A DNA stretch of 64,000 bases from Antedon mediterranea (Eukaryota > Echinodermata > Crinoidea > Comatulida > Antedonidae), in contig NC_092677.1 of assembly GCF_964355755.1 (NCBI RefSeq), positions 7,383,001-7,447,000 on the forward strand, read 5' to 3'. The position numbers and the translations under genes were made by a program. Below are positions 1 to 64,000 of this stretch, in pieces. The notes below the pieces were generated by a model, which saw only the letters and a list, made by a program, of their open reading frames with translations, searched no databases and was not told the origin of the DNA. The first letter of the stretch is position 1. Each line of letters opens with the position of its first letter.

Positions 1-122
1 AACACCGCCCGTATTTCGTTAACATCCTCTGCTTCAGTTGCCTGCTCAACTTCAACTTTTTCATTATTATTTCCATTTTCGGCGGGAATATCAACTGTAC
101 TTGGACTTTCCTCAGATGCCAT
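1..122 (-). CDS. First coding exon of an unrecognised gene (partial, runs off left edge)
   Basis: Reading leftwards from an ATG at 122, the frame stays open for 40 codons to the window edge. An in-frame stop lies about 75 bases upstream of the ATG with no other ATG between, so this is a sensible start. The encoded N-terminus is acidic and low-complexity (begins MASEESPSTVDIPAENGN) with many Glu, Asn and Val residues and no domain. It lies head-to-head with POMGNT2, about 1.36 kb away, so the two may share a promoter region. I do not recognise the protein; the rest of the gene is outside the window. Coding status is inferred from the long open frame and the balanced codon use. Confidence 0.5.
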   Translation of the reverse strand, partial: MASEESPSTVDIPAENGNNNEKVEVEQATEAEDVNEIRAV

Positions 123-1420
123 ATTGTCCACTAAGCTTTGACTAGTATTGTTTATTCCTCCGTAGCCGTGTTTGTAATTCAGAAGATCGAATAATCAGTT
201 ATGATAGCTCGTCCAGTCGCGATAGCTGATATATATCTAGGGTTTCTAACGCATGCGTGACTAATGATATGCAAATTAATTTCTGTGATTGATTTAAATA
301 TTTCCAATTTAGCAAAGAAATATTTGAGTAGTAGATTGCTGAGTGAGCATAAGACGTCAGAGTAGATCGTAACGTACCAATCCGTTTGTGAATAGCGTGG
401 TGGCGTTTTATACAGTATACTGTATGTTACTTTGACAAAATAATACAAAGGAATAGAGAAATTGTGTATTGTGTTGTTTTTCGCAGGTACAATTATTGAT
501 ACCGCCTGCTTTAGAAGGTAATAATTGACCAAACCGTGCCTGTATGTATTTTTAACAGTTAGGCCTCTCTATTTATTATGATTGAAAGAAAGTTTGAAAT
601 TGCGTTCTGATGTACTAGACCTACACTGATCCGAACACAAATGTGGCGTGTGTTGTATTATATGCAAATGAAAAGTACAAGTTTTGATTACCTTCAATTT
701 ATTTTAATCACCATTGTCTTTATTATTTGATATTGATACTGTACTACTATATAATAGAGTGGACGTATAATACATCACTTTTACCAGTTACGGATAGGGC
801 TAGCTAGGCCTTCTCACGGTAGTTGTAGGCCTACTAGTACATCCACCGCTAAGTACCACCACCGCTGAGAGGGCCCAGCTTAGTATAGGTAACGTACTTA
901 CCGTGTTAGCTGCTAGAGAATTATGCCTAAACGATTGAGTATATTCCACTAAAATCTCACTCCATAACGTTTCTAAGATGCTGAATAGATAGTTGAAAGA
1001 CTTCATTTTAGATATCGTTTTTTAATCAACTGGAAAGATAGTTTTTAAAATGTATAATTTGAAGAAGAAAACAGTAGTAGAAAACACCGTCGTCGTCTTC
1101 AAATTGCTCAAATTTCATAAAACGCTATTTTCTTACTTCTGATTGGCCAGAAGTGGTAGTCGGTTAAAAAGACCCGGAGTTATTTTTGTAAGCCAATCAG
1201 GGTCGTCTATTTTGCAATTACGTCATTGAACGGTAATTTGGAATTCTTACAAAGAAAGTGGGAGTTGGAGAAGTACAGTAGGGTCCTATTATTTAAGAGG
1301 AGAATATCATATACCAACCACTAGACCTCTAACTACTCACTTGCCTATTTCTGTTTTATCAGGCCTATGTTGTGGTTACATTTTGCAACTAAAAATAACA
1401 TGATCGTTTTTTTATCTTTC
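123..1420. promoter_or_regulatory. Divergent intergenic region with probable 5'UTR intron of POMGNT2
   Basis: No convincing coding sequence. The stretch separates the leftward gene (ATG at 122) from POMGNT2. A pyrimidine-rich tract ending in TTTCAG at 1417-1422 looks like a 3' splice site, so POMGNT2 probably has an upstream non-coding exon somewhere here. The short open frames at 179-532 and 800-1006 show no recognisable domain. Confidence 0.35.
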
Positions 1421-1422
1421 AG

Positions 1423-1479
1423 ATGGTTATGATAAACTGTTTGCCAGCTTTCAAACTATTGTGTATTGCATTGAACTAA
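1423..1479 (+). other. Upstream ORF (18 codons) in the POMGNT2 leader
   Basis: Just after the putative splice acceptor at 1421-1422 an ATG opens a frame of 18 codons that stops at 1479, five bases before the POMGNT2 start at 1484. A ribosome using it would have to reinitiate or be bypassed, so it could damp translation. This is seen directly as sequence; the regulatory effect is inference. Confidence 0.35.
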
Positions 1480-1483
1480 AAGT

Positions 1484-3205
1484 ATGAACCATTACGAATT
1501 ATTGATGACTCTTGGTATCATCGCTTTGGCATACTTAACCTATATCAACAAGAACTTAAACAACAAAATTAAGGAAAATTGCTCGTTTCGACCTTTGAGC
1601 ATCAATAACTATTCTGGCTTCATTCAAGTTGAGGCAAGCCTATTGGACAGTGGCACCTCAGCTTGGTGCCGTGGTGAGAGCAATGTAGATAAAACTTGCA
1701 AGTTTCATTATCTTTGTTATAATTCTTTGAAGGATGATTTTATTTTCTTTCATGGGACAACAAGCATGGCATCAGGACTACCACAAGATCGGTTCAGTCC
1801 AGCATTGGCTGACCTATCTTCTGTACCAAACCATAACACTCAGTATTTCAACTTTGTAGATTTACCATTAGATGCAATGGAGAGCTTTGATCAAATATTT
1901 CTTCTACGTGGAAATAGTTTTATTTTCAACCGTTTTAATCCGGCAAACTTGATGCATGTTTTTCATGATGATCTTTTGCCATTGTTCCACACTTTATCAG
2001 AAAACAATTACGGTGACATCAACTCATCTGATAGTCGTCTTCTTTTCTTTGATGGACATGCTAAACTTGATCATTTCCATCTATACAAACTCTTTTCATC
2101 GCAGATACCTTTATTGAAATCTGATCTAAACAAGTCTGGTAATTCTCTTGTTTGTTTTGAAAGGGCATATATTGGATTATCTAATACAACAACTTGGTAC
2201 CAATATGGATTCCAGGAACCACAAGGTTCTGTAAGAAATTCTGAAATCACTGCAAGAACTATTCTACTTTTCACAGACTATCTAAAAGCTAAATTGGGTA
2301 TTGAGAAGAAGGAGCAATCACAAAGTAGATTAAATGGAATATTGATTGGGCGTAGAACCAATCGGTTGATATTGAATGAAGAACACTTAGTAATGGCACT
2401 AGCTAGAGATCTTCACATTAGTGTCCAATTGTTACACCTTGAAGATACGAGTATAAAAGAGGTAATTCAGAGGATATCATCTACAGATGTACTGATTGGA
2501 GTTCATGGATCTGCCTTGATTCTGTCCATGTTTCTTAAGAAAGGAGCTCTGTTAGTAGAAATATTTCCATTTGCTGTGAATCCTAAACACTACACACCAT
2601 ACAAAACACTGGTTTCCATCCCAGGATTAAATGTCAAATATCTTGCATGGCGCAATATGGAAAGAGAAAACACAGTCTTTCATAAGAGTGCTCTAGCTGA
2701 ATTTGGAGGCATTGATCATTTATCGGCTGAAGACCAAAATAGGATATTAGAGAGTTCAGAGGTGCCTTTACACCTTTGTTGTAACGATCCAGAATGGCTG
2801 TTCAGAATCTACCAAGACACAGTTGTAGATATTCAGTCTTTCATTAGTGCAGTAAGAAAATCTATTTCTGAAGATCTTGCTGAAGAGAGGGACACACCAC
2901 AAATGTATCCTGCTAAAGTCAACAAAGTAGTTTGTAGAAAATTGATGACTGTTGACGTTGTAAAGCTGGAAGTGAATTGGCAACAACCTTGGAATGTTAA
3001 ATATTTGATGTCGGTAATAAAGGAAGATATTAAATATGAAGTCTGGATTCAACAGGCATTTGTTGACAACACAAGAGCATGGATTTTAAACACAACAGGG
3101 TACACATTTGAAGGAGAGTTTCTAGCTGATTCCACATATTTTGTGTGGGTCCGTTGTATAATAAATAACCGAATTGGTCCATTTTCTGATGTTACAATAT
3201 GTTGA
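1484..3205 (+). CDS. POMGNT2: Protein O-linked-mannose beta-1,4-N-acetylglucosaminyltransferase 2 (POMGNT2)
   Basis: Single-exon frame of 573 aa; the vertebrate protein is about 580 aa and also has an intronless coding region. The family adds GlcNAc in beta-1,4 linkage to O-mannose in the ER, starting the core M3 glycan of alpha-dystroglycan. Residues about 6-22 form an N-terminal hydrophobic anchor (type II topology). Family landmarks are clear: NTQYFNFVDLP, NPANLMHVFHDDLLPLF near residue 156, TTWYQYGFQEPQG near 236, the HGSALILSMFLKKG glycosyltransferase-61 signature near 340, and HYTPYKTL followed by AWRNM. PLHLCCNDPEWLFRIYQDT precedes a C-terminal fibronectin-III-like domain (about 485-573) ending in VWVRCI...GPFSDV. 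The vertebrate protein reads HGAQ where this one reads HGSA. An AATAAA signal at about 3418 gives a short 3'UTR. Confidence in the orthology is high. Confidence 0.95.
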   Translation: MNHYELLMTLGIIALAYLTYINKNLNNKIKENCSFRPLSINNYSGFIQVEASLLDSGTSAWCRGESNVDKTCKFHYLCYNSLKDDFIFFHGTTSMASGLPQDRFSPALADLSSVPNHNTQYFNFVDLPLDAMESFDQIFLLRGNSFIFNRFNPANLMHVFHDDLLPLFHTLSENNYGDINSSDSRLLFFDGHAKLDHFHLYKLFSSQIPLLKSDLNKSGNSLVCFERAYIGLSNTTTWYQYGFQEPQGSVRNSEITARTILLFTDYLKAKLGIEKKEQSQSRLNGILIGRRTNRLILNEEHLVMALARDLHISVQLLHLEDTSIKEVIQRISSTDVLIGVHGSALILSMFLKKGALLVEIFPFAVNPKHYTPYKTLVSIPGLNVKYLAWRNMERENTVFHKSALAEFGGIDHLSAEDQNRILESSEVPLHLCCNDPEWLFRIYQDTVVDIQSFISAVRKSISEDLAEERDTPQMYPAKVNKVVCRKLMTVDVVKLEVNWQQPWNVKYLMSVIKEDIKYEVWIQQAFVDNTRAWILNTTGYTFEGEFLADSTYFVWVRCIINNRIGPFSDVTIC

Positions 3206-5064
3206 CCAGGGAAGAACAACTCTGCTTATCTTCTATGTACCAGAGACAATAGATATATCTGACTGGGAACTTCTAAACCACCTTGCAGGATTTTGAGAGG
3301 CTAGATCTGCTCAAAATATCCCCAGTCAAATATTTCTAACGTGTACACCTATGTTGATTGGCTAAATAGCTTCAAAATTATATATGTATAGACCAGTACC
3401 AGTATGTCAAATTTGCAAATAAACATTTTAGTTTTGTATGAAGTCCAGTTTCTGTTTGTTTAGTACCTGTCATACGTGCAGATTTGAAACAGAAGCAGTA
3501 ACAAAGCTTATCAAAATTGTTTTTATATTTAATTTTTTTTTTCCCAGAAATGTCCAGTATTTTTCTTAAATCTGAAGAAACTGAAAACAACCCAACATAA
3601 AGCAAAAAACAATAAAAGCACCCAAATTATAAAATGAACCAACAGGTTGAAATAAAACTGTTGGACAATAATATTAATAATACTGCTTACAATTACTGAA
3701 AACATGACATTCGATGTCATCATTATTGACCGCTTTAAGCTCACCCATAAATCATTAATTTATGACAACATAATAAAACTGTAAACAGAACCCTGGATAA
3801 AAGGTTAACATAATAATTGCCTTGCTTGCCATATAAGCATGACCCCCAACATTTGGAGTAATATGACATTCCATGTGTGCCAAAATGTGTTTCTTTTTAA
3901 GAAACAAATAGCTGTTTAAAACCTTTACAGAAACTAGAATAGGATTAAGGCCAAACAAGCAGAAAACCGTGTGCTTGTCCCACATATAATCTGTCTATTC
4001 TGATCGAGTTTCTTCTACACTTTCTCATACGCATTTTGTGTAAATGATCATAAGATGCTACATTTTGTTTTCCACGTAACATTTACCGTTACCACTAGTC
4101 TGTAAATTGGCATACTGTACACGCTTATTGTACTGCAATAAAAATATTTGCTATCTGATGGTAAAATCCACACTTTCTTATGACAGTATAATGTACTACA
4201 ACATAAACCAGTACAATTATTTCTTTATAATGTACAAACAGTACAAACCAAAATAGTCCAGTAATATTATTTCAAAATGTTTTCATGATTAATTTTATAC
4301 AAAATTCATTTCCCAGAAAAAAATGTTAAAATGTGTTATTAAAATTATTGGAATTTAATTAACATTTTTATTTTATCAATGTTTTCAATTAGTTATTACT
4401 GTACAGTATTGCTGTACAGTATTGCTGTACATTTTTGGCAATATCTTCAAATTATACTAATTTTTAATTACATACATTATTTGTTTGTAGCTAACAAAAT
4501 TCATGCAGTGCAATGTTTTATTTCATTAATTATTATGCAATAGAAAAATTACATGATTCATAATTCACTTCAGCAAAATAAAATGTCTTTTGCTAAAAAA
4601 AGGTTTTGATAAAAAAATGTTTACAACTGGACATGATTTAAAATTTATATCAATTGCTAGGTTAGTACTATACATTTACTATAAAATTTATACTTTACAA
4701 ATTTAATTCATTTATGAATAGGCTTAGCTAGATTTTCTAAGTGTATGAGACAGGGACTGGGAGCACATCTTTGCCATTTAAACCCTCTCCCCATGTTACC
4801 CTCTCCCATTCTATATTCACCAACCTACAACTCTTCCCAACCCATCACTACTCTACAGGGAGAACACTGGCCGTTCATCAATCTCAACAACTGCCTTATA
4901 TAGACCAAATATACGAATCGACACGCTTGCAACAAATTAATTTCAGTACCGATCTGTATTATGTAGACTTTTGGAGTCTTTCCTATTTGCATAATACACA
5001 ACCTCAGTCACCTGTATGCATATATATCATACTGAACATTAATTGTACCACATATGCTATGCTG
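3206..5064. other. Convergent intergenic region between POMGNT2 and the p107/p130 gene
   Basis: Holds the POMGNT2 3'UTR (AATAAA near 3418) and presumably the 3'UTR of the leftward p107/p130 gene (stop at 5065). It is AT-rich, with a small direct repeat of the word TGTACAGTATTGC at 4400-4430. I see no coding potential; the frames here lack domains. Confidence 0.4.
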
Positions 5065-8000
5065 TTACTTGTCTCCATTATTTCGGTCATTGTTCAGTTT
5101 GTGAAGCTTCCGAAGAAAATTTCCATTCTGATTTTCGAGGCAAACACGTTTCTGGGGACTTTCCTCGCCAAAGTCCATTGCTCGTTTTGTCTTCCTCTCC
5201 ATTTTTATCATCGAGTTAATCTCCTTTAAATCCTGGTAAAAAGATAAATTGCAAATTAGTTAAATGTCACTTTTTGAATCTTTTAATAATTCATTTCTAT
5301 AAATTCAAGTCTCACAAATATAAATTGCCATATTGCTTAAACCTTTTTTACACCAATTGTATCATCATTCAGACGGAAAACCATCGGTTCGGTGTACATA
5401 CATTACACAAATACGGTACATAAATTAAATAATTCTAATTCCTCTAAAAGCAGGACAGAATACCTTTCAGGAGAACAACAATGATTGATTATGGTAATAA
5501 TTTGGAAAGAAAAAAAATATAGGCAAAAGTATATTATTGTTATATCACATCATACCTTGGATGGACTTTTGTTGATGTGAAACACCATACTATTCCCAGG
5601 ACTCCTCGGAATACAATTCTTGCGTGGTGATATGTATAACTGGTGCCTATTGGACACTTTCCTTGGCGAAACTTGGTGGGTGCGCACAATAGGTAGAGGT
5701 GAAAGGGTAGGGTGTGCGGCAAGACCATTCTCGTCGCTACTGTCAGCCGGGGAGAACCGGAGCGCAAACGGCTGAACTCGTGTTACAAATATCTGCAAAA
5801 TGGAATATGGCATTTTAAAAATTAGAAATCAGAAAGAAAGTAACAATGTTGATTATTATTTAATCGTCATCAGAAATGAAACTTACTGAATTATAGTACT
5901 TAATAAGATCTCCTCTCTCCTCGTCTTCAAATGATGATGCAGTGCCTGCCATTCTGGTAGGCGTGGGTGGGGCACTATTTGTGGGCATTGTACTAGATGA
6001 CCTTGCAAGCATTTGACCAAATGGACCTTTAAGAAAAACAATAAATGTAATGAAGTACACTCTATTATATTTGTCAATGTTAGGAGGTCTGAATTTGATG
6101 GTAAACAATAATAATATATGTTTTAAATAAAGTAAACAATTTGGGGAAATTCTCTCGGATCACCTGTGTCCAATAATTTCTTGACCCTCACAAAGGAAAT
6201 ATACTATACCAAATCAATGATGTTGAGTATCTGGTCTGCTTTATTAAAGTAAAATGTCATACATGTTAGCAAAAAAAAAATAGTTCATGATCTGAGCCAA
6301 ATGCTTCATGCATGCAATGTTTATTTCTAGAAGTAATGTCGCATTATATGTCAACGAAACGTCACTAAGGTATTTATACTCATTGTGTTTGCATTTTTGG
6401 TTTTTTTTTAGATGACGGGTGATCCATCCAGCAATCATCAGCTGATCATTAGGGACCCTCAGAGGTTCACAAGACAAACATATACACAAGATGCTCTACA
6501 TAAACAAAGTCTTATTACAAGCCTTTGGGAGGGGAGTTGTAATTTTGTCCTTAGAAAAAATCCTGACATGTGACGGGACTTGAACCCAGGACCCTTGGAG
6601 TGGTAGCCAAGCATCCTAACCACCAAGCCACAACTCAACACCAAAACAAGTAAATTTGTCGAAACCAAATGAATTTATTCAATACCTCCTTTGTGTTTAT
6701 GATCACTCTCTGGGGAGCTACTACTGCTGCTACCATTTTGCGAGGTAGCGCTAGCCCTACTTGAGCACCGCCCATTGAGTAGTACGCTCCTGTAGACATG
6801 GCTCTGAGCTTGTGGTTGCATCCTGTAACAACGCATTATCTCCTGAAATTGTTGATCATGTCTGGTCACCTAAAAACAGATTTAGGAATACAGTTACTGT
6901 AATTAAGTTGTTATTGTTATCTTGTATTATTTAACATTTTTATTATTTGCACATTATTAATTTGACAAGATAAAGAAAAAACCATAGTTGAATAATTTTT
7001 GTAAAATACTTAGCAAAAACAATACTTGACGATAAAAACCATACATTTGAAAATAAATGACATTATAATTTATAAAACACATAATATTTAAGGATTCCAC
7101 ACTCACTTTGCATATAACATAGATAGAGCACATTAGCAGCTGATCTAAATGCCTATCTTTCATTAAGTCACTGTGATGGACGATGGCGTGCACGAAACAC
7201 GTCCATATCTTGCGACGAAGGTCATCTTCAATTTGCAGTCTTGAGCACAAGTCAAGTAATCTGACATTTGCAAGGTGGTAAAGCTATAAAAGGCAAGAGA
7301 AAAAAGTGCAAGTTGTGATACATGGGGACCTCTGAGGATGTAAACCCCTTCAGGTTGTGAAAGGGATCTTTTAAAGATGGATCTTTTAGGATGTAAAGGG
7401 GTTCTTCACAAGGTAAAGGGCACTCTTCATCAGGATATAAATCTCCTTTAGATATACAGGGGATCCCTTCAGATGTGAAGAAGCTCCTTCAAGAAGGGAA
7501 TCCCTCAGGATTCAAACAGGATCTCTCAAAATGATGCAGAAGGGATCTCTTAGGATGTAAAGACGATCCTTTAGGATGTAAAGGGGATCCCTCAGGATGT
7601 AAAGGGGATCCCTCAGGATGTAAAGGGGATCTCTCAAAATGATGCAGGAGAGATCTCTTAGGATGTAAAGACGATCCTTTAGGATGTAAAGGGGCTCCTC
7701 ACAAGGTAAAGGGCACTCTTCAGCAGGATATAAATCTCCTTAAGATATAAAGGGGATCCCTTCAGACGTAAAGAAGATCCTTCAAGAAGGGGATCTCTTA
7801 GGATATAAAGAGGACCTCTCAGAATATAAGAGGTACTTTTCAGGATATAAGTCTTGTCACAATAATTAGAATCTACAAACTAATAATAGTAGAAAGAAAT
7901 ATTTACCTTTCTGAAGAAGAGTCCAACTGAACCTGTCCTCTTTGGTTTCTTAGCTACAGGTTCGGTTGCTGGTTGCACTGCAGCTGGTTTCTCTATCGTG

Positions 8001-11000
8001 TTACTTGCCACTTGTGATGCTGTTGTAAGTGTAAATATATTTTTGTAGTTAGCCGACGACTCACCCATCTTAATTGGACTTGCTATTAGGTGGATTGTTC
8101 CGTCTTTATTATTTACAGCTGTCAATAATAAGTAGGAATGTAATAAGTAGAACTAAATGTACTAATTAACAATATGTTAATTAAATAGGAGTTTTCACTA
8201 AATAGGGATTGACCGTAATGTAAAAACATATGGGCAAATGTCCTCTTAAAAGGGTTTCCTAAAGAAGAGGTTTGACTGTAGTCTTTTCTACCAACTACTT
8301 ACTTTGCACTTCAACGGTGACAATTTTCTCATTTGGCTTTGTGACTATTTGTGCAGTCTGCACTGCAGGAGTGGACGAGTTGGTTGATGTGGTAGATTCA
8401 GAGGGAAAGAGACGCCGTTTAGCTGACCCTGGTGATGGTGAACTGAAACGATCATGGGCAGACACAGGTGAACCAGTAACTGGATCTATTGAACAAAGAA
8501 TAAGAACATATGATGATGTAGCTAAGTAAGTCAGATTGTTTGTATTACTCTGACGTTTTATAGAAAAAAATTGTTTTAAATAGTGCTACTGAAGAAAAAA
8601 AATGTCCATATAAAAGGCACATCACATTTTGTTACATAAAGTTTGATAGTGTAAGAGATATTTTATTTAATTTGTACCATATTCCATCAGACTTTTAAGA
8701 GATATAAATTTGTGATTTTTTATCTGTATACTATTATGTTTTTTATTTTTTAGAGTAAAGTGTTTTACATATACTGTAGTGTTCTTAAATGTTTTAATAC
8801 TTCTTAACCAAATGTTTTAAATATTTTTATTTTCTACTATGAAGTACACTCAAAATATTTTCCTATTTGAGGATGAAATAAAGTGATTTAATGAATTGAA
8901 ATCTGTACCTCTCTTAGGTGGTTCCACTCCTGTAAGAGCTCTGACACGAGGATGTTGCATAATTGGTGAACCGATCTGTGGTGGAGGTGGATGACTGTTA
9001 ACCGAATTCTGTCCGTTATCAATCTGACTTGGCAATGTAACATCCTCACATGTAGGTACACTGTTGCTGTTGTTAGGTACGCTGCTACTGCTGCTGTTAG
9101 AATCGCCTATGACATCCCAGAGTGGTGAGTTCGATTTCCAGGCACACTCCTGTAATACTGCTTCCTCAACCTGTAATGATATATTTATTTGTTTTACTCA
9201 AGTTGACTCGTAGATATAATACATCTTTGTGTCATGTATATGGCCTTGTTAATACTGTAGTGGGAGAGAATTCAGAATATTCTGGTTACGGGAGAGCTCG
9301 CTGTATTATTTTATAAAATACAAACTGCTGATTCATACCGTATTTAGATGCTTCACCACATCACGTGACAAGCCATCTTCTGCCCTCAGGATCAGCTCGA
9401 TAACTTTGTAAAAGTGAAATGCGGGGATATCAAAAATATCTATTATCCAAGGAAATGTTCTGTGAAATAAAAACAAATTTTGAATAAGAAAATGTAATCA
9501 TAAACTATGTCACTGTATGATGAAATTTGTCATCATTATACATTAGGACTCCTTCTTTGGTGCACCACTATTGAAAGCGTACTTACAGACAAGGGGAAAT
9601 ATACGTTTAAACATTATATAAAAGACTCGCTAGAGGCTAATAGCTAATTAAGAACAGTGACATCTTTTTGGGTAACAAACATGAGGGCTCTTTTGTATTT
9701 GAAATAATTTAACAATTTGTTTTAGAAATATCAGATTTCAGAACAGATTATTCCATTTTCTATTTTACATGATTTTTCATATTTTACTTTTGCTATGTAT
9801 TAAAGACCCATTCCCTACATTTTTTAGGTCTAATTTAAGACAAACTACATTAATGTAAAAATAAATACTATATGGTCCTATTGAGATAACTTTTTTGTCT
9901 TTAAATGGTTAAAAATGTGAAAATTAAGGCGATTCTAATAATTTTAGCAGCCCGCTATAAATCCCAACATGCATTGCACGCGGATTTATAGAAGACTCTT
10001 AACATTTCAACGAAAATACTGGGTTTCCCCAAATTTGTATCAACGGAGTCTGCCAAAAACAGAAAGATAGTTAATACAGCAACTATAAAACGTCAGACTA
10101 GGCTTTAACTAACGTACGATGTTTGTACGTTACCGATGTTCGTATGTTACCGATGTTTACCAGCTAGGCTTAAAGACGGCCAACGAGAGTACATTCACCG
10201 CGAGCTACTAGTGTATTGTTTTTACAATACGTCACAAATTGTAGGGAATGGGTCTTTAAACAAGTCTATGTTTTGTGCACAATGGGCTGATTTAAGTTTT
10301 GGTACATACCTTTGAGAGTTATAGGAAAAAATGACAATTTCCAAACAACAGGCAAATAATGACGTATGAAAGATATCATGTTCCAGTAAACTCTAAAGGA
10401 AATCAAAACAAACAATAAAGATCTGTTAATACTTAATATATACTAAAAAAAATCAGACACAATCACAGAAATTCAACCACCTAAATCTCTTTTAAATTCA
10501 GTGACTCAGATCATTCGACACATAAACAGTGTAAACACCTATTCATTTTCTTTTTTATTACTTTCATTCATTATATTCATGCACGCACACTACCTTTCAT
10601 CAAATGAAAGTTACATTGTTATTATTCAATTTGGGAATTTCCAATTGAGTATAGTTTTTGTTTCCATCGAGTATTTAGGTAACAGCTCAAACTCTCAACT
10701 ACAAGCTTGTGTTAAAATAATGTTTACCATTTCAAAGAACATTGGTGCTTCTTCTTTTTTTATTATAATTAAAACATTGTTCTTGAGAATTGTGTAAATA
10801 ATGTAAACAGTTATAACCAAGCAATAAAATTATTCTTACCCCTAAATTTTTCTTTCCTTGTAAACGTTTTTTCTCTTCTGTCATAATTGATTCCATAACC
10901 TTGTAGTAGAGAGTCTCCGCCAATTTAAGTCGCATTTTGGCAAAGTCCACATGGGAGCCTGCATGTACCTCAGATGACTGGAAAAATAATTAAGTTTTGT

Positions 11001-14000
11001 TTTATTTAGAGGTCTTGAGTGGGCTAAATTAATAAATTGCAATCGAATAAGTACAACTATAGCACCTAACAATAATTCTGAAATGAATATATGAATCTGG
11101 TTTATTTGTTTTACACTGTATATTTTTTTAAAGCAAAATATTATGTTTCTGTTTCTGGGGAGTAAATATTTTTCTGGGATTTTGTCCTTCTTAATTTTAT
11201 CACATTAGTTAAAGATGAGAATAATTTTGAAAGTGAAAAATATTGGTCGTCCAAATGAGAATATGATAAATTAATTTTGCTTGACAAGAATTGACAAATG
11301 AGAAATTGTGGAAATAATAGTTACGTTTAATGCAAAGAAAGTCAATACAATATCTAATATTGAACTTTGGAGCAATTAATCATTATTACTAGTAATAATT
11401 TATACAGATTTAAATTATAACAATAGCGCTAAATTGTCAAGAGACATCAACCTAATTGTAACTGTTGATGTGTTAAATGACATAGGCTCCAAGCTAACTA
11501 GTCTAGACAAAATCAACACGCCCACTTTACCTGTCCGCTGCTTTGATGTATGTCAAAGGTCAAAACACTTAGCATACAATACAAGGTAGGTGATTAAGAC
11601 AAGATAGGCAATGACTAACATGTTGATAAATTTATCATAAATATATTTAAATAGATATTTAAGTAGTATGTAAGTGGGTAACTTCTATTCTACTGTATTT
11701 CAAGCTTAAAATGCAAAATCTCAAACTTTTCATTATACTGTATATATCAACTTTCATGGTTTGTTATTGTTTATATTGATATTCACAAATCATTATTCAT
11801 ATTATAATTATTACATGAACATCATAAATTAAAAGAGGTAAATTTGTTATGTTAAAAGTAACCTATGTTTCTGCAGAAAGGAGAATGATAATGGTGTTAA
11901 AATAATTTGGGGGGTTTTGTATCTTTAAATTTAATTATAAATGAAAAAAGTATAAATGAATTATTATCTTAAAAACTTCTATTCTTTAAAATTATAATAA
12001 TACAAAATACTAGAGAGCTTTCGTGACAACTTAGGACCTATGTATATTGTGTTATTAGCCATCACCTGGGCCTAGAATTGCGCAAGAAAGCATCTTTCAA
12101 TACTGTATCTCCACATGTACACAATAAACTAACATGACGCAACTAGGTCATAGAAACTCAAAAGCTCCCAAATGTTGTACTTTAGAAAGACATTTCTCAC
12201 CTCAACAAACTTCGTACAAAATAATTCCCCCATCTGTTTAATTCTTTCCGTAATCGACTGTGTAGGGTTAGTGGTGCACTCGGCAAATATCGCTTTCAAT
12301 GTGTCTGTTGGACACTTCCCCAACCCCGTCAGTAAAGCCTGCAGCCTGCTAACACTTTGCGTCGCTGTTGATACAGGTGTAGATGTTGCATGCTCTTTCT
12401 CTTTTAAATATCCTCGGTTTGTGAGAGGCGTTTGAGGTGCCAGACTTTTTGTCTAATATTGGAAAAAAAATGTATTATTTATCTCTTTTATCAGGCTCAA
12501 GCCGTTGTATAATAATGGTGTAGTACTGTACCATAAAAATGCCAGCATTTCAAATGTAACCATTTGATTGGTAACCGTGTTAACCACCAAGCTACAATGT
12601 AAAAACTGTCCGAGAACATGCCACTGTTGTAATTTCAAATACAAAGAAAATTAACCTATCCAAAAAAAAAAGTACCTGTACTATCACAGTTACAGATTTG
12701 GGAAGTTGCTATATCATAATTTTGTTGAATTATTATATTACCAAAAAACAAAAAAACTTACATTCTTTTTAAGAACATACTTTAGAAGTGACATGATAAA
12801 ACATTGGAGAATTTAATTCCATAGAAAACACTCTTGACGACAAACATCCTTTCCCCCGAACAAAATGCCATTATGACTATTTAACCCACACATGTCGAAT
12901 GACCACTTTACTAGAAAGTGCATTCAAATAAACCATGCTACTATGACGCTCAGTCAAGCAGAACTTAACATCTGGGGATTCCCCTTCTAACACCTCTCAT
13001 CATGCTTGAACGCACATGGATAGTAATGTGGCGTTCTGCGCGGTTAGACATAAGCGCACTGGCGCCACGATGTCTGTATTTATTCGCATGGTCAATAAGG
13101 TAATCAAACCAACGTTAACCGAAGACAAAAGATAGTGATAAATAAAATAGATATTTTATGCTTGTCAATTTACAAATACAAACATGGCGACATTTCTATA
13201 ATGTAAATTATGAATACATAAATGAAGAAAGAGAAGCATGACGGGCACTGGGTAACCTCATGTTTTGCGGCATCAGCTTAAATAAGAGAAGCGTTCAATA
13301 GGATTAAAACCTAAAGGCATCGAAGGTGAAGAATTTTATCGAAACACCGACACAGCTCATTACTCTTAATCGACTAAATGGAAAACAGCAAATAAGATAC
13401 TGTTAAAATATTGATTTTAATTTATAAAAATATACTTTTGGTTTTTCCCAACAAGTTGACTGGAAAATTCCATCATCCTCGAATGCATTGCAAGGGAAGT
13501 TTATTAAATGTGCAAAGGTAGGGCAGCCATCTGAAAGCAGTATGATACAAGAATATCTTGGAATTTACTCTATTTAAACTTTTCCAGTACTACAAGTTGA
13601 TTAGTTTTTCAGTTAAACTTTGGTTTGGTTTTAAAGCATTTGGTGAATGTAACTACCTGTAAGTTTGATGCAATGTTGAAGTCTTTCATTAGTTGTTTAT
13701 AGAAAAAAGAATACTAATCTATTGCATACAGTACCTGATAAAGTTTCTGGTTGCGCTTGTTCTTCATCTTCTCTTCAATGGTTTGTGGCGCTGCTGTCGA
13801 TTTGGATGGTGTGCCAATCTCTTTGTTAGCATCAGTTGCCAGAAAAATGGTTTCATCAAAGTCTCCAACAGTCAGTACATACTCTTCGTATACTTTGTTT
13901 ATGCTTTTACTAAAGATGAAATATAAATCAATAACAAGTTATAGAATGTTGCTTTAAAATGTTATTATTATTATTTAATTCAATATACAGTATGCACTAT

Positions 14001-17000
14001 TTTGTTAGGGATCAAGATAAAGAAGACCCCAAATAAAGAAATCCTTTAGCCTCGGACTTGAAAGACATTGACAAATCTAGGTCAGGGTCTGTGATCTAAC
14101 AAAAATACTGTTCAAGCAAGGCAATCTAAGAACAGGATGCTGAGCTCCAGTGATCAAAGGGTTTACTTGTGGCTGCAACACGATCAGTTCCACATCCCTT
14201 AAAAGAAATCACACGCCAGAGAATGTGTAAATAGTACAGTACTGTTGGTATTTGTCGCAGGCATAAGATAAAGGACTGTTACCCGTTCCTATCTTGGCAA
14301 GGCGAGCTCAGTTTTCTGTTGTTAGATTGCCTTAGTTCAAGTTTGATCATGTATTTACCTATTTGTTTCAAAGTTATTGCTATCAATAAGTCCACTTAAC
14401 TTCTCTGGAGTCCCCTTTAAGGTCTGAAATAAATTGAATTGAATGTAATATTAACAAATGATGAAACTAATCAAAGGAGGAGTATGAAAGATATAGGAAT
14501 GTAGCTACAGTAGTACAGACGACGGTATAACAAAAGCCTCAAAACATTCTAAAATTATAAATAAACGGACACAGCACACATATGAAAACTCAACATCTCC
14601 ATAAATGTTTTCAAGAATCTCATGTCTCATTCTTTTTTCCATATAGCAAATGTCACTACCACCTATTGGTGAATTTAAATGCTTTGAGTGACACTTGTAT
14701 GTAAATAATGCCCTGTCTCTTTGATATATTTTATCTAAAATTATTGTGTGGATCTTGTGGTAGAATAAAATATTATGTGATTGTAAATACTTAGAGATTT
14801 AGTATATTTTTTTTAATGCAGTTTAATACACTTATTTATATGAACTATGTAAAATTAAATACCCTTTTATCAAACAGTTTTTTGATGTATGGTTTCCACC
14901 AATGCTCTTTGATGCCTTTGGCTTCAATCACAAGCCCATCATGTAAGCTACAGAGCATTTCAATGATGCATGGCGACTGGGCAGGTACGTGGTAATCACA
15001 ATTATTGTATGTTTCCGGTAGGCCTAAAAATAGCAAACAAAATAATAAACAAAGTGATTAAACTAGACCTTATGATATTCTGGATTCACATGGAAGCATG
15101 TCTATAAAAAACATTTATACAGTCAACTCTCACAATACCGGACATGTCTGATTTCCGGAAAGTCTGGTATTTGCATGTGTTTTAATGGTAAAAAATGAAT
15201 TTGGGACCTTTTGAAAAAAATGAATTTGGGACCTTTTGTACCTCAAGAAAAGTCTGGTACAGTATTGGTTTCCAGAGAGTTTGATATAGGGAGAGTTGAC
15301 TGTATTACTTTACATACAAAAATTAACATGGTAACAAAATGTAAATTGTTCAAAATTTACCTTTAAATGTTGGATTTAAAAGGTCTCTTCGATTCGCAAG
15401 TAAGGCATTTGCAAAAATGAGATCAACGCAGCAGAGGAGGAGATGATAGGAGTTCACAAGGTCGTCACTAATCGCAGGAAAGTTACCTGAAAAAGGAAGG
15501 TGTGAAAATCAATTAGAAAAAAGCGGATATGTTTACAGTGTAATTTAATCTACCATTAGACTTATTATACAGTATACTGTCTGGCTTAAACTTACAAATT
15601 ATTTATATTGCCAAACAAATAAATTGTATTTTAAACAAGGGGAAGAAAGATAAAAACTGTTCACTTTTTTTGAAATTTAATTTTATTAATGTGGTTTTAT
15701 TAATGGCTACTATAGTACATTATAGAAAAGTAATAATAAATATGAGTAATAAAAACTTTTACAAATTATTTATATATTAATTTAAATTGCGTTTTTTTTA
15801 TTGGCTACAAACAAATAAAATATATTGTAAACCAGAGAAGGAAAGATAAAAACATTTTGTTCAATTAATGTGGTTTATTTATTACTGGTTACAAACAAAA
15901 TGTTTTTAAAAAGTAGTAGTATTGTAAACTATAGAAAAGTAACAAGACTAACATTTTTTCAAATGAAACAGTATTAGAGTATTATTGGCTTCTTAACAAA
16001 ATATGAAAAAACAAACAAAATGAATAGTATTTTAAACTATGGAAGTCACACTAAGTGCATGTAGTGGTTGTTGCAGTTACAGTACAAGACAAGACCACTG
16101 TCTGGGATGTGGCAACTCGGACAAGACTGCATACATTTTTTAGACTAAGACAGAAATGAAAAAAAAACTTGAACAAAAGACACTCATTATGTTCAATTTC
16201 CCATCGATTTACTAAAAACATATAGTCATGTTGCTGCAATCCACCATTTTGTTTTGTTCTGTCGCTTTTTTAAGTCCAAATGTAACAAACTTTCGAAGAA
16301 TTAAAATTATTTTACAATAACTATAATTATTTATATAGCTATTTTTTTGGACAAATTGGAACATTTATTTAAAAAAAATTATTTTTAAAAAAGCAAAAAA
16401 AAAAAATGGATAAACAAAATTTAATGAGGGAGGGGGCGTAAAATTATTTAGTATGTGGGTTGCTTTATAGTAAAATTCATACAATTGAATGTTAATACAT
16501 AAATACAATCCTGTAATTGATTGTGCCGTTTATAAAAGACACATTATCATAGTATTTTTAACTTCAGCATTGTATACACAGAATACAGAAAATAACCATC
16601 TATCAATTAAGATTTTCAGTCAGACACATGGTCCAATACAGTATATACATTTAATTTGAATCAGGATCTACTTTATACAGTACATGACCTATTTTACTGT
16701 AAATTATGATATTGATTCAACTAGAGAGTGACATTTACTGAGTAGTTCAGTCAGGCTACTAAAGTGCTGGTTGTAACCAACTAGTATCTCACAAAATATA
16801 TAGTATAGCAGCTGTAAGGTGGATTTAACCAACAGATGAAGTAGTAGATTATTTAATCTATCTTATAAATAAATGGTGGGCTCCTTCAAATGAGTGCACT
16901 GCAATGTTGGTTGAAATTACTGTAGACTCACACAGTACACACATTTGGTAAAGTTATTAAAAAAGGAAGACATTTTCTATACTGTACAGTAATTTATTTT

Positions 17001-20000
17001 CACACCTTTGCAAAATACAGCAACGTTCAGTCTTGAAAATAGTTTGAGGTTAATAAAGAATTATGTATTTAATAGTTCTCCAGGAAAAATAAAATTTAAC
17101 AAATTATTAATGTATTGTAGTGTAGTAGTTACTGTACTTACGTTTTTTTAAGTTAGAAGGATAGAAAATCCGAACACTATTTAAAATGTTAGCAAATATG
17201 AGTGATGCAGTAGAGGACCAACAATGTAATAATATGGTGTAGGGATCTAGCTTTAATGGTAAACCACTACCTTCCTTGGAGAGCAGCAGAAGTTAACAGA
17301 CATGCCCCAACTAACTTGTTATTTTACTAGGATTATACCCCGCCAAACTCAATCCACCAATCACATTCCTTGACCTCAGTTACGCCATTTACATGGGTAC
17401 GCTGCTAAACAATCACAATAGGATGCCTAGTCAATTATCAAACTGTACCTGTCTGTCAAATGAAAGAGATAAGTGAACCAGGCATTAAATCATGAATAAT
17501 TCATGAGCCAGGTGAAAACTGCAACTGTGATTGGCAGTGATGTCAGAATCCCAATGGTCAAACAGGTAAACATACAATACAGCACAGCACTGGTGGTACT
17601 GTACAGTATTTGCAATAAACTCAACTAGTGTAGGCTGATAAGCTGTACAGTAGTAACTGTAGATGTTAAACTGTACTCAAGCTATTTAGTAAGCTGTATA
17701 GTTGGTCTAGGCATTTTGCCATCTAACCCTTTGACACACTGTTGCCAAAGCCAAAGTTTCATTCTAGCCATCTTAAGTTAACCTGTTTTGGGGAAATGGA
17801 GTTACTGTAATCTTACCTACTATACTGAAGCCCCACACTAGTCAAATTTTAAAAGAAAATTACATAATTACAGATTACTGTACACTATATTAAACTGTTT
17901 GTTTCAAGCAGAACTTTAGTACACAGTAATGAGTTAGTAGTGCTGTATTCAACATTGGCACAATACATACAGTATACTGTACATATAGCTGTCATTTCAA
18001 TCAAAAATCTACAGTACCAAAGACCTTGTGGGAAATGTGCAAAAAGCCACAAATGGGTTTCATTAGGAAAAAGACAGAATTCAAAATATTAACTTATTAA
18101 GGAATTAAGATCTTCCTGCAGTTACCATCTACTGTAGTCCACAATATTCTCTAATAACCTTTTGATTATATATAATATACAGTAATACTACTGTAATAAT
18201 AGTTTCCACAGGCAACATTAAACCACATTTGACCTGAAGTAGGTCAACAGGAAGCTAATTGAGGTTTAAAAAGTTTGTTTTCATAGGCATATGAGATCTG
18301 CGTACTACCGATAAGCACACAATAATGCGCACAAGATCTACTGAAACGAAAAAGCGGAAACGATTTATTCTAACTTCTGATCTTCGGAAAAGATGAATGG
18401 TTTCGATAGTCCAAGATTTGTAGACACTCTAGTAATAACGCACAATAATTTGTCAAGAAATCTGCTGATATTAAAGATAGGAACGATTCATTTCAACCTA
18501 CTATATCTAGTAGATAGAAGTGAAAAGCGTTTTTCATTAAAATTAAAACGTTTTAAAAAATGGAGAAATCTGCATTCCAGACATAAGCAAACAAAATCTT
18601 AAAAACCGATTTGCTTGAACTTGAATAACTTTTGAACCATCAATTTGTTACATGGCTACAGTATACAGTACGTACTGTAGTGTTAGTAATAATTACTGCA
18701 AGAGCACACAACGCATAACAAAATTTACTGGCATATTACAAATAAAAACTAAAAATGTTCACTTTTTGACTTCAATAATGCAAGCTTGGGAACATTCTGT
18801 AATTGTACTGTATAAAGTAGTAAATTTTAATTTCCACACAATGAATTCAAGATTTGACAGCATTTATTAGTTTTTGCCATTTCTCAAAGCTTTCTTCATC
18901 AAATGAAGAAAATTAAACAGGAACTTTCATTTTTCCGAAGACGCAGTAAATTTCCATTCATATTTTCTTATCACATGATTTTCATAATCTTGTTGTAAAA
19001 CTAGGTCAATGTAAGAGTTCAGACAAAGGTCTCTTATGAAAATTATAAGTAAAATAGTAAGTTTACTCAGACAGAAAATAACTATTGCAACTGTACATTT
19101 TATAAGAATAGAAATGTTAGGATTAAGTAGGACTTACTCTAGTAAATGTACAGCACACTAATGACTACATTATGTCAGTTTTTACAGTATACATATTATT
19201 TGTACTGTACAAATAATCAGATAAAGGAATGCTCTTTGTTGAATAACTTTAAACATGAGTGACAAAATACTGAAATTTAATTTAGCCAGTAGCTAAAGGG
19301 ATTATGTCAAAATTATTGTACTGACAGTACAGTACCTACATTTTTTTGAGCGGAGTTTGTTAGTAGTGTGACACAAAGGGACCCTTAGGGAAGATGAACG
19401 TAACAGTCCACTGCGCTTTGACACCAACTGTAGAAAGTGCAGTATAATGCAATGTAAATTGATTAGAACTGATTGTATTAGCGCTATAAACCCATACATA
19501 TTAATACAATGTGTACAACGCTGTACTTGTTCACGATTCCTACCACAACAAACCATGTGAATTTAAAATCTTTGAAAATTGCACCCTCCAGATGAAATCC
19601 TTGAATGTTTGCCCCTTTTGCTTTAACCACAATAAGAACATTGTAATACAGGAAGGAATTGTCGTCACCAGGCAACCGCAAAAAAACCTTTTGTACGTCA
19701 TGTTTACAGTTCAAGTAACTAAGTCGTGATTAGCCGATTTCTGACCCTACGGTATCTAGGAAAGTATCTTTAACCATGTTGTTAATGATCCCCTTGCCCT
19801 GAACCCCTTAATTTTATTTTTAAAAAAACCCATTGACTCGGTAACTGTAATGCAGTAAGGGTCAAAATTAAACAAAATTGTAATTTTCGCTATACTGTAT
19901 TGATATTATTATTAATATTAGTGTATTTTTCATAGAAACAATCAGCTGTTTATAAAAGATGACAATTTTCATTTTTAAAGATTAGCAAATTTTAAAAAGG

Positions 20001-23000
20001 TTCAAACATTGTGTAAACAGTCTGTATTATGAAATTGAATGATGGTTAAACTATTGTAATGATGGTAAAATAAAAACAAATAACTTTATTTAAGTGTACC
20101 TTTTCATCATTTCTGTTGTTGAACTTGTGTACTGTAATTACAAGTTACACAGAAGACAATCTTGAAATTCAAGCTGTTTTCATAATTACTTTACTCAATA
20201 ATGAAATATATTCTTTTCATGTGTACTTAATTTAAAACATGTTAAATGCATTGTTCTTTAACCGTTATCTACAGTAAAAACTAATGGTAGAAGTAAAGAA
20301 TATGAAAAATATTTCCAAATCAGTTATCATTACTGCAACATGGAAAAAAGAAAATAATGGCGTTTCAATTACCGTACCTTTAACTTGTACAAACAACGTC
20401 CAACAAAAACTGAATACTTCAGTTACGGTGCAGTTAAGTCGTCTGTAGTAAAAAAACATTTGGTTTGAATAATCATACAGAAATTTAATACATGATTAAA
20501 ATTCATAAATAATTTGGAGGGATTTTATTTACTTGTGGGTAAATAAATTAGTTTATAGTTCTAAGGTTTCTAAAATAACGGATGACAATTTTGGATACTG
20601 TAACTCTTTAATCTTATTTAACTTTGGCAAAGGTCGCAACTCTGTACAATTAATTTTAACCCTTTATAAAACCATTAAATTCAGATTACCAAAAGAGAGT
20701 ACAGGTGATAAGATAGATTGTTGTTTATAAAAAAAATCAGGTTGTGTGCAGTTCAATTTCAATTGACCTGTGAATGATTATCCAGGGTACATTTAATACC
20801 CTGGTATTTTTAAAGTCAACATAGAGTTAATTCAGAGCACAGCACTATGGCATGCATTAAAATGCATTACTAGTAACTTTGGTGGTTACTAATCTATGAA
20901 GCTCAACAAACACTTAGCAAGACGCTACCAGGTGGTGGAAGACAAGTCCATAATTATAACATGATTTAGAGATGATCTGGAAAATTCCACTTCTATTATG
21001 ACCTCTAACCTCACAATATATTCATGTAAAGCATAAGATACTGTATATGCTACTAAATGTCAATCATCCAAAAAATGTTAAAATCATGTTATTTCATACT
21101 GTACATTACACAGTATATTTTTAGCAATACAATGTTGGCATGGAGTAACTGTATGTATTCTCACAAAGCTTAGAAACGGAATTCTGTAAAAGCCAAACTT
21201 TGCTAAAAAGTACAATATTTCTACAGTATACTGTTACGCCTACTAGGTTTCTGTGTAATGTAAATGAATACAGTATCAATCATTACCAGTTTATTCACAA
21301 CAAACATTTACAAATAATTTAAAAACATACCTTTGTTTCCTTCCACGGGGCGCTCTTGGCTGGTCCTTCGATGGGTCCTTAAATATCTCAATAAATATCG
21401 GTTTATATTTTTTGAATATGACACAAGACACATTAAAATTTCGTTCGAGACGATCTACTTTGTCACGGAATTTTTGCGGTAAGTTGGCCATGTCTGACCA
21501 TTTCTTCATCTTGTTAAAAAATTGGATGACGCTACAAGAAATATCAATTAATTTAAATTAGATTGTGGTTAATTTTCAATTCTGTCCTACCATTTAATAT
21601 GCAGGGATGAAGTAGAGAAGTAAATACTGTAGGGATTGATTGATTGAAATATATATTTATACTGGGTAATCTCTTCAGTCAATGACTGGTCTCCCAGAGG
21701 GCCCAGTTGGTGATCAGTGGCTGTGATGTACTACTGTAATACACCGGGGTAACCCCCTACTCGTCTCGAAAGATGTACAAGGTTCTTTAAAGTGCACATG
21801 AGCTAGATGTGTACACTGGACCTACGGTTTATAGTCCTTATCCGAGAAGACTCGTTCTACCACAAGAACAATGGATTGATTGGGATTGATGTCAAAATGG
21901 GTGTCTACAGTAGAAAATAATATTTTCAGTTACAGTAGTAAAGTTGTGTGTAGGAGAGTAGGCGTGTTAAAAATTGTGGTGGAAGATACACTAGTACAGT
22001 ACATACTGTAACTCTAATGCATAATAGGAAATGGTTTGCAGGATAATATGTTAAAAATGTTTATATATCCATCCCTTTAAACAAACCAAACTATTTGTGA
22101 TTAAAATGGATGTAATTTTGTTAAATTCCATTATTTTAGATACAATAATTTGTGAATACCGATCACAGAACCATGGGAGTTTTGACACTTTGATAAACAA
22201 AGTTAACGGACAAATGAATTTGTACAGATGAACAGCAGTAGGGTAGCATATGGTTCGGATAATGATTTTGCTAGGTTGTAAAATTTGCATGAGAATAGAT
22301 TGTCAGAGGGCAGTGATAATGGTATACAACACCACCACAGCAAGATTGCCGCTTTACCATGATAGAGTGTAACTTAATAGCTAAATATATTTAACAATGA
22401 AACATTATTTATACTATAGTTCCTACTGTAATATTCTAATTACACTTAATATTTAGTCATACTGTACAAATAAAATATAGGCTATATATAATATTGACAA
22501 TAACAAACATATTCAAATAAGACTAAGAGATGTTATTTGTTACAATAGTACAGAACAAACCCGATTCTACAAAACAAACACACAGAATTTATATTTAGAA
22601 CCTATAGTTAACATAACAATTTGTTGTTAATGGCATTTGGACAGTTTAAACAAAGTATTTAGAATAGGCCCTAACTCTTTGAATTCGGACGTTCCAACAT
22701 TAACGATTTTCCGAATTATCCTCAAACCTCCCAAATTTTAACAAAATGTCCCGAAAGTTTGGTTTTAGATAAAAAACATTTTTCAACATGTTTTTTTAAT
22801 TGTTTTTAGGTTATTTCTGTAATTAATGAATAATTTTAGAGACAACAGTATAAATTATATCTTCATGAAAGTCTAAAACCAAATATTTATTGTAAAACAA
22901 AAACCAATAACAATATTCCACGCCCTCTCCTCTCACACACAGACAGTCACCACAGATGGATGTCCCTTTAAAAATTAAATACCCATCTGAAGGTCAAATG

Positions 23001-23606
23001 CACATCAACATAATAAAAAATCTAGGGCTAGGCCTAAAATGTGTTCGAAATCAATACAAAACCTTTAATCAATATTCTAACCTTAGCTTTGAAGATCTTA
23101 ATAATCTTGTGAGAGACACACAGTTGCCTTCCATCATTTCTCGACCTCCGACAGTCGGAACTACGCTTTTTCGACATGAAACGTACAATGCACACGCCAG
23201 CCAGTGAAGATCATCACCCTAGAAAAAATTAAAATAAACTACTAAATCGAACAACTTAATCTATTACATTACCTATACTATACAATTGAAATATGTGGGA
23301 TGTAGGATTATTAAATAGTTTATTATTATTTTAATCATTACACCGAATGTAGCCCAGTAAAAACCTGACGATCTGAGCTAGGCCGTACACAAATCCAGCC
23401 AGGAAGCCGTGGCTAGCCCTAACTAAAGCCACCGCTAGAGCAGTCGACGAAGAAAACAAGATTTTTACCTCTAAAGTGTAGTTCAAACTAATCCTTTGGT
23501 AAGCCTCCCAGGCTACATCAATGGTTGTTTTATCCAAATTTAAGTCCAGACACAATTCATTAAAACGGTCCCGTATTTTTCCATCTTCTTCGCTGGGCGG
23601 CGCCAT
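5065..23606 (-). CDS. RBL1/RBL2-like: Retinoblastoma-like protein (p107/p130 family), complete 20-exon gene
   Basis: Exons, 5' to 3': 23606-23469, 23218-23082, 21531-21331, 20442-20378, 15486-15361, 15023-14863, 14423-14359, 13909-13735, 12452-12201, 10977-10840, 10392-10310, 9459-9339, 9170-8909, 8485-8303, 8118-7907, 7283-7107, 6869-6686, 6026-5887, 5792-5556, 5232-5065. All use GT-AG and sum to 3,225 bases (1,074 aa), between human p107 and p130. The protein is a nuclear pocket protein that binds E2F and the DREAM complex to repress cell-cycle genes. Exons 1-8 give the N-terminal domain (DDLHWLACALYVSCRKS, MEGNCVSLTRLLRSSKL, NKMKKWSDMANLPQKFRD, SLHDGLVIEAKGIKEH). Pocket A is exons 9-12 (residues about 365-555). 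The Ser/Pro-rich spacer is exons 13-14. Pocket B is exons 15-19 (GLFFRK, RKIWTCF, MKDRHLDQLLMCSIYVICK, PQAQSHVYRSVLLNG). SAPPTPTRMAG and EEERGDLIKYYN follow. The last exon has the KRxxxFGEESPQKRVC tail typical of p107/p130 and not of RB1. It appears to be the single invertebrate pre-duplication type, but only a tree can settle that. Confidence 0.95.
6403..6640 (-). mobile_element. tRNA-derived SINE in p107/p130 intron 17
   Basis: On the minus strand a tRNA-like head (about 6638-6571) shows an A-box-like TGGCTTGGTGG and a B box GGTTCAAGTCC. It is followed by a body and then an A-rich tail (the T run at 6403-6410 on the plus strand). Its translation gives the familiar spurious SINE peptide CGLVVRMLGYHSKGPGFKSR. 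It is not a functional tRNA, because the anticodon loop is malformed. Confidence 0.65.
7330..7860. repeat. Intronic minisatellite, about 21 bp unit, with higher-order duplication
   Basis: Intron 15 of the p107/p130 gene carries dozens of variants of AGGATGTAAAGGGGATCCCTC. A larger block recurs: the CTCACAAGGTAAAGGGCACTC segment appears near 7400 and again near 7690, and CTCAAAATGATGCAG appears near 7525 and near 7632. So the array has grown by nested duplication. It lies just downstream of exon 15 in the transcript. Confidence 0.85.
9800..10259. mobile_element. TTAA-flanked MITE (piggyBac-like), copy 1
   Basis: Starts TTAAAGACCCATTCCCTACA and ends with its inverse, TGTAGGGAATGGGTCTTTAA, both bounded by TTAA, the hallmark target site of piggyBac transposases. 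A related copy in opposite orientation is at 35412-35757. No transposase is present, so it is non-autonomous. It sits in intron 11 of the p107/p130 gene, about 50 bases from exon 11. Confidence 0.75.
12010..12173. mobile_element. MITE with GGGAGCTTT-type terminal repeats, copy 1
   Basis: Begins AGAGAGCTTTCG and ends CAAAAGCTCCC, which is an imperfect inverted repeat. The same termini occur at about 56897-57062. It ends about 28 bases from the donor of p107/p130 exon 9. Family identity beyond the shared ends is not known. Confidence 0.5.
14110..14341. mobile_element. MITE with 28-bp inverted ends and 7-bp target duplication, copy 1
   Basis: Inverted ends CAAGGCAATCTAAGAACAGG and its counterpart finishing TGTTGTTAGATTGCCTT enclose about 218 bases. 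The direct repeat GTTCAAG flanks both sides (14110-14116 and 14335-14341). A second copy lies at 31646-31868. The flanking-repeat length suggests a hAT-like (8 bp, one mismatch) mechanism, which is inference. Confidence 0.75.
15116..15306. mobile_element. TA-flanked Tc1/mariner- or pogo-like MITE
   Basis: Ends TACAGTCAACTCTC and GAGAGTTGACTGTA are perfect inverted repeats, bounded by TA, the target site of Tc1/mariner-type transposases. The interior also holds a short direct repeat of AAAAATGAATTTGGGACC. It is in p107/p130 intron 5. Confidence 0.75.
15487..20377 (-). other. Large intron 4 of the p107/p130 gene
   Basis: 4.9 kb without coding exons. The exon-5-proximal part (15580-16050) is a degenerate AT-rich tandem repeat. 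The remainder is rich in TACTGTA, TACAGTA and related palindromic words (16,600-19,350). The frames inside (for example 18393-18602, 19484-19714) show no domain and I treat them as noise. Confidence 0.5.
15580..16050. repeat. Degenerate AT-rich tandem repeat, period about 130-180 bp
   Basis: Recurring blocks of 'ACAAATTATTTATAT', 'TACAAACAAATAAA', 'GTATTTTAAAC' and 'GGAAAGATAAAAAC' occur three to four times with variable spacing. This is intronic and diverged. Confidence 0.5.
20443..23081 (-). other. Introns 2 and 3 of the p107/p130 gene
   Basis: Apart from exon 3 (21331-21531), nothing coding is seen. 21640-21880 resembles a dispersed repeat: it has TGATTGATTG at its left, GGATTGATTGGGATTGATG at its right, and a non-coding body with the phrase CTCCCAGAGGGCCCAG. 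I take it to be a short retroposon fragment without being able to name the family. Confidence 0.35.
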
Positions 23607-24665
23607 ATTTTTTTGATATTTTTCGATATTATTTTCAGCAATTTTATATTATAACACTCACCGCGCGTCATCCATACTCTGTGTTTACGCAAAATTAAAG
23701 TCCCACCAAAACGGCGGGAAAAATTGAGCCAATTTACCGCATATCATTGTTCATCCGCAGTTCTAAAAATTGTATTGAAATCTTTTTAACTGCTTTATAA
23801 ATAACAATATAATATTTCAAAATAAATATTATAATTAATTATTTTATATAAATTACTATAATATTTGCAAATACTGTAATACCTATCTAGGCAAATAGTT
23901 TAGTAGGTACAATACGTGGCGCGGATTAATAGCATCAGTGATACAACAAGCGGGCGGAGCCAAGTGCGTGCTATGTGTCAATCGGCGGTAACATCAACAG
24001 CAAGCAATGGGTTGAGTACAAGGTCATTGCATAATAAGCAAACGCTAGAAATATTGAGGGCGTTTAAAAAAAAAGTTCACAGACAATTTGCAGCAAGGGA
24101 AATCCCCTTGAAGAATGAACGTAAACTTTGTGGTTTGTCTACTCTAAGTATTTTCCAAGAAAATAAACGTACACAAATTGACATACCATCTTTATTTTTT
24201 TTTAGATAAAATTTTTATATGCCATAGAACATGCTACAATATATTTTAACAAGATGTGTCCATCATGAATTTGTCCATGCATTCATTATAAATTACTATT
24301 TTTTTGTCCAGGTTATATACTCTTAGATATCCATTATGATTATTTTGTTAACATTTCTTCTGCACAGCCAACATTAATTTTGTTTTTGGGAATCAAATAT
24401 ACTGAATTTTCGCAAATAATTTTTAGTGTAAATAAATAATATATCTTAAAATATATAACTTTTGTTTATACTTAATTTGAATAGAAGCACATTTAATAAT
24501 AAGTACATTTTTAGTGTGCTGTAATAACTGTACCAAGTACAATGCAACTAAGCAGACATCGTTTAGTCGGTAACACGCCATGGTGTTTTGACTAGCTATA
24601 TCTGCAGACTGTGTTAAATACAACCCATTAAATGAGCCCCAACAACCCATTGATCAACAGTTTGG
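23607..24665. promoter_or_regulatory. Region between EXOC2 3' end and p107/p130 5' end, including the p107/p130 promoter
   Basis: The first 150 bases upstream of the p107/p130 ATG hold a consensus E2F site (listed separately) and a CCAAT word at about 23728. The distal part (24200-24660) is probably EXOC2 3'UTR. The plus-strand frame 23916-24209 (97 codons) has no domain and overlaps this promoter, so it is not called as a gene. Confidence 0.4.
23714..23721 (-). promoter_or_regulatory. Consensus E2F site upstream of the p107/p130 gene
   Basis: The plus strand reads GCGGGAAA, which is TTTCCCGC in the direction of the gene, a perfect match to the E2F consensus TTTSSCGC. It lies about 108 bases upstream of the start codon. 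Vertebrate p107 promoters are E2F-controlled, so the site fits the expected negative feedback. Occupancy is inference. Confidence 0.55.
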
Positions 24666-27600
24666 TCAGCTATCGTCTGTGAAACACATTAGTTGAAATT
24701 GCATTTCACTTTTGTATTGATTCAGAAGTTCACTCAAGTATCTGTAAAAGAAAAAGGAAAACATCATTTTATTATTTGGGACCTGGTGTGTGGCATACTG
24801 ATGCATAATATGGGTGTTTTACTTACATTTTATCCTTTTCATTCCGCAGATCTGGAATAACACAGACGGCCTCAGTGAAAGAACCACTAAAAAGGAACAC
24901 AAATAGGTGTTGTTATTGATGAACAATATTGTATAGTATATCATCTGTATAGATTGTAACAGTGGCATTACAAAGAGGTCTGAGACCCCTGGTTTAGAGA
25001 CCCTAAGTGGGTTTTTTTTAGCATTTTTTAACATATGGGCCTTGCTCGGGGGCCCCTGGATTAAGCCAGTGAGTGCTTATAGCCAATAGTGTGTTGTGAT
25101 ATGTTTTGTAAATTAAACTTATCTGATTCTACATACCTGGAACTTAAAGGAATAAAAATAAAAAATATTGTGAGAGAGTAAATTATTTATCATGCACTAT
25201 ATAAAGTAAACACTTAATAACCATACCTGACAAAATTATACAACTCACCTAGTAGCGGCATTCCTATAGGGTGATAATGAATTATGCAATGCTGAAAGCT
25301 CTAGCCTAGCTTGCAAGGCGCCATTTTGACTAAACTTAGGAATACAGCTCATAAGACGCGACATCTCCTCAGACAGTGCTGTAAACACTTCGGTCATGAC
25401 ACGCATAAGAAACGCCGGTGCAATGGCGTGGATCTCAGCATGAATGGCTATAGACTTCATAACAGCTTCTTTTACATAGTTTCGCACTCCTAAAAAAATT
25501 AATAAATGCATGAACGCAATTATCTTTTATTATTTCACAAAGCAAAGTCTTTTGTCAATGTATTTTTTTGGCCCGAAGAAACGAATCCTGGTGGTAAAAT
25601 TTTAACAAAGACCTTATAATTTGAAACTTTTTCTGAAGATTGTAAAGTTCATAAAACTGTATATTTCTTGAAAATACAACGTGTAAGCTTAATATTTAAG
25701 CTTACATGTTGTATTTGATTTATAATTATTATAATGATAATCTATTTTCATTAGCAACAATGTCGCAAATACAAATTCCACACATAGACATAATGATATT
25801 GTTGATTACAGATCCCATTGTTTCAATACAAAAGAACCCATTTATTGGAACACCCATATTCAGAACCCTAACCCTGAATGAGGGCCAATACATTTTAACA
25901 CTAAGGTCAAGCCCTATTCAGGGGACACCCTTATACTGACAGTATATCTCTTCTGTAATACAATTCAATTCAATTCAATTCACTTTTATTTCAGAACAAA
26001 GTCCATATCATAAAAAAAAAAAAAAATAAATAAATAAATATTTATTTATATTTATATATTTATACCAGTAGGCCTAGGGCAATCACTCCAGTCCATATTT
26101 CCTGCATACATTCCTTGTTCGAGTGCTCCTATTAAAGGTTCAATCTTCTGCTCACAGTAAGCCTCAAAGATCTTTTCATCAAGTTCAGCATATGATTCCA
26201 AAGCATTCTGAAAATAAAGTGTATTTACATCATTCAAACACCACAGACTATCAATTATTAGTGTTAAATTCATTGATTACAATTTTTTTAAATTAAATTG
26301 AATACAATTGCACAAGGAAGGAATTGACAGCAACATTATATTCTACTAAGATACAGTATTAGTGAATATGTTTAATGGTTTGCAATAACAATTAAACGAT
26401 ATTGTAAAAACATACATTTTCAACTTCTTGTGCTTTTGGGTATCCTTGCTTGTCAAATTGCTCCTTAAGTTGGTGAATAATATTTTGAGATACATAGCTG
26501 CAGTTGCTAAGCATTATCACAAGACACTGTTCCTGTGAAAACAACAATTAAAAGGCTATTAGTTAAGAGGAACTTTAATCGCAAGTTGCCAATATGTGTA
26601 TACAGTATTGTACAAGTTCCAGCTTTGTTGTTTAAATTAGCAAATGTAAATGCCCATTTCTCACAATAATCAACTTCGATCAACTTAACTTTTAATTTAA
26701 ACCATTGAAATGAGTTGATTAAACAGTTTAGGTAAAGTTTAAAGACCTTTCAATATTCTGTTACTTACAACCGAGGGTTGGGTATCTTCAGTGAAGAACA
26801 CACTCTGAGAATAATTATTAGAATCACTGAGGAAAAATTAAAAAATCATTATAAAACTCAAACTACTTGGAAAGAAAAACATGTTCTAAGATATCTCTGG
26901 TAGATGTGTAGCATTTTAATAGTAGATTTGCCTAGGATACCATTTTTCTCGATTTCCTTCAAAGTGTGTTGTGAGAAATAACAGCCATACCTTTTGAGTC
27001 TAGTATTATCATCCACATCCCCTTCAAATGCTAGCTTATCCAATGTGGTAGAAAAGGCCTAAGAAATAACAAAAATATATTATTATATAGCCTAGGTTCT
27101 ACACAGTGATTAGTATTTTGGCACACATGGCGTGTCATACTTATACTTGAGCTAAAATCACTAAAATGCTGATACTCATAAAGGAATAAGCATAAAATTA
27201 AAATAAAAAATCGATATATACTGACATTTTTGTATTAAAATAAAAAATTTAATTTCTTGAATACAAAACAGTATTTTTCTTACTGGTTACTGTATTACAA
27301 TAATATTCTAAAAATCAAATTACATAGTATTATTCTCTTACAATTAATGCATTTACGCATAGTTCCACAGTTTTTTGTTGTACATCGTAATCCATGAAAA
27401 TCTAAAATAGAAAGAACCGAAAAAAAACCAAACAAGTCAGACACTTTTATTCCACCTCCAATATGGACACCAATATCAAAATTGGTGTTTAGAAGGGTTG
27501 ACAGGCTTATACCCAATTCAGTGCTATACCTACATCAGTTTCACCCTTCCAAGCACACTTGACAACCTCCTGTACATGCTGTAGTGTTTCTAATATGATG

Positions 27601-30600
27601 CTTTCAAATAGCAACGGCTGAAACCAATAATGAAACAAACAGAATTGAATAAAATAACTGTGGTAAACTGGAGCCGCACGCACATTTTCAATATAGGAAG
27701 TCTCCTACATTATTTAATGGTATTACCTTAGCGTTGCCATTATAGAAATATTATGGCTACAGTATATTCACCATCACATATCACACCATCTCACAAACTC
27801 AAGCTTGGTTCCCACTAGAACGTAACGCAAGGACGTAAACGCAACGCAAGCGTTTTAACCAATGACAAACGAAGTTATAGACAGTTAGCAATCAAAAGCG
27901 AATAAGCCATCGCTTGTGATTGGTCAATTCACTTGCGTTGCGTTACGTCCTTGCGTTGCGTAGCTAGTGGGTACCACGCTTTAGCCAAAACAAGAATATA
28001 ACACCTAGACACCACGTACTGTAATAACAGGTTATTCATAATGAGATTTACCAGATTTGTGATTCCTCCACTATCATCCACTTGAAGTTGCCATGTTTCT
28101 CTTGCACTCAATGCACGGACCTCTGCACATACAAAATAATAAATATGATTTAGTAAAAAGTTAGTAAAAAAATAGATATGTAAAATTGACATATGTTGAT
28201 GGATATTCCTTGGAGCTTAAAGGGATAAATTGTGCACAGGTGACTTTTATCTCCACGAACTCTCCTAAAATTCAAGATTTTTGATCCTGTATTCAAAGAT
28301 AATTAGAAAGAAATCACCCATTTCTGAGAAGTTTTAACACTTGCCAGTACTGTATGTGTTGTAAGCAAGCTTACTCAGGAAAAAGTGTGGAAAAAACATA
28401 TGAAAAGAGTGTTATTAATTATCGTATGGCATGGGCCTTGTGAGGAACCAATCATGTACAATATTGATACTGCCATGTTCTAGATTACGACAAAAACCAA
28501 ACATACCATCAGCTGCCTCTTCAAACAGCTTGATCATACAGTGAACTCGGAGGTCAGTGATAAGTTCATTAAGATTCTCCAAAGCAGCAGATGGCACGTC
28601 AAGAGAAGAAAGAGTTGTTACGATTGATCTACAGGAAAAAAATCTCAAATGTATGTCTCACCAAGATCTAACACAACTTTGAGTAGGAAATTGGCGAGTA
28701 ACTTAGATACACCTGGTGTTCAATGCAAGTTTCCATATTCCTGACACATACTTACAAGACTATGGAGATACCTACCTCCAAGCACAGACAAAGTCAAGTA
28801 CCCAGAGGCATTATGCTGATTTAGGGATCCTAAATAGCCCTCCAACCCTAGAGGCATTGAGCATTTTTCAACATAGTTTAATGCTTAGTGTTTCCTCTGG
28901 GCCCTGCTTAGGTTTGGGAACCCTGAGCTTAGCCAGTGTCAAAATGAACCTACTGTGGGTACTGTGATGCTTCAGACCAAATTTTAGTACTAACATATAG
29001 ATGACCTGTTATAGGCCTACCTTAATTTTCTAACACATTGTGGTAGCCATGCAGAGGCACTTTCATGAGTAACCTCATTCCACAATCCATATTTCTGCTG
29101 TTCATGCTTTGGCAGTTTGGACAAAGAATCTGGCAAAAAGGCTGCTCTAACCAGGTACGATAACAGCTTCAAAATTTCCGAAACCATTTTCTAAGAGAGC
29201 AACAATTAACAGTAAATAATTAGTAAAACAGCATTCCCACTCTAACACAATACATTACACAACTAGTAAAGTAGTATATCTTCCCAATTGTATTAACTAT
29301 GTGCCTTTATATTTAGTGTTCAGATTAAGTAAATGCAAAGTGTTCACCAAAAAATAATTCTAAATATTGTATTGACCAAGAAAAAAGCAAGCATTTCGCC
29401 CAATCCCTGATTCAATTGATACAGTTGGCAAAAATAAAGAGCAATACTGTTTTCAAAGTGTTTCATTGATGGAAAGTTAACTGTACAAATAGCTATATGC
29501 TCATAAGAGATATTTTAGGGCCTGTTTCCACTGAGCAAAATAATATGGTCTCAATAATCAAACACTGGTTTAAAAAGAAAACGGTTTCTGTTGATCAATT
29601 TTTAGGTGCAACTCTGTCTTTTTAAAAAAGTAAAACTGGTTTAGAAGGAAAACCGTTCCCTTTGGAGATTTTTCAATAAAAACACATCCTTCAGTGTGTT
29701 AATAATATAACATTTATCATTTAGTTATTTATCATTGACATAGGGGAATGTGCAATTTAAAGTTCTTATCTTGTGCCATAGAGATGATGAAATATTTTTC
29801 ATTTAATAATTGCATTTCTGATACAGTCATACATTTTCTCATCACTGAGTCGTTTAGAACTTTCTCTTTCTAAACTGTATTATGATTTTCTTATGTTATA
29901 TATATATATATATATACTGTATATATATAACACTGATGAAGGGCTAGTGTTGCCCGAAAGCTCTGCTAAACTTTTCTGGCTGTTTTACTTCTCGTTTTGA
30001 TTTAGCTTTTCGCTTTTATTTTGTATCTCCATTGAGATCCAGCCACTGATACCCACAGCATTGTCATTTTTTCAGTAATTTGCCTTTGGATTTATATATA
30101 TATATATAAATAAATGATAAAGACGCTAGTAAATTACCAACTGAACATTTTATTGCACTACATGCTGTTTCATGAGTATGAACTCAATCTTCAGGTGCTT
30201 GGCTCTGAATGATAGTCACAAGTGAATACAAAAAGCTATAATGAAGTTGTAAGGCAAACTGTTTATGTGAACAATAGTATGTTAATTAGCAAGTATCTCT
30301 ATTTCCTGGACAGTCTATTGTTAACCAAATTCCTATTATCTAAATTACTGATACCTTAATAGAAACTTTCTCCTATGTCTACATGCACTGACTAATTCGT
30401 TCCTATGGTTAAGTGAGCTGGTTTCAGGCTTCCATATGATATAATACTTCTCTTGTAAACATAGATTACACCGTTTGTTAACATTGGAATATGGTTTACA
30501 CTTCTTTATTATTCGCCATATAATGTTATACTTTATGTTATCATCTTTTAGCTTCCAGATATACTGGCTAAGTGTTGTGCTGTTTTTCTATTTAACATTA

Positions 30601-33600
30601 CGGAATGAACTATTATGTGCGTTATATCTACATTTAAATCATGTGTTTTCGGTTAGTCCGACATATGTTTCAGCTTTATAATCACTATTTGTTGTTACTG
30701 TAGCCTGATAAACAACACCACTGGTTAGGCATTTCCCATCTAATGGGCATTCATTTCGACAGTTGCATTGCTTGATGTTATCACAGGGCATATCATTACG
30801 TAATACATTTTTGTTGTGGGCCGATATTACAGACCCTATATTAGGCATGCAGCTATAGCTGATTTTAATGGTGTTTCTGTTAAATATTTTTCTTAGCTCA
30901 TGGTTATGTGGAAAACATTCATCTACAGTCTTTAAGAACTCTACATTTTGTATCGAGCACTTTCGCTTTCATGACCTGGGTTAAATTTACCACGATTTAT
31001 ATATATATATATAATATTCAGAATTTCAAAGCAAAATTAGCATATATATTACACATGATTAATTGCTGCATGAGTATTAAGATGAACTAGGTTAGTCATG
31101 AATATTTATAAGTTAATGTCATGAATATTTATAAGTTAATGTCATGAATATTTTATAAGTACAACATTTTGAAATTTATTAAAACTTGTATATAATACTT
31201 TATAAAAATTAATTTTAATTGCGGCACGAGTATTAAGATGAAGTAGGTTAGTCATGAATATTTATAAATTAATTTCATGAATATTTATAAGTACATTATT
31301 TTGAAATGATTTAAAAATGAATATAAAATACTTTCTCTAAAATGAGGGATCTGAAATACTATACCATTACAGTAGAAATTCATACAAATACAGCTGTTAG
31401 TAATGCAAGTATTTTTATATGTTAGGACAACAATGAAGTTAGGCCTGCTGTGGTGGTGTATCCAGTTCAGACAGGGAGGGTTGAGGGTGCTTTTTAAATT
31501 TAGTATATACATGTACACATGTATATAAATATGGGATTTCCAGTTTAAATGTACTTTTTCCTTCATGCATGTGTACATAGGACTGCACCAATGAGCATAC
31601 AAGCCATAATTCGTCGGAAAACTTTTGAATGGACCATGGCCATATCAAGGCAATCTAACAACAGGATGCTGAGCTCCAGAGATCAAAGGGTTTGTCTGTG
31701 GCTGAGACATGATCAGTTCCATCCCCACTTAACAGACACTGTGCTCCGTGGAGAATATGTACATAGTACAGTACTGTTGGTATTTGTCACAGCCAGACAT
31801 AAGATCAAAGGATTGTTATGAGTTCCTATCTTGGCAAGGCGAGCTCAGTGTCCTGTTGTTAGATCACACTATGTTATGAGAAAAACTAGAAACTAAATTT
31901 TACCATCCAAGTGAACAGTAGATAAAAGAATTAAGTGAAATTAAATTAAGTGATTGATGAATATGGCCACAGCTTTTGCACCCAGCACCTTGTTCCCCAC
32001 ACCCCTCTCCCATGCTGAGTTTCTGGATTTACCTGTGTATGACATGTTTAGCATTCCATAACCCGTGTTGAAATATGCTTTGATTTTGAGGTGCCTAACA
32101 CATATAATAACTTACATCGAATATGTTTAACTGGTCACTTAGACCCTGGTCAACTGACATTTCCTGTTTAGTATTGTCAAATAAAATAATTACATAAAAT
32201 AATCAAACATAAATAACGAAAAAACAGAAAGAAAACTGAAAACATTCTTGCATAATCAAAATATAATAATAATTTGAAATAACAAAATTTAAAATATACT
32301 AAAAACAAATATACAAATAATTTAATATAAATAATTTAACATATTATAATATAAATTGTGATCAAATAGCAAGAAAATTGAATACAAAATGAATATTAAA
32401 AATGCAACAAAAAATCACTAATAGTTTGGAATACTGACAACCAAATGTAATGTAATTCAGTTTAAAGTTAACAAATTACCTTAAAAACTGGTGATTTTTC
32501 TGTGTCTATCTTCATTGGTTTCCCACTTGTCTGAAAATAATGTATATTAATGATTAAAATAGTAAACAAGTAAAGAATATTGTTGAGTTGAGCTAAAAAG
32601 TTAAAACAATAAAGTGACTTGAATCTATTTTGAAACCGTATTTCATGCGTTGAACAATAGATGCTTGGTTCCAACTAGAGAAGCAACATATAGTTATTTG
32701 ACCAATCACGCATGCTGGATTATTTTATCTTCTTGTCATTGGTCAACTTGCTTGCGTTGCATTACGTCCCTGTGTTGTGTCTCTAGTGGGAACCAAGCCT
32801 AGGCAATCTGTTAAGTTCTGTTCAGTTGCTTGAAAGTTGACAACAATTTTTATTTTGAGTTGAGATACTTTTAATTTCAGTTCAACATAAGTCTACTTTA
32901 AGGTCGCCTAACAGGAACATAAGAATCCACACATGAATTACCTCAATAATAATATTGCCATTGAAGTATGCTTGGCCAAGTTTACAGAAATCTGGGAAGG
33001 TTTCTTGTAGTATGTCTAAGAGTTCTTCAAGGAATAGAACTTTGCGTGGAAGAACAAATTTACCATCTAAAAAAAAATTCAATTTTTGTTGTAAAATTGT
33101 CCTATTAAAAAGCATTTATTCAAAACTATACATTTTGATATTTGTAAAAAGATTAAAATTGTAAAAATATACATATACATATTTTTAAGAATGTTCGAAT
33201 ATATATTTCATAAAACTTTTGTACTTATTAATTATATGTTTCTTTTTGTGACCTTCATGACTTTGGCAAAGTAAAATATTTCATGTCTTTCAAGACCAGG
33301 AAAATATTTGATTAAATGCCTTAATTTCCAGGTTGTCAAAGACACATATGAACCCTAGTATTAAATTTGTCAGGATTCCAAAGTATTAACTTTGTTGGCT
33401 TTCTGTCTTACTCTGCAAAATTCTGACTGACTTATTCCCACTCTTTTACAAATATGGACATTAAAATCTAATGAAATGACATATGGAAGGTTGTGCTTAA
33501 TCATTCCATTCTAGTAAAAGACATTACCATGGCAACGCACCTGACATATCGCATTCAGCAGAAATGGTACCAGCTCCTATTCAAAATCAGCATAGAGCAG

Positions 33601-36600
33601 AAACAAAAACGATGCAGAAAATAAAATATTATAAAACAAAATAGTACAAAACGAAAAATACAGTCAAGCAAATGGTAAGTATTTATTATATATATATAGA
33701 AATCAAATTATATCGGAGCAATCATAATGCAATATTAAAAATGGTTAAGGAAGATCATGCATGATTAATAAGAAAACAAGGCATTAACATAAGAAAGACT
33801 GGCCCAATTGCAAATGTTTATAATATATGCTTAGAATTTAAATCATATTTCAATTGGAAAACATGGTACCAAGCCTGTAGCCAGTGGGGGTCAAACAAAC
33901 CACATTTTCATGAAGAGCTCTTTTCAAAGTAGTAGGGTACATCAGTGAATGTGCTAGTAACTAGGCCTAGCTTATGAAGTTTTTGGGCAATCCTACTAAG
34001 CTAGACATAAAAACAATATTTTTCTTCAGTAGCCTCTCCTCCATTTTTGTAGTGTTTTTTATGCTTGTGCTTCCCTCTCCTACCAACTTTTTTTAGAGTA
34101 AAAATACTGGCTTTAGTATTGCATTTTAGTTGTAAGTCTGGATAAAAGGTCCCTACCTCATCTTATAATTGTCTGATGGCGCATAACATACCTGGACGCT
34201 GCCTGCTGTCTGATGCGACGATTCGGATCATCTGCGTATTACACGTTTGCTCTGTCACTATACTACACTCCCCTTTGTATTGCAAATTTAATTTTTAACA
34301 AAAAAAAATATATATTGACATAGGTAAATAAATACAGTGATAAGTTTAGTATTTAACAGATCTTTCCATTAATTTATCAGTGTAATGCAATTAAAAGTGA
34401 AGACAAACAAATTATTAACTTAGAGTGTTCAGTCCTTAATGGTAAGGAATCATGTCAAAATTCTAATGCAATTACTGCAGTAACTACTTTTTTTAAAGCA
34501 AAAATTTATTTTTAAATGGTTGTTTCCATGTACAAGTTTATGAGGCAGTCACTGCATGTATGCTAAAAGTTTACTAATTGCACAAACAAGGTTAAAAGGT
34601 AAACAAAATATAGTTACTGCAATAGAATCATTTTGACATAGTCCCTAGAGGTATATGCTTTAGAGTGTTTAGTTGCTGTCTCACAACTTCACCAGCATGT
34701 GCCAGAAAGCTGTATGGAGTGTCTGTTCGAATCTTACAAGAGTGATTTTTATTCCTTACCCATCTGTAAGTGGTTGTCCTTGCACGTGTGTAGTAGGCTC
34801 ATAAGCCATGTCTGTTGGTTATTGATACAATCCCATGCTGGATCTCCAGGGGCCTCTAGTTCAACAAGATACCTATTCAAAATCAAAGTTTAGAAATACA
34901 AAAAAACAGGTATTTCATAACTATATGAAACCCAATTTATATGCCCAAAGATGTTGTTTAGAGCCTAATCATCAGGTTTTGACTCAAATCCATTTCGTGC
35001 ATATTATTATAGAAGGTGTCATAAATAAAAAATAAACACTAGCTTCTATTCTGAAATCAATCATAAATATTGTCACAGTGTCATATTTAATTTGAATTAA
35101 AAACTCACTTGATTAATTTCTTCTGATCATCCATTGTTGATGGTAACTCCATTAGCCTTTTTCTTAGTTGCTCTCTGAACAGTATTATCTTATTCTCAAC
35201 CTCTTCATAGACTAAAAATGACATAGCATATATTTTTCTAACGTAAAACATGCTAATTTTAAACTATATGCAGACTTTAGATTCTAATTTTTTAACACAA
35301 AACATGTTGATAATGATAACAAATTACATTTATATTTGTATGTTAAGCATTTGTCAGATCAAAAACCATCACTCTGACCTACTACCACAAAAAAATCTCT
35401 TTTGATTGACCTTAAAGACCCCTTCCCTGCAATTTTGGACGTTTTTTGGAAAATAATACATATATATCACTTTAAAAACATTAAACCATGTCAGGAGTCT
35501 TCCATTTGTTTTGGCCTCACGATCGATCGAAAAGTGGGCGAATTACAGGTGAAAAACAAAAATATCAATCCGCGCGCAATGCATTTTGGGATTTATAGCG
35601 GGCCGCTATAATTATTAGAATCGACTTATTTTTCACATTTTTAACCGTTTAAAGACGAAAAAAGTTATCGCAATAGGACCATATAGTATTATTTTTACAT
35701 TAAATATAGTTTGTGATCTTAAATTAGATCTAAAAAACGTAGGGAAGGGGGCTTTAACTGTATAATGCATTCCCATTACAGTAAAACCCATTTTGAGGAA
35801 ACATCTTTGTGAATAGGGATGTTCCAAAGGAGGGGTTCTTCTTCAATGAAAACTTGAGCAGAAAAAGATGAAAATATGACTTACTTTGTTTAAACACAGT
35901 TACAGTGGTTGAGGCAAATAAAGATTTGGCTTTAGCATAATCATTAATAACAACCTCATATTCACCCTAAAAAAAAAAAATCAACAAAAACGTATGTATG
36001 AGCAGGAAAGAATGAAATTTCACTCTTCTCTTCTATAAGCTGTTGCTCGTTCCTGATGTGAAGACATTAAGATTTTTGTTACTATTGATTACTATATCCA
36101 TACACATACAGTAGGGTATCAAAATTACCACAATTGTACTGCTCAGAAATATTATGACACGTCAAAGTTAACCACCATCTTTGATCCAATACAACAGCCA
36201 AAATTTGATTTAAATTTCTAACTTTTTTTTTAGTAATGGGGATGACAGACTCCCAGAATTTGTACTAGGAAGGTTTTAAATAAATAAAACTGCCCTGGAG
36301 TAATGAGTGGGAGGTTTAATTATTTAAATAGAAATGATTCTCTTACACTCTGAATATTCCTTTCAATGTTGATTGGCAGATGAAAGAGAAACTTAAAGCG
36401 ATTGAGCACGTTCAGGGCATTTCTAGTTGAATCAGCCAAAGCCTTATTTCTTAAGATCTTGTGAAATATCTTCTGAGCACTTTCATCACATTCTATTTGA
36501 TACATAATATTAAAAAAGAAGTAGTTCATTTATGTAGTTTCTAATTATTCTGAGAGGTAAATAATGAGAAATTATACTTTGATGTAAGCTTGTCTAATAT

Positions 36601-39081
36601 AAGTGTAAATACTCAAGTTTGAGATCCAATAGTTTACTCAAGGGGCTGGCTTCAATTGATATTGTGATATGTGGAGATGACAGTATTGAGAATCGGGTGG
36701 ATTCGGGCAGACAACGTTTAAGAAAGTTTACTTGGAAAATTCTATCCAGGTTACTGAATTACTCACCAACAAGTAGGCCTTCAAGGTGGGCTGTTGGTGC
36801 TTTGGTTTCAGGGTTCTCAGCTATCTCATCAGCCATTAGGCTACTGTGGATTGCTAATAAAAACAGAAAGTTATAATAGCACTTGTTTTTGTCGTGCTAA
36901 ACCACTTCATCACTATGCCTACCTGCCCAAATTTAAAATGGGAGATACTGTATGGACAATTATTATTATTATAAACACTATGAACTTATTTTTTAGGAAT
37001 AAAAATCCTAAATCTAGTATTCAAATTAAGATATAAAATTTGGATTGATTTCTGTTTCTTGTGTCCTAAAAACCTTGTAATTGAAATTCCAGTATTTTTA
37101 TGACTACCTACTTGTAAGTATGTCCTGACAGTTCATAAATGTACCCAAATTGGTTTTAATAAAACCCTGCGGACCTTCTGTCTTCTGATTCGCTGACTGC
37201 TTTCTTAAATGAACCAATCCAGCTTTCAGATCTTCAAAGCTGTTAAATATATAATGTTTATATTCAATTTCGGATCTTAACATTTTTTTTTTTTTTTTTT
37301 TTTTTAATGCTTATTCTATACATCAGTTGAAAACCTTTATATGATATTGGACAAATAGCTTTGATTGCATAAATTAATTAAATGAATGAATATGCAAATT
37401 ATTTCCAAGTGGTGTTGTACCTTGTAGCATTATGATTTTCAATTAAAAACCATACTGGTTCAAAAGACTTCGAAGAAAAATGTCCACAACCTAAATGACA
37501 ATAAAACAGTTTGTTAAAACTTTCAATTACAGCAAGTTTTTGAAACAACAGATAAAAACAGCCAAACTGGTGAACATTTTATCTTCAGGGACGGATCCAA
37601 GATTTTTTAAACACTAACATAATACTAATAGTCTATTACTATGTCAAATATAGGTATCAAAAAGTAGTTAATAATTTAAGTTAAGCTTTCAAAAAAGGTG
37701 GTGTGTGTGCATGCCTAGCACAACCCACTGAATCCACTTCTGCTGTTATCTCTTACTATAAAAAATCAGTAAGCCTATGAAAGAAACAAATGCTCAGACA
37801 TCAATCATGTATTAATTATATATATTTATTATATAATCATATCATATTACAATTGGTTTATTGTAGATGGAGGAGGAACTTATTTCTTCATGAATATTTA
37901 TGAGAAATAAATAATTTACTTACCTCCTGGAAACATTTTTGTTAATTCATCATCTGTAAATTGTCTACCAAATAAAGAAATGAGTGAAATATTTTTTCAA
38001 AATATGCATGTTTTAATATAAAAATATAATAATTTTTAATGGCAAATTGAGAGGAACCGAGATCAAATCACTTATTCAATTATTTATTTATTGACTCTCA
38101 CCGTACGTTACAGTATTGTCGTATAACACACAGATAAACAAATAAAACACAGACAAAATATGTTTACACAAAATATAAATAAGATATTCATTAAATTAAT
38201 TCTATAAAATATATATATATTATACACTTACAAAGGACTCTCAACAGAAAGACCTAATGGATCATCTCGATTTCCAACATGAAGGGGAGATGACGGCCGA
38301 CTAACGCTTCCGATACGTTTCTCAAACTGCATTGGTTCATCAACCCAAATTGCCACTTCTTGTAGCGAGGATGGTATGATATTCAATCCTCGGAACTTTA
38401 CTGTGCTTGTTCCGATACCACCTGACTTGGTTGCAACAATGACGTCTCCATTGCCCTTGCAGTTGGTGGTGCGACAGACAATCTTGGATGGCGAATGCCA
38501 CTCGGCAGTTAACAATACATTTGAATTGCAGATGTATAAACCTTTAAAGAAAACAGTGTCACAAAAATAGAAACTTCTTAAATTTGACACCTTACCAACC
38601 ACTAAATGTACAATTTCTCTTGATTCTTTGGAATATAAAAAAACAATCACGGTAATATATAATAATAAAATCTTTATTTTAAAATGAAGGCTCGTTTATA
38701 ACAAAATGTGTTCTTCCACAAGGCCACATCAATTTATTATTTGCTTCTAGGCCTACTATGACTTAGTTTGATAACAAAGGCAAACATTTATTTGCAAGCA
38801 CATTTTTCTGCCTGGAAGGCACTTGGCATACACATTGTTTAGAAAAGGCTGAATGATTTATTAAAAAAAAGAAGTACCCTATTGTTTGGCCATGTTTCCC
38901 TACATCAAAAGTGGACTGGACACTTTCATTTAAGAATAATATTTTGATACCAACCTAGTAAATCTTTTGCACTGTTACCAAGATTTTCACCACGAATTGT
39001 TACTTTAGTTCCAGGTGGACCTTGATTTGGTGACAAACCTGTAACCTTTGGTGGAACCTTAACGCCCTTCTTATTTGTCAT
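24666..39081 (-). CDS. EXOC2: Exocyst complex component 2 (SEC5), complete 27-coding-exon gene
   Basis: Exons, 5' to 3': 39081-38955, 38541-38232, 37964-37924, 37490-37421, 37239-37112, 36853-36767, 36492-36347, 35966-35885, 35211-35109, 34872-34760, 34257-34192, 33576-33541, 33066-32942, 32530-32480, 32163-32116, 29190-29021, 28628-28507, 28122-28052, 27617-27534, 27401-27342, 27058-26991, 26826-26769, 26532-26416, 26207-26066, 25489-25249, 24886-24827, 24741-24666. They sum to 2,802 bases (933 aa; human 924). SEC5 is an exocyst subunit that tethers secretory vesicles to the plasma membrane and binds RalA. The N-terminal IPT/TIG Ral-binding domain is clear ([44 protein letters not shown]). 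[30 protein letters not shown] and [15 protein letters not shown] match the helical rods. The C-terminal part has [14 protein letters not shown] and [13 protein letters not shown]. Exons 11 and 12 (66 and 36 bases) encode a poorly conserved linker and are the least certain. A non-coding first exon probably ends at 40102 (donor GTAAGT) and joins the acceptor TTCATAG just above the ATG. Confidence 0.95.
25960..26062. repeat. (AATTC)n / A-rich retroposon tail in an EXOC2 intron
   Basis: Four AATTC units are followed by a short unique stretch, then a run of A and (TAAA)n repeats to 26050, a pattern typical of the 3' end of a retroposed element. It abuts the donor of exon 24. Confidence 0.45.
27801..27983. 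mobile_element. Foldback MITE, CTTGGTTCCCACTAG family, copy 1
   Basis: The left end GCTTGGTTCCCACTAGAACG with GTAACGCAAGGACGTAA is mirrored at the right by TTACGTCCTTGCG and CTAGTGGGTACCACGC. The whole can fold into one hairpin. A related copy is at 32661-32800, in another intron of the same gene (EXOC2). Confidence 0.75.
29931..30105 (+). mobile_element. Dispersed repeat with hammerhead-ribozyme-like core, copy 1
   Basis: The left end contains CTGATGA (29933-29939), then a short hairpin GGGC-loop-GCCC, then GAAA (29956-29959), then GC-TCT-GC followed by TA. This is the arrangement of a hammerhead core: CUGAUGA, stem II, GAAA, a very short stem III, cleavage UH. The body ends TTTGCCTTTGGATTTATATA and runs into a (TA)n tract; another (TA)n tract precedes it. 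Other copies: 48978-49142 (-), 49631-49797 (+) and a 3' fragment at 62118-62182 (-). Short-stem hammerheads are known from Penelope-like elements, and one lies immediately to the right. Catalytic activity is not shown by sequence alone. Confidence 0.6.
30110..30990 (-). mobile_element. Broken Penelope-like element: GIY-YIG endonuclease part and 3' end
   Basis: On the minus strand, 30960-30650 translates to the end of the linker and start of the GIY-YIG endonuclease of Penelope-like elements ([15 protein letters not shown], a Cys-rich [13 protein letters not shown], then TYVGLTEN). A frameshift near 30645 moves to another frame where the domain continues ([23 protein letters not shown]-like, [26 protein letters not shown]). 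One in-frame stop also interrupts it. The reverse transcriptase half is missing, so this is a 5'-truncated dead copy. The 3' tail (30220-30110) has CTGAAGA, a hairpin, and TGAAAC, again hammerhead-like, and abuts a (TA)n tract. Confidence 0.8.
31060..31330. repeat. Tandem duplication (about 156 bp) containing 23-bp subrepeats
   Basis: The phrase GAGTATTAAGATGAA.TAGGTTAGTCATGAATATTTATAA occurs at about 31073 and again at about 31229. Inside each copy GTCATGAATATTTATAAGTTAAT is itself repeated two to three times. It lies in EXOC2 intron 15 beside the Penelope-like element. Confidence 0.7.
31646..31868. mobile_element. MITE with CAAGGCAATCTAACAACAGG ends, copy 2
   Basis: Same family as 14110-14341: matching ends and shared interior words (AGTACAGTACTGTTGGTATTTG, CTATCTTGGCAAGGCGAGCT). 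No clear target duplication was seen for this copy. The 90-codon frame at 31549-31821 lies largely within it and is not a gene. Confidence 0.7.
32661..32800. mobile_element. Foldback MITE, CTTGGTTCCCACTAG family, copy 2
   Basis: Left end GCTTGGTTCCAACTAGAG and right end CTCTAGTGGGAACCAAGC are inverted repeats matching the copy at 27801-27983; the interior is shorter and more diverged. Confidence 0.7.
35412..35757. mobile_element. TTAA-flanked MITE (piggyBac-like), copy 2
   Basis: TTAAAGACCCCTTCCCTGC at the left and GTAGGGAAGGGGGCTTTAA at the right, bounded by TTAA. The interior matches the reverse complement of 9800-10259 (GCGGGCCGCTATAATTATTAG against its counterpart near 9930). It sits in an EXOC2 intron. 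The 35402-35611 and 35633-35827 frames are by-products. Confidence 0.75.
37280..37307. repeat. Poly-T tract in EXOC2 intron 5
   Basis: An uninterrupted run of about 24 T residues just upstream (plus-strand right) of exon 5. On the transcript strand it is a long A run, possibly a retroposon tail. Confidence 0.5.
37578..37743. mobile_element. Probable small hAT-like MITE
   Basis: Left end CAGGGACGGATCCAAGA and right end CTGAATCCACTTCTG are imperfect inverted repeats of the CAGGGGCGGATCCAG type seen in hAT elements. Flanks TTTATCTT and GTTATCTC agree at 6 of 8 positions, which would fit a decayed 8-bp target duplication. Weak evidence. Confidence 0.4.
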
Positions 39082-39239
39082 GGTAAACCCTCTATGAAGA
39101 ATAAATACAAACCAATGTGACTACCAAAGTCTAAACAATGAAAACCCAACTTAAACAAATCATATTCATATTATAGAAATAATCCTTCCGTATGGTATTA
39201 TATATATTGGAATAATAAATATTTATTACAAAGTGGTTA

Positions 39240-39309
39240 GGATTCCAGCAGAATCAACGCAATTGATTCAGAATCAACGCAATTGATTCAGAATCAACGC
39301 AATTGATTG
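39240..39309. repeat. Three tandem copies of a 20-bp unit
   Basis: AGAATCAACGCAATTGATTC repeats three times with essentially no divergence, next to GATTGGTCAATTG. It lies in the 5'UTR intron of EXOC2. Each unit contains the palindrome CAATTG. Confidence 0.8.
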
Positions 39310-39834
39310 GTCAATTGAAAATCCCTCATGCATGCAGATTTTTATAACCTCATGTTTAAAACCATTTTTCAAACTGGTTGACTGGCTTAGTGGTGTGGTA
39401 CTGCGGCTAGGGGTCTAGTGGTTTGGTTTTTTAAAATTGTCTTTTATTCACCATCATCTTTAGGCTTTATCCATCATCGTCCTTTACCCACCATTGATTG
39501 CCTAGAGGGATGTTTTTTTTTAGTTTTAGGTCTCAGTTCTCAGTGTTAGTTTCTGTCAGAATCTGTTACAATGGGCAGTTGAGTTCTGGAGCCAAAATCC
39601 TAACCACGGCGTATTTATTATCCAATTTAATAAACCCACACCTTATAAATTTCTGTTCATAAATACATACAAACAAACAATATCTAAGAAAAGCAATAAG
39701 TAAAGTCAAGATGTATCGTGACGGAAGTGTATCAAATTGTCATTGAGAGGCAACCGATACAATATGTCCAGACAGTACTCTACGTATGGTCCTATATTAA
39801 TAGATTAGATAATATAATATGATGATTACTACTA

Positions 39835-40050
39835 CTATAGCCTAGAACTACTATCAGGCCTTAGCTAGGCTAGTTAGTAGTAGTACTAGCTAGCCTAGGC
39901 TAGGCTAGTACTACTTTATTTTATAGACATTATTTTCTACTATGATGAGTATGATGCCTAGCTAACTAGTAGGCTAGCTAGCCTACTAGTACTAGCCTAG
40001 GCTAGATAGTAAAGTATTAATATAAATAAACTAGACCTACTATCTAGGCA
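39835..40050. repeat. CTAG/TAGGCCTA-rich low-complexity block, left of the shared promoter
   Basis: Dense overlapping palindromes built from CTAG, GCTAGC and AGGCCT. A matching block lies at 40583-40790 on the other side of the EXOC2/IMPACT promoter. Confidence 0.7.
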
Positions 40051-40102
40051 AGGCCTACACAAATACATTGAAAAAGACATGAACTATAACCATGAACTTA
40101 CT

Positions 40103-40502
40103 TTAAGTCTATAAATTGTTGAATGACATCTAAATCCTGATTTTCTGACACCTTTGGGCCCTGTACATTTAGTTTGTTTTTATTTTTTCAGGAAACTAGA
40201 AAACGCCCTCAATTGACCTGGGGTATTTTTTATTCAATTTTATTTTATTTTTAAATGCTATAACCTAAATAAAACAAAACTAAATTATAAGTTTAATTCA
40301 TTGTTTTATTTATTATATCGCTTTTTATTATTTCTTGATAAAATTAAAATTTTATGATAATCTGACAAAAATAAAATTCATCATCTTCCTAACTTAGTGT
40401 TGAGGGCAGTTTCAATATGTCAGCCTCCACGTATCTGTGATCTGAATTTTATTGTTTTTTAAATGTAGGTAATTGTGAAGTTGCCATCATTTCGATTTAA
40501 TG
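40103..40502. promoter_or_regulatory. Bidirectional promoter between EXOC2 and IMPACT
   Basis: EXOC2 (leftward, probable non-coding exon ending with a donor at 40100-40101) and IMPACT (ATG at 40503) are head to head with at most about 400 bases between them, including both leaders. No TATA box at a convincing position and no CpG-rich core are visible; the region is AT-rich. The arrangement is seen directly; co-regulation is inference. Confidence 0.5.
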
Positions 40503-43500
40503 ATGGCAACAGAAGACAATCTCACACGTCAGGTACATACTTCTGTTATATATTGATTATCACCATTAATTAAAAAGTAAAAGCTAGGCCTAGCTAGGCT
40601 AGGTCTCCAACAACAATACTTACTAGGCTAGCTAGCCAGGCTCTAGCTAGCTAGGCTAGTAGTAGGCCTACTAGGCTACACATATCATCATATCGGCCTG
40701 CTACTAGAGATTTAGGCTAGGCCTAGTAGTAGTAGCCTAATATAGGCAGCTAAGACTAGGCTAGAAAACAATATCAAATCTAAGATATAATTAATAGAGG
40801 GGTAGTATTATAGTATAGTAGGCCATAGCCTAGATTATAATTCATATTATTAATAAATATTTGCATTGCTTCTTGATTTTTTATTTTTTCAGGTTGAGGA
40901 GATTGAAGCATTAGCGGCCATCTACGGTGATGAATGGTGTGTTGTCGATGAAGTTAGTAGAATTTTCTGTATTGCTGTCACAGAAGGTTCTGAGAAAAAT
41001 ACCAGAAAAGTTTGTTTACAGGTGCGAACTGTTATTCTATGACCAACAATTTGTATTTGAATATATTAAATGGGTTAAAAAAAAATGATAATAAAGATTT
41101 TTCTTTGTTAAAAATGTCTTTCTAGGTAATGTTACCAGCAGAGTATCCATCATCAGAATGTCCAATTTACCAAATTAAGTAAGTAAATATAAATAAATTT
41201 ATCCTTTTTTCCGATGCAGAAAACACCTAAAATGTTTCTTTACGAGTGAATAAATGTCATAACTCATATTCACCGTTATAATTTTTACAATTGTTATCAA
41301 CCATATTTTTCAGTGCACCATGGTTAAGAGAAAAGGAAAGAATGGAGTTTTCTGAACGATTGTTACAAGTATGCCAGTAAGTTAAAAACACAGTGGTGTT
41401 ACTTAGGAATGTTAAGTTCCTCTACCCCAGTTTAGTTTCAACTTTGAACCCCAAGAAGCTATTATTAATTGCTTAAGTATCCTTATCTTAATATATATTG
41501 ATAAACATTGTATATATTTATAAGTATGTATTTGTATTTATTTATTATAGAGAAAATACTGGTGAATGTATGGTACACCTTCTGATTGAGAGTATTCGAG
41601 AATCCCTTATCATGACCGAGAATGTTGATAGCCACATAGGTGAACATTATTCTTATACGATTTTATAATGGAGTTCTATAGGTTTTTTTAAGCTCTTGTC
41701 CTTCTAGTGGTTACCATATAACTTTTGTTTTACAAAAACAATAATAGTGCAGTATTTCTGTTTTAGACTTGTTACCAGATCAACTAACAGTAATCACTCA
41801 GAACTTACCAGATACCCAAATTCAAGAAGGCAAGTGTAAACTAATAATATTAAAAATGATGTATTACTAATTATATATGCTTTGATTCAAAACAAAAGTA
41901 AAATTAACTGTTTATTTATTGTTTTAGATTTTGAAACACCTGAAATACATCATGGTGATGCTTTTACTGAAAGAAGGAGTACATTCCAAGCTCATTTTGC
42001 TCATGTCTACACACCCTCCCAGGTAATATCATCATTATTGTGTTCTTGAACTGTACCATGTAAATTTTCTGCAAAGGATGAAATGAAAATCTCTATTGGT
42101 ATTTGTAATATAACATAACTAACCTGTTAGTGGTGGTTTCATCGCTATTGGTTGTGAACTGAATAAAATAAAAATATGTTGCTGCTTTCAAAGATAATTG
42201 TAAAATCTGGTTAATTCTAGGTAAAGGAAGTTATAAAGAAACTTTATGAAAACCGAAAGATTGCAAATGCATCTCACAACATTGTGGCATATAGGTAATT
42301 AACATAAACAGTTTTTATCGTATTAAAAATTTAACAGATTTGTGTTTTGAATTAGCATTTATATGCAAATATAGATTTAGTAGAGAAAATGTGAACTGAA
42401 TGACATAATCCTAAGCTGTCACTGGTGACAAATACAGGTGAAGTTCATTTTATGTAAATTGTCACTGCCTTATTCATTTATACCAGGTGCCAACCTGTTG
42501 AATTGGTATTTATATGCAAATATATAAAAGAGCGAGTTATCGAGGTGTTTCTTTTATGTGAATTACCACATATTAATTCATATTATACTGTACTACTCTG
42601 TGGTCTGAATGGAATTATTGTGTTTATAGGATATTTTGTGAGGATCGAGGTACATTTATTCAAGATTGTGATGATGATGGTGAAACAGCGGCTGGAGGGA
42701 GAGTACTTCATCTTCTACAGGTAAGGAATCAATTAAATATGTAATAAATCATTAATAAATAAATTAATGATTAATAATGAATTTTCTGTTTATTTAAAAG
42801 GTTTTAAAAGCCTGATATATGTAATAAAAAAAAATATTCCTAGTTTCCTGGACTTTTTGAATTCTCACTCCCGAGGACGATCAAAGCATATTGAACGAAA
42901 CATTGAGAAACTTAACAGTTCTTTTCAGAACTAATATATGTGGTGTACCGCAAACTTTATATCGACAATTTTTTTTCAGATCCTTGATTTAAAAAATGTA
43001 CTCATGGTTGTGTCTAGGTGGTATGGTGGCATATTACTTGGACCTGATCGATTCAAACACATCAATAATTCAGCCAGAAACCTTATACAACAGCTCGGCC
43101 TTATAAACTCAAAGGTATATATAAATTGGAGTGTTTCTGACTTGTCTGTTGTTATTACTTGTACACTTACTTGTATACTTGTGTCTGGAAACAGCAAGGA
43201 TAAAGGCTAGGCAATTCTATGAGCCCCTCTTATAGTGAAAGTAATACAATGACTTGCTTTTTGTAGTGTACATCATTCCTAATCCTTTATTTATAAGGGA
43301 AAATAAGTTGATTGATTGATTTATTGATTACAGTACTGTTTAATATTTAAATATCATATTTTTATCTAATGTATGTACTAGATATGAATGATAAAAACTC
43401 TTTTTTTTTTAAATTTTTTTTTGTCTGTTATCTTGTCTTTTTGTATATGTTTTGAAATGAAATGAACAAAAAAATGAATCATAAAAATTCCTGTTAATTG

Positions 43501-44166
43501 ATAGCATCTTTATTTTCTATATGCCTCATTTTTTCCTGTTTCCACTTGATAAACCCATGGACTTTGTGTCTCTGAATTAATTGCTTTTTCTAATGATGTT
43601 TAGATTCCCGTGGTAGCCACTATGTTATGTTTACCAATGTACTTGAACAATAAAAGATTTTAATTATTTTCTGACAGTAGGCCTGAGAACTTCTCATCTG
43701 TTACTCCCATTGATATTTATAAACAAGTCAATCAATTTATTACCTATTTTATAGTGGGATGACATTTGTAGAGTGATATCAATTTAGATCATGATACTAC
43801 TTGCCTCCATTTAAACCCACTAAATTAAAACCATTTCTTAAATATTCTATACTCTCAATATGTGATATATGGAAATAATCTAGTTTCACTAGACAAAAAA
43901 AGTGTGATGTGCCCAAATATTATATCAACACATCACATTTGTCACATCAAGTTTGATACTAGTGTAGATGGAGATTTAGTAATCCTTTTTACGAGTGCCA
44001 CCACAACTTTTGATATTTTGATCATCATATATGAAACGCCATGTGTGCCAAAATGTTTATCTTTATACCAAATATAAGTAATTCGATTTAACTGTTTGAA
44101 GATTCTTTGTTTTTACAGTCAGACAACGCCAAAGTAAAGAAAAGCAAAGCTAAGAAGACAAGGTGA
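40503..44166 (+). CDS. IMPACT: IMPACT homologue (RWD domain + UPF0029/YigZ-like domain), complete 11-exon gene
   Basis: Exons: 40503-40532, 40893-41021, 41126-41178, 41314-41376, 41551-41639, 41767-41829, 41928-42022, 42221-42294, 42630-42720, 42980-43114, 44119-44166. They sum to 870 bases (289 aa; human 320). IMPACT is a cytosolic protein that binds GCN1 and so prevents activation of the eIF2-alpha kinase GCN2 under amino-acid stress. Residues about 10-110 are the RWD domain (VEEIEALAAIYGDEW, LPAEYPSSECPIYQI). Residues about 165-275 are the YigZ-like ancient domain (RRSTFQAHFAHV, ASHNIVAYRIFCED, DDGETAAGGRVLHLL, VVSRWYGGILLGPDRFKHIN). The C-terminus is a short Lys-rich tail ending KKTR. Intron 6 appears to use a GC donor (AAG|GCAAGT at 41827-41835). 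An in-frame GT alternative four bases on would add Gly-Lys and change Asp to Tyr. AATAAA lies about 15 bases after the stop. Confidence 0.95.
40583..40790. repeat. CTAG/TAGGCCTA-rich low-complexity block, in IMPACT intron 1
   Basis: Same word composition as 39835-40050 (AGGCCTAGCTAGGCTAG and permutations), placed roughly symmetrically about the shared promoter. Confidence 0.65.
43850..43976. mobile_element. TA-type MITE, GTGTGATGTGCCCAAAT family, copy 1
   Basis: Contains AAAAAGTGTGATGTGCCCAAAT and an inverted partner CATCACATTTGTCACATC, ending GTTTGATACTAGTGTA. It shares both with the element at 54789-54930. It is in IMPACT intron 10. Confidence 0.55.
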
Positions 44167-45005
44167 TAAAAACATAACGTAAATAAAAAAACTCGGTTTG
44201 TCTTCCAGTCCAAGTGCAAACTTTATTATTAACCGAACATTTCTTTTTCATTTATGTGTAGAAAGTTCAGTTATTTCCAAAGATTTTATTATTAAAAATA
44301 AATAAAAATTAATGAATGTATTTTTGATTTATAAACAAGTTTTATGAAGGATACTATGTATGTTCTTTAAACTATAGTTTTAAATAGTATTCAATATAGT
44401 AATACTTTATATATATAAATGACAAAAGAATGTTTATTTAAATTTTAAAATTAAAGAATTTTAATTCATAAACAAAATAGAATATTTAAATAATATCTTG
44501 TGTGTTCTTTTTGTTCCATTAATTTGAAGAAATTTATTTTTAATCTGGTCATGATGAATAATAGACAAGCAGTATCATGTCTTGTGACAATAAACATTCT
44601 GCAGTATCGCGTCTTCTGACGGCAATCTTCATCTCATGAGATAATCGGCTGGAGCTTTTAATGTGGCTCCATAGATTCTAAGATATTTGTATCAATAAAC
44701 ACTTAATCATTTTCATTGAATATTAATAGCTGCACTTAAGTACGAGTGAGCCAGCTAAGAGCTAAGTAAATCGCTTCATTTTAAAATCTTAATATAAGGG
44801 AACAGTTCGTTTTGAAAGCTTAGATTAGATGTGAGAATTTCTTAATGAAATGTAAAATGTGTGCATACATGTATATACTTATGTGTAGTGCGTCTTAGCG
44901 CGCAGCCGAGGAGTTTCCGTGAGAATTTTGACCGTAGTAGGGAGTGCGTTTGCGGTTGCTGGTTTCTTCAGGTTTACAACAGGAATCATCAGTGTTTCGT
45001 AAAAA
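44167..45005. other. Intergenic region: IMPACT 3'UTR and GPCR 5' region
   Basis: Poly(A) signals for IMPACT at about 44181 and 44300. The right part is AT-rich DNA leading to the GPCR start. No further gene or RNA recognised. Confidence 0.4.
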
Positions 45006-48000
45006 ATGCACCACTATATATACCCAGAACATGAAGTAACAACTTTTTTGTTCGCTGATATTCTTTATTATTGTTTTATACCGTTTGTTTATATTGGAAA
45101 TCTTTTTACGATCGTTCTTCTATCGATTGTCTTCCGTAAACGACGAAAACCTGCCGATTTAATCGTCGCTTTCTTATCACTAAACGATTTTTTTCTCGGC
45201 GTCTTCCTATGCACCCCGACGTTAGTAGCTACCGGGAAAGGAAAATGGCCCGGAGAGACATTCTGCTATATCTACGCTCACTTATACAGTTGGCATATGA
45301 ATGTGAAGTTTTTCCTTGTGATTATGGTAGCTGTTGATCGTTATATCGCGATTGTAAAACCATTTCAATATGTCATTATCGTAACAGAATCTAAGATATC
45401 AAAGATAATTATAAGTTATATACTCATATTTGGCGTGGTAGTCGGTGCAGTATTCCTGGTCACCGAGCCTTACTTGATGCCTGGCTGGTTTTGCACTCCG
45501 AGACTTTGGAAAGAAACCTTTTCGCCAAATGAAACTGAGCATCATGGAACGATCGAGTCACATACTGCGCTCATTGTGTGTTACTGTGGCTTAATAATTT
45601 ATGGTTCTGTTGGTATGTCGGTTATGCTCTTTTGTAATTTCTCCGTTTTTCGAGTATTTCGTAAGAAGATACATTTAGCCAATTCTGAGAAGAGATTCAT
45701 GCATATGATGATTGTTATAGTAATTGCCTTTTTGGCCGTATGGATACCTCACGCTGTAAGTAAAAATTATTATAGTTTAATTGTCCCTATGGCCGTTTGG
45801 ATACCTTTTTTTTTATCTTGAAACTAATTAGGCCTAGATGAAACAAATTAATGATAATAATAATTTATAAGTTACTTTATTTTTTTTTAATTTGACAAAA
45901 TGAATTGAATATTCACAAATGTACTTAGGGCGTACTTCTTAAATTGACTGCTGACCAATAGAATGATGGTTTACCAAACTTTAGTTAGTTGAAGATTTTA
46001 CTATTGGAATCGGCAAAAAAAGAGGAAATGTTAGATAGGAGATGTATACAGCACACAAATACAAACTATGGCTGATTAACGATACAATTTGATTGAATAT
46101 CTCACAGTTAATAATGTGAAAAAGTCACCAGTCTATGATACCGAATGAAAACGGTTATTTCAGTGCATTAGGCCTAGGCATACAATGTAAACATACTTTA
46201 ATGATGAAAACGCATGTCACACCCGCTGATAGTGAAGTTTATTAGGGCTGAAATAAGGGTGTTGACCACCTTATACGAATTCAATTTTTGATGCAAGCAA
46301 AATTACCCCTTGCGTCACGTAATTTGCATAATTTAAAATGGCGGACATTTTCATTTAAAAACTCAATATCTCTTAAACTACTGGTCATAGAGTGACCGGA
46401 AGTAGGCCTACCAGTTTTAACGTTTGACCCATATTTTAAGGCATTGCCATCTCAGTTAATAGTTGTCACAGACAGTTTATTTGTTCAGAATATATATGTT
46501 CCTATTTAATTTAGTTTAATGAAACATTTAATTCAAAAATGCCCGGAAGTACGCAGTTTTGCCTTTGACCTTTTGACGAAAGGAGAGACCATAATATAGT
46601 TCGAGTCTCGGTTGGGGCGAATTTTTCTCATTCTCACAGATTTCCTCATCTTTATCGTTTCAAATTAATTAATTAGCCTAAATTTCAGTATATCACCGGG
46701 CGGTTCAGAATTAATTCTTTGCCTGATTTGTTTATATATATATAATCTGCAGACAGTAGCCTACTGTTTCGATCTTATTAGATCTCGTCAGTGCAGCTAA
46801 GGTTTAGAAATGAAATGTACCGCATATATAAATATGGTTTGTTTGTTTCTTTCTTTATTTCCATTCACAACAAAAACATAAACATACATAAATATTCATT
46901 ACATATATGAATGGGAAGACCCTATATTACGGATCCTAATGGTAATTCATCATTAACTAACAACATGCATTAAGCTTTTCATAATATGGCATTGATATCT
47001 CGACATACTCTTGTACTATTTTGGGTAACTCCTCAATTGAGGGAATAGGTTTTGATAGCTCTTTTTTAAAACCACCCGCTGTTAAACTGTTGGAAAGCCA
47101 ATTATAAATAGGCTCTATATCCCAAATTGACTGGGCCACGTTCCACTCTACACTTGGCTTCCTGTCCCAGCTTAGTAAACCATCGTTATACTCAAACCCA
47201 ACGGCTTCACAATATTTTTGTAGAACTTGTTTAGGATTTTTTAGCAAATCGTCTGCATTTACAACAAATGGTTTCTTGTCGTTTTCATTTTCAAGGTAGC
47301 AGTATAGTTCCCAAAGCTCTTGATAGCCCAAGCCTTCTGGAAGCCAACGAGAAAGGTTGCCATCTACGTCATCTGCACCGGTAGATACCATCACATTGTA
47401 ATAAGACAAGAATGATTTGATTGGATGTCGTATAAGAAATGAGTGTTTATAGCCTTTAGCGATTTTATCATACCGTTTATGAACGGCGTAACCCATGTCT
47501 TTTACAAAGACACATTTATTCTCTAGTGATTTATCTTCCAGACTTGCCTTCACTTTGCTATAAGTATACTCCAATTCAGCAGGAGAATTATCCATTGAGA
47601 TAAGACGTCCTTCCGGGCCGTAGTGATCTGCGCAACCGTATGGTTCATAATATATTGCTACATTGTGAATACTTTCCATGCTTCTGGTAAAGGCGGTTGA
47701 CAGGGATCTTGGAACTGCCCAAAGAAAAACGTGCGCATTTCTTGATGACGTCATGGTTTTCTACATTTCAAAATAATATAAGATAAATCTTTATTGTCAT
47801 AAACACAATATTGGCATAACAATTTTACAGGTACTGTAAACATCTACACCCGCAGAAGAATCACATTATATACAATACATGGGAAACTTTGGAAAAAGAC
47901 ATAGGGCCTATTGATATTGAATTAGTTTTACACTTTCAAAGACCAGAGTTGAGTACATGCTTTTTAAAGGGTCATAAATATTTCCATTATTTCTTATAGG

Positions 48001-49205
48001 CTTGTTTTTAGACCATATTATGTCAACAACAAAACGTTACTTATGTGTTCAAGTCGAAAGAATAACAGTAACATAACTTGTATTGTAAACGTAGCCTGTA
48101 GGTATGCGATGAATATAAAGTCATTTTTTGTTGGTACACTGACCTTTTATCCTTCCGAAATTTGGATACTACATAGGCTGTTAAAGACTGTTAAAAACAA
48201 GCAAACCTACACACAGACAAAAATGAAAACATACTTTTTTATTTATTATTATTTTTTTAATACGAATGAACAACTCGTAGTGAATGAACACCAGCTTCTC
48301 CCATTGTTTGGCATTCATTCATTTGATGAAAAGAATATTTATATACAACTAGAATTTCCAAATTATGCTAGTTTTAGTCAAATTATGCAATTTTTTTCCA
48401 AAATATGTCAGATAGTATGATAATTCTTTGTGAATGTACTGTAGATTTGCGTTTTTTAAATTATGCCAGATTATGCCAGATTTTCTAAAATTATACCCAG
48501 CATAAATGCTAGATGCCAGATGGGTCAAAATTATGCCAGATGGCATTATGCCAGATTTGGCCACTTTTACAGAAACGAATAAATAGACACAATGATTTAT
48601 GTAGTCAAACAAAATTAGCAACCTGGGAAAGAGAGAGAGAAACTTGTCACAAAATGGGTCCAATTTGTTTTATTTGGACTCATATAAAACCGGGCTGTTT
48701 AGAATTAATGTTCTTTGCCTGATGTGTTTATATATATATATAAACACATCAGGCAATGAACATTAATTCTAAACTGCCCGGTGATATACTGAAATTTAAT
48801 TAATTAATTTGAAACGATAAAGATGAGGAAATCTGTGAGAATGAGAAAAAGTCGCCCTAACCGAGACTCGAACTCGGACCGCCTGCTTGATATGCAGATG
48901 TCCTAACCATAGACCATTGGGGCTTTTATGGTATTGTTCAAACTATATATATGAATATATATATATATATATATATATAAATCCAAAGGCAAATTACTGA
49001 AAAAAATGACAATGCTGTGGGTATCAGTGGCTGGATCTCAATGGAGATACAAAAAAAAAGCGAAAAGCTAAATCAAAACGATAAAGTAAACAGCCAGAAA
49101 AGTTAGCAGAGCTTTCTTGAAAAACTAGCCCTTCATCAGTGCAAGTGAGGGAATTTGATATATATATATCATATTCAATCTTTTATTTCTGAATCTCTGG
49201 TCCAG

Positions 49206-49257
<52 letters not shown>

Positions 49258-52200
49258 AAACCCAATTTGTGTTTTGTATGTAACATTATGGTTGAGGGAT
49301 GGGGAAAAGGATACAAAAAGGAACAATTTCTAAATACATTCTTATCCACGTACGCAGTAACGAAATATTTTTGTAATGTTTTATAGGCCTATAAATAATA
49401 TACCACTAATATACCACGATCGGAAAATACCTTTATTTGGGGCAAATCGTTTTAATTGTCAATAAATAATTATCTAACTCAATTTAATTAGTAAACAGGG
49501 TTACATCAGGTGGTTAAAATCAGTACCGAAAGTACGAACCAACTTTACCATCGAGTAAACTTTATAGAAGTAATGCGTGATTTACCAAATTTTGGCCTTA
49601 CGTAAATTTTTACCGGTTAGATAAGCATTGCACTGATGAAACTAGTGTTGCCCGAAAGCTCTGCTAACTTAGTCTGGCTGTTTTACTTTATCGTTTTGAT
49701 TTAGCTTTTCGCTTTTTGTTTTGTATCTCCATTGAGATCCAGCCACTGATACCCACAGAATTGTCATTTTTTCAGTAATTCGCCTTTGGATTTATATAAA
49801 TAAGCATAGAAACATTTTAACAAAACTTTGAATAGGAATTTTACCCCTCGAAATAGAAAAAAGGAAGATGGCATAATATACCAAGAAGCAACAGAATTTG
49901 CAAAATGTAATTTATTGTATTGAAGATGAAAACCATATTACCTTTAGTTTGCCCTTTTTATTCTCCCATCAGAAATAATCTAATACTGATGTCCTAGGTC
50001 AAGTGCCATGAACGAACGAACGTATTACCTTTGGTATTTATGTGATATTCATCTACCGTCCCGAAACGGAAGCTCGCTAGTGACTCGTTGGCACATTCAA
50101 TGAAAATAATATAATATTATATAAAAATAACTTTTATTTTCCAAGCATATTGACCACATTGTTAGTAAGAGTAATAGAATGGTTGGCGTCATTTGGAGCC
50201 ACTGTATAGGGGAATTAGCTACCCAAAACACTTTAGAATTATCCTCTGTTATTTTTAATTCAATTTCTGATATTCATACCACAAGGCTCCAACGTGTCTA
50301 AAATAAGTTTGTTAGGTTTCCAGGGGCGGACCCAGAGATGTTGCCCTGTGGCCCGGGAAACACCCTTAATTTCATACTAAATGTTGTTTCTGCCACTACA
50401 TTAAATTTGAGTTCCATTTCATCGTATCTAGCGCCAGCGAATTTAACGACCTTCACAACCAAAATATTTTTTTGTAACAACATTTATTTTAAATGGAACT
50501 CTACAAAAATAATCCTCTGCTTCATCACTGCATGATAACCAGACAAGAACGTATCTTTGTTACGTTTTACTATCAATTTATTTTCATATCACGCAATCCA
50601 TTTTTCAACAATATAGTAGTATAATAACATTTCGATTAAATAGTGAGGGATTAGTTACAGTGTTGACTTTGAATAAACCATTGGTAATTTACTGAAAATC
50701 CAAAATGAACTTGTGTTATATACAAACAAAATTATTCAATCAAAGAATTCGCTCTATTACACATTAATGTCGGTCAATAAACTTCTGACGACTAAAACTA
50801 CGACACTATCAGCTAAAATAATGTATTCGTGATTTTATTTCATCTCTGGCTTGTTACATTATCATGACACATTACCGGACTTCCCCCTCCTCACGCAATG
50901 AACGGCAGTACAGATCTTCCCTATGGCTCGTGTATGTAGCCTACGTCATTCACACGCATAGCAGTTTTACTAGCATCATCACAGATTACATCTAGTGGAT
51001 CAAGCATTCACAATCACACATGAATTAAAAAATGCATCGACGAACGAAATATAGCCTATATTCATTCCTTTTAAATATTAGGCATATAGCCAAGGCTAAT
51101 AATCGATTTGTCAATAATTATTGCTTTTTGCCGGGGTTTTCCATAATCTAAGGCCAATTTTTAGGCCAAATCATAATTGTGCGTATAGTTTTGTATTTCC
51201 GATGCGTGTAGTACCCTATTTATCTCACTTCCGTAAGCCCGTAAATATTAGGCCGAATTTTCGTAGTAATTTATGGACGTTCCGAAATTTGAACCGTGTT
51301 ATACCGGTAGCAGGCGGCAAATTTTGCTTCTTTCTGCAAATGTCCTATCATTATTTTCACTTTTTAAAGTTTATAGTGGATAAATAAAAATGAATTTTTG
51401 GAAATTTTAGTTTTAATATCTGAATATTTAGCATTTAATTCAAAATAATACAATTTAATGGTTTTGATCAATATATTTATAGCAACAATATTTTTTGTAT
51501 AACTTTTTAAAATTGTTAATTGATAATTAATTTACATTAATTGAGTACACAGTTATTAGAATGTATTACCGTACCAAAAGTACCTTCATCGGGTACCTCC
51601 CCGTGACGTTCTTATTGAACGAAAAAAAAAATGTTATCCTGTATTGTTAGTCACGTATATGTTTTATTACCTGCGGCTACAATCCTTTGTTTGCTAGCGC
51701 ATTTAGAGTGGGTGACATTTTTCCGGCGAACTAGAGGTGGTGCAATTTATCATGAATTTTACGTGCGAGAGTACCAATTGCGGCCATCTGGGGGTGTCAT
51801 TTAACAATTTGCTTGCTCAAATACTCAGTCGGTTTTTGGGAAACCCTCTTAAAATAGTTCTGCGACCGCCCCTGGTTTCTTTTTAACTTGAACCTCTTAT
51901 GTTTAGAAGAAGTGTGTCTGATTTAATGTTTCTTTATAAGAGTGTCAATTGTTTGTTTTGCTTCTGTTCTCTTTTCAGTTTACATGCTCCTTCTCGTAAA
52001 ACTAGAGTCAAGTCCACTTTTTATGTTCCGTTTAATAGAGTAAATGTCTCGAAAATGGGGTTTCGGACACGCTTGCCTTCTTTGTATAACTTTTTAAGTG
52101 AGTCTAATGTTAATATATATTTTTTTCAATAGTTATTCTTCAATCAAGACTCATTGTATTCTTTTTTTAAATAATCGTGCTAAATTTTTTACTATACTTA

Positions 52201-54804
52201 TTTATTCATGTTTCAAATCAAATCAAATCAAATCCATTTATTGCAACAAAGTAAACATTGTTGAATTTACAATTCAAAAATAAATAAGGTAAAACACAAG
52301 TAAATATTACAATATAAAATTACATTAAAATATGAGTATTTATTGTATCTGTTTTCTGTTTCATACCTTTAAGTGACAACTTTCGTTGCTGTTGGTTTTG
52401 ATGAAATAAAATAAAATTTAAAAAATACAAAATTCCACAAACTTACCACAAAATGACTTACTGAATTTGTCGTTGTCGAAATAATAAATGACAAACGGAA
52501 CTTATCCAATAGAATGAACAAATGTTGTTTGTTCGGGATGACAATAAAATACGAATTTGCTGAGAAGAGATGTCTAAGGCCGATTTTCCACTAGGCGAAT
52601 TTGTTCGCGCGAATCGAACGCGCCAGCTTGTACGCATGTGTATTCATGTTTACATCTTCCACATCCTTCTCTACGCATGCGTATTAGCTGACGCCTTCGA
52701 TTCGCGCGAACAAATTCGCCTAGTGGAAAATCGGCTTAAGGTAGACTACGCACCTTTTGATTCTAGCAGATCCGAGCAGCATGCAATTCAACAACTGTTA
52801 TCGCGATGAGGGCGTGGTCAGGTTTCATTCTCCATCCATGTGTGAGACAAGTAGTGTCACACCATAGAGTTACTATAGTTGCATTTCTAGCTCTCTGTGT
52901 AAAATGTGCATGCGCGAACGCTAACACGATGCCGCGCACGCGAACATAAATATGTTATATGTTAGCACATGATATGAAATTGATGGGAGTGAGTTTAGTT
53001 GATATAATGGGTTCTGTTATTATATGGAGATACTATTGAAATCATATAATGGGATTTTAAAATATATAAAAATCGTTTTGTTTTTTTAAATAACAATATC
53101 ATGACGTCACAATGGTTTGTAGCTCTTACTACCCGATAATAAAAAAAAATTGGGGGTCGACGAAACTTCTGAAGATTTATTTTAAAAATGCCTTATTTTT
53201 TACCATTCTACCAATTAATTTACGCATTTTGTTATATTTAACGTGCTCGTATAGCGCTATTTTAAGTCAGATGTGATTTCACAAAATGGCGTATAAATAA
53301 CTTCACGGATGAGTGATCACGCTGAAAAGCTTATTTTTAGGAGATTTTATAACTTGAAAGTTTTGTGAAAATTTGGTGATCATTGCAACTTAAGTTTTTG
53401 GAGATACTGTTACACAAAATCTGTACAGAAAAAAATAAAGAAGGGGAATAATAATAATAAAGATTTTTACAACAACAATAGGCGATCTTTTCTTTCTGAC
53501 AGATCACCTAATTATGCTTTCCGGATTTTTTTTTGAAAATGCCACATTGCACACTACAGAGAAACGTATGTAACTAATTAGATTCATTGTATTTACAGAT
53601 GACTGTTTTGGTTTGTTTCAACTTTCATGAGTGGTGTCCATTGGCGTTTTACATAATTTACCGGTTAATTGTGGTAAGCGCAGGATGGAATCCGTTTATA
53701 TATTGTATTGTCAAACCTGGCTACAGAAAAGGTTACTGGATCCTGATTAAGAAATGTCTTCATATTCTAAGTTGTGGGCTATATGCTTCACAAACAGGTA
53801 AGCGTGTTATTAAGGTTTGAATTAAAAAACGCTTGAGAAACGTTTCCAAAAAGATGTAACGTTTGAGAATGTCTCCATGTTGGTTGTTGCCAACAGCAAA
53901 CGTTTGCAAACTCCGAGTTTAGCGCCCTTCTACATACATGATTAAAAAGATTGTCAATTGATTTTAATTTATTTCCACAATATTAGGCCTATAACATACA
54001 TAATGATATAAATAATGTTAACAATAAAAATCTCAAAAGATGCACGGAATATTTGAAACGGTATCAAATCTGCAGTTACAATTAGAAAGAAAATACATAT
54101 ATAGTTTCCTCCACTTGTCTATAGGCCCTACTCAATGACAAAGTTATCTCACCAAATTTGGAGTTTGATTATGTTTGCAAGATACAAGTTTGCCGAAAAT
54201 GCGCAGACTGGCACGCTACAAAGACCGTCTTCAGGAGGAAATTTAGGACCGTCAGAAGACAGTATAGCAGCAACAACTTCGATACCCTACATCCTCAACT
54301 TTGCTACTCCGGCGCAGTTTACCGCCAATAAAATTATCATTGTTGTTTTTTTCTACAGAAAATGAAACGATATCTCAACTAATTAGGAACGATATAGCTC
54401 CACATGCATTTATACATCAACAACGCCTAGCTAAAGAATATAACCAGCCCACTAGCTTCGGAGATACGCAATATACCGTTGATGTAAAGACAGGAAGTAG
54501 GTCTGCATCCACACATAAATCAGGCGTACAATTAGTCTGTTCCAGCAATGTAATCAAGACACATTTGAATGATTCTACAATAAATTGTGCTTCTTCCGAT
54601 AAGGTACCTAAAGACGGTTGTATATTGTTGAAAAGTAAAAGAGCTAGTACACCCGATTACGCACAATATTTAACTTTATTAAAGAAGAGGATGTTAAGTA
54701 AAAAGAATTTACCAAACGTTCGAACTGTCAATGTAATGCCTGTCAATGATACAATTGATTTAGAAAATGTGGTTCGTAAAACTCCGTCTACACTATCAAA
54801 CTAG
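45006..54804 (+). CDS. Rhodopsin-family (class A) GPCR, prostanoid-receptor-like, three coding exons
   Basis: Exons 45006-45755, 53599-53797 and 54359-54804 join in phase to 1,395 bases (464 aa). Exon 1 holds TM1-TM6: GN in TM1, LSLND in TM2, WPGETFC before TM3, DRYIAI at the TM3 end, a GWFC motif in extracellular loop 2 with a nearby NET glycosylation site, and FLAVWIP in TM6. Exon 2 holds TM7 with SAGWNPFIYCIVKPGYR (NPxxY as NPFIY). Exon 3 is a 149-residue cytosolic tail rich in Ser/Thr with basic stretches. The KGKWPGE..C and GWFC features, and an intron placed at the end of TM6, recall prostaglandin receptors, which share that intron in vertebrates. The ligand is inferred only weakly. Intron 1 is 7.8 kb and contains a sulfotransferase gene on the other strand. 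The stop codon lies inside a MITE. A possible alternative last exon begins near 54181 and ends at a TAG near 54246. Confidence 0.85.
46597..46745 (+). mobile_element. 5'-truncated copy of the tRNA-derived SINE
   Basis: Starts inside the B box (GTTCGAGTCTCGGTT) and continues with the same body as 48731-48925: CTCATTCTCACAGATTTCC, ATCTTTATCGTTTCAAATTA, ATATCACCGGGCGGTTCAG. It ends GCCTGATTTGTTTATATATA in a (TA)n tract. Confidence 0.7.
46957..47754 (-). CDS. Sulfotransferase-family-like protein, intronless, nested in the GPCR intron
   Basis: 265-aa single-exon frame from ATG 47754 to stop 46957. It has the P-loop sulfotransferase fold signals: near the N-terminus FLWAVPRSLSTAFTR (5' phosphosulfate-binding loop type) and in the middle LIRHPIKSFLSYY (3' phosphate-binding RxP.xS type), followed by acidic helices. 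Animal and plant relatives are often labelled 'branched-chain amino acid aminotransferase-like' or 'sulfotransferase family' without known substrate, so I give no symbol. No signal peptide or membrane segment, so it is probably cytosolic. An AATAAA signal (TTTATT on the plus strand near 46855) lies about 100 bases downstream. The intact frame argues against a dead retrocopy, but an intronless gene inside an intron could have arisen by retroposition. Confidence 0.8.
   Translation of the reverse strand: MTSSRNAHVFLWAVPRSLSTAFTRSMESIHNVAIYYEPYGCADHYGPEGRLISMDNSPAELEYTYSKVKASLEDKSLENKCVFVKDMGYAVHKRYDKIAKGYKHSFLIRHPIKSFLSYYNVMVSTGADDVDGNLSRWLPEGLGYQELWELYCYLENENDKKPFVVNADDLLKNPKQVLQKYCEAVGFEYNDGLLSWDRKPSVEWNVAQSIWDIEPIYNWLSNSLTAGGFKKELSKPIPSIEELPKIVQEYVEISMPYYEKLNACC
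47755..48670. other. GPCR intron 1 segment with degenerate ATTATGCCAGAT repeats
   Basis: 48355-48565 contains about seven variants of AAATTATGCCAGAT at irregular spacing. 47770-47900 resembles a retroposon tail. The 125-codon frame at 48043-48420 has no domain and overlaps the repeats; not called. Confidence 0.4.
48675..48785. repeat. Near-perfect 45-bp inverted repeat (hairpin) at the SINE 3' end
   Basis: CGGGCTGTTTAGAATTAATG followed by TTCTTTGCCTGATGTGTT faces its mirror image across a short (TA)n centre. The arms differ at one or two positions. It is explained as two SINE 3' ends meeting tail to tail. Confidence 0.8.
48731..48925 (-). mobile_element. Full-length tRNA-derived SINE
   Basis: The minus strand starts with a tRNA-like cloverleaf (48923-48853), then a body of about 120 bases, then a 3' end reading GCCTGATGTGTTTATATATA. 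The head folds with a 7-bp acceptor stem (one mismatch), a D arm, an anticodon arm and a perfect T arm (CCGAG-TTCGAGT-CTCGG). The anticodon would be AUC, which is not a normal animal tRNA, so this is a SINE head and not a tRNA gene. Confidence 0.75.
48853..48923 (-). tRNA. tRNA-like head of a SINE (pseudo-tRNA)
   Basis: About 71 bases fold as a cloverleaf, with T loop TTCGAGT matching TTCRANY, anticodon stem CTGC/GCAG and loop ATATCAA (apparent anticodon AUC). The acceptor stem has a C-A mismatch, and the sequence is repeated, truncated, at 46597. I judge it to be a retroposon promoter rather than a working tRNA. Confidence 0.3.
48978..49142 (-). mobile_element. Hammerhead-like dispersed repeat, copy 2
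   Basis: Reverse complement of the repeat at 29931. The core CTGATGA is kept, but stem II is altered (GGGCTAG then TTTTTCAAGAAAG), so it is probably inactive. Its 3' end (plus-strand left) abuts a 24-base (TA)n tract. Confidence 0.7.
49200..49256. repeat. (TA)n microsatellite
   Basis: About 46 bases of uninterrupted TA, one of several such tracts (29899-29930, 30091-30106, 48727-48745, 48953-48978) that border the hammerhead-like repeats and SINEs. Confidence 0.9.
49631..49797 (+). mobile_element. Hammerhead-like dispersed repeat, copy 3
   Basis: Same family as 29931-30105, about 90% similar by eye. The left half of stem II is lost (CTGATGA-AACTAGTGTTGCCC-GAAA), so no canonical stem II forms. 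It ends TTTGGATTTATATAAA. Confidence 0.7.
50321..51874. mobile_element. Probable hAT-like non-autonomous element, about 1.55 kb
   Basis: Left end CAGGGGCGGACCCAGA and right end TCTGCGACCGCCCCTG are inverted repeats of 16 bp with two mismatches, in the form typical of hAT elements. Both sides are flanked by GTTTC. No transposase frame is visible between them (the 51121-51387 frame has no domain). It is possible that these are ends of two separate insertions. Confidence 0.45.
51890..52230 (+). mobile_element. 3' fragment of a LINE (C-terminus of ORF2, 3'UTR and tail)
   Basis: The frame 51899-52132 begins RRSVSDLMFLYKSVN and continues FYVPFNRVN and RTRLPSLYNFLS, matching the C-terminal region of Jockey/CR1-type LINE reverse-transcriptase proteins (RR..DL.FLYK; NR..RLYN). 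It stops at 52132, and the element ends near an (AAATC)n tail at 52210-52230. 5'-truncated, as is usual for LINEs. Confidence 0.6.
52576..52738. mobile_element. Foldback MITE with about 40-bp perfect ends
   Basis: AAGGCCGATTTTCCACTAGG...CGCGAATCGAA at the left and its inverse (TTCGATTCGCGCGAACAAAT...GTGGAAAATCGGCTT) at the right, with an inner inverted ACGCATG pair. It is the youngest-looking MITE in the window because the arms barely differ. Confidence 0.8.
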
Positions 54805-54930
54805 TTTGACAAAAAAGTGTGATGTGCCCAAATGTGGTAGTGATATTCCCATATATGGTAGTGATATGACATCATCATGTCCATATATGTACACACCACA
54901 TTTTTTGTTATATAGTTTGATAGGAGTGTA
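54789..54930. mobile_element. TA-type MITE overlapping the GPCR stop codon, copy 2
   Basis: Bounded by TA: it starts CACTATCAAACTAG..., and ends ...TAGTTTGATAGGAGTG followed by TA. The arms (about 40 bp) also share AAAAAGTGTGATGTG and its inverse CACCACATTTTTT. The GPCR codons for its last residues and the TAG stop at 54802-54804 fall in the left arm. Confidence 0.7.
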
Positions 54931-55802
54931 TACAAAGGCTTTACACAGAGTGGACAAATCGGTACGAGGAGCCATAAAAACTATTATTAAAAACCAGGGA
55001 GTTGTTATTTTACGACTCCCTGATTAAACATTATCGATTGCATCGTGTAACTGAGGAATACTGAAAAGTTTAAATTGGACCAGTTTATTTGTAGATTTTT
55101 TTTTTTTCTGGACGTCTGAGGTCAAAAGTAACTATTTCTGAACCTTCAAATGTTCTTTCTCAACTCAAAAAATCCAACTCAGATAGACTTCACAACCTGA
55201 ATCGATACCATAGGGCCACGCAGTTCGCTTGCAGACGATCGTTGACACAACCTTAGCTTTTACAACAAAGTTTCTTTAGTATTTCCAAGTTTATTTCAAT
55301 TCATGACCATGTATCTAAATACAAATACAGTACTTCAACATTACAAACATTTTAAAACAATTAAATAGTCTAAGTAAAAGTTGTTCACTATTGTGGCAAA
55401 ATAAATAACGAAAAAATTAACCCCCTTCTATTGAAATTAAGGTTAACGTTTAATGTTATTACTCGCTTCGTTCGAAAATATTATACACATTTATTTAATC
55501 TTAACCATTATGATACACTGGTTTATATTGTTTAGACTAATCATAACAAACCAAGCAAATATTGATTCAAAAGTCTTAACTTATGTTAAATGTGTTGCTT
55601 TATATTAATCGCCTCATGCAAATCAAACACACCAACGTGTTCGTATAATGAACTAACGAATTTTAAATAAACAACTATAACATATAAATATTGTGAAATG
55701 TATATTTCTTTATACTATACAATTAAAGTTATGTGACGTAAATATGAAACAGATGAGGGTGGTGGGTGGTTGATAAAACAAAAAGGGATTGTGGCAACCG
55801 AT

Positions 55803-55990
55803 TCTCGGCACTGTATCCTAGGAGGAATATTTTGGTAATACAACATCACATGTGCTTCAAGTGTATCTAGTAGCAACCGAACTCTTAACTTAACCTTACA
55901 TGATATTATAGGCACCACATGTGGTATAAATGAGATGCTGTATTACCAAAATATTCCTATGATACTTAGGAAATAGATACAGTGCCGAGA
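55803..55990. repeat. Long inverted repeat / hairpin
   Basis: TCTCGGCACTGTATC with GGAATATTTTGGTAATACA is mirrored by TGTATTACCAAAATATTCC with GATACAGTGCCGAGA, around a loop of about 90 bases containing CACATGTG. It may be a foldback MITE or a source of a hairpin RNA; sequence alone does not decide. Confidence 0.7.
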
Positions 55991-56896
55991 TACAATAAAG
56001 GGAATCGGATGTGATTGTGTACACCATAAATTGTGCTCGACGCAATAACGTTTGCTTTCTTTCTGTGGGAACAAAGTTTTGTTCAAACGAATGTGCAGCA
56101 CACATGCGGCCAGGTTAATTCTCTAAACATCTAAATCTCTGCCTACACATCAAACTGGTTTGACATTCAGCAAAATTGAAATAAATCACTAACCAAATCT
56201 ATCAACAATAATATACCTAGAATCACCATTATTATTAATGGTAAAACAATGTATTGTATGCCTAAATAAATAAATTTGGAAAAGTATTTCTATTAAAAAC
56301 AAAACAATTACTTATATTAATAAATTAATCAAGTAGTTATCAGAACAACTTCTTATTATGTAAATAATAATTATTATTTTCACACATACACATCATTCTT
56401 CCTAGTTGGTTTCACCTATCTTTCATTCCTAGTAGGACATTTCACTAATATAAATGGGAAAGTTATCTTGCTTTAAATAAAATGTTAGTTATTATTACAT
56501 TAAGGCTAATTTGAGATTACTAGCAAGGTTAAGAGTCCAAAGGTTAAAAGTCACCCTCATCTACCAACAAACTTCGACCAGTCAATTGAAAGGATACATA
56601 TGAGAAAAATCTCGCCTGAGATAATAAAACTAGTGAATTCTAATTAGTATATCTGAACTAAAGCTAGTTTTAAGATTGCGAGCAACATAAGTTCAAAGGT
56701 TAAGGGTCACCCTAATTTTCAACCAACACTTAAGGCTGTCCCTTGAAGGGATTCAACAATAGTGTCAACAGATATAAAAAATAAACTAGAAAAGTCGTAT
56801 TAGTATAGGCCTATATCTAAATAAAGTGAATGAAATGAAAGTATAAGACCAACGTATGAAGGTTGAGGGTCACACAAAATCACCCACCCACACTAA

Positions 56897-57062
56897 TTAG
56901 AGAGCTTTCGATTAGCGACCGACGGCATAATTACGTCATTGTGCGCATGTGGGGAAGCTAGGACGTGCTACCTCCCTCCCCAATTGGACACAGTTATAAC
57001 GGTTTCTAGACGACATATCAATTGGCATGACATAACTTGTTGCAAATCAAAAGCTCCCTATC
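56897..57062. mobile_element. MITE with GGGAGCTTT-type terminal repeats, copy 2
   Basis: AGAGAGCTTTCGATTAGCGAC at the left (first 20 bases shown as AGAGAGCTTTCGATTAGCGA) and the inverse of AGGGAGCTTTTGATTTGCAA at the right. Same termini as 12010-12173. Confidence 0.6.
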
Positions 57063-58772
57063 GTCGTCAGAATAAACGATTTAAAGTGATTGTGGTATTC
57101 ATTACCTAAGACACTGCATTTAGTATTTAGCAATTGGCAAGCACAATTAATCTATGTATTTTATATATAAAACAGTCTTTTTCTTTACAATATTTACAAA
57201 TTTAAAACGTAAACAACGTTTTCCTAAATTAAATATCTATCTTATATCTACACTTATTAAAAATTGTAAAATGAACGAAGCTATAAGAGAAATAGCTTAA
57301 AATTGCTAAAAATCTAAACCATGTAGGACATTTCATCAAATTTAAATGCTTTAAATGATACAATAGGAACAAACATCAATTAGAAAAAAGTTATTTTAAA
57401 TTTTAAAAGTTTTGTACTTAGTTTACTTTCAATCAGTAAATTTAAATTTAAAAATGACTAAAAAACAATTGAGTAACTTTAGCACCAAAAGAATGTTAGG
57501 AATGAGCTTTCTGTGTTATGATTACCTGAAAATGCAAATGAGGTCATTGTAAGGTAGTACATTATTTAACCTTTGACCAGGACAACATAGTGATTTTATG
57601 TTGCCAGGAAATGTATTAACATGCAGCTCAATTTGAAGAAAAGAAATGTGTACACAGAAATGCAAAAACTTGTAACTAATTACCACATTCTTATGTTGTC
57701 GTCCGGACCTCGAATCGACCAAAGAATAAAAAAAAGTCCAAAGTCCAGGTCGTTGCACAAATCAAAAATATTCCAAAAATCTTACAGCAGCAAAATATGA
57801 TCAATTATAATAATAAACCTACAAACAATTGTATTATATATTCAATATTTTTAGGAAAACTCGTCATCTTAATTAAACAGGCATTAACCAATTTATTTAC
57901 TATTGATTATAGAGAACCTATTTACAGTTAGAGTTACTCTCTTCTGAGTTAAAAGTTCAGATATTTACAAACATTCTAAACCACATCATCTATCTAATCT
58001 ATTTGAGGGAAATGTCCTCCATTAAAGGGTAAATTTTTTTAATGAAATAAATTCCTAACACAATGTGCTTATAGTCTATTATTTACAGACACCAGGATAC
58101 ATGTATTGTATCTCTAATAAAAAATGTACAAGATTTAATAATAATATTTCTATACAGGTATAATGTACACTAGTTCAAATATTTAACATGCAAAAACATA
58201 TGTCATTGATTACCATCATTCTTTAACTATTTACCATTAATTATGTACAAGTCAGCATCAAATGTTAAATCTATATATTCTACATCTTATGAATTATTAT
58301 TAATTAAAAATAATAATCATATATCATTCAAAAAATCATCTAATAAAAATTTCAGGGAAATTTATATATAGTTTTTAAAAAAAATTTTCAAGATATTTTA
58401 TTATGATTGGTTAGCAAAAATGTTCACATTTGTTCTAAATAGTATTATTAGGTCAGTTTTTGCTGTCATTATTCTATTATAGATTCTTGTTATATTAAAA
58501 GAATTACCTTAATTTTTGTTTATAGCATTAAATGTACAACATCCAAGATAATAGTCTTGAGCTGGTACAATCATATAAATTATAATAATACTTTTGTAGC
58601 AAAGTTAGCGTAGTGATAATGACTACACATCACAAATACAAACAAATTACTGTTGTTTTTTATCAGAATTTAATGATTTAATTATCGGGGAGTATGCATA
58701 AACATACATTTATATTACTCAAAAAATAAGTTATTGTTTAAAACCAAATCACAAAATATCAAATACTGTCTC

Positions 58773-61700
58773 TTAGTACCGATCATGACCATTACCCAGG
58801 TGAGGAATCCTGCTATCTGGTTGGTTGTTCTTTAACAGTTCTCCTTCACTCATACGACGATTAACACGACTCTTATCAAATTGCGGTATCTTATTGTCTT
58901 CCGGTCGTTCAGACTGACTGCGCTGATACTCGTGATCTTTATTGTTCATATCTTCCGGGGCTTTTACTTTAGTATCATCTTTTGTCGGTTCTTTATCTTT
59001 TTCTTCAGTGTCTTTTTTCAGTCGTTTATTTTTCTCTGTCATTTCTTCTTCGCTCTTTCTTTTCAATGCTGCTTCGTATCCAACTGGCCTGAATGCCTGT
59101 AATAAGTTGTTCAGTTTCTCATCTGTCGGCGGCCATTTCTCAAATGCAGCATCATTTTGAAGGAAGAACACCATAGTTGCCTGAGTTGAACGGATGTATA
59201 ATTCTCGACTAATAATAATTAGTAAAAATTCATAAATAAACTTTAATCAATTTTGTAATGAAAAGAGTTTAAAGTTATACAAATATATGAATAATAAAAT
59301 GGATATTTGTTTTACAAGCCTTTGTTCTTATCCAGGCCAACAGTAAACGGAAAACCATGTAAGCTACAATCTGTATCTATCCTAACGGAAATCGCCCATA
59401 TTCTCCGCATTTTTTTAAATGGTCATAACAACATAGATTCTATATTTTTATTCCTGTTAACACTTTTTGACTATATGGAACATGTAGTTAGTACAATAAA
59501 TTTAAAATATAAAACTTACTCATCAATGATATGCTGCATTCCATGGCGAAACTCATGGTCATACCCAGGAACTACAACATGTTTTCGTTTGAATCTGAAG
59601 AAAAAGCAGAACAAAATCATTTATAATTCAGACCGTTTATGAAATAAATGCATTGCTTTTTTTGGTTTGCATGTGGTTAAGTTACATGTATATGTAGGCA
59701 CCATTTGAATTGTGTGATGATAGGCACCGCTAAAATTCATATAATTATGTATGTTTGATGTTAAATAAACAAATAAACGAGCTGCTATTAAAGTAAACAG
59801 AACTTACTCGCTATTTTCCATCTTGTCAACCACAGAATTAGCATTCTTACGTTGGTCTGGCAGGAAGATAATAAATGACAAAGGCTCTCCAGTCTTCTCT
59901 AGTAACACCTGTAATAGAAAAGTGCTTCTTACTTATTCATTCAACACAATGTACAGCACTTATTACCTCCGCCAGAATGGCGAGAGGTTATGTGGTCGAT
60001 CGTGTGTGTTTCTATATTTGTAGAATTACTCAAAAAGATATTGCCTGGTGTTCATAAAATTTGAAAGAATGGTTTCATAGCTGTATGGGAACACATCATT
60101 ACATTTTCATATGCCTAGGCAAAGATATGCGCTCTCCGAGTGCCTATTCTAGTTTCCATTGTGGTCCTATATAATTGAAATATATAAAACCCACAACAAA
60201 TGGCAAGACTATTACTGTAAGGTATATAATTTATTATGGTCTTATAGTGTTGTGAGACATCAATATCAAACAGTGCATTATAAATGTTAAAATCATACAT
60301 TTTTATATAATATATATATATATATATAAAACGACAGGGAGGGGTGACATCATATCTTACAGTGCATTATAAATGTTAAAATCATACATTTTTATATAAT
60401 ATATATATATATATAAAACGACAGGGAGGGGTGATATCATATCTTACAGTGCATTATAAATGTTAAAATCATACATTTTTATATAATATATATATATATA
60501 TAAAACGACAGGGAGGGGTGACATCATATCTTACACAGGAACAAGCTGGACTGAACAAAATGGCAGAGGCTTGAAAAGGGCTACATCCGACAGGGGATGA
60601 TGGAGCCAAGTTAATATAGTGAATTTCTATAATTTAAAGTTCATATAATATTCTGCTTAACTTACCTCTACATGTTTGACCATAGCTTCTATGGCTACAT
60701 CACATGGCGGTGGGAAGGCCTGGAACGATCCACTTATGGGGCGGAAATCTTGAAAGGGGCTAATTAAATGAATATTTAATTAGAAATGCTCTTTTTCTAT
60801 ATATGTATGTACCTTAATATTATGCAAGTAAAGAGAATAAGAATAACAAGAACACATTTGCTACTACTAAATGTATAGTACTGTAGTAATAAAACAAACG
60901 TTGAGACATTCTGAATTTTTATTTATTTTTTAAAATTTTAATAGTGCTTTAATTAGTTTTGCAAATCTATCAAATGTACTTACCCCCTAGAACCAAAATA
61001 GCCATCTGTATCAAGGAAGAGGGAGCAATACTGTTTGAAGTAACAGTTCAAAGGTGATGCAAAACATTCAAAAGTCACACCAAACTGTTCTTGTAAAACT
61101 TGTAATACAGGAATGGGCAACGACCTCTGAAAGAATTCACCTTCCATACGATTTAATCCAAAGAACGTCTAAAAACAAAGGGGAAAAAAAGATTGCATAG
61201 TAATAATTATTGAAGCAATATAACCTTCATATGGGGTATATCCTCTAAATAGGGGTTAGCTGTATATTGACCCTGTTCATTTCCCCTAGTAAGGGGGTAC
61301 CTTGTAGTAAAATTAATTAAGATAATTTCGCTTAAATGCTAGAATAAAATTGATTTCTGGCAGAAAAATATATCTACGAAATAAATGTTAAGTAATGATC
61401 TCACAACATACAGAATATGTTTCATACCTGATATCGCCTCAATAAGCACCATGTCCTCTGTGGGAAGTTGAGTAACTGTTTGTCATCATGGCAGTTTAAC
61501 CGGTATAGGTGGTCCTGAAAATTTAAAAAACAAAACATCAAAATTAGGAGTCTAGGAAATATCATGATTTCAGTTACTAGTTTCTCACATATTAAAACAC
61601 TTTGGTATATAAAACTACATATTCTAATGAATTCTTCATACTACACAATGCAATGTTGAGTCTTCTACGTATGTGACTAAGTATAGTTTTAGGTGGCTTT

Positions 61701-63945
61701 GATTTACCAAAGTCTCATGTCTAAAGCCTAAATTAGAACGCAAGATTATACTTGGTCAGAACAAACAAAATGTAGAGCTATTGAGTCTAACCGTCATTAG
61801 TACAATGTACATATGTTCTGTGCAACTTTATAGACACATAGCCAATTGGCACTTTGTAAATCAATTCAATATCGGTAGTGTACGACGATAGTATGGATGA
61901 TAAACTTACAAGTTTTTGTATGTAGCTTGTATTAATTTCCATCATCTCTCCTTTATACCGTAACCGTGTAATCTTAGGATCTCTGTTGAACTCCACAGTA
62001 GGCAGCCTAGGACTAGGTATCACCAACTGAGCAGGGTAGCAGTTTACCTTACGTACTGCAGGCGGCCTCAGAGATGGGGGTTCTATATAAAGTAAAATAT
62101 CATACATGACTATATTTCTAAAGGCAAATTACTGAAAAAATGACAATGCTGTGGGTATCAGTGGCTGGATCTCAATGGAGACATGATAAAATAAGTAAAA
62201 AGTGGTGCTGAAGCTTGGTGGTCAACGTGATTGCCTTCCAATCTAAAAGGTTCAATCCTGACCTAGTGCCACGGTTGTAACTCACAACCCTTTATAAGCC
62301 TTAAATGAGACTTAGTTTATAAGCATAATACATTTTAAAATAGTTTATCCTGTAATTGGTGAGTTACTCGCTGTGGGATGCGTATGGAAAAAAAGAAGTT
62401 ATATTTCCACAAGGCAACAGCCTCACTGGGAGAGACATTATACTAATTTGCTTGATATAATACCTCCGATGTGGTGTTCTTTTAATATCTCCCACTGTTG
62501 TTCATGTATTTTCTTGACAGCTTCTTTTGCTCGTGTGTAAAGCTTTGTACAAATTCCTTCCACTGATGGTTTGGCTGCAGCAAGAACATGCGCTCCACAC
62601 TGCTTCTTTAAATGTTCTAGTCGTTCCTAAAAAAATATACTTTACATTTAAATAATGTTTAATTCTATCTACATGTATTATTAAGGAAACTACAATATAC
62701 AAATAATGAATGTCAATGAGTTGGATGATCAAAAATATTTTATCAGATTAGCCAGCATAAGATTTTTGTTTGTACGCAAGAACGTTTTTTTCGTACAAAA
62801 AAAAGCCAGAAAAAGACTATTGCAGTTTAATAGTATATCTCTATATTCAATATCATGTGACCCACAATCAGGCAATCAAATGACAAGAATCTATTCATGT
62901 GTGTTATAAAGTTAATTAATACTAATGTGCGACTTCCCTTTGTTTTTAAATTAGTCTAGAATTTAGATCAAGTCGATTTTGGTAGATATTAATAACACTA
63001 ATGTATGGCTTGCATGATTGATCACATCACACAAAACTCTACAAGATAACATGTTTCATCACAATGTCAGAGCAGCAGGCCTACATTAAGTAGCTTACCT
63101 TGTACGAGTCTAGACTACAATACGGCTGCGTTCTGATCCATTTCAGAGCATCTTCACACTGCCATTTCACTACCTTCCTACTCTCTGGTGGTACATTTCT
63201 ACACATAAAACAGAGTTTATACTGTACTTATAGAAGCAATTGCAATATTGTTGTTTGACTGTCTATGCTTAAAATTAATTAAATACAGAGCAGGGGGTGC
63301 CTAGAAAACTCAGAACTCTGACTTTTCTAGATCTAGAAAACTCAGATATCAAGATCTGAGTTTTCTAGTTCCAAAATGGAACTAGAAAAACCCAGATCAT
63401 CAAATGGATCGTTCCATTATTAATAGAGGGTAGCTTGTTTGAATACTACAATATTATACGTTTTCTTATTGTAGCTTGTAGTAGCAGCCTATGCTATAGT
63501 GTTAAAAACACATATTTCACTAGAAATTGTCTACTACATAGGGGTGTCCCAAAGGAGGGATTCTATTGATGAATAGAATTGATAAATGATTTTAGAATTT
63601 ACCTCGACTCCACCATCTTCTTAGCTGCTTCTGCATAGCGAACTAACTGCTGCCTGGCATCTACTAAATAGCGAACTCGAACCAACCTAGACAAAAATTA
63701 TTTGTTTTCTTTTAAAGAACTTGCTTAGATTTTTATTGATTGCATCAGTAACATTTAATATCATGAAATGACAATTAAATCATAATATAAACCTCACCTG
63801 ATTGGTATTTCATTAATTATTTCGTCAAATAATATTGGGGATACAGGTGGGTCACAGTCAGAGGGCAGCATAGGGTCATGACCTTTGTCCTTGAATATCC
63901 TTTCCAACAACCAAAAATTAAAAGATTCTGCTGGAGCATCCACTC
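58773..63945 (-). CDS. PCIF1: PCIF1 (cap-specific m6Am methyltransferase / phospho-CTD-interacting factor), partial: last 11 exons
   Basis: Exons, 5' to 3': 63945-63798, 63686-63603, 63198-63099, 62626-62464, 62082-61910, 61514-61428, 61168-60984, 60759-60666, 59908-59808, 59594-59520, 59208-58773. Phases agree throughout, giving about 547 residues; the N-terminus with the WW domain (about 160 residues in the human protein) is off the right edge. PCIF1/CAPAM binds the phosphorylated RNA polymerase II CTD and N6-methylates the cap-adjacent 2'-O-methyladenosine. Diagnostic stretches are FGVTFECFASPLNCYFKQYC, LDTDGYFGSRGP, FRPISGSF, EPLSFIIFLPD and TMVFFLQNDAAFEKWPPT. The catalytic NPPF motif is replaced by FPPP (SFQAFPPPCD in exon 60759-60666), while residues on both sides align without a gap. 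The C-terminal tail (about 105 residues) is Lys/Glu-rich. Folding is probably kept, but methyltransferase activity is doubtful. Confidence 0.92.
60270..60535. repeat. Three-copy satellite, about 88 bp unit, with a (TA)n core
   Basis: CAGTGCATTATAAATGTTAA ... (TA)n ... AAAACGACAGGGAGGGGTGA repeats three times at about 60271, 60359 and 60447 with almost no divergence. It lies in a PCIF1 intron. The low divergence implies recent amplification. Confidence 0.85.
62118..62182 (-). mobile_element. 3' fragment of the hammerhead-like repeat, copy 4
   Basis: AAGGCAAATTACTGAAAAAA through TCAATGGAGACA matches the 3' 65 bases of the repeat at 48978. The ribozyme-like 5' part is absent. It is in a PCIF1 intron. 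Confidence 0.65.
62196..62430 (+). mobile_element. Second tRNA-derived SINE family
   Basis: A tRNA-like head (TGAAGCTTGGTGGTCAACG as A box region and GGTTCAATCCT as B box, 62205-62265) precedes a body with CTTTATAAGCC. It differs from the SINE at 48731. It is not a functional tRNA because stems are broken. Confidence 0.55.
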
Positions 63946-64000
63946 CTAAAATATAAATTAGTTTGTTTTTAATCAATTATATTTTTTTTTTAAATATATG

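Follow-up and report, generated by a model that had tools for sequence, protein, structure and literature searches.

The only PCIF1 orthologue found in Antedon mediterranea is, as far as its sequence and the behavior of characterized relatives allow us to judge, probably a pseudoenzyme that no longer methylates caps and that is kept as a factor associated with RNA polymerase II (Pol II). Both catalytic residues and residues that hold the cap are replaced in an otherwise intact gene, and enzyme activity has therefore most likely been lost. The predicted protein is most likely inactive as in Drosophila, with a more thorough loss of the catalytic motif.

The gene lies on the minus strand at the end of the window (the whole stretch of 64,000 nucleotides that was analyzed), and the gene model, built from genomic sequence with a start codon of our own choosing, was extended past the window end. 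It comprises 14 exons, running from an ATG at window-scale position 66493 to a stop at 58773 in an open frame of 762 codons, and all 13 introns (13/13) are GT-AG. Exons 1 (66140–66493), 2 (65610–65743), and 3 (64862–65016) are given on the scale of the window but lie past its end, and their contig positions are obtained by adding 7383000. These are followed inside the window by exons 4 (63798–63945), 5 (63603–63686), 6 (63099–63198), and 7 (62464–62626); exon 8 (61910–62082), in which the match to PF12237 starts close to the exon end; exon 9 (61428–61514); exon 10 (60984–61168), which encodes FECFASPLNCYFKQYC and the conserved Rossmann-fold core; exon 11 (60666–60759), which carries the motif; and exons 12 (59808–59908), 13 (59520–59594), and 14 (58773–59208), the last with the stop codon and a charged C-terminal tail.

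The identification of this gene as PCIF1, made in an initial sequence-only reading, is upheld. PF12237 matches residues 436–611 of the protein over the whole 176-position profile (216.3 bits; cut-off 31.1), a WW domain (PF00397) is present at residues 79–109 (E 8.7e-8), and identity to the PDB PCIF1 chains is ~52% (255/493 for 6irv and 257/493 for 6irx, counting the columns in which both chains align). Residues 165–661 align to 6irv free of gaps, with a helical domain followed by a methyltransferase domain. Among PDB chains, the WW domain is closest to 2jx8, the WW chain of PCIF1 (E 9.5e-15), and the WSRRE segment is identical in the two; the serine of this segment is presumably Ser54, by analogy with Pin1. 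Ser54 of the PCIF1 WW domain is named as a contact of the Ser-phosphorylated C-terminal domain (pSer-CTD) in a review (PMC11550742).

Two tandem repeats occur at or near the gene: an 87-bp unit (3.2 copies, 96% matches) at 60256–60535 in intron 11, downstream of the motif exon on the gene strand, and a 186-bp array that begins ~4.4 kb upstream of the start codon and extends from window-scale ~70936 to the end of the examined stretch (L003:2436-10000), with 41.2 copies in that stretch. The window as a whole (GC 33%; CpG observed/expected 0.61) also holds a 576-codon frame, stop to stop, that matches Glyco_transf_61 (1475–3205, plus strand); retinoblastoma-family frames (6957–9197, minus strand), with RB_B above and RB_A below cut-off; a rhodopsin-family GPCR frame (45003–45821, plus strand); and, ~1.1 kb from the latter on the opposite strand, a Sulfotransfer_5 frame (46957–47760, minus strand).

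Exon 11 (94 nt, minus strand) encodes GPFQDFRPISGSFQAFPPPCDVAIEAMVKHVE when reverse-complemented and translated; the acceptor before it ends in AG (...AATTAG), and the donor after it is GTAAGT. The motif stretch of the exon is SGSFQAFPPPCDVAIEAM, vs. SGSFEANPPFCEELMDAM in both 6irv and 6irx, such that codons TTC CCA CCG CCA (60705–60716; residues 543–546) place FPPP where active enzymes have the catalytic NPPF (human residues 553–556). The sequence-only reading had placed the exon at these same coordinates, had read FPPP, and had set it against the human string; 6irv and 6irx carry the letters of that string, both key residues (Asn and Phe) are indeed gone, and the neighbors, phases, and splice sites around the exon, which it had described as intact, are so in the rebuilt gene. 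By hand count, the FPPP codons differ from any set of NPPF codons by at least five bases, spread over two separate codons, so that a single sequencing error does not explain them; moreover, 58773–66493 contains zero Ns. The exon is entered in phase 2 and left in phase 0, and skipping it would thus break the frame.

For residue numbering, we take 6irv to be human PCIF1. The figure legend of one review says the opposite (6IRX human, 6IRV zebrafish; PMC10544176); the limits of the human loops in the same review (F479–P494, N553–C557, and P612–N638) fit 6irv at every end, and 6irx has G at N638. Because 6irv and 6irx share their residues at all five positions considered here, the conclusions are independent of which chain is human. 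According to a second review, Arg239 and Arg269 in the helical domain and Glu563 in the methyltransferase domain are crucial for recognition of the m7G ribose (PMC11550742). When N553 is used as the anchor, E, N, and A stand at positions 239, 269, and 563, and a shift of 4 is the only one among 169 that gives R, R, and E in both chains; the three positions are therefore taken to follow the numbering of the other species and to correspond to human R235, R265, and E559. With the numbering shifted in this way, human R235 is replaced in Antedon by F225 (codon 63914–63916, minus strand), R265 by D255 (63824–63826, minus strand), and E559 by V549 (60696–60698, minus strand), so that Phe, Asp, and Val occupy the places of the Arg, Arg, and Glu that contact the m7G ribose in the active enzyme. 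As aligned, the change in PCIF1 exceeds the motif change described in the sequence-only reading, in that the loss also takes in the reported cap-ribose contacts.

Vertebrate PCIF1/CAPAM (6irv, 6irx), an active writer of cap m6Am, has the same order of helical and methyltransferase domains and a WW domain of the 2jx8 kind, whereas Antedon PCIF1 carries N553F, F556P, R235F, R265D, and E559V. All of the residues that one review passage names for catalysis or for recognition of the cap ribose (5/5; PMC11550742) are thereby changed. Among the 373 columns in which 6irv and 6irx agree, the Antedon protein keeps 229 and changes 144, and the hypergeometric P for 5/5 changed is ~0.008 if the five are assumed to be random draws from these 373 columns.

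Human mutants bear on what these replacements would do. Wild-type human PCIF1 rescues m6Am and N553A does not (PMC9124189), and N553A and F556G lower the activity of the human enzyme (PMC11550742). Given that human N553A fails to restore m6Am, the combination of N553F and F556P should be inactive, and the loss of cap contacts points the same way. By analogy with these mutants, Antedon PCIF1 would be unable to methylate the cap-adjacent adenosine, and PCIF1-dependent m6Am is predicted to be absent in A. mediterranea.

The sequence-only reading had invoked Drosophila as a precedent for a catalytically inactive PCIF1 that still acts in transcription. The Drosophila gene (CG11399), like that of Antedon, is kept with an altered NPPF; the change is Phe to His, and no m6Am was detected in flies (PMC9479742). 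The fly protein associates with chromatin, is recovered with Pol II in co-precipitation, and is required in the embryo, again with no m6Am signal (PMC11588057). The fly lesion differs: NPPF is reported to be altered in Drosophila by Phe to His (NPPH), whereas in Antedon Asn, Phe, and the three reported cap-ribose residues are all replaced, so that FPPP represents a different lesion. The honey bee orthologue, from another invertebrate in which m6Am was undetected, has Tyr for Phe rather than FPPP, yet that study regards Tyr as an unlikely cause; m6Am was undetected in Caenorhabditis elegans too (PMC9479742). Human PCIF1 that lacks methyltransferase activity is reported to retain its attenuating effect on interferon induction (PMC12896973). 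Together, the Pol II and chromatin role in the fly and the interferon effect of inactive human PCIF1 suggest that the Antedon pseudoenzyme is kept for a role in transcription. By the same two analogies, it may be retained because its WW domain binds Pol II phosphorylated at Ser5, and would act on transcription or chromatin.

METTL14 offers a parallel: its fold is that of an N6-adenosine methyltransferase and its motif is non-catalytic; it is kept for a non-catalytic role and acts as the partner of an active enzyme, METTL3. The proposed state of Antedon PCIF1 resembles that of METTL14 in the retention of the fold with a non-catalytic motif. PCIF1, by contrast, is described as stand-alone (PMC6318281).

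The rest of the protein is unevenly conserved. Columns 505–552 of the putatively SAM-binding Rossmann core, which start at the first strand of the fold and reach the catalytic loop (limits that were chosen after viewing the alignment), keep 35/39 conserved columns vs. 194/334 for the rest (Fisher p 8e-5, uncorrected for the several regions tested). The helical domain (174–470, by our limits) keeps 33 of its 47 K/R columns and has a net charge of +7, vs. +6 in 6irv and +4 in 6irx. The catalytic loop keeps 3/5 columns, vs. 226/368 of the others identical in 6irv and 6irx (p 1); the count is thus ordinary, and what is unusual is which columns have changed. A general relaxation of the substrate loops was considered and rejected: the three loops pooled have no excess divergence (20/39 kept vs. 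209/334 for the rest; p 0.22), with 9/22 in the substrate loop (p 0.07) and 8/12 in the active-site loop (p 0.77).

A more speculative extension, to which we give a low probability, is that PCIF1 has been rebuilt as a non-catalytic, SAM-binding cofactor of Pol II that might link early transcription to the supply of SAM while leaving RNA unmarked, with a loss that a whole invertebrate clade may share. Cap recognition and the adenine pocket would then have been given up, and the SAM-fold core and the reader of the phosphorylated CTD kept.

How much weight each replacement carries was gauged from the PF12237 profile. Costs in bits are the PF12237 scores of altered copies of an 86-residue 6irv fragment; a longer, 176-residue segment of 6irv gives costs that differ by up to ~1 bit (His at 556: 2.2 vs. 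1.2), and all are approximate. Ala in place of P554 or P555 costs 5.2 bits, which marks both prolines as firmly held, and position 556 accepts aromatic residues or His (Tyr -0.2, His 1.2, and Trp 1.3 bits). Pro at 556 costs 5.6 bits, compared with 6.6 for a hypothetical column fixed as Phe, and by this measure is the clearest outlier in the motif. Phe at 553 costs 3.1 bits vs. the ~5.7 expected of a fully fixed column with the same weight, and the frequency of Asn553 deduced from the profile is 0.22 vs. ~0.5 or more for such a column; some family members may thus be without Asn553, although gaps in the column would act similarly to non-Asn residues, which weakens this evidence of variability. 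The 176-residue segment had suggested that Phe is common at 553 in Pfam (Phe 2.3, Asp 2.6, and Ser 2.7 bits); this was not upheld by the 86-residue scan (Phe 3.1, Asp 2.4, and Ser 2.8 bits), in which Phe is no better than other hydrophobic residues. Glu559 is variable (0.8 bits for Lys). Because the profile leaves some freedom at Asn553 and Glu559, changes at those two positions alone are weaker evidence; for Asn553, the same variability makes possible the wider invertebrate trend that the sequence-only reading had offered as an alternative to an independent loss.

It is in this tolerance of the profile for residues other than Asn at 553, together with the well-kept columns 505–552 (35/39), that the idea of a surviving methyltransferase finds its support, whereby the conserved SAM core would be used with an altered active site or on a different substrate. 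We regard this as unlikely: Pro at 556 falls far outside the aromatic/His set of the family (5.6 bits), activity of the human enzyme is lowered or lost with N553A and F556G (PMC11550742; PMC9124189), and the reported cap contacts are also lost. Less likely still is that the gene is decaying and that the motif change is a step of neutral loss, as the joint loss of several functional residues might suggest; decay does not fit with 762 codons free of stops, GT-AG boundaries in 13/13 introns, residues identical to 6irv at ~52% of 493 columns, and a conserved WW domain and core.

A second intact gene or an alternative NPPF exon, either of which the sequence-only reading had said would overturn its proposal, did not emerge from family, protein, and pattern searches of the one assembly. 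A genome-wide family search gave one match, which is exon 10 of the PCIF1 gene itself; as this search missed the other exons of PCIF1, it is a blunt test for a diverged copy. A 290-residue protein search of the same assembly gave seven matches, all within the PCIF1 locus. No alternative NPPF-like exon was found in a minus-strand pattern scan of 58700–66500 in three frames, a scan that an intron-split motif would escape. The five hits are the FPPP motif itself, coding SPPS and DPPV elsewhere in the protein, and, out of the coding frame, VPPY next to a stop in intron 9 and FPPH within exon 11. Elsewhere in the assembly, a gene retains DPPW and another exon reads DPPL; these we take, from their sequence context, to be METTL3-like and METTL14-like, respectively. 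A stretch of 593 bp in the METTL14-like region recurs at 97% identity in a second place 253 kb away (G000:C6:5313208 and C6:5566667; L013 and L012), and the DPPL exon was seen in L013, not in L012. That a working NPPF lies concealed in a different exon or a further copy of the gene, or behind an error of assembly, is the least probable alternative, and a very improbable one. In its favor, a single assembly was searched, some stretches elsewhere read N (among them 5,000 Ns in the 13-kb contig C18, of which the first 300 readable bases are short repeats resembling those at the C8 end), the family search is blunt, and an intron-split motif escapes the frame scan. Against it, family and protein searches converge on one locus, none of the five pattern hits is an NPPF-like alternative, the 94-nt exon 11 is unskippable in frame and at least five bases from any NPPF, and DPPW is retained in the METTL3-like gene.

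Relatives of PCIF1 were also sought in viral and prokaryote contigs. The Antedon protein gave 1 pattern match in viral contigs, and a three-sequence alignment, searched through two short peptide patterns per scan, gave 60 pattern matches in viral contigs and 24 in prokaryote genome contigs; none was confirmed in any of these scans, and the use of two short patterns gives the alignment scans a small reach. The FTO_NTD profile had no match in the Antedon genome, nor in any control genome, and is thus uninformative. A COX1 family search of the Antedon assembly was likewise without a match.

An inactive PCIF1 is of a kind already known from Drosophila; FPPP combined with loss of the cap-ribose residues turned up nowhere among the matches listed from the open-licence literature. 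Whether PCIF1 is important via m6Am or via transcription is unsettled (PMC6378647; PMC12896973), and Antedon PCIF1 looks like a natural separation-of-function form. The pseudoenzyme interpretation makes a simple, falsifiable prediction, namely that A. mediterranea would have no m6Am caps. A PCIF1 that is conserved without its cap contacts and its catalytic motif suggests that a non-enzymatic role alone can keep the gene.
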